From Gilliamella sp. WF3-4 (GTDB lineage Bacteria > Pseudomonadota > Gammaproteobacteria > Enterobacterales > Orbaceae), in NCBI RefSeq assembly GCF_001690275.1, contig NZ_LZGW01000007.1, forward strand, positions 1 to 64,000: a stretch of DNA of 64,000 nucleotides, written 5' to 3'. Numbering within the stretch: position 1 is the first letter of the stretch; every line of letters starts with the position of its first letter. Of the stretch, positions 1-64,000 are shown piece after piece. A program made the translations under genes and the position numbers. The notes beneath the pieces are model-generated. The model was not told the DNA's origin and searched no databases. It saw only the letters and a program-made list of their open reading frames with translations.

Positions 1-414
1 ACAATGGCACAACTCATAGCAATAGTAACCAAATGATTTTGTTGTAGTTGCTGTGCCCACGTTTTACGTGCCCCAGTTGGCACTAAAGCTTTTTTATGAT
101 TTCTTCCTGAAGCTGGGATTTTAAGCTCAGTTCGGCAAACATCTGCTTAAGCTTGCGGTTTTCAGCCTCCTGCTCCTTTAAGCGTTTGATATCCGACGTT
201 TCCATTCCGCTGTATTTTTCTCGCCATTTATAGAAAGTTGAATTACCCATTCCATATGTACGGCACAACTCTTTAACGGGTACACCTGCCTCTGCTTCTT
301 TTAAAATAGCGACGATTTGATGTTCAGTCATTTTTTTCATAATTAAATCCTCTTTTACTTTTATCATAGAGAATTTTCTACTTTTTTGCTGTACTATTTT
401 AGGGGGTAGTTACA
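1..414 (-). mobile_element. IS3-family fragment, unit 1 (cut by window start)
   Basis: This is the last 414 bases of a repeat unit. It holds the outer IS end at 409-414 (read TGTAAC on the minus strand), a complete orfA and the first codons of orfB. The part of orfB encoding the DDE catalytic core is absent from every complete unit, so no unit can encode its own transposase. Confidence 0.85.
83..340 (-). CDS. IS3-family transposase OrfA (unit 1)
   Basis: An 85-residue OrfA with an N-terminal helix-turn-helix (residues about 5-45, with the IS3-type GMGNSTFYKWREKYSGM segment) and a C-terminal leucine-zipper-like helix. The start chosen is the ATG at 340, preceded by AGAGGA at normal spacing. 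The end overlaps a slippery A6G stretch at 89-95 (minus strand); in intact IS3 elements a -1 shift there gives the OrfAB transposase. OrfA alone binds DNA but cannot transpose. With orfB truncated, this copy can at most make a regulatory fragment. Confidence 0.85.
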   Translation of the reverse strand: MKKMTEHQIVAILKEAEAGVPVKELCRTYGMGNSTFYKWREKYSGMETSDIKRLKEQEAENRKLKQMFAELSLKSQLQEEIIKKL

Positions 415-620
415 CGATGAAAACATTTAGGAAAGCCCCAGCGTAAATGCCGGTCTGTGATAGTATTCAACACCGAAATAATCACGGAATCATCCTGCAA
501 CTTAGGTTGATAATAGTAAGCACAACGGCTTAAGCCAACAATGGCACAACTCATAGCAATAGTAACCAAATGATTTTGTTGTAGTTGCTGTGCCCACGTT
601 TTACGTGCCCCAGTTGGCAC
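399..620 (-). pseudogene. Truncated IS3 orfB at the unit 1/unit 2 junction
   Basis: Begins in the -1 frame relative to orfA and encodes the start of an IS3 OrfB (GLSRCAYYYQPK, then HLRWGFPKCFH). At the junction it passes into the neighbouring IS terminus, which adds five unrelated residues before a stop. The integrase core with its DDE residues is missing, so the product would be inactive. Confidence 0.85.
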
Positions 621-951
621 TAAAGCTTTTTTATGATTTCTTCCTGAAGCTGGGATTTTAAGCTCAGTTCGGCAAACATCTGCTTAAGCTTGCGGTTTTC
701 AGCCTCCTGCTCCTTTAAGCGTTTGATATCCGACGTTTCCATTCCGCTGTATTTTTCTCGCCATTTATAGAAAGTTGAATTACCCATTCCATATGTACGG
801 CACAACTCTTTAACGGGTACACCTGCCTCTGCTTCTTTTAAAATAGCGACGATTTGATGTTCAGTCATTTTTTTCATAATTAAATCCTCTTTTACTTTTA
901 TCATAGAGAATTTTCTACTTTTTTGCTGTACTATTTTAGGGGGTAGTTACA
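415..951 (-). mobile_element. IS3-family fragment, unit 2
   Basis: Complete 537-bp unit. It starts inside orfB at the pentamer CGATG (415-419) and ends at the IS terminus at 951. The orfB reading frame is cut after about 65 codons and runs straight into the IS end of the neighbouring unit, giving a short out-of-family tail before a stop. Confidence 0.88.
620..877 (-). CDS. IS3-family transposase OrfA (unit 2)
   Basis: Same protein as the copy at 83-340, with the same AGAGGA-led ATG at 877 and the A6G slip site at 626-632. Multiple identical copies raise the possible dosage of this DNA-binding protein, which in IS3 elements can act as an inhibitor of transposition (family knowledge, not shown here). 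Confidence 0.85.
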   Translation of the reverse strand: MKKMTEHQIVAILKEAEAGVPVKELCRTYGMGNSTFYKWREKYSGMETSDIKRLKEQEAENRKLKQMFAELSLKSQLQEEIIKKL

Positions 952-1157
952 CGATGAAAACATTTAGGAAAGCCCCAGCGTAAATGCCGGTCTGTGATAG
1001 TATTCAACACCGAAATAATCACGGAATCATCCTGCAACTTAGGTTGATAATAGTAAGCACAACGGCTTAAGCCAACAATGGCACAACTCATAGCAATAGT
1101 AACCAAATGATTTTGTTGTAGTTGCTGTGCCCACGTTTTACGTGCCCCAGTTGGCAC
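936..1157 (-). pseudogene. Truncated IS3 orfB at the unit 2/unit 3 junction
   Basis: Same truncated reading frame as at 399-620, again fused to the adjacent IS terminus at the CGATG joint. Unit 1 holds a third copy, of which only the first 27 or so codons (about 1-82) lie in the window. Confidence 0.85.
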
Positions 1158-1488
1158 TAAAGCTTTTTTATGATTTCTTCCTGAAGCTGGGATTTTAAGC
1201 TCAGTTCGGCAAACATCTGCTTAAGCTTGCGGTTTTCAGCCTCCTGCTCCTTTAAGCGTTTGATATCCGACGTTTCCATTCCGCTGTATTTTTCTCGCCA
1301 TTTATAGAAAGTTGAATTACCCATTCCATATGTACGGCACAACTCTTTAACGGGTACACCTGCCTCTGCTTCTTTTAAAATAGCGACGATTTGATGTTCA
1401 GTCATTTTTTTCATAATTAAATCCTCTTTTACTTTTATCATAGAGAATTTTCTACTTTTTTGCTGTACTATTTTAGGGGATAGTTACA
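952..1488 (-). mobile_element. IS3-family fragment, unit 3 (right border of array)
   Basis: Last unit of the array. Its IS end at 1483-1488 abuts CGATG at 1489-1493, which belongs to the flanking adhesin sequence. The same five bases sit at every internal junction, so the duplication joint shows microhomology, or a target duplication that was carried along. A single base (1480) separates its terminus from those of the other units. Confidence 0.88.
1157..1414 (-). CDS. IS3-family transposase OrfA (unit 3)
   Basis: Third visible copy, with start ATG at 1414 and the slip site at 1163-1169. Its upstream region runs to the IS end at 1488 and then into the disrupted adhesin, so it is the only visible copy whose upstream DNA is not another IS unit. 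Confidence 0.85.
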   Translation of the reverse strand: MKKMTEHQIVAILKEAEAGVPVKELCRTYGMGNSTFYKWREKYSGMETSDIKRLKEQEAENRKLKQMFAELSLKSQLQEEIIKKL

Positions 1489-2186
1489 CGATGCCAATGA
1501 TTTGATATGGAATACACCCATTACACACGAAGAAATTACTGCCACTGTAACCAAAAATAACAGCGAATGATTCTTGGATTCATGCAGCTTGTTCGAGTGT
1601 GAGTTTGATTCCCTGTGAACCACAGTTAGAAGCAAAAGTATTTGTACGTGTCACTTTAAACGGCCCATTTGCCGATGATACTCAGATAAATTCCGGTAAT
1701 CCTATTCCATTTTTTAAGCCGAGTTTACCACAAACATTTGAATTAGTGGGTAGAAATAGACATAATGAAGAGATTGTAAAATATGGTTTTGTGTTGAAGC
1801 ACTGGTTTGTCCACCGTGGTGGTAGAGAAGGTAACCAATCAGAGCAAACCGCATGGTGTAGTGCGATAAATTATCGTATGCCAAAAGTAAAAGACTTGAC
1901 CAATGCGAAGTGTCGCCCCAACCCTCGCCCTCGCGACGATTTTCCTTGTAGAAATGGAATAGATGGCGCCTTACCCCAATCATCAGATTATAATACGTTA
2001 TTACGTCATGTTGATGCTGGCTTTATAACCGAGTGGGGGTCTTTGCTTAGTAATGCCGGCTTCAAGAACGACCTCTACTGGACTAGCGATAGCGATTTCT
2101 TCGTAGACTCGGGCTATGGTAAAGTAAAAAATCCAAATTCAAATTTTGTTTCTAGTATCAATTATGGTATTTGCGTTCACCCTTAA
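1489..2186 (+). pseudogene. 3' remnant of a DUF823-type adhesin/invasin, disrupted by the IS array
   Basis: The first readable frame (1490-1566) gives DANDLIWNTPITHEEITA and onward to a TGA at 1567-1569. The coding then continues one frame over, and from about 1599 to 2186 gives a C-terminal domain closely related to the adhesin at 41575-43194: KYGFVLKHWFVHRG, an AWC motif, KVKDLTNAKC, DAGFITEWG, YWTSD, and a final C-x-x-P. So the 5' part is cut off by the IS array and the remainder is frameshifted. A GTG at 1599 could in principle start a 195-residue piece, but there is no clear ribosome site or signal peptide. The family is predicted to be surface-exposed; the DUF823/SinH-like label is from memory of the family. 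Confidence 0.75.
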
Positions 2187-2399
2187 TACTGACTTCTTAA
2201 TTCTTATATAAAAGGATATGCAACTTGACATAAATCAAAGGTAAAGCTGTTAACGTATAATGCTCAACGTTAGTTAGTCTAAGTCGCCAAGCGAGCTAAC
2301 GTTAAGTGCGTTTGTACAGCCAGCATATGTTTTTAACGCTGGCGTAAAAGTGTTGTTTAATGAAGCAATTAACTGTTGTGTTTTATTAAGGATTCCTCC

Positions 2400-2454
2400 A
2401 AAAACAATCAGAAAAACATCAATAAAATCAATGCCTTTTCTGACTGTTTTTTTA
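2400..2454 (+). repeat. Dispersed intergenic palindromic repeat, copy 1
   Basis: Contains the shared core AATAAAATCAATG followed by TTTTCTGACTGTTTT. The right arm is complementary to AAAACAATCAGAAAA at the left, so this copy can form a stem of about 15 bases around an AT-rich loop. It is the most symmetrical copy in the window. Confidence 0.65.
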
Positions 2455-2626
2455 TTGATAGCGCATTCACATTTTATAAAAGTCAAAGGTTATTATTATT
2501 TATTCAGAGTTAGAAAATGTTAACATCACCGTAGCTTGTTACGTTATGGATAAGCTGATGAAAAATTGATATCGATTCGTTTTCGAGCATTCAGCGTAGT
2601 AAGTGTCTTTTTGGTTTTAAAGCAAA

Positions 2627-2662
2627 ATCATAAAAAAAACAATAAAATCAATGGTTGTTTTA
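2627..2662 (+). repeat. Dispersed intergenic repeat, partial copy 2
   Basis: Keeps AATAAAATCAATGGTTGTTTT but lacks the TCTGACTG arm. It looks like a decayed or truncated member of the same family. Confidence 0.4.
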
Positions 2663-2742
2663 ATTTCTTGTTGTTTCGCTCACAATGCTTTATTTGCTTG
2701 GTTGTTTACAAACATAATCCTAAACACTACACTAGTCAATGT

Positions 2743-2836
2743 TCTCAACGGGGTGCCCAGTGGGGCTGAGAATGTTAGATAAACTAACGTAACCCGTCGA
2801 ACCTGAACTGGATCATGCCAGCGGAGGGATTTGAGT
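2743..2836 (+). promoter_or_regulatory. TPP (thiamin pyrophosphate) riboswitch
   Basis: Carries the conserved thi-box elements in order: GGGGTGCCC, GGCTGAGAA, a variable P3 hairpin (GTTAG/CTAAC), ACCCGTCGAACCTGA, CTGGATCATGCCAGCGGAGGGA in two adjoining pieces, and a closing P1 stem CTCAA (2744-2748) with TTGAG (2831-2835). Established knowledge: this RNA binds TPP and represses expression. It lies about 50 bases before thiB, so it should shut off the thiBPQ importer when TPP is abundant. No strong terminator hairpin follows, which fits control of translation start or Rho-dependent control, as in many gammaproteobacteria (inference). Confidence 0.97.
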
Positions 2837-2887
2837 TATTATACCTACTCAAACCTTTTGTCTTTTATTTGCTATTTTGGAGGCAAA

Positions 2888-3892
2888 ATGTTTTGTAAAA
2901 AATTGTTATTATCTTTGGTATTATCTGCACTTTTTATGGCAAATATTGCAAATGCTACCAACATAAAACCTACCTTGATTGTGTATAGTTACAACTCTTT
3001 TATTTCTGAGTGGGGACCAGGGCGGGCAATTGAAAAGGGATTTGAAGCGCAGTGTGGTTGCGAAGTTGAGATTGTTACATTAGGCGATGGCGTGTCGATT
3101 TTAAATCGAATGCGTCTTGAGGGCGATAAGACCAATGCCGATGTTGTTTTGGGATTAGACAATAATCTTTTAGAACAGGCTAAACAAGCCAATATTGTTA
3201 TTCCTCACCAAATCAATAAACCCGATAATTTAAATACCAACTGGTGGGATGATGATTTTGTGCCTTATGATTTTGGCTATTTTGCTTTTATTTATAATCA
3301 ACAAAAAATCAGCAATCCACCACGCTCTATGCATGAATTAGTTGATAATAAAGCCAACTGGAAGATTATCTATCAAGATCCTAGAACTAGCACTCCGGGG
3401 TTAGGTTTATTATTTTGGATAAAGAATATTTATGGTGATGATGCCTCATCAGCATGGCAAAAAATAGCTAAAAACACCGTGACAGTAACTAAGGGCTGGA
3501 GTGAAGCTTATGGGCTATTTTTAAAGGGTGAAGCTGATTTTGTGCTTAGCTATAGCACTTCACCTGTTGCTCATATTATGAATGATAATGATCATCGTTA
3601 TGCTGCGGCTATTTTTGATGAAGGGCATTATCGTCAAGTTGAAGTTGCTGGTATTACTAAATATAGTCAGCAACCCGAATTAGCACGGGCTTTTTTACAA
3701 TATTTATTGACCCCCGATGTGCAACGTCAATTTGCTGAGAAAAATACCATGTACCCTATTATTAATACATCGTTACCCGAAGCTTTTAAGCAAGTTAAGC
3801 CTATAAATAAAGCGCTTGAGTTTGATGCAAAGCAAGTTGAACATAATCAAAAAACGTGGGTACGAGAATGGCAATCTGCCATTAGCAAGTAG
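2888..3892 (+). CDS. thiB: Thiamine ABC transporter substrate-binding protein
   Basis: A 334-residue periplasmic binding protein. The N-terminus is a classical signal peptide (KK, hydrophobic core, cleavage near ANA at about residue 23). The mature part has the ThiB-type segments VYSYNSFISEWGPG, LGDGVSILNRMRLEG, ADVVLGLDNNLL and PYDFGYFAF. The ATG at 2888 has GGAGG seven bases upstream; a more upstream in-frame start would fall inside the riboswitch. It delivers thiamine (and its phosphates in characterised homologues) to ThiPQ, and is first in a three-gene operon under the TPP riboswitch. Confidence 0.95.
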   Translation: MFCKKLLLSLVLSALFMANIANATNIKPTLIVYSYNSFISEWGPGRAIEKGFEAQCGCEVEIVTLGDGVSILNRMRLEGDKTNADVVLGLDNNLLEQAKQANIVIPHQINKPDNLNTNWWDDDFVPYDFGYFAFIYNQQKISNPPRSMHELVDNKANWKIIYQDPRTSTPGLGLLFWIKNIYGDDASSAWQKIAKNTVTVTKGWSEAYGLFLKGEADFVLSYSTSPVAHIMNDNDHRYAAAIFDEGHYRQVEVAGITKYSQQPELARAFLQYLLTPDVQRQFAEKNTMYPIINTSLPEAFKQVKPINKALEFDAKQVEHNQKTWVREWQSAISK

Positions 3893-3906
3893 TTTTATTT
3901 TACCTA

Positions 3907-5496
3907 ATGTTGAAGTTAAGAATATTACTCCCAGGAATTAGCGCTGCTAGCCTGATCTTAATGATATTAGGCGCAGCACTCTTTGCGCTTTGTTTGACTG
4001 CGATTAAATTTAATAATTTAGTCGTCTATTTTGATGAGTATTTATTACATGTTATTTGGATAACTTTATTTCAAGCAACATTATCGACTTTATTATCTGT
4101 ATTATTGGCAATTATCATGGCTAAAGCTTTGTCGATGATTGATTTTTTAGGTAAAAGATTATTATTGCGCATTATGCCAATTACCTTTATTTTACCGACA
4201 CTTGTTGTCGTCACTGGGCTGTTGTCGGTTTATGGTAAACAGGGCTTATTAGCGGCTGTTTTCGGTTATTTTGGTGTGCCATTTATGACATCGATTTATG
4301 GATTAACAGGCATTTTACTTGCACATGTATTTTTAAATTTTCCGTATGCTTGCTGTCTATTCTATCGAACGTTAAATAGTGCACCAGTTGAACACAAACA
4401 GCTAGCAGCACAATTAAACTTTTCAAGTTTTACTTACTTTAAATTGATTGAGTGGCCATTACTGCGTCGGCAACTGTTCCCGATGGCTGCGCTTATTTTT
4501 ATGCTGTGTTTTTCTAGCTTTGCGATCGTATTAGCGCTAGGAGGCGGACCAAAATATACAACATTTGAAGTCGCCATTTATCAATCTATTCGTGATTTAG
4601 ATTTAGCTCAAGCTGTGCTTTTAGCTTGTTTACAGTTTATTTGTTGTGTTTGTTTTATTTGTTTGATGCAAAAATTTACTCATAACAATAACCACCATCA
4701 AAAACCTAATACATGCTATGTTAGGCAAAGTTACCGTTTGCCTGTTTCAAATCATTTAGCCTTTTTATGTATGATTATTATTGTTATTGGTGGGTTATTT
4801 ATTTTGCTACCGATTATGACCCTACTCATTGAAGGGGGATATTTTTTTCAATGGTCATTTTTAACTGAGTCTTTTCAACAGGCAGTTGTGTTTTCATTAT
4901 TAATTGCTTTTGGCTCTGCTACTATTGCCATGTTGCTAGCATTGTTATTACTTTATACTAATAGCCGTTTGTTAATTAATCACAAAATACAGTGGAGTAA
5001 TCAATTAATGTTAGTTGGATCGCTGATTTTAATTATTCCAAGCATGGTATTTTCATCAGGTCTATTTTTATTATTATTTCCCTTTGCGCATAGTTTTATC
5101 GTTGTTTGCTTTTTAATTATGCTATGTAATGGTTTGATGGCATTGCCTTTTATATTGAAAAATCTTGCTGTACCTATGTTTGATGTTGTATCGCGCTATT
5201 GGCAATTAAGTCAATCACTTAATATTAATGGCTTTTTTCACTTTTATTTGATTGAATATAAAGCACTAAAAAGATTAATTATCCAGAGTTTTGCTTTATC
5301 TGCAATATTATCATTGGGTGATTTTGGTATTATTGCTTTATTTGGTGGAAAATCAGTGACCACATTACCGTATTATTTGTATGAACAAATATCAAGTTAT
5401 CATTATAAAGAAAGCGCCGTAACGGCCGCATTATTGTTAATCTTATCTTTTAGTTTATTGGTTGTGATGGATTATGATCGAACTAAATCAAATTAA
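3907..5496 (+). CDS. thiP: Thiamine ABC transporter permease
   Basis: A 529-residue inner-membrane protein with two homologous ABC permease halves, each with several hydrophobic segments. The cytoplasmic coupling loops are visible as EHKQLAAQLNFSSFTYFKLIEWPLLRRQ (given in part: EHKQLAAQLN, near residue 160) and SRYWQLSQSLNINGFFHFY (near residue 435). It forms the membrane channel for thiamine taken from ThiB. It follows thiB by 14 bases and overlaps thiQ by 23 bases, which supports translational coupling. Length fits the family (about 530). Confidence 0.94.
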   Translation: MLKLRILLPGISAASLILMILGAALFALCLTAIKFNNLVVYFDEYLLHVIWITLFQATLSTLLSVLLAIIMAKALSMIDFLGKRLLLRIMPITFILPTLVVVTGLLSVYGKQGLLAAVFGYFGVPFMTSIYGLTGILLAHVFLNFPYACCLFYRTLNSAPVEHKQLAAQLNFSSFTYFKLIEWPLLRRQLFPMAALIFMLCFSSFAIVLALGGGPKYTTFEVAIYQSIRDLDLAQAVLLACLQFICCVCFICLMQKFTHNNNHHQKPNTCYVRQSYRLPVSNHLAFLCMIIIVIGGLFILLPIMTLLIEGGYFFQWSFLTESFQQAVVFSLLIAFGSATIAMLLALLLLYTNSRLLINHKIQWSNQLMLVGSLILIIPSMVFSSGLFLLLFPFAHSFIVVCFLIMLCNGLMALPFILKNLAVPMFDVVSRYWQLSQSLNINGFFHFYLIEYKALKRLIIQSFALSAILSLGDFGIIALFGGKSVTTLPYYLYEQISSYHYKESAVTAALLLILSFSLLVVMDYDRTKSN

Positions 5497-6178
5497 TTAT
5501 CATTACGATAATTTTAAAATGCATTTTAATCTCAAAATTGCAGCAAAAGAAAAAGTCGTCATTATTGGACGCAGTGGTGCTGGTAAAAGTACCTTGTTAA
5601 ATTTGATTGCTGGATTTGTTTCACCAAACTCGGGGCAAATTTTACTTAACCATCAAAATATGACTCGCACCTTGCCAGGCAAACGCCCCGTTTCGATTTT
5701 ATTTCAACGTAATAATTTATTTAACCATTTAACCATTGAGCAAAATATTGGTTTAGGTATAAAACCTTGTTTAAAACTGAATGCATCTGAACGGCAAACA
5801 ATAGAAGATATGCTAGTTAAGGTTAGTTTAGCAGGCTTTAACAATCGTTATCCTAATCAGCTTTCAGGCGGGCAACGGCAACGTGTGGCATTAGCGCGTT
5901 GTTTAATTCAGCATCGCCCTGTTTTATTGTTAGACGAACCATTTTCAGCGCTCGATCAAGCTCTGCGTTTTGAAATGTTGGCGTTAGTGGATCAAATTTG
6001 TGATGATTTCAATTTAACTTTAATGATGGTATCACACTATCTTGATGATTCACTTAATTATTTTTCACGTTGTTTGGTGGTTGATAATGGCAACATTGTT
6101 TTTAACGATTTACCAACACAGCTTGCACAATCTAAACATAACGAAATTGCCAAAATGTTGGGTTTTAATTATTCTTAA
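5474..6178 (+). CDS. thiQ: Thiamine ABC transporter ATP-binding protein
   Basis: A 234-residue ABC ATPase with Walker A GRSGAGKST (about residues 33-41), signature LSGGQRQRVALARC (about 129-142), Walker B VLLLDEPFSALD (about 149-160) and the switch histidine in MMVSHYLDD. It powers thiamine import with ThiP. The start overlaps the end of thiP, as in E. coli. No clear terminator follows within the next 100 bases. Confidence 0.94.
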   Translation: MIELNQINYHYDNFKMHFNLKIAAKEKVVIIGRSGAGKSTLLNLIAGFVSPNSGQILLNHQNMTRTLPGKRPVSILFQRNNLFNHLTIEQNIGLGIKPCLKLNASERQTIEDMLVKVSLAGFNNRYPNQLSGGQRQRVALARCLIQHRPVLLLDEPFSALDQALRFEMLALVDQICDDFNLTLMMVSHYLDDSLNYFSRCLVVDNGNIVFNDLPTQLAQSKHNEIAKMLGFNYS

Positions 6179-6523
6179 AAAGGGTTGAAGCTTGGAAATA
6201 ACACTTTTACCTGCCTATTTTATTATTCAATATTAAACAAGTTGTAATTTTATTGAGTTAAAAAATTGCGATTAATTGACTAATTACAAATTTATTAATT
6301 AGATATTTATAAATTGCACTATCTCTATTTTGTTGGTCAACGCTTAAGATTTAATTAATCTATTTAGCTTAAATTACCTTAATTATTAACAACTTTAATT
6401 AATTATTTATGCAAAATGGCCATATATGCCATAAGTTTAGTTGTTCGGCACTTAGCTCTGATAGCTTATTTTTCACTTATTTGTTTGTGCTTTACCGCTA
6501 TATATTTTTATTTATGATCACGA

Positions 6524-6709
6524 CGAAGATGTTTATCAAATACCATCCCAGAATATATTAGTAAGAAACGAGAAAACACCGACTTGAACTGTGTTTTCTG
6601 CTTTGGTTATCGCTAGCGTGAATATCAACGTATACAAACCATTATCAAACTGGTATGTCCAAACTGTGTCAATCGAAAATTTAGCACACAAAAGGTAATT
6701 CACACATGA
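6524..6709 (+). pseudogene. Relic of a small zinc-ribbon-like protein
   Basis: One frame reads a CVFC knuckle (6590-6601), then a TAG at 6614-6616, and resumes in the same frame to a CPNC knuckle (6656-6667) with basic residues, ending at TGA 6707-6709. Two CxxC pairs about 18 residues apart look like a treble-clef or zinc-ribbon core. No start codon or ribosome site is evident and the frame is interrupted, so it is called a relic. The family is not recognised. Confidence 0.3.
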
Positions 6710-6768
6710 TTAGTTTTTGCTGGATTAAGTGATAGCTTATATATTACTGAAAAAATTTTAGTTAATCG

Positions 6769-6852
6769 GAAATTTTCCATGAATCGATCTGTTGGATTGG
6801 TGATCCTTATGATAAAAAAGGGTTAATTGATTTTGATAAATTAGAAAAGTAG
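6769..6852 (+). pseudogene. Unrecognised C-terminal coding fragment
   Basis: A 27-codon open stretch reads FHESICWIGDPYDKKGLIDF and ends KLEK-stop at 6850-6852. Residue use is protein-like, but there is no start. It could be the tail of the same lost gene as the zinc-ribbon relic upstream or of another. No family assigned. Confidence 0.2.
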
Positions 6853-6890
6853 TTATCGTCGGTGTTTACACCGCCACTTAAGGTGTGATA

Positions 6891-6906
6891 TTGTATATTT
6901 ATACAG
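6891..6906 (+). promoter_or_regulatory. Candidate LexA (SOS) box for dinB
   Basis: TTGTATATTTATACAG matches the gammaproteobacterial SOS pattern CTGT-N8-ACAG except for the first C, with AT alternation in the centre. It ends 28 bases before the dinB start, a normal operator position. It supports SOS control of the polymerase, as in E. coli. Confidence 0.6.
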
Positions 6907-6934
6907 TTATATTTTATTTGCCGTAATACCGTTT

Positions 6935-7990
6935 ATGCGAAAAATTATTCATGTTGATATGGATTGTTTTTATGCCGCTGTTGAAATGAGAGATAATCCC
7001 CGTTATCGTAATATGCCTATTGCGGTGGGGGGCGATCCTCGTAAGCGCGGTGTGGTGGCTACTGCCAATTATTTAGCACGCCAATATGGTGTGCACAGTG
7101 CAATGTCAATGGCACAAGCTATAAAACTGTGCCCCAATCTTAAAATTATACCAGGCAGACATGCAGTCTATAAAGAAGTATCAAACCAGATCCACCAAAT
7201 ATTTAAGCGGTATACTCAAGCGATTGAGGCGCTATCACTTGACGAAGCTTATCTTGATGTGACCGATTGTAAGCTGTGTCACGGGTCGGCAACCTTGATT
7301 GCGCAAGATATCCGCCAAGCTATTTTTAAGGAACTTGAGTTAACCGCATCGGCAGGTGTTGCCCCATTGAAGTTTCTTGCCAAAATCGCATCTGACATGA
7401 ACAAACCTAATGGTCAATATGTGATAACACCTGATGAAGTTGATAGCTTTATTGAACAGCTTCCTTTAAAAAAAATTCCTGGTGTGGGCAAAGTGACTGA
7501 AAAAAAATTAGCTGATTTGGGATTATTTACCTGTCAAGATATAGTCAATTATGATGTGACTAAATTATTTAACCATTTTGGCAAATTTGGGCGAGTCTTG
7601 TATGAACGATGCCAAGGTATTGATGAAAGAGAAGTGTGTAATGACAGGCAACGCAAATCGGTTGGTGTCGAGCGCACTTTAGTTGATGATATTCATCATT
7701 GGGAAGCGTGTTTATTACAGTTTGATCCATTATTTGAAGAGCTTGAAAAACGATTAAGTAAAGTGCGTTCTGATTTATCGATCGCTCGGCAGGGGGTCAA
7801 ATTTAAGTTCGATGATTTTCAACTTACCACTCAAGAGCATGTCTGGTCAAAATTAGATAAAGCCGATTTAATTAAACAAGCCCATAAAGTTTGGCTAGAA
7901 CGTCGTAACGGGCGTGGCGTTCGGTTAATTGGTTTTCATGTCACGTTAATCGATCCACAAGTTGAAAAACAGCTCATTTTTCCATTTTAA
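6935..7990 (+). CDS. dinB: DNA polymerase IV (Y-family translesion polymerase)
   Basis: A 351-residue protein that starts directly with the Y-family palm motif HVDMDCFYAAVE (metal ligand Asp8). It has the steric-gate region FY, the second metal motif SLDEAYLDV near residue 101, the helix-hairpin-helix PGVGKVTEKKLADLG and a little-finger domain ending in the clamp-binding tail QLIFPF. It copies past damaged bases and is error-prone. Length equals E. coli DinB. The LexA-like box upstream suggests SOS induction. A hairpin terminator follows. Confidence 0.96.
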   Translation: MRKIIHVDMDCFYAAVEMRDNPRYRNMPIAVGGDPRKRGVVATANYLARQYGVHSAMSMAQAIKLCPNLKIIPGRHAVYKEVSNQIHQIFKRYTQAIEALSLDEAYLDVTDCKLCHGSATLIAQDIRQAIFKELELTASAGVAPLKFLAKIASDMNKPNGQYVITPDEVDSFIEQLPLKKIPGVGKVTEKKLADLGLFTCQDIVNYDVTKLFNHFGKFGRVLYERCQGIDEREVCNDRQRKSVGVERTLVDDIHHWEACLLQFDPLFEELEKRLSKVRSDLSIARQGVKFKFDDFQLTTQEHVWSKLDKADLIKQAHKVWLERRNGRGVRLIGFHVTLIDPQVEKQLIFPF

Positions 7991-8009
7991 GCTTTTTTCT
8001 TATAAAAAA

Positions 8010-8040
8010 GAGGATGCAGGCAAAGCCTGTATTCATCCTC
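8010..8040. terminator. Bidirectional terminator between dinB and the beta-glucosidase gene
   Basis: GAGGAT/ATCCTC outer arms enclose CAGGC-AAA-GCCTG. An A-rich run precedes it and an AT-rich run follows, so it can end the two converging transcripts. Confidence 0.7.
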
Positions 8041-8069
8041 ATAATCATTTATCAATTAATGGATAATTA

Positions 8070-11391
<3,322 letters not shown>

Positions 11392-11470
11392 CCATTAAGC
11401 TCCTTAAAATCAATTCAGTAAGCTTATCTTATAGATAATTTTATAATTGTTAATGACCAATTATATTGTT

Positions 11471-11486
11471 TGTGATCTAGATCGAC
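11471..11486 (-). promoter_or_regulatory. Candidate CRP (cAMP receptor protein) site
   Basis: TGTGATCTAGATCGAC matches the CRP consensus TGTGA-N6-TCACA at all left-arm positions, with TCTAGA in the centre. The right arm is imperfect. It lies 80 bases before the PTS gene and 82 before the regulator, fitting catabolite control of beta-glucoside use. Confidence 0.55.
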
Positions 11487-11567
11487 TTTTTATACTATTT
11501 AACTTAACTTAACATAAGCAATATAAAATAATATGTAAATTATTGGGCGAATAGCAAAGAGATATAA

Positions 11568-12272
11568 ATGGTAAAATATCAAAATGTTGCAAAAAAAATA
11601 AAGCAAATGATTTATCAGCAGCAATTATCTAAAGGTACCCAACTTGCGAATATAGACGGACTTATTAATCAGTATCAAGTAAGCCGTAGCACAATTATTA
11701 AAGCGCTTAACTGCCTTGAACGGCAAGGCGTTATTTATCAAGTGCAAGGTAGCGGTATTTTTGTTCGTGAGCGCAAAAAAAGAGGTTATCTCAGTTTTTT
11801 ACAAAGTCATGGCTTTACTGTTGATTTAGATGATGTGTATGGTTCATCTAAAGTGTTTAATGTAGACATTATCAAACCCAGTGCAAGAGTGAAAGAAAAT
11901 TTACAATGTGGTGATAGTGAACATGTTTATTTTGTAAAAAGATTACGTTATGTTGATGATAAATTATATTGCTTAGAACAGTCCTATTATCGCAAAAAGC
12001 TTATTTGTTATTTAAATACAGACATTGTTGAACGTTCAATTTTTAGCTACATTCAAGAAAATTACAATATCAATATTGGTTTTTCTGATAAATATTTTCA
12101 AGTGATCAAACTTGATGCAAATATAGCAAAATATCTTGGGTTACAAGCGGGCGATCCCGCTCTTTGCGTTGAAGAAATATTTTATACCTCATCTGGTGAG
12201 CCGTTTGATTTCTCGAAAATTATTTACCATTATGAAAATGCAAGATTTTGCATACAAAATCATTCAAAATAA
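11568..12272 (+). CDS. GntR/UTRA-family transcriptional regulator
   Basis: A 234-residue protein. The N-terminal winged helix-turn-helix (about residues 5-68) has the GntR signature YQVSRSTIIKALNCLERQGV. The rest is a UTRA ligand-binding domain (about 85-228) with SIFSYIQENYNI and ALCVEEIFYTSSGEPFDFS. Such proteins sense a phosphorylated sugar. Its divergent position 176 bases from the PTS/GH1 operon makes it the likely local repressor, induced by a 6-phospho-beta-glucoside (inference). Confidence 0.9.
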   Translation: MVKYQNVAKKIKQMIYQQQLSKGTQLANIDGLINQYQVSRSTIIKALNCLERQGVIYQVQGSGIFVRERKKRGYLSFLQSHGFTVDLDDVYGSSKVFNVDIIKPSARVKENLQCGDSEHVYFVKRLRYVDDKLYCLEQSYYRKKLICYLNTDIVERSIFSYIQENYNINIGFSDKYFQVIKLDANIAKYLGLQAGDPALCVEEIFYTSSGEPFDFSKIIYHYENARFCIQNHSK

Positions 12273-12368
12273 GCCACTTAACATAGACAAAACCCAGCGC
12301 TACGTTGTTAAATTATCGGTAAATAGGCACTAATTCTTATTATTTTCGATAACAATTTTATATCTAAG

Positions 12369-13376
12369 TTAATTAGCTTGTTTTATTTGTGGTTTGTTAT
12401 CTGCCATGATACCAACTAATGCGTGAGGTTTATAGCATTCTTCTAAGTAGTTTAGCTCGTCATTGCTTAATTGTAATTGGGTTGCTTTAACGGCATCTTG
12501 AATTTGTTCGGTTTTTGTTGCACCCACAACAGGAGCAGTAACTTTAGTTAATAGCCATGCCAATGAAACTTCCGTCATGGATACTTGGTGGCGTTCAGCA
12601 ATTTCTGCAACTCGATCGATGATCACATGGTCTTGCTCGGCGGTTTTGTCGTATTTCTTCTTCGCATAGTTATCCGCATTGGCGCGTACAGTTTGGGTGT
12701 TATATGGACGAGCAAGGCGACCGCTGGCAAGTGCGCTATAAGGCGTCATAGCAATATTATCTTCTTGGCATAATCCAAATAATTCTCGCTCATCTTCACG
12801 CATAATTAAGTTATAGTGGCTTTGCATTGAAACAAACGGTGTTAAGCCTTCATATTTTGCTATGGTGTTTGCTTTTGCCAGTTGCCATGCATAACAGTTC
12901 GAAATGCCAATTGCACGGATTTTGCCTGCCAAAATATTTTGATGAAGGGTTTCAAGAACTTCTACTATAGGTGTGTTGTAATCCCAATAGTGATAAATAT
13001 AAAGATCGACGTAATCCACCCCCAAATTTTTTAGGCTTTGATTGAGTGATTGGTTGATAGCTTGTTGCCCAGTTATGCCATTAGCAATTTGCTCAGCTGT
13101 ACGTGGTAAAAATTTTGTTGCTATGACCATTTCATCACGCAGGCTCATATCGCGTAATGCTTTGCCAACATATCTTTCGCTTGAGCCATTTTGATAAGCG
13201 ATTGCGGTATCGAAAAAATTAATACCTTGCTCAAGAGCATATCCAATAATTTTGCTGCTTTCTGATTCATTTAGTGTCCAGTTGTGAATGCCTGTTGTAG
13301 GATCGCCAAATCCCATACAACCTAAACAAATCTGCGAGACAGTTAAATCACTATTACCCAGTTTAGTGTATTGCAT
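12369..13376 (-). CDS. Aldo/keto reductase
   Basis: A 335-residue NADPH-dependent TIM-barrel oxidoreductase. The catalytic tetrad can be placed: Asp and Tyr in DTAIAYQNGSSERYVG, Lys in VIATKF and His in YIYHYWD. C-terminal cofactor residues appear in PVVGATKTEQI. The ATG at 13376 has GAGG nine bases upstream; the GTG two codons earlier would sit directly on that ribosome site. Substrate unknown. It is monocistronic, converging with the GntR regulator gene. Confidence 0.9.
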   Translation of the reverse strand: MQYTKLGNSDLTVSQICLGCMGFGDPTTGIHNWTLNESESSKIIGYALEQGINFFDTAIAYQNGSSERYVGKALRDMSLRDEMVIATKFLPRTAEQIANGITGQQAINQSLNQSLKNLGVDYVDLYIYHYWDYNTPIVEVLETLHQNILAGKIRAIGISNCYAWQLAKANTIAKYEGLTPFVSMQSHYNLIMREDERELFGLCQEDNIAMTPYSALASGRLARPYNTQTVRANADNYAKKKYDKTAEQDHVIIDRVAEIAERHQVSMTEVSLAWLLTKVTAPVVGATKTEQIQDAVKATQLQLSNDELNYLEECYKPHALVGIMADNKPQIKQAN

Positions 13377-13465
13377 GATCACTTTCCTCTATTTAAAACA
13401 GAAACCACTAATGCGCCTTATTATATTGCGCTTTTATTTTTATAGTAAATTTGAATGTGGGTTAA

Positions 13466-13481
13466 TGTGATATCGATCACT
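13466..13481 (-). promoter_or_regulatory. Candidate CRP site upstream of the aldo/keto reductase
   Basis: TGTGATATCGATCACT has both arms of the CRP consensus (TGTGA-N6-TCAC) and a symmetric centre. It lies about 90 bases upstream of the start of the minus-strand gene. Confidence 0.55.
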
Positions 13482-13647
13482 TTTTTACAAAAAATAGAAC
13501 GGATAAGAACTTCATCTATTAAAAAATAGATTAAATTAAAACACATATTAAATTAAGACATAGCAGATTATAGCAAACCATATTGCTTGATTATTTATCG
13601 GGCAGGGAAAAGTCAGTGTGCAATTCCATGCCCTTTATCGTTAATAA

Positions 13648-13842
13648 TTAGATATTATCACTGCCACCAACCCCTTTAAATTTTTCAACCATTGTTGCTA
13701 TTTTTTCAAAAACCCGACGTTTTTTGATTAAATATTGTGGATTAAGTGGGCTCATCTTCGGTAACATTTCGTTTAATTCAGTGCCATTTTCGGTTGCATA
13801 TTTGCGTTTTAATGAAGAAGCTAATTGATATAGATTATCTAT
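13648..13842 (-). pseudogene. C-terminal fragment of an unrecognised protein
   Basis: An open stretch of 64 codons on the minus strand ends at a stop at 13648-13650. It reads as real protein: [20 protein letters not shown] and then a basic/hydrophobic helix ending [12 protein letters not shown]. It is bounded upstream by a stop and has no ribosome site, so it is probably the surviving tail of a larger gene. I have a weak impression of a type I restriction R-subunit tail, which I cannot verify. Its place beside a CRISPR array makes a lost defence locus possible. Confidence 0.35.
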
Positions 13843-14039
13843 TTATAGATAGATAAAACTTGAATCAGAAAACGCTTAACGCCATTTTTAATGGCTTTTA
13901 TTAAAAAACGAATGTAAAAAAGCGAAGCAAATTAGTCTTTGGTTTTTAGGTTTAGGTTGTGCTATGTTATGACAAAGTCAAAAAACTAAAAGCCAAAACC
14001 CTTTTTTTCGCCATATTTTAAAAGTAAAGAAAATCAAAT

Positions 14040-14128
14040 AATTAAAAACTTTCCTCAAAAAAGGGTTTTTAATACCTAAATCACTATTTGCCTTTTTACA
14101 TACAATATTGATAGTATATTAGCTTCTA
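14040..14128 (+). promoter_or_regulatory. CRISPR leader, array 1
   Basis: AT-rich stretch directly before the first repeat. It shares CTATTTGCCTTTT (14084-14096) and ATAGTATATTAGCTTCTA-like sequence up to the repeat with the leader at 53818-53862, at the same distance (45 bases) from repeat 1. Leaders hold the array promoter and the integration signals. Confidence 0.75.
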
Positions 14129-14276
14129 GTTCACTGCCGTGTAGGCAGTTTAGAAATGCGCACCTTCGACATTTATTTTTGAAAAATCGTTCACTGCCGT
14201 GTAGGCAGTTTAGAAATTTATCGACTAAGTCCATTTTGCAGTTTTCCCGTTCACTGCCGTGTAGGCAGTTTAGAAA
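14129..14276 (+). CRISPR. Type I-F CRISPR array, 3 repeats and 2 spacers
   Basis: Three identical 28-base repeats at 14129-14156, 14189-14216 and 14249-14276 begin GTTCACTGCCGTGTAGGCAG and end TTTAGAAA. The stem CTGCC/GGCAG and the GAAA end are those of type I-F (Cas6f/Csy4-processed) repeats. Both spacers (14157-14188 and 14217-14248) are 32 bases, the usual I-F length. The leader is on the left, so transcription is on the plus strand. The array is short and no cas1, cas2-3, csy1-4 or cas6f gene lies in this window, so it is orphan here or served by a locus elsewhere. Confidence 0.95.
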
Positions 14277-14884
14277 TGATAAATGATCTCCTAATAACGA
14301 TAAGCTGTTTTGCTGAAAAATACTTTACGCAGTATTACCGTATGATAAAAGCGAATAGAGCGTTGTCAACGTTATGAGGCGCTAGTTATTTGTTGTTTTT
14401 GCCATATCTCCGTGAAATATCTATCTCTTTGGGCTGTTTTATTCGTTTGTGGGCATGGGGGGGATTTTGTCAAATTTGATTAATACCATGGTTATCATAT
14501 GTTATTAACAAATAAGATACTGTAAGTTTTTATTTATTTCGAAACGGCATAGAATCCTGAATATTTTTTACAAAAAAATAACTTAAAACGTGACAATTGT
14601 GTAAATATATTCATAATGATCATACAACCACGTAAAAATTACGTTGCTTGTTTTTTGTGTGGTATATGCAATGGGTATTATGTTAGTTGATGCTTGATTA
14701 GGTCTTTTGGGGTTATCAATGGTTGGATAATTGATCCATAATTCGTTTAGCCAAATTAATAGCGATGGTTTTTTAGGGTATTATCGCCATCTCACTTGTT
14801 GATAATATGGCGATAATTTTGTTTTATGTATATTCATTACCGTCGTTTTTTAAGTACGGTAGGCGATGCGAGTAATTTCTACCA
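14277..14884. other. Gap between CRISPR array and lactate oxidase-like gene
   Basis: About 600 AT-rich bases with no ribosome-site-led gene and no further repeat units. A stop-rich six-frame reading suggests non-coding or decayed DNA. No terminator is obvious at the end of the downstream minus-strand gene. Confidence 0.4.
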
Positions 14885-15982
14885 TTAAATTAATGGGGTA
14901 TTTTTAATATCTTCGATCGTTTTTGTGCCAGCTAATTGCATGGTAATAGATAGTTCTTTATTGAGATGATCAAAAACGGATTTAACACCTTCTGCGCCAC
15001 CTAAATTTAGTCCATAAAGAATAGGGCGCCCAATAGCAACAAGATCAGCACCGCTTGCTAAGGCTTTAAATACATGTTCACCACGGCGAACGCCACTATC
15101 AAAAATAATTGGTACCCGTTTGGCAACTACTGCGGCAATGTTTGGTAATACGTCAAACGAGGCTGGACCACCGTCTAATTGACGTCCACCATGGTTAGAT
15201 ACCCAAATTCCGTCTGCACCGGCAGATATTGCGATGGCGGCGTCTTCTGGCGATTGAATGCCTTTGACAATAACAGGTAACTTGGCCATCTCTTTGATTT
15301 TTTGAATATCAGATGGCACTATACCTTGTTTAGCTGCTGCATAAATTTCGCTAATGCCTTTACCTGAACCATCACCATTACCACTTGATTGGCTATAAGC
15401 GCTTAAATTTTTCATAGGAAGAGGGAATTGGAATTTATTGATAATATCTTCTTCACGATATCCGCCTAATGTTGAATCAACTGTTAAGATAATTGCTTTT
15501 GCACCGGCTTTAACTGCTTTATCAACAATAAAACGGTTGAAACCATCATCTTTATTCATATAAAGTTGGAAAAAATACGGTACATTAGGAGCAGCACTGG
15601 CAGCTTCTTCAATGGAAGTATTGGCATAAGTACTAATGGAGAAAATAGAACCCGCAGCGGCAACCCCTTTAGCTGTATCCATTTCGCCTTTTTCGTGAGC
15701 TAAACCTTGTGCGGCTGATGGTGATTGAATAATTGGGGTTTTTAGTGGGATATCCCATAATTTTGTTGTTAAATCGGCATGATCAACCCCTTGTAATACT
15801 CGGGGAACAATTTTTTTGCGGTTAAAAGATAAGGTGTTTTCTCTCATCGTCCACTCATCTTCTGCACCACCGCGGATATAACCAAAAGCACCAGCTTCCA
15901 TTCTTGCCTTAACTAATGCTTCTAATGAAGCAATATTAACGATCTCTATAGCGTGTTCTTCATTACTTGTATGGTATGACAT
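14885..15982 (-). CDS. FMN-dependent alpha-hydroxy-acid oxidase, lactate oxidase-like
   Basis: A 365-residue TIM-barrel flavoenzyme. The N-terminal GGAEDEWTMRENT segment, TVDSTLGGYREEDI, the catalytic histidine loop SNHGGRQLDGGP and the FMN phosphate site DSGVRRGEHVFKALASGA are all present. The pattern resembles lactate oxidases of lactic acid bacteria (L-lactate plus O2 to pyruvate plus H2O2) more than proteobacterial LldD, which has different N-terminal segments. Oxidase versus dehydrogenase cannot be settled from sequence. It is monocistronic. Likeness to Firmicutes proteins suggests transfer (inference). Confidence 0.82.
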   Translation of the reverse strand: MSYHTSNEEHAIEIVNIASLEALVKARMEAGAFGYIRGGAEDEWTMRENTLSFNRKKIVPRVLQGVDHADLTTKLWDIPLKTPIIQSPSAAQGLAHEKGEMDTAKGVAAAGSIFSISTYANTSIEEAASAAPNVPYFFQLYMNKDDGFNRFIVDKAVKAGAKAIILTVDSTLGGYREEDIINKFQFPLPMKNLSAYSQSSGNGDGSGKGISEIYAAAKQGIVPSDIQKIKEMAKLPVIVKGIQSPEDAAIAISAGADGIWVSNHGGRQLDGGPASFDVLPNIAAVVAKRVPIIFDSGVRRGEHVFKALASGADLVAIGRPILYGLNLGGAEGVKSVFDHLNKELSITMQLAGTKTIEDIKNTPLI

Positions 15983-16131
15983 GATTCACTCCTAATTATG
16001 AGAATTAATGTTGCCATATTGTTATATCACAGCTATTTTTATTTAACATTAGGTAAAAATCTTTTTTTCTGAAAAGAGCATTTTTTATTATGAAAAATGC
16101 GATATTAATAAAGACATGATAGGCGATGATG

Positions 16132-16153
16132 AAAAGCATCTTACGATGCTTTT
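16132..16153 (-). terminator. Terminator of the rph-pyrE operon
   Basis: A perfect stem AAAAGCATC-TTAC-GATGCTTTT lies 27 bases past the pyrE stop. Read on the minus strand it ends in a T run. Confidence 0.7.
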
Positions 16154-16179
16154 TGTAAAGAAAGAAAAATGAATGGTGA

Positions 16180-16827
16180 TTATTTTATGCCATACTCAGC
16201 CCGATAAGCTTCAACTTGTTTTACTTGATCTTGTCGCTCTGGGGATTGATAGAGGTATTGGATCAAATCATCTAATGTGATAATTGAAATCACATCACAA
16301 TGATAAGTTTGTTTAATTTCTTGGATTGCTGATAACTCACCACGGCCTTTTTCTTGTCGGTCTAAACAAATTAGTACACCAGCAAGTTTAGATTGGTTAT
16401 CTTCTAATATTCTCATCGATTCACGAATCGCCGTGCCAGCGGTAATAACATCATCAACTAGCATAACTCGTTGCTGATAAATTGAACTGCCGACTAGGTT
16501 GCCACCTTCGCCATGGTCTTTAGCCTCTTTGCGATTAAAACAATAAGGTACATCGGCATTATGGTGTTCTGATAGTGCAACAACGGTTGAAGAAACAATC
16601 GGAATACCTTTATAAGCAGGACCAAAAATGACATCATATTCTAAGTTGGCATCCATCAACGCAGCTGCATAAAAACGGCCTAATAAAGCCAGATCTTTAC
16701 CAGTATTAAATAATCCAGCATTAAAGAAATAGGGGCTTTTTCTCCCCGATTTTAATGTGAACTCGCCAAATTTTAATGCTTGCCTATCTAAAGCAAATTC
16801 AATAAATTCACTTTTATATGATTTCAT
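16180..16827 (-). CDS. pyrE: Orotate phosphoribosyltransferase
   Basis: A 215-residue type I phosphoribosyltransferase that makes orotidine 5'-phosphate from orotate and PRPP in pyrimidine synthesis. The PRPP loop [13 protein letters not shown] is near residues 120-132. The N-terminal [19 protein letters not shown] and [13 protein letters not shown] are typical. It has GGAG before the ATG and follows rph by 21 bases in the classical rph-pyrE operon. Confidence 0.96.
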
Positions 16828-16848
16828 CGGTTTTCTCCAATTAGCTGT

Positions 16849-17565
16849 TTAGTCGTTCAAGGCTTGTTTTTGTGCATCAATAATGGCGGTTATCCCATTT
16901 TTTGCTAATCCTAATAACGTTAACAGCTCTTCATGGCTAAATGGTTCACCTTCCGCGGTGCCTTGTATTTCAATAATTCGTCCGTCATCTGTCATTACAA
17001 CATTCATATCGGTTTCTGCATTTGAATCTTCTATATATTCCAAATCACAAAGCGCTTGACCATCTACAATGCCGACAGATACAGCTGCAACTAAAGATTT
17101 AATTGGGTTTTGCTTAATTTTACCTTCGGCAACCATGTTATTAATGGCATCGTTCAGCGCAACACAAGCCCCAGTAATTGATGCTGTTCTTGTACCACCA
17201 TCGGCTTGAATAACATCGCAATCTAGCGTGATAGTGTATTCACCTAATAATTCTAGATCGATCATTGCGCGTAATGATCGGGCAATAAGTCGTTGAATTT
17301 CCATGGTTCGGCCTGTTTGTTTGCCTTTAGCCGCTTCACGTTGGGTACGTGAATTGGTTGCTCGTGGTAACATACCGTATTCGGCTGTTACCCAACCTTG
17401 ATTTTTACCTTTTAGAAAACGTGGTACCCCTTCATCAACAGTGGCATTACAAAGCACTTTGGTTTCACCAAATTCAACTAGTACAGAGCCTTCTGCATGC
17501 TTAGTATAATGACGGGTTATTTTTATAGGGCGGATTTGTTCCGCAGATCGACCAGACGGGCGCAT
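16849..17565 (-). CDS. rph: Ribonuclease PH
   Basis: A 238-residue phosphorolytic 3'-5' exoribonuclease that trims tRNA 3' ends. The family start [16 protein letters not shown] fixes the ATG at 17565, with GGAG six bases upstream. Phosphate-binding and catalytic segments [21 protein letters not shown] (in part [19 protein letters not shown]) and [18 protein letters not shown] are present. Length equals intact E. coli rph; unlike the K-12 allele, no frameshift is seen. Confidence 0.96.
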
Positions 17566-17724
17566 GCAATTCTCCAATTGTTACAATTAAAAAATATCGT
17601 TTTGAACTCATTATTTAGGAGGACATCAACAAGATAGGGTTAATGTTTAGCCTAAGCTAAGAGCGCATTATACAGAATATATGATACAATGCCCAGCAAG
17701 TTTTTATAATTTTAAGGTGTTATT

Positions 17725-18591
17725 ATGATTTGCAGTATGACCGCCTATGCAAGAAAAGAATTAAGTCAATCATGGGGAACCGCTTCTTGGGAGCTACGTT
17801 CAGTCAATCAACGTTATTTAGAAACTTACATTCGCTTGCCAGAACAATTTCGTTCACTTGAGCCTATCATCCGTGAAAAATTGCGGAGTCGTTTAACTCG
17901 AGGAAAAATTGAATGTAATTTACGTTTTGAGCTAGATCCTGCGGGGCAACATCAAGAACTCTTGTTAAATAAAGATTTGGCTAAACAAATACTTAATGCA
18001 GCAAGTTGGGTGCAATCCGAACATCAATCAGGGCAAACTAACCCTATTGATGTGTTACGTTGGCCGGGGGTTTTATCGGCTAAAGAGCAAAATCTGGATG
18101 CGATTTCCCAAGAAATTATAGCCTTATTAGATACTGCGATTGATGATTTTATTACCGTGCGTGAGCGTGAGGGTAAAGCACTTAGCGATTTGATTGTTAA
18201 ACGCTTAGAAGCTATTACTATCGAAGTTGATAAGATTCGCAATTGGATGCCTCAAATACTAGAGTGGCAAAAAGAACGTTTAAAAGGCAAATTGCAAGAA
18301 GCCAATATCGAACTTGACCATTCTCGCTTAGAACAAGAGATAGTAATGCTTGCTCAACGTATAGATGTCGCCGAAGAACTTGATCGACTAATGACACACG
18401 TTAAAGAAACCTATTCTATTTTGAAGAAAAACGAAGCGGTTGGACGTAGGTTAGATTTTATGATGCAAGAATTTAATCGCGAATCGAACACTATTGCATC
18501 AAAATCAATTAATGCAGATGTTACAGCTAGCGCAATTGAACTTAAAGTGTTGATTGAGCAAATACGTGAGCAGGTACAAAATATTGAGTAA
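17725..18591 (+). CDS. yicC: YicC family endoribonuclease
   Basis: A 288-residue protein with the YicC N-terminus MICSMTAYARKE and the conserved end with RIDVAEELDRLMTHV and EFNRESNTIASK. Recent work on the family shows endoribonuclease activity on small RNAs. It is divergent from rph, the usual gammaproteobacterial order. Confidence 0.93.
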   Translation: MICSMTAYARKELSQSWGTASWELRSVNQRYLETYIRLPEQFRSLEPIIREKLRSRLTRGKIECNLRFELDPAGQHQELLLNKDLAKQILNAASWVQSEHQSGQTNPIDVLRWPGVLSAKEQNLDAISQEIIALLDTAIDDFITVREREGKALSDLIVKRLEAITIEVDKIRNWMPQILEWQKERLKGKLQEANIELDHSRLEQEIVMLAQRIDVAEELDRLMTHVKETYSILKKNEAVGRRLDFMMQEFNRESNTIASKSINADVTASAIELKVLIEQIREQVQNIE

Positions 18592-18733
18592 TCATTTAGT
18601 TAATAAATAATGCACTTGGTATTATCTGCGGTATTGCTATAGGGGGATATAGGTACGATATAATTACGCGCTTTTTTCCCTCCTTTTATTTTTATAATTA
18701 AAGAAGTTTGTTTTGGTTAGAAAGGGAATTTAT

Positions 18734-20641
18734 ATGAAAAAGCTAATAATATTATTCTTATTGTTTATCTGTATGGTACCCCTTTCTTATGCTCAAAATT
18801 TTCAAGATATGAGTTTTGAGGAGTTATACAAAAAAGCGGCAGAAGAAAATAGTCCAGAAGCGCAATTTTACTTAGGTGTTAGGTATGTCCAGGGGGATTC
18901 TGTCGAGAAAGATGCACAAAAAGCAATAGAGTGGTATGAAAAATCTGCAGCGCAAGGCATTCCAGAAGCCGCTTTTTATCTAGGTTATTTATATTACTTA
19001 GGTGAAGGTGTAGAGCAAGATCACCAAAAAGCTTTTGAATGGTATCAAAAAGCAGCCGAAAATGGTTATGCGCGTGCTCAATTGAATTTAGGAGCTATGT
19101 ACCAAGAAGGTCAAGGTGTTAAACAAGATCTGACAAAAGCGCTAGAATGGTACGAAAAAGCTGCGGCACAAGGTATTTTAGGAGCCGCTGTGAATATTGG
19201 TAATTTGTATCATGCAGGTGAGGGAGTAAAGCAAGATCACCGAAAAGCTTTTAAATGGTATCAAAAAGCGGCCGAAAATGGTGATGTGGGGGCTCAATTG
19301 AATTTAGGAGCTATGTACCAAGAAGGTCAAGGTGTTAAACAAGATCTAACTAAAGCGTTAGAATGGTATGAAAAAGCTGCGGAGCAAGGTCTTGCCGAAG
19401 CTAGTTTTAATATTGGTCATTTATATTATGTAGGCGAAGGCGTAGAGCAAGATCACCGAAAAGCTTTTGAATGGTACCAAAAAGCGGCTGAAAATGGTTA
19501 TGCGATTGCTCAATTGAATCTAGGGTTTATGTACCAAAAAGGTCAAGGTGTTAAACAAGATCTAACTAAAGCACTAGAATGGTACGAAAAATCTGAAGCG
19601 CAAGGTCTTGCAGAGGCCAGTTTTAATATCGGTGTCTTATATTATGTAGGCGAAGGCGTAGAGCAAGATCTAACTAAAGCACTAGAATGGTACGAAAAAT
19701 CTGCAGCGGAAGGTTTTGCAAAGGCCAGTTTTAATATTGGTCTCTTATATTATGTAGGCGAAGGTGTAGAGCAAGATCACCAAAAAGCTTTTGAATGGTA
19801 TCAAAAAGCGGCCGAAAATGGTTGTGCGAGTGCTCAATTGAATTTAGGGGCTATGTACCAAGAAGGCCAAGGTGTTAAACAAGATCTAACAAAAGCGCTA
19901 GAATGGTACGAAAAAGCTGCGGCACAAGGTATTTTAGGAGCTGCTGTGAATATTGGTAACTTGTATCATGCAGGTGAGGGAGTAAAGCAAAATTACCGCA
20001 AAGCTTTTGAATGGTATCAAAAAGCAGTCGAAAATGGTGATGTGGGGGCTCTATTGAATTTAGGGTTTATGTACCAAAAAGGTCAAGGTGTTAAACAAGA
20101 TCTAACTAAAGCGTTAGAATGGTATGAACAAGCTGCGGGGCAAGGTCTTGCCGAAGCCAGTCTTAATATTGGGCATTTATATTATATAGGTGAAGGTGTA
20201 GAGCAAGATCACCGAAAAGCTTTTGAATGGTATCAAAAAGCGGCCGAAAATGGTTGTGCGGTTGCTCAATATAATTTAGGTGTTCTATACGAAAAAGGTC
20301 AAGGAGTTGAATCAGATCTAACGCGAGCACTAGAATGGTATCAAAAAGGAGCCGAAAATGGTGGTGCTGATGCTCAATATGCTTTAGGTGCTATGTATAT
20401 TGAAGGTAAAGCAGTTGCTCAAGATTATGGTTTAGCTAAATATTGGTTTGAAAAAGCCGCTGCGCAGAATAATACTAAAGCACAATGGAATCTTGGCTTG
20501 TTGTATTATCGAGGTAAAGGCGTCAAAAGGGACAAAGAAAAAGCAGATGAATGGTTCAAAAAGTCGTATGAAAAAGATGTGGAAGATGAATCTTGTGAGC
20601 GAGATATTAAAGTGAATAAAATGGGATTCAACCTTGATTAA
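18734..20641 (+). CDS. Secreted Sel1-repeat protein with 16 repeats
   Basis: A 635-residue protein. Residues 1-20 form a signal peptide ending near SYA. The rest is about 16 Sel1 (TPR-like) repeats of 36 residues. Most alternate between type A (ending HRKAFEWYQKAAENG) and type B (ending LTKALEWYEKAAAQG). The eighth repeat joins an A-like first half to a B-like second half. Repeats 3-5 reappear almost unchanged as repeats 10-12. The ATG at 18734 has AAGGGAA upstream. Such solenoids bind proteins in the periplasm or outside; the partner is unknown. Repeat copies are nearly identical at DNA level, which points to ongoing recombination. Confidence 0.88.
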   Translation: MKKLIILFLLFICMVPLSYAQNFQDMSFEELYKKAAEENSPEAQFYLGVRYVQGDSVEKDAQKAIEWYEKSAAQGIPEAAFYLGYLYYLGEGVEQDHQKAFEWYQKAAENGYARAQLNLGAMYQEGQGVKQDLTKALEWYEKAAAQGILGAAVNIGNLYHAGEGVKQDHRKAFKWYQKAAENGDVGAQLNLGAMYQEGQGVKQDLTKALEWYEKAAEQGLAEASFNIGHLYYVGEGVEQDHRKAFEWYQKAAENGYAIAQLNLGFMYQKGQGVKQDLTKALEWYEKSEAQGLAEASFNIGVLYYVGEGVEQDLTKALEWYEKSAAEGFAKASFNIGLLYYVGEGVEQDHQKAFEWYQKAAENGCASAQLNLGAMYQEGQGVKQDLTKALEWYEKAAAQGILGAAVNIGNLYHAGEGVKQNYRKAFEWYQKAVENGDVGALLNLGFMYQKGQGVKQDLTKALEWYEQAAGQGLAEASLNIGHLYYIGEGVEQDHRKAFEWYQKAAENGCAVAQYNLGVLYEKGQGVESDLTRALEWYQKGAENGGADAQYALGAMYIEGKAVAQDYGLAKYWFEKAAAQNNTKAQWNLGLLYYRGKGVKRDKEKADEWFKKSYEKDVEDESCERDIKVNKMGFNLD

Positions 20642-20685
20642 ACAACAAAAAATTTCGTACAAAACAATGAGTAATTTATGATTTA

Positions 20686-21573
20686 ATGAACAAGTCTTTA
20701 GGTATTTTAGCCGTTATACTGGCTTCACTATTATGGGGTACAACAGGCACAGCAGCGACTTTTGCCCCTATGTTATCGCCTTTATTTATTGGTGCGTTCG
20801 CAATGGGGATTGGTGGAATATTGCAATGTGGGTTAGCCATTTCTTACATCGTCAAAAACCGTGCTTTATTAAGATTATACTATCGGTTTTTAATCGTGGG
20901 TGCATTAGCTGTGGCTATTTATCCTTTAGCTTTTTATTCGTCTATGCGTTTATCGGGTGTCACTATTGGAACGGCTGTTTCCATAGGTTCAGCGCCTATC
21001 TTATCCGCCATCATTGAATACCGAAGTCGTGATTTTATACCCACTAAGCAATGGGTTATCGGTTCCGCCTTGGGGATTATCGGCATGAGCATGTTGGTTT
21101 TTTCAGACAATTCGGCAACAACAATTCAATATAACCATATCAGTTTGGGAATTTTATTGGGGTTAGTTGCCGGTTTCACTTATGCACTTTATTCATGGAC
21201 AGCACGGCAATTAATGTTAAAAAAGGTTAACAGTAAAGCGGCAATGGGGGCTACCTTTGGTTGTGGCGGATTATTACTGATTCCGGTGATGTTAATCACT
21301 GGCGCTGTTTTTTTTGATTCATGGAATAATATTGCTGTTGGCTTTTATATGGCATTAATACCTATGTTTTTAGGTTATCTTTGTTATGGATATGGATTAT
21401 CAAAAATACCTGCCAGCATGGCAACTACGATCACCTTGTTAGAACCAGTCATTGCAGCGACCCTTGCCATGCTAATTGTGGGTGAAACATTGTCGTTAAT
21501 CGGTTGGGTTGGCATGCTACTTATTTTTATTTGTTTGGTAATGGTGTCATTATCAAACATAACGAAAAATTAA
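20686..21573 (+). CDS. DMT-superfamily (EamA) transporter
   Basis: A 295-residue inner-membrane protein with about ten hydrophobic helices in two EamA halves. It has the typical LLWGTTGTAATFAP start and the second-half motif PASMATTITLLEPVIAATLAM. It probably exports a small metabolite; the substrate is unknown. The gene stands alone on the plus strand. Confidence 0.88.
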   Translation: MNKSLGILAVILASLLWGTTGTAATFAPMLSPLFIGAFAMGIGGILQCGLAISYIVKNRALLRLYYRFLIVGALAVAIYPLAFYSSMRLSGVTIGTAVSIGSAPILSAIIEYRSRDFIPTKQWVIGSALGIIGMSMLVFSDNSATTIQYNHISLGILLGLVAGFTYALYSWTARQLMLKKVNSKAAMGATFGCGGLLLIPVMLITGAVFFDSWNNIAVGFYMALIPMFLGYLCYGYGLSKIPASMATTITLLEPVIAATLAMLIVGETLSLIGWVGMLLIFICLVMVSLSNITKN

Positions 21574-21634
21574 CGAGATTATTTTGTTTACTGATTGGTT
21601 TTAAAAAATTTTAACCAACCCAAGCATTAATTAA

Positions 21635-21742
21635 AAAATAGCGATTAATGTTGCTAGTAGAATATTAGTTAAAGACCCCTATGTTGATGATAAAACCGAT
21701 TCATTATTGAGATCTTTAACAGATGCATTGTATGAATCTTAG
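21635..21742 (+). pseudogene. Relic: C-terminal fragment of an unknown gene
   Basis: A 35-codon open stretch (VASRILVKDPYVDDKTDSLL, ending DALYES) finishes at TAG 21740-21742 and is followed six bases later by a good terminator. It has no start. The tail-plus-terminator arrangement suggests that the body of a gene was deleted here. Family unknown. Confidence 0.3.
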
Positions 21743-21747
21743 TAAAT

Positions 21748-21770
21748 GGGGAGCGTAATGCTCCCTTTTT
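21748..21770 (+). terminator. Rho-independent terminator
   Basis: GGGAGC-GTAAT-GCTCCC followed by TTTTT. It would end plus-strand transcripts from the DMT transporter gene or the lost gene upstream. Confidence 0.85.
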
Positions 21771-21781
21771 GTTTTAGAATA

Positions 21782-23173
21782 TTATTGATTAACTTGTTTT
21801 GGGTAATGCCGACTTCTTATCGATTTAAAATACCAAATCAGTACAGTCAAAGCGATTCCCGCCGATAACAGATCCGCAATAGGTGATGATGCCCAAACGC
21901 CGTTGAGATCAAACAAACGAGGTAATAGGTAAAGTGTTGGCAACAAAATTAAAATTTGTCTGGAAAGGCTGAGCAAAATAGAAATTTTTGCCATACCGAT
22001 ACATTGAAAAAAGCTAGTTGTCACCATTTGAAAACCAACAAATGCAAAAGAAAGTGTTGTGTATCGAAGCGCTATTGCTGAGGTAGAGACCAAGTCCTCA
22101 TCTGAACTAAAAGCTCGTACTAAAATATCAGGGATAAAAAATCCAAGAAGAAACCCAATACTGGTAATCACCGTGGCAACTTTAACCGCATAGAAAAAGG
22201 TGGCTTTAACACGTGGATAGTTTTTGGAGCCATAATTATAACCAATAATTGGTTGCATACCTTGATTGATACCAATTACAACCATAATAATCAATGTAAT
22301 TAACCTATTAGCATTTGAATAGCCCGCAATGGCATCATCGCTCGAAACTTCAGATAAAGGCGCATAATGTACTAGTTGCCAATTAATAAATACTACCACA
22401 ATCGAGGCAGCTACTTGCATGGCAAATGGTGACATTCCAATTGATATTATTGATTTAATATAGGTTAAGTTAAGAGTGAAATTGCGCCGATATAGCTTAA
22501 TACTGCTGTTTTTACTGATAAAGTGTTGCATCACAAATAAAAAGCTAATAAACATCGATAATGTGGTTGCAAAAGCCGCGCCACGCATTCCCCAACCAAG
22601 GCCAATAATAAAAATAGGTGCTAAAATAATATTGGCAATGACACTAATAAACATAGTTACCATTGCTTTGAATGGATAACCACTGGCTCGCATCATATTA
22701 TTGTAATTAAACGTCAACGTAATAAAAATACTACCTGGTAAATAAACTTCTAAAAACTCTCTGGCATAGACATGATTGGTTGCACTAGAGCCAACAAAAT
22801 GTAAAACAGGATCAACAAAATAGAGCAATAACGCCAAAGTAAAACCACTTAAAACTGCGGTTAGCATAAACGATGTGCCAGCAACCTTTTCAGCCTTGTC
22901 GTTTTCGCCTCGACCTAAAAAAATCGAAATTCGGCTAGCAGAACCAATGCCTACTAGCATACCGATGCCTGCCGTTAGGTTCATTACTGGCAAAATGATC
23001 CCTGCACCACTCAATGCTTCACGGCCAATCCAGTGGCCAATAAAAATGCCGTCAATAATGTTATAAAGCGTATTGACAATGGTTCCAATTACAGCGGGCA
23101 GTGCATATTGCCAAAATAATGCACTAATTTTTTTATTTTTAAAATCGTTATAAACATCAAGAGAGTGAGCCAT
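21782..23173 (-). CDS. MATE-family efflux transporter
   Basis: A 463-residue membrane protein with about twelve hydrophobic segments. Family segments include PAVIGTIVNTLYNIIDGIFIG, LVGIGSASRISIFLGRG and INQGMQPIIGYNYGSK (first one given from a 21-residue stretch less its last residue). It should export cationic compounds against H+ or Na+. It resembles the MepA-like branch. Substrate not predictable. Confidence 0.88.
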   Translation of the reverse strand: MAHSLDVYNDFKNKKISALFWQYALPAVIGTIVNTLYNIIDGIFIGHWIGREALSGAGIILPVMNLTAGIGMLVGIGSASRISIFLGRGENDKAEKVAGTSFMLTAVLSGFTLALLLYFVDPVLHFVGSSATNHVYAREFLEVYLPGSIFITLTFNYNNMMRASGYPFKAMVTMFISVIANIILAPIFIIGLGWGMRGAAFATTLSMFISFLFVMQHFISKNSSIKLYRRNFTLNLTYIKSIISIGMSPFAMQVAASIVVVFINWQLVHYAPLSEVSSDDAIAGYSNANRLITLIIMVVIGINQGMQPIIGYNYGSKNYPRVKATFFYAVKVATVITSIGFLLGFFIPDILVRAFSSDEDLVSTSAIALRYTTLSFAFVGFQMVTTSFFQCIGMAKISILLSLSRQILILLPTLYLLPRLFDLNGVWASSPIADLLSAGIALTVLIWYFKSIRSRHYPKQVNQ

Positions 23174-23564
23174 TGCTTTTAATTTCCTGCTGTTAAATAT
23201 TGTACAGAAGTTACAGATAACTATGTGTTTGAGTTAAAAGAATATAATCATTATTGAAATTCGTTATGATTTATTCATGCCAGTTTGTTGGTTATATTAC
23301 CAAAATAATAAACACGGTTTGCTATTTTTACTTATTTTTAATTATTGCTGACAGTGGTTTATAGCAACTACCCTAATTTATTCATTGCCATTATGGCGGT
23401 TAAATCTTGTCAAAAAATTTTAGGTAATGATGCGTTTTAGTATCTATTTGATGCAATTTGACTGTGCTAGTTTAACAGACTGGTAAATTGTTAATAGCAC
23501 TTTTTCAACGCTTTGATAAAATAACGCTCTTAATGATTATTGCGATCCAATAGGAACCTCACCA
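23174..23564. other. Intergenic promoter region between divergent genes
   Basis: About 390 AT-rich bases between the MATE gene (minus) and ndpA (plus). No gene or strong hairpin was seen. It must hold both promoters. Confidence 0.5.
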
Positions 23565-24569
23565 ATGAGCGTACAGATAGAAAAGATCATACTGCATAAA
23601 TTAATTAGAAAAAGTGATACAGAAATCGAATTACAACTTCGTGATTCAATGCTAAATAATGAGCAGGCGGTTGTTAATCTAATTGAAGATATCAACCGTA
23701 TTTATAACAACAAAAGCAAAGCCTATGGGCTATTTAATAGCGACAGCTTGTTTGAGCAATCGCTAAAAGAGTTACGCCTGGGTAATCAAGACTTTTTACA
23801 TTTTAGTCAGGAATCAACCAAACAACTGCGTAACGAATTGGCTAAATATCCTTTTGCTGAAGGGGGCACGGTCGTATTTTGTCAGTATCGCTATTTAGCG
23901 GTTGAATACCTGATTATTGCGGTATTAAACAGCTGTTTAAGTATGCTAGTTAATGAAGACTTAGATATTAGCGAAACGCAATACCTCGATATCGCTCATG
24001 CTGACATTATTGCTCGAGTTGACATTACCGAGTGGGAAACCGAAGCTGACTCAAAACGGTACTTAACTTTTTTAAAAGGACGAGTAGGGCGCAAAGTGTC
24101 TGACTTTTTTATGGACTATTTAGGTGCTAGTGAAGGTTTAGATGCTAAAGCACAAAACAAAACGTTGGTTAAAGCAGTTGATGATTATTGTCAAGAAATG
24201 CAATTTGATAAACAAGACAAAACTAGCGCACGCGAAAATGTTTACAACTACTGTCAGGCACAATTACAAGCAGGTGAAGAAATTGAGCTGAAAAACCTAG
24301 CCAATGAGCTCCCAACAAATGGTGAAAATAATTTTGTTGAATTTATTAAAAATAGCGAATATGACTTAGAAGAAACATTCCCCGTTGATCGCAGTGCACT
24401 GCGTCAGCTTAAAAAATTTTCGGGTAGCGGCGGTGGGTTAACATTAAGTTTTGATTCGAATTTGTTAGGTGAACGCGTTAAATGGGATCCGCAAACGGAT
24501 ACGCTAGTAATTAAAGGCGTGCCACCTAATTTACGTGATCAGCTACAACGCAATAGTGGCACTAACTAA
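23565..24569 (+). CDS. ndpA: Nucleoid-associated protein NdpA/YejK
   Basis: A 334-residue protein that matches YejK in length and style: [19 protein letters not shown] near the start, the internal [14 protein letters not shown] and a C-terminal [20 protein letters not shown]. YejK is a nucleoid protein that interacts with topoisomerases. It is followed by nfo after 42 bases, probably on the same transcript. Confidence 0.92.
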
Positions 24570-24611
24570 TTATTCACTAATCATACACAAACAGCATTCT
24601 CAGGATAAAAA

Positions 24612-25457
24612 ATGAAATATATTGGAGCACATGTCAGTGCCGCAGGTGGGGTGGATAACGCCCCAATTAATGCCTATCAAATTGGCGCAACCGCATTTGC
24701 GCTATTTACCAAAAATCAACGACAATGGCACGCAAAACCGCTTGAATCAGCAATTATCGACAGCTTTAAAAAGCGTTGTGAAAAATATGGCTTTACCAGC
24801 AAGCAAATTTTACCGCACGATAGCTACTTAATTAACTTAGGCCATCCTGATCGTGAACAGCTCGAAAAATCACGCACGGCATTTTTAGATGAAATGCAAC
24901 GTTGTGAACAATTAGGTTTAACGTTACTGAATTTTCACCCTGGAAGCGATCTAAAACAAATATCGGTTGATGAATGTCTATCACGTATTGCCGAATCGAT
25001 TAACATGACACTAGACAAAACAAGTAGCGTTGTGGCAGTGATTGAAAATACCGCAGGGCAGGGCTCTAATCTGGGCTACAAATTTGAACATTTAGCGCAA
25101 ATCATTGATCAAGTAGAAGACAAAAATCGAGTGGGCGTTTGCATTGATACTTGCCATGCTTTTGCCGCAGGTTACGATCTCCGTACTGAAAAAGCGTGCC
25201 AAGAAACCTTTGCCGAATTTGAAAAAATTGTTGGTTTCAAATATTTACGAGGCATGCATTTAAACGATGCCAAAAGCGAATTTGCCAGCCATGTTGATCG
25301 CCACCATAGCTTAGGCAAAGGTAATATTGGCGAAGAGGCATTTAAATATATCATGCAAGATCCAAGAATTGACGAAATTCCGCTTATATTGGAAACCATT
25401 GATCCGGATATTTGGGCACAAGAAATTGCTTGGTTAAAGGAGCAAGTGAACTTATGA
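24612..25457 (+). CDS. nfo: Endonuclease IV
   Basis: A 281-residue zinc-dependent AP endonuclease that cuts DNA 5' of abasic sites. Metal-ligand motifs are visible in order: [59 protein letters not shown] and LETIDPD. Length matches the family. Its stop codon overlaps the start of the next gene (ATGA). Confidence 0.96.
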
Positions 25458-26497
25458 TAAAAAAAGTATTCTACTTTTTTTGTATTTTTACTTTAGCTAT
25501 GCCTAGTTTTTATAATTATGCAAAAAACCTTGAAAACAACACTTTGATAGAGTTTGATGGTAGTGGTTATCGGAAGGATATTCGAGTATATTCACTAGCA
25601 TCTATTGATTATATTAAAGATGATCCTAACTTTATGTTTGTTTCATTATCTGATGATATTAAGTTATATGATGAAGAAAATAAGGAAAGTGTTTTTTTGA
25701 TTCCTGAAGGCAAAAGAAAAAATTATAAAAAGAAAGAATATTTATTAACTGATTCGTATCGAGCTAAGTTCTTTTCTGAAGTGGGGATATCTGAAGACGA
25801 TACTGTTTTTATTTATGATTATGATCAAAATTATTTAAAATCATTTCCTATTAATAGCTTAAAAGTTTTAGCTATTGTTAATCCTTATAAAGACGCAGAT
25901 GATGGTCCTTTCTATTTATCTGATTATATGTTTGGTTTTAAATTAGATTCAAAAGGATTGAAAGATTATTCATATAGCAATCTTGTTTATATTGGTAAAG
26001 AAAATCCTTTTGTTCAAAAGCCCTTAACGCCTTTATTTTGGAACAAAATTGATGAAAAGGATTCTCCTGTTCTTGATGAAAATGATGACATTACCTCTTT
26101 AGCATTTGATGGCGATTTGAAAGATTTAAAAAAAGTGGATAGTTATTTGGCTCAAGCAAATGGTTTTCGTTTTTTTATAGAAAATTATACAATAAAAAAC
26201 GAAAGTGCATTTTTTCATAGTGGTGAAATCATCGCAAGACATTTAATTATATTAGACTCTGACTCCAATATAATAACGAATGTGATTGACGGTATAATGG
26301 AAGGCGACATGTTTTACCCGTTAAATAACTTAAATAGCAAAGATGAGCCTATATATCAATGGACAGGTAAAATTTTAAAGAATGAACCACCTGTTGTATT
26401 TGGTTTTAAATCATCATCGTTTGCTTGTACTCCTGTTTTTCAATTTATGCACCCATTGCACGACTATTTTGTCCCAAGGTGTGATGCTCGGCACTGA
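25454..26497 (+). CDS. Secreted protein of unknown function
   Basis: A 347-residue protein not recognised as any family. The start at 25454 overlaps the nfo stop in an ATGA junction, with AAGGAG 7 bases upstream. It begins with [19 protein letters not shown], a likely signal peptide. The mature part is acidic and rich in Asp, Tyr and Phe, has no further hydrophobic segment, and has two cysteines near the end (FACTP, RCDAR). Its AT content and tight coupling to a repair gene look like a late insertion behind nfo. It could be periplasmic or exported. Confidence 0.7.
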
Positions 26498-26667
26498 TAT
26501 CCGATAAATTATTTTTATCTGAAAAACCGTAAAATCTCGTTCTTGAGAGGAAGAAGATGTTAATAGAGTAAATTTTATGTAGGATTCTTTTTAAAAAGAT
26601 TATCTATTTTTAGTATAGCTACAATAATTATATAAATAACAAATTAGTTAAAATAAGGAATAGCAGT

Positions 26668-27333
26668 TTGAATCAATCCGTATTGCCATTAACAGAGCTT
26701 AATATTCCACCTTATTACCCAATTGAAGAAAGCCCTTTACCAGCTAGTTTTAGGCAGACTATGCAACAAAATTATGCGCAGCAATTAGTCATGTTAGCCG
26801 CAAAAGCAAAAAACGAAGCTGATGATAATGCGATTTGGAGCAGAAATTATCATTATGCTCATGAACGTAATGCAAAATTAAAAGCATGGACATCAGATAC
26901 TCTTGATGATGTTTTTGCTTATTTAAATGGCGCTGAAAAAGAAGCCAGTTTAGATCTAAACAATAATAATCAATTTATTTGCCAAAACAATCTACTATTA
27001 CTTACGTTGTACCGAGAATGTCTCCAAAAATTACCAGAATGCCATGTACAGCATTTATTACGGGCATATTATATTGAAACAAATATGCAAATTACCCATA
27101 ATTTAGATTTACTTTTTGAAAAAGAGGAATAACTCCAGTAAGCAGATTTGCGACAATTTGCTGACTTATTAGCCAAAATAATACTAAGCGAGCAAAAGGC
27201 AAAGCGATATATCGCAGATATTTTTAACGAAATTTTCTTTACCTTTTTAATTTGCTGAAGGTTATGCTGATTATATAGCCGTTGCGAACGCTTTAGACAG
27301 ATTGAATCCAGAATGGATGGAGAAAGAACTATG
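26668..27333 (+). pseudogene. Decayed partial copy of the yehI-like DUF4132 gene
   Basis: From the TTG at 26668 a 154-codon frame matches an internal part of the intact gene that follows (its residues about 350-460): QQNYAQQL, SDTLDDVFAYLNG, LQKLPECHVQHLLRA, LLFEKEE. Two stops (27130-27132 and 27139-27141) interrupt it, yet the same frame goes on with DLRQFADLLAKI, which matches DLRQIAYVLAKL of the intact copy. The last part, in another frame, encodes FAEGYADYIAVANALDRLNP and ends EWMEKEL, matching the extreme C-terminus of the intact gene. The middle, about 700 codons, has been deleted. Confidence 0.85.
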
Positions 27334-30300
27334 AATAAAATAAATCAATTATCATCACAACAACTAATTACCGCCATATTTGAACCTGTAAAGCAATTGA
27401 ATAAAGCCATGCCAGAACGTATTACTCAATATATTTTATATGGTGAAGACCCAAACGTGTTGGTTGATTTAAATCAGTTAAGCCAATCTTCAAACTCGAC
27501 GAAAAATCTTTATGAATTACTTAGAAGACCTTGTGATTTGTATATCATTAGCCTTGATGACAAAGCGAATTCATCGGAAGATGCAAGAATAGCTTTTTAC
27601 CAACGTTGGACTGATGAGTATTCTAATGAACAGATAACCCGTTTTGCCCGAGTTTTAGCCGCAGTTTGTAGCAACTTACACTTTATTAAACTCATTACTT
27701 CACAGGTACCATCTTGGTTTTTATATCTGCTATATGATGGTTTGATTACCACAATGACAGATTGTATTAACGAGGATCAACGACAAAATTGGTCAATTAA
27801 ACAATTACATCAATTGCTTGATGCTCAAGAGCCAGAATCAAGCCAGAAATTACTAATGGCTATTTTTGATCGTCAAAATATTTCAATTAACTATCAGAGT
27901 TATTTCAGAAATTTCTTTATAATTAATGATTTATTACCTTATATTATTGAGCATATCGAGATTTTCAAACAATTACCCGAGCAAGGTATGGCGGTATTAG
28001 GGCAAGTTGAGCAATTAAAATATATCCAACAACATCCTGAGCTCCACACACTGATGATTGACTTTATTGCTGTACAGTCATTAAATAGCTCAAAACAAGT
28101 TAGCCAGCTAGCAACGGAAATGCTACTTAGCTCTCCGCGCGAAATAGTACAACCACATTTACAACGGTTATTAACCTCAGGTACCGTTAAACAACGTAGC
28201 AGTGCTGCGACATTACAAGCTAGAATGTCATCAGATCCGACAATTTTACAACAAGCCTTAGCTAGCGAAACAAATAAAACCGTTATTACGGCAATTGAAA
28301 GTGCACTGTCTCGGCTTGAAAGTGCCAATGCCGTTGAACAACAAGCAACGTTGGTCATTGCTGATTTCGAGCCAATACAAGATATTGATTTACCAATCAA
28401 TGCTCGAGATATTTTGCAACAAAATTATGAAGAATATTTGATAGAATGTGAAAAAGCAGCGCAAAAAGAGGCTGAATATAATAAAAAATATTTAACAAAT
28501 TGGACGACAGAAGCAGAAACATATAAAGCTTTAAAAGCGGTCACATCGAAAGATTTAGATGATATATATCACTATTTAAATGGTAAAATTGAGCTTTCGG
28601 CGTTATTTAAAAAAATAGATAATAGCTTCAGTACGTCATTTGTATTGGCTAAAAATAGGCTACAAAATTTACCTGAATGTACACTTTTTCATTTTTTGCG
28701 TGCGGTTAGATTGGCTGATAAGTATTCTGGCATTTATTATTTTCAACAATTATATGAAAAAAACGAATTTTTAAAAGACTTTGATCTTAGGCAGATAGCC
28801 TATGTATTAGCAAAACTTGATGATCCTGAACGTTCTCTCTATGCTATTGCTTTGCCATTTTTAACCACAGACACTTATCATGAGATCTATGAAAATGAGC
28901 CAAACAAATTATGGCCATTTTTTGCCGAACATGAATTTTTGCTTGATGAGGCGTTGGGATTTGCTCCAGCCAACAAAATCTGGTCGTATATCAATATAGA
29001 TAAAGCGAGCGCTATAAAAATATTACAAACTTTTCCAACTTTGCCTGCTAAATATGTTTCTTATCTATGTGAATTAGCCTTGGAAGAAAGCAAACAAATA
29101 CGCTATACAGCGCAAGATGCTTTAAGTGTAATACCAAATATTCACAACCAAGTGGAGCAGGCGTTATCATCGGCTAAACAAGAAGTGCGTATTGCAGCAG
29201 CTAATTGGCTTGCACAGTTAGGGCAAAAATCTTCGATTAAAGCATTAAATGAGGCTTTACAAAAAGAAAAGCGCGAAACCGTACAAGCGTCATTATTAAT
29301 TGCGCTTGAAAAAATTGGTGAAGATATTAGCCAGCAATTAACCACTAAAAAACTATTAGCCGATGCACAAAAAGGCTTAAAAGGTAAAAAACCTACTGAT
29401 TTTGATTGGTTTGATGTAACGCTAATACCATCATTAACTTGGCAAAATGGAGAAGATGTTGATCCACAAATTGTGCAATGGTGGGTATGGTTAGCTGTCA
29501 AGTTGAAAGAACCCGCTAACCCATTATTAGGCATTTATAGCCGTTTATTAAGTTTGTCAAGCCAACAACTATTAGGCGAATTTATTTTACAAAGTTTTAT
29601 CAAACAAGATACTCGTAGACCAACAGTGGAAGAGGCTGAGGCACAAGCCAATTTATTGGCGGATAAGCGCTTACAACAATGTATCAAGTGGTATCAACAA
29701 TATCCTCAATATTACCCAAGTTATGCCAATATCACTTTTGAACAAGTATTTGAAGAGATAAAAAATGAAACACTTGCCGTCTATCTTGGATCGGCCATTA
29801 AAGCAAAAGGTCTATTAGCATTAACTCGTGGTATTGAAGGTCGTGTTGCGGTTTCACTAGTACGTAACTATATGAAAGATCATCAACAACGACGAGCACA
29901 AATTGAGGCCATGCTTGAACCACTTGCAAATAGTGATGATCCACTTATTACGCAACTCCTCTTATCGCTTGCACGCCGTTATCGTACCGCATCGATACAA
30001 GAAAAAGCACGATTATTGGTGGAAAATATTGCGAAGCGTAATGGTTGGACGACCGATGAACTCGCTGATCGCACCATTTCTACCGCAGGGTTAGATGATA
30101 ATGGGGTGTTAACGCTCGATTATGGCGAACGAATTTTTACGGCGAGTTTCGATGATAAATTTAAATGGCATTTAAAAAATTCAGATGGTGATGAAATTAA
30201 AGCGTTACCTGAAGCACGTAAAAGTGAAGATGTAACGTTAGTGAAAGAAGCTAAAAAACAGTTTACTAACAGTAAAAAAGAGCTAACGCAATTACTCAAT

Positions 30301-31029
30301 ATGCAAATGACCCGTTTTTATGAAGCCATGTGCGCACAGCGCCATTGGCGAGTTGAGGATTGGCAAAAATACTTGCAACCACATCCAATTGTGGGAAGGC
30401 TTGTTCAACGTTTAATTTGGCTTGAATTAGATGACAAAGGGCAAATTGTAAATAGCTTCAGGCCAACCGAAGATGGTAGCTTAATTACTACAGACGATGA
30501 TGAAATTTCATTAAATCAAGTAAATAAAATCGTTGTTGCACATTCGGCATTGCTATCAAGTGATAACATAAAAGCTTGGCAACATCATCTTAAAGACTAC
30601 AAAGTCACGCAACTATTTGAGCAGTTTACACACTCATTACCCGATGTGAGTAAAGTTGAAAATAATATTATCAATGAATGCTTTGGCTGGTTAACTGATA
30701 GCTTTACCCTACGTGGCATTTTAACAAAATTGGGCTATAAACGTGATGCTGTTGAAGACGCAGGTTGTTTTTATGGCTACTATAAATATTTTGTTGGCCT
30801 TAATCTGTATATCAATATTGAATTTAGCGGCAGTATGGTACCCGAAGAAAATGTTCCTGTGGCACTTTTTAACCTGTATTTTAGTAAAAAACCCGGTTTA
30901 AAACACCGAGCAATTGAACTTAATCAAGTGCCACCCGTATTGCTTGCAGAAGGCTATGCTGATTATATGGCTGTTGCTAAGGCCAGCAGTGGTTTTGATC
31001 CAAAATGGGAGCAGAAGCTATTATGGTAA
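27331..31029 (+). CDS. yehI: DUF4132 (MolR/YehI-like) protein, first gene of the yeh operon
   Basis: A 1232-residue cytoplasmic protein with no signal peptide. The middle (about 240-700) looks like HEAT-type helical repeats (PREIVQPHLQRLLTSGTVKQ, QVEQALSSAKQEVRIAAANW). The C-terminal part (about 980-1210) has the DUF4132 pattern: LLNMQMTRFYEAMCAQRHW, HPIVGRLVQRLIW and LAEGYADYMAVA. The start at 27331 follows GGAGAAAG and overlaps the pseudogene stop; the last seven bases overlap the AAA+ gene. Length is close to E. coli YehI. Its function is unknown; genetic links to molybdate metabolism were proposed for MolR. It is probably a scaffold or target-binding subunit of the operon's ATPase system. 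Confidence 0.88.
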   Translation: MNKINQLSSQQLITAIFEPVKQLNKAMPERITQYILYGEDPNVLVDLNQLSQSSNSTKNLYELLRRPCDLYIISLDDKANSSEDARIAFYQRWTDEYSNEQITRFARVLAAVCSNLHFIKLITSQVPSWFLYLLYDGLITTMTDCINEDQRQNWSIKQLHQLLDAQEPESSQKLLMAIFDRQNISINYQSYFRNFFIINDLLPYIIEHIEIFKQLPEQGMAVLGQVEQLKYIQQHPELHTLMIDFIAVQSLNSSKQVSQLATEMLLSSPREIVQPHLQRLLTSGTVKQRSSAATLQARMSSDPTILQQALASETNKTVITAIESALSRLESANAVEQQATLVIADFEPIQDIDLPINARDILQQNYEEYLIECEKAAQKEAEYNKKYLTNWTTEAETYKALKAVTSKDLDDIYHYLNGKIELSALFKKIDNSFSTSFVLAKNRLQNLPECTLFHFLRAVRLADKYSGIYYFQQLYEKNEFLKDFDLRQIAYVLAKLDDPERSLYAIALPFLTTDTYHEIYENEPNKLWPFFAEHEFLLDEALGFAPANKIWSYINIDKASAIKILQTFPTLPAKYVSYLCELALEESKQIRYTAQDALSVIPNIHNQVEQALSSAKQEVRIAAANWLAQLGQKSSIKALNEALQKEKRETVQASLLIALEKIGEDISQQLTTKKLLADAQKGLKGKKPTDFDWFDVTLIPSLTWQNGEDVDPQIVQWWVWLAVKLKEPANPLLGIYSRLLSLSSQQLLGEFILQSFIKQDTRRPTVEEAEAQANLLADKRLQQCIKWYQQYPQYYPSYANITFEQVFEEIKNETLAVYLGSAIKAKGLLALTRGIEGRVAVSLVRNYMKDHQQRRAQIEAMLEPLANSDDPLITQLLLSLARRYRTASIQEKARLLVENIAKRNGWTTDELADRTISTAGLDDNGVLTLDYGERIFTASFDDKFKWHLKNSDGDEIKALPEARKSEDVTLVKEAKKQFTNSKKELTQLLNMQMTRFYEAMCAQRHWRVEDWQKYLQPHPIVGRLVQRLIWLELDDKGQIVNSFRPTEDGSLITTDDDEISLNQVNKIVVAHSALLSSDNIKAWQHHLKDYKVTQLFEQFTHSLPDVSKVENNIINECFGWLTDSFTLRGILTKLGYKRDAVEDAGCFYGYYKYFVGLNLYINIEFSGSMVPEENVPVALFNLYFSKKPGLKHRAIELNQVPPVLLAEGYADYMAVAKASSGFDPKWEQKLLW

Positions 31030-32120
31030 AAAACGCACAAGCTATTCGTTTAAGTGCTGAACAACGTTATGCTGATGAGCTAAATACGCTACTTGAATTA
31101 GATAATGCAAACAATAAACCTCAAGGTTGGAACTTATCACCCAAATTAGTACGGCAATTTATTTTAGGTAATAAAGAGCTGGGCATTAGTCGTAAATTTT
31201 TTGGTGATGATCCACTGGTCGATCGGGCAATTGTTTCTTTACTTGGTAAACAAGGTTTGATGTTAGTCGGTAAGCCGGGGACCGCTAAATCGATGTTGTC
31301 TGAATTGCTAGCGGCAGCAATTAGTGGCGATTCAAATCTGACTATTCAAGGCACGGCTGGCACCAGTGAAGATCATATCCGATATGCTTGGAATTACGCT
31401 TTACTATTAGCTGAAGGACCAACAGAGCGCGCATTAATCGGCTCGCCTATTTACCATGGTATGCAACAAGGTAAAATTGTTCGTTTTGAAGAGATCACGC
31501 GTTGCCCACCCGAAATTCAAGATGTACTGGTATCATTAATGTCTGAAAAGCAAATGATGATCCCTGAAATGGGGCAAAGTGTAAAAATGAGTGCTAAGCC
31601 TGGATTTAATCTTATTGCTACGGCAAACTTGCACGATCGTGGTGTGCACGAAATGTCGGCTGCATTAAAACGTCGCTTTAATTTTGAAACGATTAATCCT
31701 ATTACAGATAAAAATTTCGAAATAGAATTAATTCAAACACAACTTAATCAGGAATTAGGCGAATTAAAATCACAAGTCATTGTCCCTATTGATGTCATTG
31801 AACTGCTAGTGACCACATTTCAAGAGCTAAGACAAGGGCAAACGCAAAATGGCACTCACCTTAAAGTGCCTGATGCCGTGATGTCAACGGCTGAAGCTGT
31901 GAATATTGTGTATGCTTCAGCATTAGATGCTTATTATTTTGGTGATGGCACACTAAATGGGGGGCAGATTGCCAAACAACTGATAGGTGTTGTTTTAAAA
32001 GATAATGCTGACGATATCAAACGAATTCAATTTTATATGGATAATGTGGTGCGTGAACGGGCTAAACATTCATCGCAATGGCACTCGTTTTATCAGGTAT
32101 CTAAACATTTTTGGAAATAA
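31023..32120 (+). CDS. yehL: MoxR-type AAA+ ATPase, YehL-like
   Basis: A 365-residue AAA+ protein. Walker A is GKPGTAKSML (near residue 83), Walker B is IVRFEEITRCPPEIQDVLVS (near 155-170), sensor 1 is FNLIATANLHDRG and the arginine-finger region is ALKRRFNFE. MoxR ATPases act as chaperones that remodel proteins together with VWA partners; here the VWA protein is two genes downstream. ATG at 31023 overlaps the end of yehI, so translation is coupled. Confidence 0.9.
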   Translation: MVKNAQAIRLSAEQRYADELNTLLELDNANNKPQGWNLSPKLVRQFILGNKELGISRKFFGDDPLVDRAIVSLLGKQGLMLVGKPGTAKSMLSELLAAAISGDSNLTIQGTAGTSEDHIRYAWNYALLLAEGPTERALIGSPIYHGMQQGKIVRFEEITRCPPEIQDVLVSLMSEKQMMIPEMGQSVKMSAKPGFNLIATANLHDRGVHEMSAALKRRFNFETINPITDKNFEIELIQTQLNQELGELKSQVIVPIDVIELLVTTFQELRQGQTQNGTHLKVPDAVMSTAEAVNIVYASALDAYYFGDGTLNGGQIAKQLIGVVLKDNADDIKRIQFYMDNVVRERAKHSSQWHSFYQVSKHFWK

Positions 32121-32130
32121 TTAATCAATA

Positions 32131-34752
32131 ATGATAATGAGCCGATCACAATTACCACAACGCCTACAACATGCTTTAATAGGTAAAGATGCTTTGCAAC
32201 AACAGCAGATCTATTTTGCGCCTGTACGTCATCATAGTCCTGCTTGTAGCTATGCTGTTAGGCAACTGATTAACCAAATTAAACCTACCCATGTTTTAAT
32301 TGAAGCGCCTGCGAGCTTTTCATCCATACTCGATGAATTATTACATCACGAAACTGAGCCACCTATAGCCATACTTTGTCAAGCTGATATCCAAATAGCA
32401 AAATACCTAAATAATGAAGAACAGGCGATAGGTAACGAGCAAGATAACGAAAAAGATAACGATAATGAATTGCTATCAGAAACGGAATTGATTACGCGCA
32501 CCGCATTTTACCCATTTTGTAGTTATTCACCTGAATGGCAAGCAATGCAATTGGCAAAAAAATACCATGCTAATATTCAATTTATTGATCTACCTTGGGC
32601 TGAGCAAGCTGTTCAAGAAATGATGCCAAAGCATGATGCATCATTGTTATGTGAAACCTATTTGAAACACAGTGAATATATTACGCAATTAGCTAGAAAA
32701 TTACACTGTCGTGATCATGACGAAGTTTGGGAACATTTGTTTGAATTACGTGATTTTGCTGATATTGCTAACTGGCGCACTTTTTTTGAAGATACTTTCA
32801 TTTGGTGTGCCATGGCAAGGCTAGAATATACTGCTTCATCGCTTGAATTAGAGGGCTCTAGCCAACGAGAACAGCATATGATAACGGCTATTAGGCAATT
32901 AAAACAGTCCATGCCAGAGGCAAAAATTGTCGTTGTCACAGGAGGATTTCACACTTTAGCACTGTATGAGGGATTGGCGAACGCAAAACTCATTGTACCG
33001 AACAAAGCAAAAATTAATAAAGTAAATCAACAGCGCGAGGCGAAACAATGGCAAAATAAAAATGATGGTGATCGAACTTGGCTTATTCGTTATAGTTTTG
33101 AGCGCCTTGATGCATTAAACGGCTATTTTGCCGGTATGCCTTCTCCTGCTTATTATCAAGAAGTGTGGCAGTCAATGCTAACTTATGAACAAAATTATGA
33201 ACAAAATCAATCACAAACCACACAAGATCACCGACAAGCACAAGCCTTACAATTTTTATCAAATATTGTGCAGCAATTACGAAAACAGCAAAGTGTTGAT
33301 AATGGTGCCAATAATGAAATTGGCTTGGTACCCTTAAAATCTGCGATTGAACAAACCTATTTATTAGCCGAGTTACGAGGGCATTGTGGTCCAGGACGAT
33401 ATGATTTACTTGATGGTATACAGTCAGCCTTTATCAAGGGTAGCATTCATGATGTGCGTGGAGAATTTTGGCAAATAATTCATCGTACTTTATCGGGCAA
33501 CCAATTTGGCAAAATCCCAAGTAACATTGCTTCACCGCCGTTAGTCAATGAAGTTTATGCAATGCTCAAAAAGTATCGTTTTAAATTAGACGATACATTA
33601 CCTAAAATTGCACATATTGATATTTACCGTAAACCTGAACATCGGCAACGGAGCCGTTTTTTACATCTACTGGCTTTTTTAGATGTTGGCTTTGCCGAGC
33701 GCCTTGATGGTCCCAATTACCAGTATGGAACACGGTTAACCATCATGTTTGAAGATTGGCAATACCAATGGACACCAATGGTTGAAGCCAAGTTAATTGA
33801 GCTATCACAACAAGGCACTCGGTTAGAACACATCGCTTTACAAAAACTACATCTATTGATGGAGTCATTAACCGAAGATGGCATAACCCAACCTTGCCAA
33901 CTTGTTGTTCAAATTATGCTAAAAGCGGCTTTAATGGGATTTCCATCCTATTTTACAGCGTTATTGACAAAGCTATCAAAATACTTAGATACGGATAATA
34001 CGTTGTCATCATTAGTTGATTGTGGGCATCGATTACTTTATTTATGGCAGGGGCGTGATTTTTTAGCGCTTAATGATAGTGCCACTTTGTTAGCTTTATT
34101 AGCTAAAGTACCAAGGCAAGCTTTTTTCTTACTAGATACATTAAAGCAATCAGATGAGCAACAACAGCAAGAAAATTTCAATACATTATTATCACTTAGA
34201 GATCTACTCAATAATTTACCTGAGCAACTTAACTCGAAAAAGCTTAAGCAGGATTTTTATTTTAATTTACAACGTTTACAGCCTTTATTAACCCAAGCGC
34301 CACTAATTCGTGGTGCCATTGATAGTCTCTGCTACCTAGATTCGCAAATTAGCCAATCAGAACTTGATGAAAAAATAAAAATTGCTTTTGATTTAGGTGC
34401 TCAATATGAACAGGTAAGTAGTTATTTAACTGGCTTGATTCAATGTTCACCAGAATTACTTATTCAATCGTCGCAACTGCTAATGAGCCTTGATGAATTG
34501 TTGGTACATTGGGATCAAGAAAAATTTATACAAATACTGCCTGATTTACGATATGCCTTTGCAAAGTTGACGCCGAAACAAAATGCGACAATTGCTGAAA
34601 AAATTGCTAAAAAATATCATATTAAAAAGCAGAGCATGGACTTTGAACAATATAAATTTAGTGATGACGACTTACAAAAAACACTCGCTTTAGAATTTGC
34701 TATTTGCCAGTATATTAATCAACAACAACTCCAAGATTGGTTTAAACGGTAA
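32131..34752 (+). CDS. yehM: DUF5682-type protein, YehM-like
   Basis: An 873-residue cytoplasmic protein. The N-terminal part has the DUF5682 pattern: FAPVRHHSPACSYAVRQL, then HVLIEAPASF, and later VVVTGGFHTLALYEGL and LRGHCGPGRYDLLDGIQSAF. The rest is helical with no known motif. Two ATGs (32131 and 32137) are possible; neither has a strong ribosome site, so coupling from the gene 10 bases upstream is likely. Conserved histidines and acidic residues hint at an enzyme-like fold, which is unproven. Confidence 0.85.
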   Translation: MIMSRSQLPQRLQHALIGKDALQQQQIYFAPVRHHSPACSYAVRQLINQIKPTHVLIEAPASFSSILDELLHHETEPPIAILCQADIQIAKYLNNEEQAIGNEQDNEKDNDNELLSETELITRTAFYPFCSYSPEWQAMQLAKKYHANIQFIDLPWAEQAVQEMMPKHDASLLCETYLKHSEYITQLARKLHCRDHDEVWEHLFELRDFADIANWRTFFEDTFIWCAMARLEYTASSLELEGSSQREQHMITAIRQLKQSMPEAKIVVVTGGFHTLALYEGLANAKLIVPNKAKINKVNQQREAKQWQNKNDGDRTWLIRYSFERLDALNGYFAGMPSPAYYQEVWQSMLTYEQNYEQNQSQTTQDHRQAQALQFLSNIVQQLRKQQSVDNGANNEIGLVPLKSAIEQTYLLAELRGHCGPGRYDLLDGIQSAFIKGSIHDVRGEFWQIIHRTLSGNQFGKIPSNIASPPLVNEVYAMLKKYRFKLDDTLPKIAHIDIYRKPEHRQRSRFLHLLAFLDVGFAERLDGPNYQYGTRLTIMFEDWQYQWTPMVEAKLIELSQQGTRLEHIALQKLHLLMESLTEDGITQPCQLVVQIMLKAALMGFPSYFTALLTKLSKYLDTDNTLSSLVDCGHRLLYLWQGRDFLALNDSATLLALLAKVPRQAFFLLDTLKQSDEQQQQENFNTLLSLRDLLNNLPEQLNSKKLKQDFYFNLQRLQPLLTQAPLIRGAIDSLCYLDSQISQSELDEKIKIAFDLGAQYEQVSSYLTGLIQCSPELLIQSSQLLMSLDELLVHWDQEKFIQILPDLRYAFAKLTPKQNATIAEKIAKKYHIKKQSMDFEQYKFSDDDLQKTLALEFAICQYINQQQLQDWFKR

Positions 34753-34761
34753 GGTATAAAC

Positions 34762-35934
34762 ATGAATAATAATAAACCAATAATCGACACGCAAACCGTT
34801 AATCATATTAAACGATGGCGGTTGATTTTAGGTAAATATGCTGATCATCACCTTAATCAAATAGCATTCGATCAAAATGATCTTAGGTTAGCACAATCAT
34901 TAGATTTCCTTTATCGGCATGAATACCGTCAACGAGGGTTAAACGTGGATGAACAAGATCACACAAAGCACAAAGGGAAGGGCGGTAGCAATCATCATTC
35001 TGTGTTTAACACCATTAGTTGGTTAAATAAAACGCGAAAACTATTTCCTAAAAGCACTTTTGAACGAATGCAACAGCAGGCAATAGAACGTTATCAATTA
35101 CACGAGATCTTAAACGATCCTAGCGTTATTAATGCGTTAGAACCCAATATGAATTCGCTGCATTTATTAATGAATTTTCGGGGGCAATTAAAAAAAGAGG
35201 TTTATTTGGCAGTAAAAGAATTGATTCAAAGGGTTGTTGATCAGATCTTACAAAAAATTAAACCCAATTTTATTAATGCGATAAGCGGTAAAAAACATCG
35301 ATTTCGACCTTCCCAAATACGTTGTAGCCAAAACTTCGATTGGCGAGCTACAATGAAAGCCAACTTAAAACATTTTGATCAAAACAACCAGCGACTGATG
35401 ATTGAAAATGTCATTTTCAACTCGCGAATGAATAGGCATTTACCTTGGGATATTATTTTATGTGTTGATCAAAGTGCATCAATGAATAACTCAATTATCT
35501 ATTCTGCGGTTTGTGCAAGTATTTTGGCGAAATTACCTACAATTAATTTGCACTTGTTTGTTTTTGACACGCAAATTGTTGATCTTACTCATTTAGCTCA
35601 CGATCCTGTTGAAGTGCTTATGAGCGTTCAGTTAGGTGGCGGAACAAATATTGCAAAAGTGCTTAATTATGCTGAACAAAAAGTCAAAACCCCGCATCGA
35701 ACTATTATGGTATTGGTTAGTGATTTTTGCGAAGGGGGATCACTCATTGAACTTTATACCACCGTGTCAAGGATGAATAGTAACCGCATTAAAATGTTAG
35801 GATTAGCCGCATTAGACGACAATGCCGAGCCGGTTTATGATTTGCAAATCTCACAGCAATTAGCTAATCGAGGTATGCAAATTGCTGCATTAACGCCTGA
35901 ACATTTTGCTACTTGGTTAGCGGAGGTTATGTAA
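34762..35934 (+). CDS. yehP: VWA (CoxE-like) domain protein, YehP-like
   Basis: A 390-residue protein. The C-terminal half is a von Willebrand A domain with the MIDAS motif DQSASM (near residue 235), a Thr in QLGGGTNIAKVL and a VLVSDFCEGG strand-loop. The N-terminal half is basic and helical. VWA partners of MoxR ATPases bind metal and link the ATPase to its target. AAGG lies before the ATG, nine bases behind yehM, and the stop overlaps the yehQ start by one base (TAATG). Confidence 0.9.
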   Translation: MNNNKPIIDTQTVNHIKRWRLILGKYADHHLNQIAFDQNDLRLAQSLDFLYRHEYRQRGLNVDEQDHTKHKGKGGSNHHSVFNTISWLNKTRKLFPKSTFERMQQQAIERYQLHEILNDPSVINALEPNMNSLHLLMNFRGQLKKEVYLAVKELIQRVVDQILQKIKPNFINAISGKKHRFRPSQIRCSQNFDWRATMKANLKHFDQNNQRLMIENVIFNSRMNRHLPWDIILCVDQSASMNNSIIYSAVCASILAKLPTINLHLFVFDTQIVDLTHLAHDPVEVLMSVQLGGGTNIAKVLNYAEQKVKTPHRTIMVLVSDFCEGGSLIELYTTVSRMNSNRIKMLGLAALDDNAEPVYDLQISQQLANRGMQIAALTPEHFATWLAEVM

Positions 35935-38180
35935 TGAGTTGGCAGCAAATTTATTTAAATTATGATCAAGACGCTTTAGCGCTTTATGCTAACATTGGTT
36001 TAATTCGCCGCGCTCGTAAAGATATTGAGGCAAATAAAATTGAATTTATTCAGCAAGAAAATAATAATGTTTTGCAATTCAATGCTGATGGACAACAAGT
36101 TTGTTTGCCTGCACAAGGGATTCAAGCTGCCAGTTGCAGTTGCCCAGCGCATGGGCATTGTAAGCATATCATATCGGCTGTTTTATGGTTGCAAGCGCAT
36201 AATTCAGAGCATAGTTTAGCGAATGGTTCAGCAAATAGTTTAGCAAATAACTCAGCAAATAACTCATTACCAGAAGAAACTCCCCCTCATTGCACTAAAC
36301 GAGATGATAAAAGCCCAATAAAACCATTAACGCCATTAGATGATTTGAATAAAGTTAATAATCAGGCTAAACAAGATCAGATTAAGCCAATCACGCCTTT
36401 AACTAACGTGTTAACTGAATTATTATCATTAGATGCCAGCAAGCTTTTAAAAAAAGCAGGTAAAGCGAACACACTGACGGCTTATGAACTTGTATGCAAT
36501 TGGCAAAACAATAATTTACTGACAATTCAATACCAACAATCGCAACAATCGCAACTACGTATTACGGTACCTGAAAGTTCTGAACCTATTATTTATATAG
36601 CAGGAACAGGTTTTGATGGGATGATCTCAGCACTTCCCATAAAACAAAAAATGGCTGTGCATTTAGCCATTATTGCTTATCTTTTTGAGCAAAATAATCA
36701 AGCATGGCAATGGCCAGTAACCGTAGATCAGATAAAAAATGAGACTCAACTACTTTCACCTGAAGAAATTACCCTCATAAAACAGATTCAAACATATATT
36801 TATAAGCTTATTTATCAAGGCTTATCTCATATTAGTCATAATCAACTATCGCATTTACAATTATTTAATATATCAGCCAAAACACAAAATTTACCGCGGT
36901 TGGCGGCAATGCTTAGGCAACTATGTCAATTGGTTGAGTTACTGGCTAACCGCCATTTTACCGTTGAAGAACAAGATATTTTACTGTTTTTGGGGCAGAT
37001 AAAAACTTATACCGAAATGCTATTACATAATCAAGGTGAACCGCTTAGCAAATTGCGAGGTAAGATAACGCGCCAATATAAAACAACAGAGCAAGCACTT
37101 GACTTATTACCATTAGGGGGACGTTGGTGGCAAAGTAGAACAGGAGCCGTTGGTGCGACATTTTACTTTTGGGATATAAAACAACAACAATACCAAGAAA
37201 CGACATTAGCCAGATCTGATAAAAATAATATCAATTTTAACCGTGTAACAATTTGGAACAGTATGTCGATATGGCAAACATCCCCTGATAGGTTAATGCA
37301 AAATGCCATAACACTTCATCACCCACGTATATCCCAAGATGGCGAGTTAGCCAGTAGTGGTTCGACCGCTACGTTACAACAAAACGGGTGGAATGATGAA
37401 AATTATCTTAAATTTAAAGCAACTACAGGCTTCCAAAATTGGTCAGTATTAAATGGTTATTTGCAAAATAGCCATTTGGATGACGTGCTTTTTAATGAGG
37501 TAGTATTTGTTCATATACAAAATAACGATAAACCGTATTTTGATGAAATTAGGCAAAGTTTAGTTTGGTGCGTAAAAGATGCCGAGAAAAACCAGTTATT
37601 TTTACGGCTGTTTTGGGATGAATATAGAAAATCACGCATTGAGGTTTTACGTAGTTTTCTAGAAACACAAAATCAGCCTTTAACCATATTAGTGAAAGTC
37701 GTAAAAAACGAGAGTTTTTTAGATTTAGAACCTTTCGCTTTACTTTATAAAGCACAAAAAACAAATGAAATAAAAACCTTAAATCTTGATTTTGAAGATT
37801 CTTGGCGCCGAAGAAAAACCGTAGTGGCCGAACACATGTTTCTCTCAAATACTTATACAATGCGAAAAATGCAGTTAAGCGAAAATAATTACACTAAAGA
37901 TTCGCTTTCAACTTTTATTATTCAGCCACTATTAACAATACTTGAAAGTGTGGCTTGTTCAGGACGACTTGAATTATTTATCGATCAAAAACAGCGATTG
38001 AAAGCGATTCAACATGATTGTGACACTTTAGGATTAAACTCGTTAAGTTTAGTGTTAAACAAAATCCTTAGCAATCAACTCATCTCGATAACGCATCTAT
38101 TACAAGCGGTTTATTTATGTTATCTATTAAAAAAAATGCATTATCAATTACCTATACAGCTTATTAAGCCGAATTGTTAG
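35934..38180 (+). CDS. yehQ: SWIM zinc-finger protein, YehQ-like
   Basis: A 748-residue protein. Its SWIM finger is SCSCPAHGHCKHI (near residues 63-75), fitting the CxCx(n)CxH pattern. After a low-complexity linker (repeated NSLANNSA-type units and KPITPL segments, about 95-160) comes a long helical region with no motif that I recognise. SWIM fingers bind DNA or protein. GGAGG precedes the ATG at 35934, which overlaps the yehP stop. It is last in the operon. Confidence 0.87.
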   Translation: MSWQQIYLNYDQDALALYANIGLIRRARKDIEANKIEFIQQENNNVLQFNADGQQVCLPAQGIQAASCSCPAHGHCKHIISAVLWLQAHNSEHSLANGSANSLANNSANNSLPEETPPHCTKRDDKSPIKPLTPLDDLNKVNNQAKQDQIKPITPLTNVLTELLSLDASKLLKKAGKANTLTAYELVCNWQNNNLLTIQYQQSQQSQLRITVPESSEPIIYIAGTGFDGMISALPIKQKMAVHLAIIAYLFEQNNQAWQWPVTVDQIKNETQLLSPEEITLIKQIQTYIYKLIYQGLSHISHNQLSHLQLFNISAKTQNLPRLAAMLRQLCQLVELLANRHFTVEEQDILLFLGQIKTYTEMLLHNQGEPLSKLRGKITRQYKTTEQALDLLPLGGRWWQSRTGAVGATFYFWDIKQQQYQETTLARSDKNNINFNRVTIWNSMSIWQTSPDRLMQNAITLHHPRISQDGELASSGSTATLQQNGWNDENYLKFKATTGFQNWSVLNGYLQNSHLDDVLFNEVVFVHIQNNDKPYFDEIRQSLVWCVKDAEKNQLFLRLFWDEYRKSRIEVLRSFLETQNQPLTILVKVVKNESFLDLEPFALLYKAQKTNEIKTLNLDFEDSWRRRKTVVAEHMFLSNTYTMRKMQLSENNYTKDSLSTFIIQPLLTILESVACSGRLELFIDQKQRLKAIQHDCDTLGLNSLSLVLNKILSNQLISITHLLQAVYLCYLLKKMHYQLPIQLIKPNC

Positions 38181-38182
38181 CT

Positions 38183-38227
38183 TAAAAATCCTTCAGAAAA
38201 GCTATTGATTTTATTGAAGTTTTTTTG
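38183..38227 (-). repeat. Dispersed intergenic repeat, copy 3 (reverse orientation)
   Basis: Starts two bases after the yehQ stop. Read on the minus strand it gives CAATAAAATCAATAG followed by CTTTTCTGAAGGATTTTT. Its place directly after an operon suggests a 3'-end role, such as a stability hairpin or terminator substitute. Confidence 0.6.
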
Positions 38228-38457
38228 GCGCAATTGCTTTCTCATCCTAAATCATTTTAAAGTCGTTAAAATGGTTGTTATTGATGCCAAAATGAATCGC
38301 CAATGCATTAATCGTAAAAATGATTAAACTCTATAAAAAGTAAAAGTGGTGATTCAATCTGATAAATTAATCAATCGTTTTTTAGTAAGTAAAGAAATAA
38401 TGAAAAACGTTATAAGAAAATTCGCCTTGCTTTAGTGTAACCTTGCTTTAGTATAAC

Positions 38458-40593
38458 TTAGCTTTTTAGGCTACCAGCCAGAGCAATTAACTCTGGCAGA
38501 ATATCTAAAATTAACACCAACTGTTGCATAACTAACAAATCATTATTGGCTAGATTATCATTGATCGAGAGCGTTTCAATATAATCTGTGGTCGATTTTT
38601 TTATTAATTGATATTTTTCATCCAGTTTTTTATCTGTTAACAGATTGATAATATACACGGATAGATCGTCAAACAGTTCAAGTGTGTGGGGCGAAATCCC
38701 TTTATCTCGGTGTGCGCCTAAGGTAGAAAGATAACTAATCAATGTATGATTAAGGGTTAATAAACGAAATCCTTGATCAATAACAGTTGGGTTCATATGA
38801 GGCTCTTTTGTCATCAAACTAATTAAAGACGATAAATCGGCATTGCTATCATGAGCGGCTCGCCTTGCTAATCGATATTGCGGATCGTTGGTTTTTCCTG
38901 ATAAGTACTGGCTACCAATTAGCGCTAAATAATGGCTGTCATCATGACAAACTCGATCAATCAATTTCGGTAAGTTTCTAAATTTCCAATCAGGCCAAAT
39001 AAAACTAACGGCAAACCACGCAATAAAACACCCTATTAAGGTGGCAATAATGCGTGAAATAGCCACAGAAATGCTACTTTCACCAATCAGGCTAAAGCTA
39101 AAAAATACTAACAATGTAATAAAGGCGGTGGCGTAAGCATATTGTGAATTTTTAAATAAAAAGAATAACCAACCAGTAATGATAATTAACACTAACTGCT
39201 CTTCAACGCTAGGAAATAAATAAGTAAGAGGAATGCCAATAATAATACCTAATAGAGTGCCGATTACACGTAATTTTAATCGGTGTTTTGTCGTTGAGTA
39301 ATTAGGCTGGCAAACAAATAGGCTGGTTAAGATAATCCAATAGCCATGAGTAAGTTGGAAAAAGGAAAGTACCATATAGCCAACAAATAAGACAAGGCTC
39401 ATACGAATTGCGTGGCGAAATAATGCTGATTTAACCGTCAAATTACGTTTAATTTTGCTAAAAATATCATGAAAGCTTGTTAACTCTTCGTCAACTAATT
39501 GGTTATCTTCTTGTTCTTTTGATAGATGTTGCTCAGTATCAACATTGGCTAATAATAGATCAATAGATAGCAAGTTTTGATATAAGCTTTGCAAAGATTT
39601 AACCAATAATGCATTGTTTTTATCACGAATTTGATATTGTTTGATAGCTTCTTCAAGGTACGAAAAGTAATGCACAAACAGGGGATCGTGCTGATAAGTT
39701 TGATTTAGCTTAATTGACACAGCTAACTTAGTGCAAGCTTTGCCTTGCAAATTTAAAATACGGGCAAACCGAAACAAAATATCGCTATGCTTAAAATGCT
39801 GGCTTAAAGTTTGATAATTGCTATGTGACGAGCTAGCCCGCTCATGAATATCTTGTGCGACAAAATAATAGTTAAGCATCTTTTTGACAGAAGATTGCCC
39901 TCTGTAACTCTTTAGTCGATTAAACAGTGTGCTTTTGGTTTGATTAAAAGCATTAACCAACTGATTATTGCTATCGGCCAATTGTTGTGTTTGTTTGATA
40001 AAATGATTGGTTTCATCGGGATCAAACATGGCCGCTTTATCATCAAGATATTGTGCCAACTTTAAAAAACAGTAAGATAAGCCTTGTTGTGTTGTCCGAA
40101 TTGGTTGAATCATTGATTCAATAAACGAAACAATACTATACCAAAGTGTTCCTAACAACAAAAAACAGGGTAATGTATAGTTATCTGTATATAAATTATG
40201 CCCAAGCATGGTATAGGCAGCAATCAAAAGTGACCCAAAAGCAATGACGCCATAACGTTGCCCAAGCGTACCTAGCATAATAAAAATAAACGTTGAAGAC
40301 ATCAGCCCCACAATAAACAATGCCGGGTAATCAAATAACCATTCGACCGAAAAAGTCGCAATAGAAAAACAGAACAATGTCAGTATGATATTAATACAGC
40401 GACTTAATGGGCGGGTGTCGATTTCAGTTAAACCTGCCGCGACAACGCCAAGAGTCAGCGGAATAACCAGCGAAGTGTGTCCTAAATACCACGGAACCAA
40501 CGTCGATCCCGTTAAACTAATTAACATTCGAAGACTAAAAAGAAGATTACTGCTGTAAAAGACTTTACGTAAAGTCAAAATGAATGCGTGCAC
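38458..40593 (-). CDS. yccS: YccS-like inner-membrane FUSC-family protein
   Basis: A 711-residue membrane protein. Two hydrophobic blocks of about five or six helices each (about residues 20-165 and 395-530) surround cytoplasmic domains. This is the FUSC/YccS layout, including WYLGHTSLVIPLTLGVVAAG and the second-block motif HGYWIILTSLFVCQPNYSTTK. Related proteins are thought to export aromatic acids or similar compounds; YccS itself is uncharacterised. Length is close to E. coli YccS. The gene converges with yehQ. Confidence 0.88.
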   Translation of the reverse strand: MHAFILTLRKVFYSSNLLFSLRMLISLTGSTLVPWYLGHTSLVIPLTLGVVAAGLTEIDTRPLSRCINIILTLFCFSIATFSVEWLFDYPALFIVGLMSSTFIFIMLGTLGQRYGVIAFGSLLIAAYTMLGHNLYTDNYTLPCFLLLGTLWYSIVSFIESMIQPIRTTQQGLSYCFLKLAQYLDDKAAMFDPDETNHFIKQTQQLADSNNQLVNAFNQTKSTLFNRLKSYRGQSSVKKMLNYYFVAQDIHERASSSHSNYQTLSQHFKHSDILFRFARILNLQGKACTKLAVSIKLNQTYQHDPLFVHYFSYLEEAIKQYQIRDKNNALLVKSLQSLYQNLLSIDLLLANVDTEQHLSKEQEDNQLVDEELTSFHDIFSKIKRNLTVKSALFRHAIRMSLVLFVGYMVLSFFQLTHGYWIILTSLFVCQPNYSTTKHRLKLRVIGTLLGIIIGIPLTYLFPSVEEQLVLIIITGWLFFLFKNSQYAYATAFITLLVFFSFSLIGESSISVAISRIIATLIGCFIAWFAVSFIWPDWKFRNLPKLIDRVCHDDSHYLALIGSQYLSGKTNDPQYRLARRAAHDSNADLSSLISLMTKEPHMNPTVIDQGFRLLTLNHTLISYLSTLGAHRDKGISPHTLELFDDLSVYIINLLTDKKLDEKYQLIKKSTTDYIETLSINDNLANNDLLVMQQLVLILDILPELIALAGSLKS

Positions 40594-40696
40594 GGTGTAT
40601 ACGGTTTAGTGTGAGTTGAAATGGTGGTTGGTAGCATACTATATTGTCGGGATTTGTGGAAGAGTAGGCATAAATTGTCATTCTTTATAAAGCGAA

Positions 40697-40740
40697 AATA
40701 AAAAATTAAATAAAATCAATGGTTTTTCTGACTGGTTTTT
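40697..40740 (+). repeat. Dispersed intergenic repeat, copy 4
   Basis: AAATAAAATCAATGG is followed by TTTTTCTGACTGGTTTTT. It is upstream of yccS on the far side of its promoter region. Confidence 0.65.
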
Positions 40741-41048
40741 CATCAAAAAAATTCGCCCATTTTTACCATTACTAAGCGGCGGTTGGTTTTTTTGACACAA
40801 TAATATGCTAAGAATCAATCATATCTAAAAGTCACAATAAAAACTTCCATTTAAAATAACGAGCTTAAAACGCTTTAGCCTAATTATTTTAAAAGGTACG
40901 CCATCCATTAAAAAATTTACAAAAAACTGACAAAAAAACGGGCTAAATTTTTTTGAAAAGTAACAATTTCAATTGTTGAAAGACAATCTTATCAAGTAAG
41001 TGGTAAACCATAAAAATAAAAAAAGGTTTGTGTGGTAAGTGAAATGTG

Positions 41049-41078
41049 ATGCTGTATTATTTAGGGCACCAATGCTAG
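41049..41078 (+). pseudogene. Relic of an adhesin gene start
   Basis: ATG at 41049 opens nine codons (MLYYLGHQC) before a TAG. These align with the true adhesin start MQYYFRHWM at 41575. The upstream bases GTGAAATGT are also shared. It is a decayed duplicate of the 5' end. Confidence 0.5.
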
Positions 41079-41190
41079 TAGTCCTATGCCTTGATTGCTA
41101 CCGCCTTTTTCTAAATCGCCTATTCAGTTAAGAATTTGTGGTCGATATTTTGCTGGTATCTCTATTCTCTTTTATTTTAAAAAAATGCCA

Positions 41191-41235
41191 AGAAAAAAAT
41201 TTAATAAAATCAATGGGTTTTCTGAATGATTTTTT
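41191..41235 (+). repeat. Dispersed intergenic repeat, copy 5
   Basis: TTAATAAAATCAATGGG is followed by TTTTCTGAATGATTTTTT. It lies about 340 bases before the intact adhesin gene, at a position similar to copy 4 relative to the 5' relic. Confidence 0.65.
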
Positions 41236-41574
41236 AGGCTGACAATAGTTTATTTTAAGGTTTGTAGGGTTTAAGGTGTTTTAAGTTTTGTCAGTAACGT
41301 GTGTTATTAGTGAAAACCTATGAAGCGTTAATCTCTTAAACGTATCCCATAAAATCGAATAGAATAATGCGATTTCCCACAAAGCCAATTCTTAAAAGTC
41401 GTTACGCCATTTATTATCAATAATTAAACAAAAAACAAACAAAAAATTAACAAAAAGGTAGCAAAAAAAATTTTAGTGGTTATAATTTCGCTGTTTAAAA
41501 ACTAAACTAGACAGTGATATTACACGCAGAAAAAAATTAAAATAAAACAAAAATCACGAGATGGGTGAAATGTA

Positions 41575-43194
41575 ATGCAGTATTATTTTAGACACTGGAT
41601 GTCCTATATCTTAACTTTTGTAGCTAGTTCCAAAAATTGCTTTTATGCACGCAACTTAATTAAATTCACAAAACTGTCTTTTTCGTTAAAGAAAAAATTG
41701 CTACCGCCACGCTTCTTGTTGCCGTTGTTGCTATTATGTTCATTGGATGTGCAGGCATTATCCGCGCAAAGCACAAAAGTAATACAAGGTAGTGCGCCGT
41801 ATTTTACGTATGATGGTGGGCAAACGAAGATCTCAACCACCGAGGAATTATTAAGTATTAAGCTATCAGACGGTCAAATTATCACGCCACAAAAAAATAT
41901 GTCAAGTCCAACAAATCCCATTGAGTTACCGCAACTGGGTGATAGTTTTAGTGATATTGCTATGCTCGTTCCAGTGGACGTGAATTCAATAGCGCTAAAT
42001 GCATTACTCGGTCCGCCATATCATTATTGGGGCGATGATGATGGCGACGGTCAAGGCGCTAATGGGGCTAGCGCAACAGGGACTTTAACGGTTGATATCA
42101 CCGATAAAGATGATAATGCCGTGAATCGTAATACGGTATTAAATATATGTGATGCACCTTATAAAGTAGTATTAACAAGCAGTGACGGTAGCTTAAGTAC
42201 ACGTTATGGCATGCCCAATAATAGTACATTTGATAGTGGTAGTGCTGTTTACTATATCAAACCAAAGGGATCAACCCGCTGTCATGATGATGACATCAAA
42301 TACGTAAGGCCAAATTTATTGCATAATAATTTGGCACCAAAAGGTGCATTAGGCATTTTTGAGACTGTTGGTCATTCTTATCAGCTTGCGCTTTGGAGCC
42401 ACCCGTACACGGACAATGATAGAGGCGGATTTTTAGTCCAATCAACTAAGTTGGCTACATATGAACAAAATTTTCCGACAACAGGCGCTAATGGGCTGTA
42501 TTTTTATTTAGATATGGATGATGGCGTAAACCCAAGCGAATTAAGTTGGCCTTCGGTAAGTCAGGGGGGGATAACCGCTAGCATGACAGTAGAGCCGCCA
42601 AAACCATCAGCCGGTGACGGTTATCACTTTGAGCGTTTAGGCGGGGTAAAGGTCACCCTTACAGGTCCTACGGTAACGGCAGCTCAAAGACAATCTAGCA
42701 ATCCAGGGACAATAGCTAAGCCAACTTTACCGCAACTATTTGTACTAAAGGGTTATGATAAAAGTAATAATGTGGTAATCAAATATGGATTTGTGTTGAA
42801 GCAGTGGTTTGTTCATCGTGGTACAAAAAGGGCTTCCTATTCTGACTCATTAGCATGGTGTAATAGTTTGGGGTATCGTCAGCCAAAAATTAAGGATATA
42901 ACCAATGCCAAGTGCGGTTTAGATGACCGTTTTCCTTGTGTAAATGGCATCAATGGGACGGTGCCAACATCAAACTCTTGGTTTCGCCAACGTAGAATCG
43001 ATGCTGGCTTTAGTACGGAGTGGGGCGATGTTAGTTTTTACATTGGTTCTAGTTTTTTCAACGATAACTACGATTGGCATTGGACTAGTGACGTTTTCGA
43101 TAGAAGCAGCCATTTTGTGGTAAGTCCAGCGGAAGCTACTGTTTATTCCCACTGGGATGGCGACAATTGGTATTCCTTGTGCACTTATCCTTAG
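41575..43194 (+). CDS. DUF823-type adhesin/invasin-like surface protein
   Basis: A 539-residue protein. It starts with an unusually long, basic N-terminal extension before a hydrophobic signal core (LLPLLLLCSLDVQALS, about residues 48-63), reminiscent of the extended signal peptides of autotransporter-type proteins. The middle is beta-rich with a DDDGDGQG acidic stretch. The C-terminal domain (about 385-539) has KYGFVLKQWFVHRG, LAWCNSLGYRQPKIKD, CVNGINGTVP, DAGFSTEWGD, WHWTSD and a final CTYP, shared with the pseudogene at 1489-2186. It is probably exported and surface bound. No beta-barrel anchor is evident, so its attachment is unclear. Confidence 0.8.
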   Translation: MQYYFRHWMSYILTFVASSKNCFYARNLIKFTKLSFSLKKKLLPPRFLLPLLLLCSLDVQALSAQSTKVIQGSAPYFTYDGGQTKISTTEELLSIKLSDGQIITPQKNMSSPTNPIELPQLGDSFSDIAMLVPVDVNSIALNALLGPPYHYWGDDDGDGQGANGASATGTLTVDITDKDDNAVNRNTVLNICDAPYKVVLTSSDGSLSTRYGMPNNSTFDSGSAVYYIKPKGSTRCHDDDIKYVRPNLLHNNLAPKGALGIFETVGHSYQLALWSHPYTDNDRGGFLVQSTKLATYEQNFPTTGANGLYFYLDMDDGVNPSELSWPSVSQGGITASMTVEPPKPSAGDGYHFERLGGVKVTLTGPTVTAAQRQSSNPGTIAKPTLPQLFVLKGYDKSNNVVIKYGFVLKQWFVHRGTKRASYSDSLAWCNSLGYRQPKIKDITNAKCGLDDRFPCVNGINGTVPTSNSWFRQRRIDAGFSTEWGDVSFYIGSSFFNDNYDWHWTSDVFDRSSHFVVSPAEATVYSHWDGDNWYSLCTYP

Positions 43195-43260
43195 CGTTGG
43201 GTATTGATAAAAATTCTAAGTTTGCAAAAAGCAATATCAAATTCGATTAAGCAAAGTCAG

Positions 43261-43299
43261 TAAAGCGCCAAACGTTCTGTAGTCAGGTGGCGCTTTAGT
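43261..43299 (+). terminator. Hairpin downstream of the adhesin gene
   Basis: TAAAGCGCCA and TGGCGCTTTA are perfect inverted arms of ten bases around an 18-base loop, about 65 bases past the adhesin stop. The T run is weak, so this may be a terminator or a stability hairpin. Confidence 0.55.
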
Positions 43300-43429
43300 T
43301 AATTACCATCCCAGTTAAGCGCTTTTGTAGTAGCAAGTGTAGTAGCAAGAAAAGGGATTGTTAATCAAATGACGACCTGTCATATTATGGCTAAAAAATA
43401 ACGTTAAAAACCTCATATAAAAACTTCAA

Positions 43430-43487
43430 ATAAAAATCAAGAATAAAAACATTAATAAAATCAATAGGTTTTCTGACTGATTTTTGA
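43430..43487 (+). repeat. Dispersed intergenic repeat, copy 6
   Basis: AAAAATCAAGAATAAAAAC forms an imperfect left arm. The core TTAATAAAATCAATAGG and the right arm TTTTCTGACTGATTTTT follow. It lies between the adhesin and grxD. Confidence 0.65.
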
Positions 43488-43717
43488 TAATAAAACGTAT
43501 TAATCTTTTGTTAGCTTAAAAATTATTTTGCTATTTTTTACTAATGAGAAGTAAGTCTTAAAATGATACGATTAATCATAAACTGATGCTATTTATTGTT
43601 CTTTGTTTGTTTTAAAAATACGCATTAAACAATGGGGACTTAAGATAGCAGTGGGAACAATACTCATTGTACGTTAAAATAGCCAGTATTATTACGAAAA
43701 ATGATAAAGGAAATCGT

Positions 43718-44056
43718 ATGACCACTGAAATGACAACGCTCGATAAAATCAAAAAACAAATTGCCGATAATCCAATTATTCTCTATATGAAAGGTTCGCC
43801 AAAATTACCAAGTTGTGGCTTTTCGGCACAGGCGGTGCAGGTTTTATCACAATGTGGAGAGCCATTTGCCTATGTTGATATTTTGCAAAACCCAGATATT
43901 CGTGCCGAATTACCTAAATTTGCTAATTGGCCAACGTTCCCACAATTATGGGTTGAAGGCGAATTAGTCGGAGGGTGCGATATCTTACTAGAAATGTTTC
44001 AAGCTGGCGAGTTGCAAACACTTATTCAACAAACTGCCGAAAAACATAAACCTTAA
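43718..44056 (+). CDS. grxD: Monothiol glutaredoxin
   Basis: A 112-residue CGFS-type glutaredoxin. The active site is PSCGFSAQ (Cys near residue 33) and the glutathione-binding segments WPTFPQLWVEGELVGGCDI follow. It handles iron-sulfur cluster transfer with BolA-type partners. The ATG at 43718 has AAAGGA before it; an in-frame upstream start at 43667 lacks one. A terminator follows. Confidence 0.95.
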   Translation: MTTEMTTLDKIKKQIADNPIILYMKGSPKLPSCGFSAQAVQVLSQCGEPFAYVDILQNPDIRAELPKFANWPTFPQLWVEGELVGGCDILLEMFQAGELQTLIQQTAEKHKP

Positions 44057-44071
44057 TTTCTAAATAGCATT

Positions 44072-44098
44072 AAGCGTGCAGATTAAGCGCGCTTTTTT
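44072..44098 (+). terminator. Terminator of grxD
   Basis: AAGCGTGC-AGATTAA-GCGCGCTT with a T run at 44093-44098. One G-T wobble pair in the stem. Confidence 0.8.
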
Positions 44099-44141
44099 AT
44101 CGGTAATTTTTTGTTATTGTGTTGATGAATGCTTCGTGTTA

Positions 44142-44810
44142 CTAAGTATTTTCACAATCCATGATTGACGTTACTTCTCTATCATCTATAGCTGTTAAAG
44201 GCCATCCACCTAACGTTTTAAGTCGATTGACGATTTTGCAAAAGAGTATTGCAGTTTTTTGCGTATCGTATAGCGCACTATGAGCTTGTTTATGATCAAA
44301 TTCGATTTGTGCTACTTGACAAGCTTTGGCCAGTACGGTTTGCCCAAAAACTAAGCCACTTAGTGATGCCGTATCGAAGGTGGCAAATGGGTGGAATGGA
44401 TTACGTTTGATATTTGAGCGTTCAGCGGCAGCCATTAAAAAACTGTGATCAAAGTGTGCGTTGTGTGCCACAATGACTGCGCGGGTACATTCGTTATTTT
44501 TTATGCCGGCTCTAACCATTTTGAATATTTCGTCTAAAGCGTGTTTTTCATCTACCGCTGAGCGTAAAGGGTTAGTCGGATCGATTCCGTTAAAAGCCAG
44601 TGCTGTTGGCTCTAAAATCGCGTCGCTAAATGGATTAACATTAAATTGCAAGGATTGATCTGGCTCTAGCCAGCCGTCGGGTGTCATTTTTAAAGTAATA
44701 GCGGCAATTTCTAAAATAGCATTGAGTTTTGGATCAAACCCTGATGTTTCTATATCAATAACAACAGGATAAAACCCACGAAAGCGTTCACATAATTTGG
44801 CGTTTGGCAC
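44142..44810 (-). CDS. rnt: Ribonuclease T
   Basis: A 222-residue DEDDh exonuclease that trims tRNA and other stable RNA 3' ends. Catalytic motifs are [10 protein letters not shown] (Asp and Glu), [12 protein letters not shown] (Asp) and [12 protein letters not shown] (His and Asp). The N-terminal [13 protein letters not shown] is that of RNase T. The start is GTG at 44810, with only a weak ribosome site (AAGATAG). Confidence 0.94.
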
Positions 44811-45045
44811 GTTAATCTATCTTAATTTGTCAAAAAAAGACTATTATGACAGCTTTTGATTATTTCGCCTAGCATTGGCATTGAGATTTGCTATTGAATA
44901 GTTAATTTTAATGCGCTTTTATTGTGGCAAGGATTGTAGCCATTTTGGCAAAATAGAGATTAAAACGAACAAGAAGATGCGCTGATTGATTAAAGTGATT
45001 ATAATCAATCATCATCATATAAATGATCTTAAAACCGAGTGAATT

Positions 45046-45804
45046 ATGCACAACTTTGAATTAGAAAAGATAATTAATAATGAACTACAAATTACCCGTT
45101 ATCGTGATTATGCACCAAATGGATTGCAAGTGCAGGGGCGCGAACAGGTGCATAAGATTGTGACTGGCGTGACCGCGTGTCAGTTATTATTGGATAAAGC
45201 GGTTGAATTACAAGCCGATGCTATACTTGTGCACCATGGCTATTTTTGGAAAAGTGAACCACAAACCATTACAGGTATTAAATATAAACGGCTTAAAACA
45301 CTATTAACGCATGATATTAATTTATACAGTTATCACTTGCCATTAGATGGACACTCCATTTTTGGTAATAATATTGAGTTAGCTAATTTGTTGGGGATTG
45401 CGGTCGATAAGCCTAATGATATCGCTGATCTGCTTTTTACTGGCACGTTAAACATGCCACTGACGGCGCTACAATTTAAACAACACCTAGAGCAAGTGTT
45501 ACACAATAATCAGCGACAAGTGTTATTTTGTGGTGATAATGCACCAGCAGTGATTAATCGTATTGCGTGGTGTAGTGGTGGAGGGCAAGATTATATTGAG
45601 CAGGCAGCGCAAAATGGCGTGGATGCTTTTTTTACTGGCGAAGTTTCGGAACGCACTATTCATATTGCGCGCGAGTACGGCATTAATTTTTATGCTGCTG
45701 GGCATCACGCTACCGAGCGTTACGGCATTAAAAAATTAGGCGAATGGTTAGCTAATAATCATGGTGTTGAAGTTATTTTTATTGATATTGATAATCCGGC
45801 GTAA
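45046..45804 (+). CDS. ybgI: Nif3/YbgI-family metal-binding protein
   Basis: A 252-residue NIF3-family protein. Metal-ligand motifs are LVHHGYFW, YSYHLPLDGH and, near the end, FYAAGHHATERYG. It forms ring-like hexamers with a dimetal site in characterised homologues, and its function is unsettled (GTP cyclohydrolase 1 type 2-like by name only). It is alone on the plus strand, 97 bases before dapA. Confidence 0.92.
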   Translation: MHNFELEKIINNELQITRYRDYAPNGLQVQGREQVHKIVTGVTACQLLLDKAVELQADAILVHHGYFWKSEPQTITGIKYKRLKTLLTHDINLYSYHLPLDGHSIFGNNIELANLLGIAVDKPNDIADLLFTGTLNMPLTALQFKQHLEQVLHNNQRQVLFCGDNAPAVINRIAWCSGGGQDYIEQAAQNGVDAFFTGEVSERTIHIAREYGINFYAAGHHATERYGIKKLGEWLANNHGVEVIFIDIDNPA

Positions 45805-45900
45805 CAAAAGTTGAATTTACTTTAGAAATATCGCATACTTGTTCGCAGATTTTTTATTCTTTACGTTGTGTTATAAACCAATAATATGAGAGGTCATTTT

Positions 45901-46779
45901 ATGTTTACAGGAAGTTTGGTCGCACTTGTTACTCCGATGGATACCAAAGGAAATGTTGATCATGTAAGCTTAAAAAAATTGGTTGAATATCATATTGCTA
46001 ATGGGACATCGGCTATTGTTTCGGTTGGAACAACAGGCGAATCAGCAACACTTGATCATCACGAGCATATTGATGTTATTAAACGAACCATTGATTATGC
46101 TGACGGTCGTATAGCCATTATTGCGGGCACAGGGGCTAATGCAACTAAAGAGGCTATTGAATTAACTCATCGGGTTGAAAATATTGGTGTTGTAGGTTGT
46201 TTAACGGTTGCACCTTATTATAACAAACCTACTCAAGAAGGTATGTATCAGCATTTTAAAGCCATTGCCGAAAGCACCGCTCTGCCTCAGATTTTATATA
46301 ATGTGCCAGGTCGCACCAGTAGTGATATTAAACCTGAAACGGTTGGACGCTTGGCTAAAATCAAAAATATTGTTGCATTAAAAGATGCAACAGGCGATCT
46401 TTCTAGAGTCTATCCTACTCGTAAATTGGTTGGACCTGACTTTAAGTTACTTAGTGGTGATGATTCAACATTTTTGGATTTTATGATTTTAGGTGGTGAT
46501 GGTGTTATTTCCGTTACCGCTAATGTTGCAGCTAAAGCTGTTGCAACTGTATGTCAACTTGCTGCCAATAACCAAATTCAAGAAGCCCGAACTTTAAATG
46601 ATACCTTAATGGCTTTACATCATAATTTATTTATCGAACCGAACCCAACTCCAGTCAAATGGGCTTGTGCAAAATTAGGTTTAATGCAAGATGCAACAAT
46701 TCGATTGCCAATGGTATCACTCAGTGCATCATCGATCCCCGCAGTTGAGCAAGCGTTAAAAGAAGCAAATTTACTCTAA
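45901..46779 (+). CDS. dapA: 4-Hydroxy-tetrahydrodipicolinate synthase
   Basis: A 292-residue TIM-barrel enzyme that joins pyruvate and aspartate semialdehyde in lysine and peptidoglycan synthesis. [12 protein letters not shown], the tyrosine in [10 protein letters not shown] and the Schiff-base lysine in [13 protein letters not shown] are present. The ATG at 45901 is preceded by AGAGG; length then equals E. coli DapA. It is followed by bamC after 39 bases, the usual gammaproteobacterial pair. Confidence 0.96.
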
Positions 46780-46818
46780 TTAGTGTTGTATAACCTTTAT
46801 TTTAAAAAGTAGATATCT

Positions 46819-47571
46819 ATGTTAAATCACACATTGAACAGAACTTTATTTAAAAACAAAGCCATTAAAAAAGTGGCTGTTTTAACCATTATGACTTCTT
46901 TATTTCTTGTTGGCTGTGGGAGCAATCAAAACTATAAGCGTGAAGTCGATGGAAATGAAGATTACCTTAAAGCGCCTACATTAAAACCGCTAATTATTCC
47001 TGATGGCATTTCTGTGCCAGCTGAAAGTGGTGAATTTTATGTTAATAATGCTGAACTTAGCGGTGATTTAGGCAAACGAGTGGATATCCGCCCACCCATT
47101 TTACCGATTCCGACTATTCAAGAAGCCTTTGCAATTTATAATAACGGCGCGGTGACGTTTAACGTGCCATTAAGTTATAACGTGTGGGAGCGTATCCCGA
47201 ATAGTTTAAGCAAAAGAAATATCTCCATTGTTAGTCAAGATCATAATACGCTAAAAACTGGCAAAGCATTTATGGTACGTGCAGATGAAGATCAAACCGT
47301 TGAAGCGGCTTATTCATTCAAACGACAATTAGTGGGTGATACCGAAACGATAGTGATTTCAACGCTTTCGCTAACGCGTGGGGCTGATGATTTAACTTCG
47401 CAGCCTATTGAAGTACAGCGTTATGTTGTTGGCTTATTTAATGGCATAATGGATGATGTTGCACCAGATTCATTGCGCGTTGTACCACCAAAAGCGCAAA
47501 GTGATGATGCTGCGAAAGACAAGACCGAGGGCAAGAAACCCGCAACAGCCGTGAGTGGTGAAAATCAATAA
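46819..47571 (+). CDS. bamC: Outer-membrane assembly lipoprotein BamC (short form)
   Basis: A 250-residue lipoprotein with a lipobox FLVGCGSN (Cys near residue 33). The N-terminal unstructured region DYLKAPTLKPLIIPDGI, which contacts BamD in E. coli, is well kept, and one helix-grip domain follows (NVPLSYNVWERIPNSLSK through VVGLFNGIMDD). E. coli BamC has about 344 residues with two such domains; here the second is missing and the chain ends in a low-complexity tail. It looks like a natural short form rather than a broken gene, since the stop is followed by a terminator. Confidence 0.9.
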   Translation: MLNHTLNRTLFKNKAIKKVAVLTIMTSLFLVGCGSNQNYKREVDGNEDYLKAPTLKPLIIPDGISVPAESGEFYVNNAELSGDLGKRVDIRPPILPIPTIQEAFAIYNNGAVTFNVPLSYNVWERIPNSLSKRNISIVSQDHNTLKTGKAFMVRADEDQTVEAAYSFKRQLVGDTETIVISTLSLTRGADDLTSQPIEVQRYVVGLFNGIMDDVAPDSLRVVPPKAQSDDAAKDKTEGKKPATAVSGENQ

Positions 47572-47583
47572 TAAGTTTGGAAT

Positions 47584-47606
47584 TTAAGGAGCGAATAGCT
47601 CCTTAA
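47584..47606 (+). terminator. Terminator of dapA-bamC
   Basis: TTAAGGAGC-GAATA-GCTCCTTAA, a perfect nine-base stem, followed by TTCTTTATT. It lies 12 bases past the bamC stop. Confidence 0.75.
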
Positions 47607-47640
47607 TTCTTTATTGGCAATTTGATATAAGGTTATAAGC

Positions 47641-48351
47641 ATGAAAAAGTTGGCTGAGCTTTATCGTGGTAAAGCAAAAACGGTATATACAACCGAAAAC
47701 CCTGATTTATTAATCCTTGAGTTTCGCAATGATACATCGGCATTTGATGGTTTACGTATTGAACAGTTAGAACGTAAAGGAATGGTTAATAATAAATTTA
47801 ACTATTTTATTATGACTCAATTGCGTGAAGCAGGTATTCCAACCCAAGTTGAAGCTTTACTATCAGATAATGAAGTGTTAGTTAAAAAGCTACAAATGGT
47901 ACCTGTGGAATGCGTGGTGCGTAATCGTGCAGCGGGATCTTTAGTTAAACGTTTAGGTGTTGAGGAAGGCAAAGTTTTAAATCCTCCTACATTTGAATTA
48001 TTTCTCAAAAACGATGCATTGCATGATCCAATGGTAAATGAATCGCATTGCAAAGCCTTTGGCTGGGCTAGTGAAGATCAATTAGTTAAAATGAAAGAGC
48101 TCAGTTTTAAAATTAACACAATTTTAACTGATTTATTTGATAAAGCGGGGCTAATATTGGTTGATTACAAACTTGAGTTTGGCTTATTTAACAATGAAAT
48201 TACCTTAGGTGACGAGTTTTCACCCGATGGTTGTCGTTTATGGAAAAAAGATACACTAAAAAAAATGGATAAAGATCGCTTTCGACAAGGTTTAGGTGGC
48301 GTAATTGAAGCCTATGAAGAAGTGGCAAAACGTATAGGTGTTCCTTTGTAA
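47641..48351 (+). CDS. purC: SAICAR synthase
   Basis: A 236-residue purine-pathway ligase (phosphoribosylaminoimidazole-succinocarboxamide synthase). Signatures are [28 protein letters not shown] and [20 protein letters not shown]. Its stop overlaps the start of the next gene by one base (TAATG). Confidence 0.96.
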
Positions 48352-48806
48352 TGTTTGCGCAGTTTGATATTTCTTTTTTTCTTCTTTTAGGGTTAGCCGC
48401 ACTGTGTTATTTAACACATAATAACACAGTGACATTTGCAGTACTATTATTGTTATTATTTAAGCTAACGCCATTAGCTGTTTACTTTCCATTTTTAAAT
48501 CAATATGGTTTAACTATCGGTATTGTTATTTTAACGGCAGCTATGATGGTGCCATTGGCGGATGGATCATTAAAGATTGGCGATCTTGCCAAATCGTTTA
48601 CCTCTTGGCAATCTTTATTGGCAATCTTTGTGGGTATTTTGGTATCGTGGCTTGGTACTCGTGGTGTATCGCTAATGGGAGCACACCCAACCATTATTAA
48701 TGGCTTAATTATTGGCACATTAGTTGGTGTGGCTTTTTTCAAAGGCATTCCTGTTGGTCCGTTGATTGCGGCTGGTTTGTTGTCGTTATTGATTGGAAAA
48801 AGTTAG
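48351..48806 (+). CDS. DUF441-family membrane protein, YeaL-like
   Basis: A 151-residue protein with four or more hydrophobic segments and the family pattern FPFLNQYGLTIGIVILTAA, LGTRGVSLMGAHPTIINGLIIG (in part) and GPLIAAGLLSLL. Function unknown. It overlaps purC by one base and sits three bases ahead of tmcA, so all three are probably co-transcribed. Confidence 0.88.
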   Translation: MFAQFDISFFLLLGLAALCYLTHNNTVTFAVLLLLLFKLTPLAVYFPFLNQYGLTIGIVILTAAMMVPLADGSLKIGDLAKSFTSWQSLLAIFVGILVSWLGTRGVSLMGAHPTIINGLIIGTLVGVAFFKGIPVGPLIAAGLLSLLIGKS

Positions 48807-48809
48807 TCT

Positions 48810-50825
48810 ATGTACAACGCCAACAGCACAAGAACGCTATGGGTGCTACAGGGTGAAGCTAGGCAATTATTTGCACAACTTAGTCATATTATCGGTAATT
48901 ATGCTGGAGATTGGCTAACGATCACCTCGCAGGCTAATTGCCCAAATGAATTTGTTTTTAATATGCTTCCCCCTAACCAAACAAAAAAGTTATTAGGGCG
49001 CCAGTTTCGACATGCTATATTTGATGCAACAGCAGGATTCAATCTTGATGCCTTTGCTATGCTGGTTGGCACACTCGTTAAAGGTAGTATGCTAATTTTG
49101 TTATTACCTAACGACTTTTCCCGTTGGCATGATCAGGACAGCTTGCGCTGGAACGAAAATCCAACCGCTATCACTGTGCCTAATTTTATTGCACATTTAA
49201 TGCAGACCTTGGCGGAATGTGGTTTATCTTCTAATTGCAGATATTTTCCCCAACCCGCGACATTCTCGATTCCATCTTTACCCGTTATTACCGAAAATTA
49301 TTGCGATTTAACCGAACAACAAAACACATTAAAGCAATTGTTAAACAGCAATAAGCCTATTAGTGTTGTAGTTGCCAAACGTGGGCGAGGAAAATCAGCA
49401 TTAGCTGGGCAGTTTAGCCACTATCGGCGTTGCATTGTTACTGCACCCAATAAATCAGCATTAACTACCTTTTTTACTTTTGCTAAGCCGAATACCCCCT
49501 TTTTTGCTCCTGATGAATTAATTGCATGTTCTCATAATAATTTTGCGGATTATTTGATTATTGATGAAGCAGCAATGATCCCTTTGCCAATGCTAAAAAA
49601 ATTGCTACAACAGGCAATTGCCAATAATAGCCGAGTGTTATTAACTACTACAGCTGAAGGTTATGAAGGTACTGGGCAGGGCTTTTTGTTGAAATTGTTG
49701 TTAGACAATTCATGTCAATATTTCTACCTACACACACCTATTCGTTGGCATGCGGGTGATAAGTTGGAGCAATTTAGTGATCGGTTGTTGCTAAATGGTT
49801 TATTAGAGCAAAAAGCTGGCTCCGAGCTCAATGTGTTATTAGCACAATATTCAAAGATTGAACGCAATGATATTAATGCATTAAGATCTATCTTTTATTT
49901 ATTAAAAATCGCGCATTATCAAACCACATTAACGGATTTAAGGCGCTTGTTTGACGCACAAAACTTGTCGGTTTGGCAGGCGACAATTTGCAATGAGCAA
50001 GTTGCTGCAGCGCTCACCGTTGATGAAGGTAACTTGCCCGACAGCCTGATCGATGAAGTGTGGAAAGGAACTCGTCGACCTAAAGGCAATTTAGTTGCGC
50101 AATCGCTTGTTGCACATGCGGGAGAACGGCTGGCAGCTAAACTGCGTTCGGTTAGAATTAACCGCATTGCGGTGCTAAGCACCTATCGGCGCAAACATAT
50201 TGCCAGCCAACTTATACAAACCCTATTTGATCATGCTAAAACACAGCATAATGATTTTTTGTCAGTCAGTTTTGCTTATAGCCCGACTAATTATCAATTT
50301 TGGACTGCTTGTGGATTTGTTTTGGTTCACGTTAGTAGCCATAAACAGGCAAGTAGTGGCAGTTATTCTGTTATGGCGCTTAAACCACTAACTGAATCTG
50401 GGTTGCATTTAACCGCTAAGCTAGAGCAAAAACTACAGCGCAACGCATACTGGCTTAAAGATATCATCGATTTGCCTTTCAGCGAGATGATCACAAAAGA
50501 CAGTAACGCCATGCTTTCACAAGATTTAGATGGGCAAGATTTAGATGAACTGGCTGGATTTGCTTACTATCACCGACCGTTTGAAGCGACTTATGCGGCG
50601 CTGTGCCGATTGAATCACTATAATCAAACCCACCAGCAACCATTATCAATGCAGATATTGTCAGCATTGATAAAAAACAAAAATAATCAACCATTGATCG
50701 TGAATTTATATCAACTTGCGGGTAAATCAGCGTTAATGCAGGCCATTAAGCACGAGGTCAAAACATGGTTGGTAAGGCAAGGCGATAATGTGATTTTTAA
50801 CAAAATACCCAATAAAGTTAGCTGA
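48810..50825 (+). CDS. tmcA: tRNA(Met) cytidine acetyltransferase
   Basis: A 671-residue enzyme that makes N4-acetylcytidine at position 34 of elongator tRNA(Met). The ATPase part has Walker A VAKRGRGKSALAGQ (near residue 195) and a DEAA-type Walker B YLIIDEAAMIPLP. The GNAT acetyltransferase part follows, with RINRIAVLSTYRRKHIASQL near residue 455. Length matches the family. Confidence 0.94.
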   Translation: MYNANSTRTLWVLQGEARQLFAQLSHIIGNYAGDWLTITSQANCPNEFVFNMLPPNQTKKLLGRQFRHAIFDATAGFNLDAFAMLVGTLVKGSMLILLLPNDFSRWHDQDSLRWNENPTAITVPNFIAHLMQTLAECGLSSNCRYFPQPATFSIPSLPVITENYCDLTEQQNTLKQLLNSNKPISVVVAKRGRGKSALAGQFSHYRRCIVTAPNKSALTTFFTFAKPNTPFFAPDELIACSHNNFADYLIIDEAAMIPLPMLKKLLQQAIANNSRVLLTTTAEGYEGTGQGFLLKLLLDNSCQYFYLHTPIRWHAGDKLEQFSDRLLLNGLLEQKAGSELNVLLAQYSKIERNDINALRSIFYLLKIAHYQTTLTDLRRLFDAQNLSVWQATICNEQVAAALTVDEGNLPDSLIDEVWKGTRRPKGNLVAQSLVAHAGERLAAKLRSVRINRIAVLSTYRRKHIASQLIQTLFDHAKTQHNDFLSVSFAYSPTNYQFWTACGFVLVHVSSHKQASSGSYSVMALKPLTESGLHLTAKLEQKLQRNAYWLKDIIDLPFSEMITKDSNAMLSQDLDGQDLDELAGFAYYHRPFEATYAALCRLNHYNQTHQQPLSMQILSALIKNKNNQPLIVNLYQLAGKSALMQAIKHEVKTWLVRQGDNVIFNKIPNKVS

Positions 50826-50866
50826 TCATTATTGCAGACCCCTATGGGGTATGTTTACAATGATCA
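50823..50866 (+). other. Nested palindrome downstream of tmcA
   Basis: Outer arms TGATCATT (50823-50830) and AATGATCA (50859-50866) are perfect. Between them ACCCC-TAT-GGGGT (50838-50850) forms a second stem. There is no T run, so it may be a 3' stability element or a protein site rather than a simple terminator. Confidence 0.45.
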
Positions 50867-50924
50867 TCATGTTTCAATTTAGTTTGTTTTAACTCAATTC
50901 GTTTTTATTAAAAAGGAATCGAAT

Positions 50925-51749
50925 GTGGCGCATAATAATTTAGAAATCCGATCGCAACATCGGTATTCACAAACCAATCAACCAAAAAATCAACCAACAA
51001 CAGGTGTTGGGTATTTTTTTAAAGGATGGTCATTGGCGTTTAGCCCAGGTATTAAGCGATTTGTTTTTTTACCCATAATCGCCAATGTGGTGGTTATGTC
51101 GATATTATTTTATTGGTTTTTTCATACCATCTCGGGCATGGTCGATTGGGGATTATCGTATATGCCAAGTTGGTTACATTGGTTAGGGTATATCCTCATT
51201 TTAATGGTTATATTGATGTTGGTTGTCCTATTTTGTTATTTTTTTAGCACTATAACTAATATTATTGCCGCACCGTTTAACGGTTTATTGGCCGAGCAGG
51301 TAGAGGCGCAGTTAACGGGTATCCCTGCTCCAGATACATCGTGGATTAGTATCATTAAAGATCTGCCACGTATTTTTGGCAGAGAAATACACAAACTCGC
51401 CAATTATCTATTATGGGCGATCCCCATATTGTTAACTTATTTTATTCCTGTTATTGGACAATCAATAACGCCTGTGGTTTGGTTTTTATTTACTGCTTGG
51501 CAAATTAATATTCAGTATGCTGATTATGCCTTTGATAACCATAAAATAACTTTTCAGCGGATGAGTGAGTTACTTAAACAAGATCGGGGTGATAATTTAA
51601 CTTTTGGCATATTAGTCAGCTTTTTTACTATGGTACCGGTGCTTAATTTAATTATTATGCCTATTGCTGTGTGTGGCGCAACAGCAATGTGGGTTGATCG
51701 CTATCGTCATCAAGCACTATTTGATAGTAGTGCCCAAGATTTTCGCTAA
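50925..51749 (+). CDS. cysZ: CysZ-family sulfate uptake protein
   Basis: A 274-residue inner-membrane protein with four or more hydrophobic segments. Family segments are GYFFKGWSLAFSPGIKRFVF and IIAAPFNGLLAEQVEAQLTG. CysZ brings sulfate in for cysteine synthesis. The start is GTG at 50925 with AAAAGGA before it; the overlapping ATG is in another frame and stops at once. Confidence 0.92.
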   Translation: MAHNNLEIRSQHRYSQTNQPKNQPTTGVGYFFKGWSLAFSPGIKRFVFLPIIANVVVMSILFYWFFHTISGMVDWGLSYMPSWLHWLGYILILMVILMLVVLFCYFFSTITNIIAAPFNGLLAEQVEAQLTGIPAPDTSWISIIKDLPRIFGREIHKLANYLLWAIPILLTYFIPVIGQSITPVVWFLFTAWQINIQYADYAFDNHKITFQRMSELLKQDRGDNLTFGILVSFFTMVPVLNLIIMPIAVCGATAMWVDRYRHQALFDSSAQDFR

Positions 51750-51757
51750 GGCAGGTG

Positions 51758-51946
51758 TTACTTTTTGTTAGTTGAATTTTTTGATGGCCAATCGTCGTCA
51801 TCATCTTGATAGGGGATAGGTTTTATCCCTTTCTTTTTTTCAAGATATGCTTTGTAACTTAGCCGATTCAGTGCTTTAATAGCATTAATAAAAATCCCAA
51901 TTAAAATCACTACAATCATCCACCAGTAATCTTTTAACCACTCCAT
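51758..51946 (-). CDS. ypfN: YpfN-family small membrane protein
   Basis: A 62-residue protein of the UPF0370/YpfN type. It has one membrane helix (WLKDYWWMIVVILIGIFIN), then a basic stretch and an acidic DDDDDWPSK tail. The ATG at 51946 has AAGGAA before it. It follows dapE by 51 bases, the same partner as in E. coli. Function unknown. Confidence 0.88.
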   Translation of the reverse strand: MEWLKDYWWMIVVILIGIFINAIKALNRLSYKAYLEKKKGIKPIPYQDDDDDWPSKNSTNKK

Positions 51947-51997
51947 GCTATTTCCTTTTAAACTAATTGGATAACGACACAATGATAGCTATGTTAG

Positions 51998-53137
51998 CTA
52001 TGTTAGCAACAATTTTTCTAAAATGCGGTGATAAATCGCAGTTAAGGTAATAATATCTTGGCAATTAGCGTTTTCATTGACCTTATGTATAGTTTTATTA
52101 AGTACGCCAAGTTCAATAACTTGGCATCCCATTTGAGCAATAAAACGTCCGTCCGATGTGCCGCCACTGGTCGATAGCTTAGTGTCAATATCGGTAAATT
52201 CTTTAATGGCACTAACCGCTGCATTAGTTAAATCGCCTTGTGGGGTTAAAAATGGGTGCCCTGATAATCGCCAATTTAACGTATAATTTAAATTGTGTTT
52301 TTGTAAGATCTGCTCTACGCGTGTTTTAATTGCCATGTCAGTCAATTCACTACTATAACGAAAGTTAAATTGCACACTCAGATCACCAGGTACAACATTT
52401 TCAGCACCAGTGCCACCATTAATATTGGCAACTTGCATTGTCGTTTGTGGAAAGTATTGATTGCCTTCATCCCAAATAGTGTTAACAAGCTCGTCTAATG
52501 CAGGGGCAAAACGATGAATAGGATTATCCGCAAGGTGTGGGTAAGCGACATGACCTTGAATTCCATGTACAATTAAATTGGCAGTGAGTGATCCGCGGCG
52601 TCCATTTTTAATCTGATCACCAAGTACAACGTCACTGGATGGTTCGCCTACAATACAGTAATCAACACGTTCTTTTCGTTTAATAAGCAAATCAACGACT
52701 TTAACTGTGCCATCACTTGCATCGGCTTCTTCATCTGATGTAATTAAAAAGGCCACTCGCCCAGCATGATTTGGGTATTGCTTAACAAAATCTTCTGCGG
52801 CACAAACCATTGCTGCAACACCACTTTTCATATCAGATGCGCCACGACCATAAAGCACACCGTGTTCATCAATGGTCGGTGTAAACGGCGGGTATAGCCA
52901 TTTGCTTTCATCACCAACTGGCACAACATCGGTATGTCCAGCAAACATAAGAGTTTTACTGGTGGCATCACCATGATAAGCCCATAAATTTTTGGTTTGC
53001 CCAATATTCACTTCTTCAATAATAAAACCAAGCGGTTTTAATCGCTCAATAATCATCTTTTGACAGTTTTTATCGTCAGGGCTTATTGATTTTTCAGCAA
53101 TGAGTGCTTTGGTTAGCGCAATAACAGGTTCAGTCAT
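51998..53137 (-). CDS. dapE: Succinyl-diaminopimelate desuccinylase
   Basis: A 379-residue dizinc M20-type hydrolase of the lysine/diaminopimelate pathway. Metal and catalytic motifs are [37 protein letters not shown], the Glu in VGEPSS and the last His in NKTIHKVNE. The start chosen, ATG at 53137 ([13 protein letters not shown]), matches the family; a longer frame would overlap yffB. It follows yffB by 13 bases. Confidence 0.95.
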
Positions 53138-53150
53138 AATAGTCTCGATT

Positions 53151-53510
53151 TTATTTAGATTGCGAAATAAATTGCGAATAAAGTTCATTTGAAAACCCCA
53201 ACACAGCACGCTTGCCACCGTCAATAAGCAAAGGGCGTTTTAAAATGGATGGGTTGGTTAACATAATCTTTTTTGCAGATTGCACATCATTTATTTGTGA
53301 ACGGACGGACTCATCTAATTTTCGCCAAGTTGTTCCTCGGATATTAAGTAAACTTTGCCAATCGACTAATTGCAAAAAAATATCTAAAAGATCTTCAGAA
53401 AGACCATCAGTTTTATAATTATGAAATTGATAACTGACATGGTGATTATCAAGCCAAGTAAAGGCCTTTTTCATTGTATTGCAGTTTTTAATGCCATAGA
53501 TGATGTACAT
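53151..53510 (-). CDS. yffB: ArsC/Spx-family protein YffB
   Basis: A 119-residue thioredoxin-fold protein of the arsenate reductase-like family. The single cysteine motif is [12 protein letters not shown], and [10 protein letters not shown] and [18 protein letters not shown] are conserved. Its role is not settled; it is not a proven arsenate reductase. It is first of yffB-dapE-ypfN. The family-type N-terminus MYIIYG fixes the start at 53510. Confidence 0.92.
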
Positions 53511-53576
53511 AATAGAGATCCAAGTTTGAAAGATAACAAAATTATAGCAGTATGGGCATTGTGCAGCAAATTGCAA

Positions 53577-53817
53577 GAAACTATTTGGTTAGATATCTTA
53601 TTATTGATTGATTTAGTGTCATTAATTTTTTATCCCTTGGTTTTATCTTAAAATAGAAATAAAACCAATATGGTATCTGATGTTTTTTGGTGAAAAAATT
53701 AAGTTATCATATAAAAATTTAAAAACTTGCTACCCTTTTTTTTAACAAAAAATTAAAACTAATAAAAACAATTGGTTATAAAACCCTTTTCAAAAAGGGT
53801 TTTTGAAGACAAAAATC
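53577..53817. other. Intergenic region before the second CRISPR leader
   Basis: AT-rich, no gene. At 53781-53803 a perfect stem AAACCCTTTT-CAA-AAAGGGTTT, with T-rich sequence after it, could end transcription or insulate the mini-array. Similar sequence (AAAAAAGGGTTTTT) lies at the same place before array 1. Confidence 0.5.
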
Positions 53818-53862
53818 CTATTTGCCTTTTGCCAAACAAAGTTTATAGTATATTTGCTTCTA
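53818..53862 (+). promoter_or_regulatory. CRISPR leader, mini-array 2
   Basis: CTATTTGCCTTTT at 53818-53830 and ATAGTATATTTGCTTCTA at 53845-53862 match the leader of the array at 14129, with the same 45-base distance to the first repeat. The match shows that the two arrays share an origin or the same adaptation machinery. Confidence 0.75.
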
Positions 53863-53942
53863 GTTTACCGCCGTGTAGGCGGTTTAGAAAAGTTTTCCCC
53901 CCGTTTATAGCGCGTAACTCCAGTTTACCGCCGTGTAGGCGG
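53863..53942 (+). CRISPR. One-spacer type I-F CRISPR mini-array with a variant repeat
   Basis: Repeat 1 (53863-53890, 28 bases) begins GTTTACCGCCGTGTAGGCGG and ends TTTAGAAA. A 32-base spacer follows (53891-53922). Repeat 2 starts at 53923 and keeps the first 20 bases, but its 3' eight bases are replaced, so it is a degenerate terminal repeat. Relative to array 1 there are three changes: C4 to T, T7 to C and A19 to G. The last two pair with each other, so the hairpin CCGCC/GGCGG is preserved. No cas or transposition genes lie nearby. Confidence 0.85.
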
Positions 53943-54104
53943 GTGCGTTTATAATGGCAGTAAAAATCTATTGGGAATTTAAAGGACAATTAGCTATAGA
54001 TTTTTATTGATTAACATGAGTAATCAACCATTAATTAACTGAAATAAATTAGCTATTAGATAAGGATAGCCTTTAGGGATTTTATATAAAATCCCTTATT
54101 TAAT

Positions 54105-54692
54105 TTAGCATTTATCAACAAAGTAACGCATAATGCGATTATCATTAGTTAGTTCGGGGTGAAAGGCGCAAACTAGGATATTGTTTTGTTCTGCCATAAT
54201 ACAATGCTGTTGGACAAATGCGAGTTGTTGAACAGCTTTTCCTGCTTTGGCAATATAGGGGGCTCGAATAAATACAGCGGGTATTTGTAGACCAACAACT
54301 GGTATATCTAAGGTTGTTTCAAAGCTGTTAACTTGGCGTCCAAATCCATTTCTTTCAACACTTATATCGATTAAATTTAATAACTCTACTTCGTTATGTG
54401 TTGTGCTTTTACCGCAAAGCACAAGCCCAGCACAAGTGCCAAAAATACCTTTGCCTTGTTTAGCAAATTGTTGAATGGGTGTTAAAAGCCCATTTTGTTT
54501 GATTAAACGGCTGATTGTTGTGGATTCTCCACCTGGAATAATTAAACCATCTAACCTTGCTAATTGTTCAGCTTTCTGAACTAAAGACGTTTGTACATTG
54601 TTGATACTACTTAACATTGTCATATGCTCACTTACCGCACCTTGTAAATTGAGCACACCAATATGCTTGATACTTGGTTTTGATGAATACAT
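54105..54692 (-). CDS. pdxT: Pyridoxal 5'-phosphate synthase glutaminase subunit
   Basis: A 195-residue class I glutamine amidotransferase. IGVLNLQGAVSEH at the start, the catalytic cysteine in GIFGTCAGLVL, PGGESTTISRL and the His/Glu pair in CAFHPELTND are all present. It releases ammonia for PdxS. The start is the ATG at 54692, two bases past the pdxS stop, with GGGG about ten bases upstream. Confidence 0.95.
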   Translation of the reverse strand: MYSSKPSIKHIGVLNLQGAVSEHMTMLSSINNVQTSLVQKAEQLARLDGLIIPGGESTTISRLIKQNGLLTPIQQFAKQGKGIFGTCAGLVLCGKSTTHNEVELLNLIDISVERNGFGRQVNSFETTLDIPVVGLQIPAVFIRAPYIAKAGKAVQQLAFVQQHCIMAEQNNILVCAFHPELTNDNRIMRYFVDKC

Positions 54693-54694
54693 TA

Positions 54695-55582
54695 TTACCA
54701 ACCCCGATCTTGCATTCTTTCAGATTGAGTCAGTGTGCTAATTTCAATGCCTTTCATTGCTTCGCCTAAACCTTTTGAAAGCTGAGCTAAGCGTGGATAA
54801 TCATCAAAATAAGTCGTGGCTTGTACAATGGCTTTGGCAAATTTTTCAGGGTTTTGTGATTTAAAAATTCCAGATCCAACAAAAATACCATCGGCACCAA
54901 GTTGCATCATTAATGCCGCATCGGCGGGGGTTGCTATGCCGCCTGCGGCAAAATTAACAACGGGTAATTTTCCTTGCTGTTTGATTTGTAAAATCAGTTC
55001 GTAAGGTGCATTTATTTCTTTGGAAAAGGTCATTAATTCATCTTTTGATTTACTGACCACTAGGCGGATTTGTTCATTGACTTTACGCATGTGGCGCACA
55101 GCTTCAACAATGTTACCCGTGCCGGGTTCACCTTTGGTGCGTAGCATTGATGCACCTTCGCCAATTCGGCGTAGTGCTTCACCTAAATCACGGCATCCAC
55201 AAACAAATGGTACGGTAAATTCATCTTTAAGTAAGTGGTACTGTTCATCGGCAGGGGTTAATACCTCGCTTTCATCAATATAATCAACGCCCATCGATTC
55301 TAGAATACGGGCTTCAATAATATGGCCAATTCGAGCTTTAGCCATAACAGGTATACTCACAGCGTTCATCACTTGCTCAACAATGGTTGGGTCAGCCATT
55401 CTAGCTACGCCACCAGCCGAGCGGATATCCGACGGTACTCGTTCTAGTGCCATCACTGCAACTGCGCCAGCTTGTTCGGCAATTTTGGCTTGTTCTGCAT
55501 TAACAACATCCATAATTACACCGCCTTTTTGCATTTGTGCCATGCCTCGTTTAACGGTTTGTGTGCCTGTAACTTGGTTCAT
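54695..55582 (-). CDS. pdxS: Pyridoxal 5'-phosphate synthase synthase subunit
   Basis: A 295-residue TIM-barrel enzyme that builds PLP from ribose 5-phosphate, glyceraldehyde 3-phosphate and ammonia. Family motifs are [20 protein letters not shown] (20 residues), the lysine in [26 protein letters not shown] and [14 protein letters not shown]. This DXP-independent route is unusual in gammaproteobacteria, which mostly use PdxA/PdxJ. The operon pdxST is divergent from its likely activator pdxR. Confidence 0.96.
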
Positions 55583-55677
55583 CTTTTACTCCTTTTTAGG
55601 TTTATAATGGCAATATTGTTTAACTTTAATTAGTGTGGAGTATTATTCAAAAATAAAGCACAATAAAAAACAGCCAA

Positions 55678-55701
55678 TTGGACTATAATAAAACCATCCA
55701 A
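55678..55701. promoter_or_regulatory. Candidate PdxR operator
   Basis: An inverted repeat TTGGA (55678-55682) and TCCAA (55697-55701) flanks TATAAT in the 185-base gap between pdxS and pdxR. Position and symmetry fit a divergent regulator site. The identity of the binding protein is inferred from the neighbour gene. Confidence 0.45.
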
Positions 55702-55767
55702 TTTTGGGTAAATTTGCTGTAACAAAAATAATTAAAAAACGGGCTAAACCATTAAAGTGGAATAATA

Positions 55768-57177
55768 ATGTGGGATAAACAAAAACTGGTACCATTTACT
55801 GGAGCGCTTTTTAAAAAGGTGACGCAGCTAATAGAACACTATATTGAGCAGGGCGTGTTGTTCGCGGGTGAAAGGCTACCTTCAGAACGTGATCTGGCAA
55901 AAAAATTATGTGTTAATCGCTCAACCGTGGTTCATGCGCTGGAGTTGTTAACAGAACGGGGGGTGCTGATCCGCCGTCAAGGGAGTGGCACCTATGTTAA
56001 TAAGCAAAAATGGGGCATGCAAACTTATTCATCGATTAATTGGCGTTTACCTGCACATTTTTATCATAATAAACAATCATTTTATCAGCAAAAAGTAGCA
56101 CAAATTCGCGAACAACAATTGTGTATTTGTGATCTGGCTAATGGTGATTTACCAACACATTTAATCCCCAAGCTCCAGTTGCCAAATATTTCGTTAAATG
56201 AATTAATTATGCACGAAAAAAACAGTGATATGTTGCAATTAGGTTTGCCATCACTTAAAGCACAAATTGCACTTTATATGCAAAGCCAGTTTGCTATGCA
56301 AGTTGATATTAATGAAATTTTAATTACATCAGGTACGCAACAATCATTATTTCTTATTACACAGGGCTTACTTAAACCTGGCGATGCAGTTGGTATAGAG
56401 TCTCCTTCTTATTTTTACTCATTACCTTTGTTTCAAGCAGCGGGATTACGTTTATATGGTATTGAATGCGATAATGAAGGCATAACGCTTGATAGCCTAT
56501 CAAATTGTGTACGGCAACATCAAATAAAATGGTTATTTTTAAATCCTATTTTTCAAAATCCAACAGGGTTTGTTATGAGCAATGAGCGAAAGTTGGCAAT
56601 ATTGGCATTTTGCCGACTACAATGTATCGGGATTGTTGAAGATGATGCTTATAGCCGTCTAGCATTTACTTCTGATTTAGCTGTAACGCCAATGAAAAAG
56701 TATGATCAGCATAATCAAGTTATCTATTTAGGGTCGTTATCAAAATATATTGGGCGTAATATTCGTGTCGGGTGGATGTTAGCTCCGCATAATATTATCG
56801 AAAATTTAGCCAAAATTCGTCACCATATTGATTCAGGTTTAAGTATATTGCCACAATTATTAGCTCAAGAATATTTACAACGTTATCACGCTTCACACCA
56901 ACAACAATTACGTCAAGCGCTACAAATCAAAGCTGAACAGTTAATGCAGTGGTTAGATAGCTATTTTGGTGGTGACATTACTTATCAAGCGCCGTTGGGT
57001 GGTTTTCATCTGTATGCACATTTGCCCGTGAGCACGGTGGCGCAAGAATCAACCTTGCTTAATCAATTGCTGTCAAAAGGGATAATTGTATCGGAAGGTG
57101 CCGATTTTGGTGACGAACTTGGCACCATTAGGTTAAGCTTTGGTCATTTTGATCAGCAACTGAATATGGACAAATAA
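55768..57177 (+). CDS. pdxR: MocR-family regulator of vitamin B6 synthesis
   Basis: A 469-residue protein. A GntR winged helix-turn-helix at the N-terminus (about 10-75, ERLPSERDLAKKLCVNRSTV) is fused to a fold type I aminotransferase-like domain (about 120-465), with the PLP lysine in YLGSLSKYIGRNIRVGW. PdxR proteins sense PLP and activate pdxST. Divergent position next to pdxS supports this. It starts at ATG 55768; the upstream sequence has only a modest ribosome site (GTGGAATAAT). Confidence 0.9.
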   Translation: MWDKQKLVPFTGALFKKVTQLIEHYIEQGVLFAGERLPSERDLAKKLCVNRSTVVHALELLTERGVLIRRQGSGTYVNKQKWGMQTYSSINWRLPAHFYHNKQSFYQQKVAQIREQQLCICDLANGDLPTHLIPKLQLPNISLNELIMHEKNSDMLQLGLPSLKAQIALYMQSQFAMQVDINEILITSGTQQSLFLITQGLLKPGDAVGIESPSYFYSLPLFQAAGLRLYGIECDNEGITLDSLSNCVRQHQIKWLFLNPIFQNPTGFVMSNERKLAILAFCRLQCIGIVEDDAYSRLAFTSDLAVTPMKKYDQHNQVIYLGSLSKYIGRNIRVGWMLAPHNIIENLAKIRHHIDSGLSILPQLLAQEYLQRYHASHQQQLRQALQIKAEQLMQWLDSYFGGDITYQAPLGGFHLYAHLPVSTVAQESTLLNQLLSKGIIVSEGADFGDELGTIRLSFGHFDQQLNMDK

Positions 57178-57183
57178 AATAGA

Positions 57184-57837
57184 TTAGCTTTTTATTTTGT
57201 CAGATAGCATTTTCGTTGCACTCAGTAAATATTGAACAAACTCGTTGATTCTTTCACTTGGCATTTGAAATCGAACCCCTGATGTGCTAATTGCGGCAAT
57301 GACTTTGCCACTTTTATCATAAACTGGTGCCGCTAAGCAGGTCACTTCGTCAAAGTCTTCGGCGTTATCAAATGCCCAACCTTGTTCGCGTATTTTTTTA
57401 AGTTCCTTTTTGTATGCCGTTTTTGTGGTAATTGTGTTTTAATCACTAAGTTTTCGTTTGGATATAACTCATCAATACGCTGTTCAGGTTCCCATGCTAA
57501 AAGCGCTTTACCAAGAGCAGAGCTATGCAATGAAAGCTTGCGACCTAGCCAGCTTTTGACCTGAATTGCGCTAGAGCTTTCGACTTTGGCTAAATAAATC
57601 GCTGAGTTGCCGTCTAATATGCCTAAATGGCAAGCAAGTTGTGTTTTATCTCGCAAAAATGAAAGAGGCTCAATGGCTAGCTCTTTTATATCAAATTGTT
57701 CAATTGCTTTATTGCCAAATTCGTAAAAAGCAAGTCCTAAAAAGTATTTTCCTTCATTTTGCCTTAATAAGCCATTAGTAATCAAACTGGCAAGTAATGT
57801 TGATTTACTTTAGTGGTTGTTTTTTAATCGATTCATA
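57184..57837 (-). pseudogene. IclR-family regulator pseudogene
   Basis: The minus strand encodes an IclR-type protein in pieces. A start MNRLKNNH near 57837 meets a TAA at once, then SKSTLLASLITNGLLRQNEG continues (HTH), followed by the effector domain (KYFLGLAFYEFGNKAI, LHSSALGKALLAWEP). Near 57400 the frame shifts: IREQGWAFDNAEDFDEVTCL, ISTSGVRFQMPSERINEFVQ and a stop at 57184-57186 complete the C-terminus in another frame. At least one nonsense and one frameshift mutation make it inactive. The target is unknown; a sugar-acid pathway would be typical. Confidence 0.85.
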
Positions 57838-58409
57838 AAAATGTCAAATAATCAAAATATTAAAGAGTTATCAACAAGCTTATTCAATACTTATTAAATC
57901 CAACAGTGAATAATATTTTAAGTTAGCTTTGGCATTATTAGTTAAGCCTGTGATGAAGGTTTGCTTCAAAATTTGTTCTGACGATTAAACTTAATTTGCT
58001 TGTTTTATTTTGGCGTATAATCCTGTAATTTATTGTTATTATTAATAAAATTGATATTTGTCTTCATTAGCTTTTTGATATGAGATATATTCAGATGAGT
58101 GGAAATTACCAATCAATAATTATTCCTTAAGCATAATTAAATCATTTTGCCAATTATTAAAATTAGTTTCATCTTATTATTTATTATTAAATTGTGTTAT
58201 AAATAATTGAAGCTGTTTTGTAACTTAATGATTAAATAAAAATCCTTGGTAAAGAATGTTAACTAAATAAGTTAAATTTAGTTAATGGATTGTTTTACGT
58301 TGATCTTCTTAGGGCTACTGAACCTTAGTGGGTTGTTTACTGATCATGCCCTAAATGGTTATAATTAATACATACTTTAATAAGTAATAAATGATATTAG
58401 GAGGCTGTT
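57838..58409. other. Gene-free region upstream of the SemiSWEET gene
   Basis: About 570 AT-rich bases with no gene. The one notable structure is the palindrome at 58259-58285. Confidence 0.5.
58259..58285. promoter_or_regulatory. Perfect 10-bp inverted repeat
   Basis: TTAACTAAAT and ATTTAGTTAA are separated by seven bases, about 125 bases before the SemiSWEET start. The form suggests an operator for a dimeric regulator, perhaps one lost with the IclR gene nearby (speculative). Confidence 0.4.
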
Positions 58410-58673
58410 TTGCATCTTTCACCAAAAGCTTTTCGTGTTTTAGGGATTGTTGCTACATTTGCATCATTAGGGATGTATGTTTCTTATATTCCTCAAATCA
58501 TTGATAATTTACATGGGCTTAAATCAAATCCTACTCAGCCATTAGCAGCTGCGATTAACTGTTCACTTTGGGTTTGCTATGGTTTATTAAGAGAAAAGAA
58601 AGACTGGCCAATTGCAATTGCTAATTCGCCGGGTGTGTTTTTTGGCTTAATGGCTTTTTTTACCGCTTTATAA
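58410..58673 (+). CDS. SemiSWEET-family sugar transporter
   Basis: An 87-residue membrane protein with three hydrophobic helices, the layout of bacterial SemiSWEETs. The PQ-loop motif is YVSYIPQIIDNL in helix 1, and AAINCSLWVCYGLL lies in helix 2. Such proteins work as dimers for passive sugar flow. It starts at TTG 58410, supported by a strong AGGAGG six bases upstream; no in-frame ATG fits. Confidence 0.88.
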   Translation: MHLSPKAFRVLGIVATFASLGMYVSYIPQIIDNLHGLKSNPTQPLAAAINCSLWVCYGLLREKKDWPIAIANSPGVFFGLMAFFTAL

Positions 58674-59042
58674 ATAAGGTAAAGCTATTGAACGGTAATT
58701 AATTATAGGGTTATTGCTTTTTTGTGGGAATTTTGCTCTCAATGATAATGCAAGGTCTTTTGAATCAGGTTGAAAAAGTAAGCTTTTTTAAGCTAAATAA
58801 AATCATAACTAGAGAAGTTTAATATTTGATCCCTTTAAAAATTATTTAATAATCAATGGGATTTTTAGTTATCAACAGGTTTGTTAAACTGTTATCAAAC
58901 TTTACTGTGAATAAGTTGTGTTAGCAGATTTATTGGATATTTAATTATGCGCAATGTTATTTGTAGTTGTAATTCAAAAAGTAAATTTACCAATCATTTT
59001 CTATTACAGATGGTCGTTAAATTACATATAAAAGGAAAAAAA
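58674..59042. other. Intergenic region
   Basis: AT-rich and without a gene. A fragment ATAATCAATGGGATTTTT at about 58850 recalls the dispersed repeat, but too little of it remains to call it. Confidence 0.35.
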
Positions 59043-59435
59043 ATGAAAAAATTAATCGGCATGTTTTTACTTTGTTTACCGATGTTGGCGGCGGCATCAA
59101 ATTGTGATGAAATTAGCCGTAACATTGCCGAAAAAATCAAAAATAATGGTGTAGATCCGTCACTGTTTCAGCTGAAATTAGAATCGGTTGATAAGCCAGA
59201 ACAGCAAATTGAAGGTAAAATTGTGGGATCATGTGATCGTGGTCAGCAACATATTATTTATGTTCGTTTAGATAGCTCTACAACCACGTCACAAACACCG
59301 TCAACTAATGCAAAAGATGAGCCTACACAAAGTGATGACGACAACTTAACACAGCCCTCAACAATTAATCCAACAGAAGAACAAAATGTTCAACCGACTC
59401 CCCAAGATAATCAATCAGCACCGGTACAGAATTAA
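59043..59435 (+). CDS. Small secreted DUF1161-like protein
   Basis: A 130-residue protein. A signal peptide (residues 1-19, ending LAAAS) leads into a domain with CDEISRNIAEKIKNNGVD, then GKIVGSCDRGQQHIIYVRL; the two cysteines are probably disulfide-linked, as in DUF1161 proteins. A Thr/Gln/Pro-rich low-complexity tail of about 45 residues follows. The ATG at 59043 has AAAGGA before it. Periplasmic, function unknown. Confidence 0.75.
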   Translation: MKKLIGMFLLCLPMLAAASNCDEISRNIAEKIKNNGVDPSLFQLKLESVDKPEQQIEGKIVGSCDRGQQHIIYVRLDSSTTTSQTPSTNAKDEPTQSDDDNLTQPSTINPTEEQNVQPTPQDNQSAPVQN

Positions 59436-59465
59436 TTATCAGTAGTTAGTCACATTTTTGAGTCA

Positions 59466-59494
59466 AAAAATAGGGCGTAATGCCCTATATTTTT
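59466..59494. terminator. Bidirectional terminator
   Basis: ATAGGGC-GTAAT-GCCCTAT with an A run before and a T-rich run after. It lies between the convergent DUF1161-like gene and asnA. Confidence 0.85.
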
Positions 59495-59503
59495 ATGGCA
59501 TAG

Positions 59504-60496
59504 TTATAGTAAATGGTTGTAATTTGCTTTGGTATCATCGCTCCATACACTTGCTTGTACTTGGCCAATGTGTTTTTGCTGTAAAAGTAGCATGGTTAGT
59601 CGTGATTGACCAATACCGCCACCAATCGTTTGTAATAAATCCCCATTGATTAAAGCTTTATGCCAAGCAAATTGCAAGCGATCTTCGTCATTAGTCAACT
59701 TTAATTGGCGTTTTAATGTTTCAGGATCGACACGAATACCCATTGATGAAATTTCAAAGGCACTATTTAATACCGAATTCCATACTAAAATATCGCCATT
59801 CAAACCTTTAGAGCCTAAATCGTTATTGCTACTCCAATCATCATAATCGGGGGCACGCACATCGTGTCTTTCATTATTTGAGAGCTTACCGCCAATACCA
59901 ATTAAAAATACAGCGCCAAGCTCTTTGGTGATGGCGTTTTCGCGTTCTTTGGGCGGTAAATTTGGATAGCGTTTTAAAAGTTGTTCGCTATCGATAAAAG
60001 TGATTGATTCGGGTAAAAAGCGTGAAAGATGATATTGTTGAGATACCGCTTTTTCGGTTGCTTTAATAGCGGCATAAATATTATCGACAGTTTGTTTTAA
60101 ATAAGTTAAATTGCGATCTTCAGGGCGAATGACCTTTTCCCAATCCCACTGATCAACATAAACGGAATGAATTGGCGAAAGCTGATCTTCGTCAGGGCGC
60201 AATGCTTTCATATTTGCATAAATTCCCTCGCCAGCTTCGAATTGGTGATCACTTAAAATCTTACGTTTCCATTTTGCAAGTGAGTGTATAACTTCATATT
60301 GTGCATTAGGAATTGCTTTTACCTTAACTTGTACTGCGTGCTCAGTTCCTGACAAATTATCTTGAATACCATCGCCCACTTTGCTTAATAACGGGGCTTG
60401 CACTTCAATAAGTGATAAACGCTCGGCAAGCTGATTGGCAAAAAATTGCTTAACAAAGCTAATTCGCTGCTGTTGCTCTTTAAATGATATCGTCAT
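59504..60496 (-). CDS. asnA: Aspartate-ammonia ligase (asparagine synthetase A)
   Basis: A 330-residue class II synthetase-like enzyme that makes asparagine from aspartate, ammonia and ATP. Family segments are [20 protein letters not shown] (20 residues), [20 protein letters not shown] and [15 protein letters not shown]. Length equals E. coli AsnA. Confidence 0.96.
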
Positions 60497-60874
60497 GTTT
60501 ACACTCTAGTTATTTAGTTTTTGGTGTATGAGTAAGGTAAACTAGATGAGTACATTTTGCAAGATGTAGATAGAGTATTAAAACAAGGTTTTATACGTAT
60601 TTAGTTTTATGGTTTTTGATAATTTAGCGCATTGCTAAAATAGAGAAATTTATAAAATTAATTAGAATTACATAAAAACAGTCAGAAAACCAATTGATTT
60701 TATTTGATTTTTTAATTTGTTACTATATTTCAAATATATAATTAAATAATCCGTGCTAATCAAAATGTTATTGATAAAATAGGCAATTACTATAACAAAA
60801 TAAAAAAAAGTGAAGTGAGAGGCGAGAATTATTGATGTGAGTGTCTTTAATCGAAATAATTTGGAGTATATTTA
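60497..60874. other. Intergenic region with a dispersed repeat copy
   Basis: It contains the divergent promoters of asnA and the next gene and one copy of the repeat at 60672-60712. No gene was seen. Confidence 0.5.
60672..60712 (-). repeat. Dispersed intergenic repeat, copy 7 (reverse orientation)
   Basis: On the minus strand it reads AAATAAAATCAATTGG and then TTTTCTGACTGTTTTT. Same core as the copies at 2400, 40697, 41191 and 43430. Confidence 0.65.
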
Positions 60875-62016
60875 ATGAATCATCCTCGCAAAGCAGTAAA
60901 ATTGATGCTGATATTTATCAGTACATTAATGGTTATTAGTATATGTCTATTCTATTTTTGTTTTTCTGCGCAAAGTAAAAATTATGTTGAATCGGAAGCT
61001 ATACCTATGGACTATACAATTTATCCTTCAACTATTCCCGAAAATCAATTATTACGCATAGACGAAGCTGAACAGCTATATAGGCATGCATTCGACGATC
61101 AAGTATTCTATGGAGTAGTTGATCCTGATAACTTAGTAAAATTTATTAAACATGCTTGGCAATGGGATAAAAATGCAATGCCTTATTATTATGAACTGCT
61201 TCATTGGGAAGATTTGTATGATGGAAGGGGAAAAGAAGATGGTATCATGATGTCTTTTACTGAGTTTATACGTAAATATCGCGATCAGTTAGTGGATAAT
61301 GCCGGTAACCCACTAGTTGAACCTAAAGTGTTTAGAAGTATTAAAATGAGAGGTTATTTATGGGATAAGTTTGCTGATTTAAAATATCCCTATTTTGCTT
61401 ACCGAAAAGCTGGCGGTATAGCCCTTGTGGATATAATGAGAAAGGAATGGCATTTCCATGTCCAGATGATAAATTAGAAAAAAGTATTAAATATCTAAAC
61501 TATGCCATTGAAGGGGGCTATCATTGCTACGAGGCCTTGATAGCCAGAATGTTATTTCAACAAGGCGACCATTATAAAGATGAACATTATAAAAAGATTA
61601 ATAAATTAACTGAATACCGAAAATCCTTAAAATCAGAAGATTTAAAATTGTCGATTGATTATGCGCAGTTAATGGCGGAGCATAGCTCGATTATTGGTAT
61701 ATTACGGGTTACCGAAGCCTATTTATATGGATTAGGCCGTGAGCATGATATTGTTAAAGCCTATGCATGGTCGCTATTAAGTGATTATGCTAAACAAAAA
61801 ATCGAGGAACAAGGTAACAATTTAGCGTGGGATTCTGAGCAACTCCCCCCAGTTTGGGAATATAACGAGCAAATTCAAAATCATTTAGAACAGATCCTCA
61901 CCCCAGCACAAAAACAAGCAGCGCAAGGTTACCTGACAGAGATAACAGCCAAAATTGTAAGTTGGAACTATAATCGTTGGCGTGATGAAATTGAGGATTT
62001 TCATCCAAAACCTTAA
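60875..62016 (+). pseudogene. Frameshifted membrane-anchored Sel1/DUF6396-like gene
   Basis: The first frame (60875-61477) encodes an N-terminal hydrophobic anchor (LMLIFISTLMVISICLFYF) and a domain with LLRIDEAEQLYRHAF. The second frame continues GYNEKGMAFPCPDDKLEKSI and on to residue-level features of Sel1-type proteins (AYLYGLGREHDIVKAYAWSL) up to 62016. The two pieces overlap at about 61405-61477 and fit one original protein of about 380 residues, separated by a one-base shift near GCCCTTGTGG (about 61420). A sequencing error would give the same picture. Confidence 0.75.
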
Positions 62017-62119
62017 TTTATTGGCATTATTAATTTCAGTTAAAATTGCTCTTTAATATCAAGCATAATATCATAAATTAAGGTGAGTTTATGGAGTTAT
62101 CTAATATAACGTTATCAAT

Positions 62120-62149
62120 AAAAAACCGTTCTTAAATAAACGGTTTTTT
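62120..62149. terminator. Bidirectional terminator before fabB
   Basis: AAAAACCGTT and AACGGTTTTTT arms surround a short AT loop. It sits between convergent genes and serves both. Confidence 0.85.
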
Positions 62150-62175
62150 ATTGATTGATACTAACTTAATGCTTA

Positions 62176-63387
62176 TTAAGCTTTGTATTTTTTCATTACA
62201 ATTGAGGCATTAGTGCCGCCAAAACCAAAACTATTTGACATGACTGTTGTGAGTTCACGTTCAGTTGGTTCGGTAATAATATTCATACCAATGGCCGCTT
62301 CATCAAGTTCATCAATGTTGATACTTGGAGTAATAAAGCCATGCTCTAACATTAATAATGAATAGATAAGCTCTTGTGCGCCAGTAGCACTTAATGAGTG
62401 GCCTGTCATTGATTTGGTTGATGAAATCGCTGGAATGTTATCACCAAAAACTTGTTTGATTGCCCACAATTCTTTGACATCTCCAACTGGGGTTGATGTA
62501 CCATGAGTATTGATATAATCAACAGGTACATCTAAGTCTTGAATAGCCAGTTGCATACAGCGCATTGCACCTTCGCCTGATGGTGCCACCATGTCATGAC
62601 CATCTGATGTTGCACCATAGCCAACAAGTTCACCGTAAATATGAGCTCCACGCGCAAGAGCATGTTCTAGCTCTTCAACAACAACCATCCCCGCACCGCC
62701 AGCAATAACAAAGCCATCACGGTTTTTATCGTAAGCACGTGATGCCTTTTCTGGATTGTCGTTATATTTGGTTGATAAAGCGCCCATAGCGTCAAATTCG
62801 CAAGACATTTCCCAGCAAAGCTCTTCACCACCGCCAGCAAAAACAATATCCTGTTTGCCAAGTTGAATGAGTTCAGCTGCATGACCAATACAGTGAACCG
62901 ATGTTGCACAAGCTGATGTCATTGAATAGCTAACACCTTTAATTTTAAATGGGGTTGCTAAACAAGCCGAAATTGCTGATGACATTGATTTGGTTACTGC
63001 ATAAGGACCAACTCCTCGTAATCCTTTTTCTTTCATGCCAGCAACGACATTGTATTGTGTCTTAGTTGAACCACCATAGCCCGCAATTAGACCAGTACGA
63101 GGGTTAGAAACTTGTTCAGGGGTTAATTTTGCATCTTCAATAGCTTGTTGCAAAGCAAGATAACCATAAATAGAAGCATCATTCATAAAACGAACAACTT
63201 TGCGATCAATCAATCCTGTAGTATCTAGTTTGACATTTCCGCATACATGGCTACGCATACCGCTATCTTTCATTTCTTGAGAAAAGGTAATACCGCTACG
63301 GCCAATTTTTAGTGATTCTAAAACTTCTTTAGTATTATTCCCAATACTTGAAAGAATTCCTAACCCTGTAATAACAACACGTTTCAT
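62176..63387 (-). CDS. fabB: Beta-ketoacyl-ACP synthase I
   Basis: A 403-residue condensing enzyme of fatty acid synthesis. The catalytic cysteine is in [13 protein letters not shown] (near residue 163), and the two histidines are in [12 protein letters not shown] and [14 protein letters not shown]. The C-terminal [16 protein letters not shown] is typical. FabB type, needed for unsaturated fatty acids in gammaproteobacteria. GGAGCTAAAT precedes the start. Confidence 0.96.
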
Positions 63388-63666
63388 TTACTATTTAGCT
63401 CCTAAGTTATATCTGGCTTCATACAAAAAAGTGCGTTGATTATAGCGTACAGTTGTAAGCTGAACAATACTTTGCCGTGTTTTTTATTTCTGTATCCTAA
63501 TATCGCCTTAATTATTTATATAGGTAAAGCAATTACAATAAATTTACTGCTTAAAAAAATGATTAAAATAGTGAGTGATGACGGTTTTTGTCAGCAATAT
63601 ATACTTGCAAAAACTACTATGGTTACGATATACTGTATAAATAAACAGGTAAATATTAAGTTCAAT

Positions 63667-64000
63667 ATGACTGAAAAAATAATAACCAAACTGGAAATTT
63701 TAGCTGAATCGGCAAAATATGATATTTCTTGCTCGTCGAGTGGTGCATCAAGAAATAATAAAAATAAAGGCATAGGTAATGCATATAAATCTGGTATTTG
63801 CCATTCATTTACCGCTGATGGGCGATGTGTTTCTTTACTTAAAATTATGCTAACTAATTATTGCATGTTTGATTGCGCTTATTGCATTAACCGACAAAGT
63901 AACGATATTCCTAGAGCTGGTTTTACTCCGCGTGAATTGGCTAACCTCACCATTGAGTTTTATCGTCGTAATTATATTGAGGGTTTATTTATTAGTTCGG
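63667..64000 (+). CDS. Radical SAM protein, UDG-linked DNA repair type (cut by window end)
   Basis: The first 111 codons of a gene that runs off the window. The radical SAM cysteines lie in CMFDCAYC (Cx3Cx2C, near residue 70). The preceding YDISCSSSG and GNAYKSGICHSFTADGRCVS are the pattern of the putative DNA modification/repair radical SAM proteins usually encoded beside a uracil-DNA-glycosylase-like partner. The start ATG at 63667 follows a modest ribosome site. The rest and the partner gene lie outside the window. Confidence 0.85.
   Translation, partial: MTEKIITKLEILAESAKYDISCSSSGASRNNKNKGIGNAYKSGICHSFTADGRCVSLLKIMLTNYCMFDCAYCINRQSNDIPRAGFTPRELANLTIEFYRRNYIEGLFISS

Follow-up and report, generated by a model that had tools for sequence, protein, structure and literature searches.

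A yeh-type MoxR-VWA-DUF5682 operon in Gilliamella and the turnover of its DUF4132 genes among relatives

The stretch of DNA analysed here (the window) comprises 64,000 nucleotides of contig NZ_LZGW01000007.1 of Gilliamella sp. WF3-4, the source genome having a size of 2.85 Mb. It carries a tight unit of five long open reading frames on the same strand (27331–38180), coding for a DUF4132 protein, a MoxR ATPase, a DUF5682 protein, a VWA_CoxE protein and a SWIM protein (Table 1). The MoxR gene (ATG at 31023) overlaps the DUF4132 gene (ATG at 27331) by 7 bases, MoxR is separated from DUF5682 by 10 bases and DUF5682 from VWA by 9, and the SWIM gene (ATG at 35934) overlaps the VWA gene by 1 base. 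These junctions and families agree with an initial annotation, made from the letters alone, of five tightly joined genes headed by a 1232-residue HEAT-like DUF4132 protein. That annotation had also described a complete operon starting at 26668; the intact unit begins at 27331, and the preceding segment belongs to an eroded gene (see below). Promoter-like and terminator-like matches in the window were close to the level of shuffled sequence (49 versus 51.8 and 11 versus 9.2, respectively).

Table 1. Features of the operon and its boundaries in the window.
Feature	Position	Strand	Evidence
nfo (endonuclease IV), left flank of the slot	24612–25457	+	534.5 bits
S-class DUF4132 remnant, N-terminal piece	26668–27132	+	33% identity to intact DUF4132, E 2e-18
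S-class DUF4132 remnant, C-terminal piece	27251–27334	+	Frame reading; tblastn 53% over 30 aa
DUF4132 protein, 1232 aa, class A	27331–31029	+	PF13569 113 bits; HEAT_2 30.3 bits; AF2 model; tree
MoxR AAA+ ATPase, YehL type	31023–32120	+	AAA_5 118.6 bits; 47.6% identity to YehL; Walker A
DUF5682 (YehM) protein	32131–34752	+	PF18934 329 bits; model; fold comparison
VWA_CoxE protein (YehP)	34762–35934	+	165 bits; MIDAS
SWIM zinc-finger protein (YehQ-like)	35934–38180	+	CxC..CxH; 32% identity to YehQ over 78 aa
yccS-family transporter, right flank of the slot	38458–40593	-	TIGR01666 818.6 bits

The operon occupies a slot between nfo and yccS, which are 13.0 kb apart in the window. Among the 31 operon-less Orbaceae in the family sample, the slot was examined in 10, and in all 10 the two genes face each other at a distance of 0.1–2.6 kb. 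In another relative (G245) the same slot holds one DUF4132 gene and a 92-aa fragment of a second one, and no match to MoxR, DUF5682 or VWA was found in that genome; two of the DUF4132 arrays described below (G231 and G243) sit outside the slot. Sequence comparison indicates that 26668–27334 in the window was once another DUF4132 gene, upstream of the intact one: its first reading frame aligns to residues 347–485 of the intact DUF4132 protein (P0001) and is 47% identical to the beginning of an intact 897-aa gene in G240 and 41% to that of an intact 847-aa one in G234, while the frame opening at 27134 ends DUF4132-like, matching P0001 residues 1208–1237, with a TGA that overlaps the ATG of the intact gene. 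The wreck belongs to the short (S) class, which is intact at 847–897 aa in these two genomes. The tandem pair of intact DUF4132 genes seen in E. coli and in most Orbaceae copies is thus reduced here to one intact gene and a wreck. A single DUF4132 gene is common elsewhere (28 of the 80 loci that were the best of at least 571 matches carry one, in the window's order), suggesting that the tandem pair is not essential to the yeh-type cluster.

With 47.6% identity to E. coli YehL and 21.6% to RavA, the MoxR protein falls into the YehL subfamily. The Walker A motif was present in 72 of 72, and a Walker B of the form FEEITR in 65 of the 72; the usual DE-NR form was searched for and seen in none of them. 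The VWA protein, 40% identical to YehP, carries DQSAS at residue 236 and GGT at residue 293, and the MIDAS motif DxSxS was found in 76 of 76 relatives, in keeping with the intact MIDAS noted initially. No BLAST match to ViaA was obtained, and ViaA scored 16.8 bits against the VWA profile. The SWIM assignment, likewise made initially, also holds: the protein scores 11.5 bits, below the Pfam cut-off of 19.6, but C68, C70, C76 and H78 are at least 90% conserved in 41 sequences and CxC..CxH is present in 71 of 74 relatives. The family profile, which has YehQ among its seeds, finds YehQ at 559 bits.

For the DUF5682 protein hmmscan listed no family other than DUF5682, the name DUF5682 was absent from the open-licence PMC literature searched (DUF4132 appeared in three papers), and a sequence-based search for a solved relative returned none that was convincing. 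Its structural model (mean pLDDT 89.3) ends in a C-terminal part of predicted helical repeats. Model residues 7–286 superimposed on 8b6h_DQ, a subunit of Tetrahymena complex IV (Z 11.5, rmsd 4.4, 204 residues aligned), and the model matched the erythromycin esterase EreC (6xcq; Z 7.3, second EreC value 7.0, rmsd 5.3, 174 aligned). The top viral match in BFVD was a TraB family protein (prob 0.99, E 0.094); Foldseek gave no PDB match at E ≤ 0.001, and a PDB search with a bacterial TraB protein gave nothing useful on whether 8b6h_DQ is itself a TraB protein. In HHalign the RExxM...GGFH segment of DUF5682 was aligned to TraB in two comparisons (prob 7.8%, E 0.0044; prob 3.6%, E 0.012) and likewise to EreA-type proteins (prob 1.0%, E 0.053); unrelated controls gave 0.1–0.5% (E 0.13–0.59), and TraB against EreA-type proteins themselves 0.2%. 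Seventeen polar or aromatic residues are invariant in 68 of 68 sequences, among them R31, H32, H33, C37, E56, E133, D151, E203, R228, R244, E245 and H272 (counted from base 32137). The N-terminal domain is probably TraB/erythromycin-esterase-like, a proposal new to this analysis, and since such invariant residues are expected of an enzyme, DUF5682 may be one.

The AF2 model of the DUF4132 protein (mean pLDDT 90.1; model residue 1 corresponds to P0001 residue 43) is helical to about residue 880 and mixed alpha/beta beyond, and the PDB matches listed for it are HEAT and related helical-repeat proteins, so that DUF4132 is modelled as a HEAT-type solenoid with a C-terminal mixed alpha/beta part. 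In 11 of the 12 other operon-bearing Orbaceae, at least two DUF4132 reading frames of at least 800 aa were found, and the twelfth (G251) has one intact gene and one split in two. Copy number reaches three in G243 and G264, four in G250 and at least four in G262 (a draft in which two more are cut by contig ends, on three contigs). G231 carries eight frames of at least 1234 aa within 36.7 kb and a truncated one of 648 aa, and the one of the eight that adjoins MoxR is rearranged, being extended at the N-terminus and lacking a portion of the DUF4132 domain. At least two DUF4132 frames were also seen outside Gilliamella, at loci such as L089, L096, L097, L099 and L110.

A quick tree, in which several long branches are of unsure placement, separated DUF4132 into an expanding class A, which holds the intact gene of the window, and classes B and S, with copies from different species interleaved. 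Synonymous divergence of the first DUF4132 gene between G253 and G246 was 0.07, compared with 0.25–0.53 for the remaining operon genes, 0.45–1.45 for eight upstream genes and 0.15 for the downstream gene; between G236 and G251 it was 0.11, against 0.33–2.22 for eight flanking genes. Such values, below those of the flanks in both pairs, are the signature of recent exchange between species. Between G243 and G264, the four core genes showed dS of 0.04–0.06 and the matched DUF4132 genes 0.20 and 0.56, indicating turnover of the DUF4132 array alongside a stable core. dN/dS was below 1 in every pair of relatives compared (0.04–0.53 for operon genes), showing that the operon genes are under purifying selection among these relatives. 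Within 26 class A copies, pairwise identity was 0.49–0.57 in blocks 51–100 and 351–500, 0.81–0.86 in block 851–1050 and down to 0.67–0.71 in block 1051–1200, and the eight copies of G231 displayed the same pattern of variable and conserved blocks. Tandem arrays of up to eight long DUF4132 copies, with turnover, interspecies exchange and a variable N-terminal solenoid, are new here. They bear on the initial proposal that the DUF4132 or the SWIM protein recognises a client: the HEAT-type solenoid, the variable N-terminal half and the copy turnover favour DUF4132 in this role, and the recognition itself we infer.

A lack of linkage in other genomes had been named beforehand as one outcome that would refute the grouping, and the grouping withstood this test, the linkage being robust and beyond chance. 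Scanning with an alignment of 14 DUF5682 sequences yielded at least 571 confirmed places, and the best 80, ranked by likeness to the window and hence favouring its architecture, were taken; the family profiles drew their seeds from Orbaceae, E. coli and a small number of further gammaproteobacteria. Within these best 80, all five families were found at 67 loci, and where DUF5682 had 9 kb or more of sequence to either side (56 loci), all five genes were present at 54 (50 of 52 without Gilliamella). The 80 loci came from Pseudomonadota, Actinomycetota, Bacillota, Planctomycetota, Verrucomicrobiota, Spirochaetes and Bacteroidota, and with H for DUF4132, M for MoxR, 5 for DUF5682, V for VWA and Z for SWIM their gene orders read HM5VZ (28 loci), M5VZH (11), M5VHZ (6) and others.

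A second architecture was found in Deinococcus taeanensis, where the order is SWIM, DUF5691, AAA, a small ORF, DUF5682 and VWA. Profiles seeded without Deinococcus found its MoxR, VWA and DUF5682 proteins at 473, 401 and 478 bits, and the SWIM and DUF4132 profiles missed its SWIM and DUF5691 proteins. In 398 Pseudomonadota genomes DUF5682 was present in 14, and DUF5691 exceeded the cut-off in six, all among those 14 and all with DUF5682 at a distance of 1.2–1.7 kb, which leaves room for one ATPase gene; two sub-threshold DUF5691 matches fell in genomes without DUF5682. In the same set, DUF5682 of the DUF5691 type scored 658–865 bits and the other places over the cut-off 327–371, one genome (G457) having one of each, and the window genome (G000) had no DUF5691 match. 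In D. deserti, ddrTUVWX (Deide_18730–18690) is described as a radiation-induced, IrrE-dependent five-gene operon of unknown function (PMC5552922), with the SWIM gene first, a MoxR-like gene inside and the VWA gene last (PMC5552922, PMC2669436), and its MoxR and VWA products have been proposed to act as a chaperone pair (PMC2669436). We infer that ddrTUVWX is the DUF5691 version of the window system, the identities of Deide_18700 and Deide_18720 being taken from D. taeanensis; with this operon in print, the initial label of an undescribed system was too strong. D. radiodurans is reported to be without the five-gene operon (PMC2669436), so that its damage-induced DUF4132 protein DRA0166 (PMC8533742) would be a relative of one part only.

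DNA-damage control is reported for the first gene in E. coli and for the Deinococcus operon. A LexA-type box (CTGGATAAAATTACAG) lies just upstream of E. coli yehF, whose transcript is reported to rise by 0.80–1.14 log2 at the four later time points (PMC11002266), and molR is listed as LexA-regulated (PMC11039860). This SOS induction in E. coli is modest, and yehF is the one gene for which it was seen. As to the molybdate role suggested by the name MolR, moeA and moeB are reported as unchanged on DdrO depletion (PMC8533742). The D. taeanensis operon has a DdrO-type site with one mismatch 20 bp upstream. LexA control of the window operon was considered and rejected, no LexA-type site being present upstream: the relaxed pattern CTG-N10-CAG occurs inside the DUF4132 remnant only (26933). 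DdrO-type RDRM matches upstream of the operon had two mismatches and lay inside the remnant (26789 and 27262), and RDRM-like matches over the window were below chance (64 versus 97). Strict LexA- or DdrO-type sites were found at none of 69 operon heads, compared with 0–1 of 366 background starts; this comparison carries little weight, as patterns so strict would fail to recover either the D. taeanensis site or the E. coli box. It is the published regulation in E. coli and Deinococcus that speaks for a DNA-damage setting, which is unsupported in the window.

Taken together, these data describe a real, widespread system that is partly in print under other names, of which the window operon is an ordinary, slightly eroded member. 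The reading that we tentatively favour is that of a stress-response remodelling machine, in which MoxR and VWA would remodel or activate DUF5682, directed by interchangeable DUF4132 proteins. MoxR, presumed by family analogy to form an AAA+ ring, would be the ATP-driven motor and VWA its adaptor, as in RavA-ViaA or NorQ-NorD; DUF5682 would be the constant partner, a putative enzyme depending on the motor for activation, loading or release. DUF4132 would serve as an interchangeable solenoid, binding a client or damaged target through its variable N-terminal part and the core through its better conserved C-terminal part; in the ddr type DUF5691 would stand in for it, and the SWIM protein may be a zinc-dependent adaptor for nucleic acid or protein. 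Across the two architectures, MoxR-VWA is tied only to DUF5682 and a SWIM-annotated protein; DUF4132 or DUF5691 appears to be the replaceable part. DUF4132 would bring targets, the motor would act and DUF5682 would catalyse, possibly so that proteins or protein-DNA complexes are cleared or reactivated once damage has occurred. Given the reported damage control of the first gene in E. coli (by LexA) and of the Deinococcus operon (by DdrO/IrrE), this is the most likely setting. The enzyme activity, docking, clients, physiological role and a working operon in the window strain are all conjectural parts of this picture. A bolder version, which we rate as rather less probable, has a fixed MoxR-VWA-DUF5682 engine served by an expanding, species-traded tandem repertoire of DUF4132 proteins, each copy recognising its own target through the variable N-terminal half, DUF5682 being a new motor-activated TraB/EreA-like enzyme.

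An unlikely alternative, close to the conflict system proposed initially, is that DUF4132 copies sense invaders, MoxR-VWA sets a threshold switch and DUF5682 is the effector of an anti-phage response. The patchy occurrence in Orbaceae would fit (DUF5682 in 13 of 44 genomes including that of the window; these 13 also have VWA, of which a contig-edge fragment occurs in one further, incomplete genome), as would the variable DUF4132 number, its turnover in otherwise near-identical operons, the interspecies exchange, and a copy of the operon on an Iodobacter mobilizable plasmid beside a type I restriction system. However, 5166 of 5426 E. coli genomes contain at least 80% of the DUF5682 gene, almost always in the chromosome, which makes it near-core there; 50,697 phage records held one partial match; and PADLOC gave only a chance-level Csm2 match (E 0.019) and no known defence model otherwise. 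Among 109 neighbours (117 had been picked and eight dropped, mostly near-duplicate species), 19 PADLOC models were matched by one member each, under six names and perhaps by six proteins, a raw count. The conflict-system claim thus has no direct support. MoxR-VWA pairs such as CoxD-CoxE and NorQ-NorD mature one dedicated enzyme, and it is improbable to a similar degree that the operon encodes a maturation chaperone of this kind, inserting a metal or cofactor into, or activating, a single enzyme, be it DUF5682 or a protein encoded elsewhere. The MoxR and VWA_CoxE pair with its intact MIDAS and the constancy of DUF5682 would agree with this, but no Pfam family occurred in more than two of the 109 neighbours, hence no constant extra gene and no consistently linked metalloenzyme, and the DUF4132 arrays would be left unexplained. 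Less probable still is a decaying relic in the window strain, in a slot that loses DUF4132 genes and later the core: the eroded second gene, the remains in G245 and the adjoining nfo and yccS of operon-less relatives suggest it, but all five reading frames and their motifs are intact and dN/dS is below 1 among the relatives.

The YehL subfamily of MoxR has had no role assigned to it, for all that its cluster is near-universal in E. coli. Besides the DUF4132 arrays, the link between yeh and ddr is new, and joining yeh with ddrTUVWX makes one testable question for two model organisms. The arrays point to the part that probably sets specificity, and the invariants of DUF5682 single out positions for mutagenesis. 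Should the arrays prove to be a repertoire for recognition, they would make this a bacterial machine whose receptors can be swapped, one that falls outside the defence systems catalogued so far.

Among known systems, RavA-ViaA and NorQ-NorD are described as combining a MoxR ATPase with a VWA partner as in the window (PMC3893208); the window differs from RavA-ViaA in the distance of its MoxR from RavA and in its additional DUF5682, DUF4132 and SWIM genes. The ternary conflict systems described under MoxR-vWA-VMAP likewise join MoxR and vWA to a variable component (PMC7159879), whereas the window operon proteins showed no VMAP domain at E ≤ 1 and a bpMoxR score of 24.4 bits (cut-off 27). The closest counterpart, as sequence comparison indicates, is the E. 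coli yehI-L-M-P-Q cluster: K-12 carries yehF, yehH (a pseudogene), yehI, K, L, M, P and Q, with the five families in the window's order and with 26.5% identity for DUF5682 in addition to the values given above for MoxR and VWA; the initial annotation had likewise cited a similar yeh cluster. Unlike the window, E. coli has the small gene yehK and the LexA-type box, and its front gene codes for a WGR-DUF4132 protein (intact in CP088875, split and pseudogenised in K-12), in place of which the window has the DUF4132 wreck alone, with no WGR domain or LexA-type box found. Deinococcus ddrTUVWX shares the SWIM, MoxR-like and VWA genes, and its D. taeanensis counterpart DUF5682 as well, but the ddr type has DUF5691 for DUF4132, the SWIM gene first and control by DdrO/IrrE. 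By these comparisons, the core common to both architectures is MoxR, DUF5682 and VWA.

In the MoxR protein of the operon (P0002), the Walker B region at about residue 160 reads RFEEITR rather than the usual DE form, a deviation shared by 65 of 72 relatives and a candidate mark of a subfamily. Upstream of the eroded second DUF4132 gene, P0008 belonged to no known family; of 44 Orbaceae genomes, 22 contain relatives, a number of which are broken or arranged in tandem. Such relatives also occupy the nfo–yccS interval of three genomes without the operon (G233, G254 and G255). A strict LexA-like pattern matched once across the window (chance expectation 0.41).

Features located in the window
Feature	Position	Description
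P0008	25412–26497	361 aa; between nfo and the eroded DUF4132 gene
P0002	31023–32120	MoxR protein
LexA-like site	63631–63650	TACTGTATAAATAAACAGGT; strict CTGT-N8-ACAG

In the operon of genome G243 (locus L031, 3283–3661), fragments of a second MoxR gene lie between two DUF4132 genes, which suggests that a larger segment was once duplicated or that recombination took place. In G229 (L026, 12157–12438), the start of the SWIM gene is partly duplicated ahead of the full gene. The mobilizable Iodobacter plasmid pl1 (L149) carries the full operon, including two DUF4132 genes, one of them short and adjoining transposases; the operon adjoins restriction-modification genes and is flanked by plasmid partition genes. 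In E. coli, a transposon insertion in the DUF4132 region (metG/DUF4132/yeh) is reported for a large ST131 branch of 184 isolates (PMC9334617), indicating that the front of the yeh cluster can be lost.
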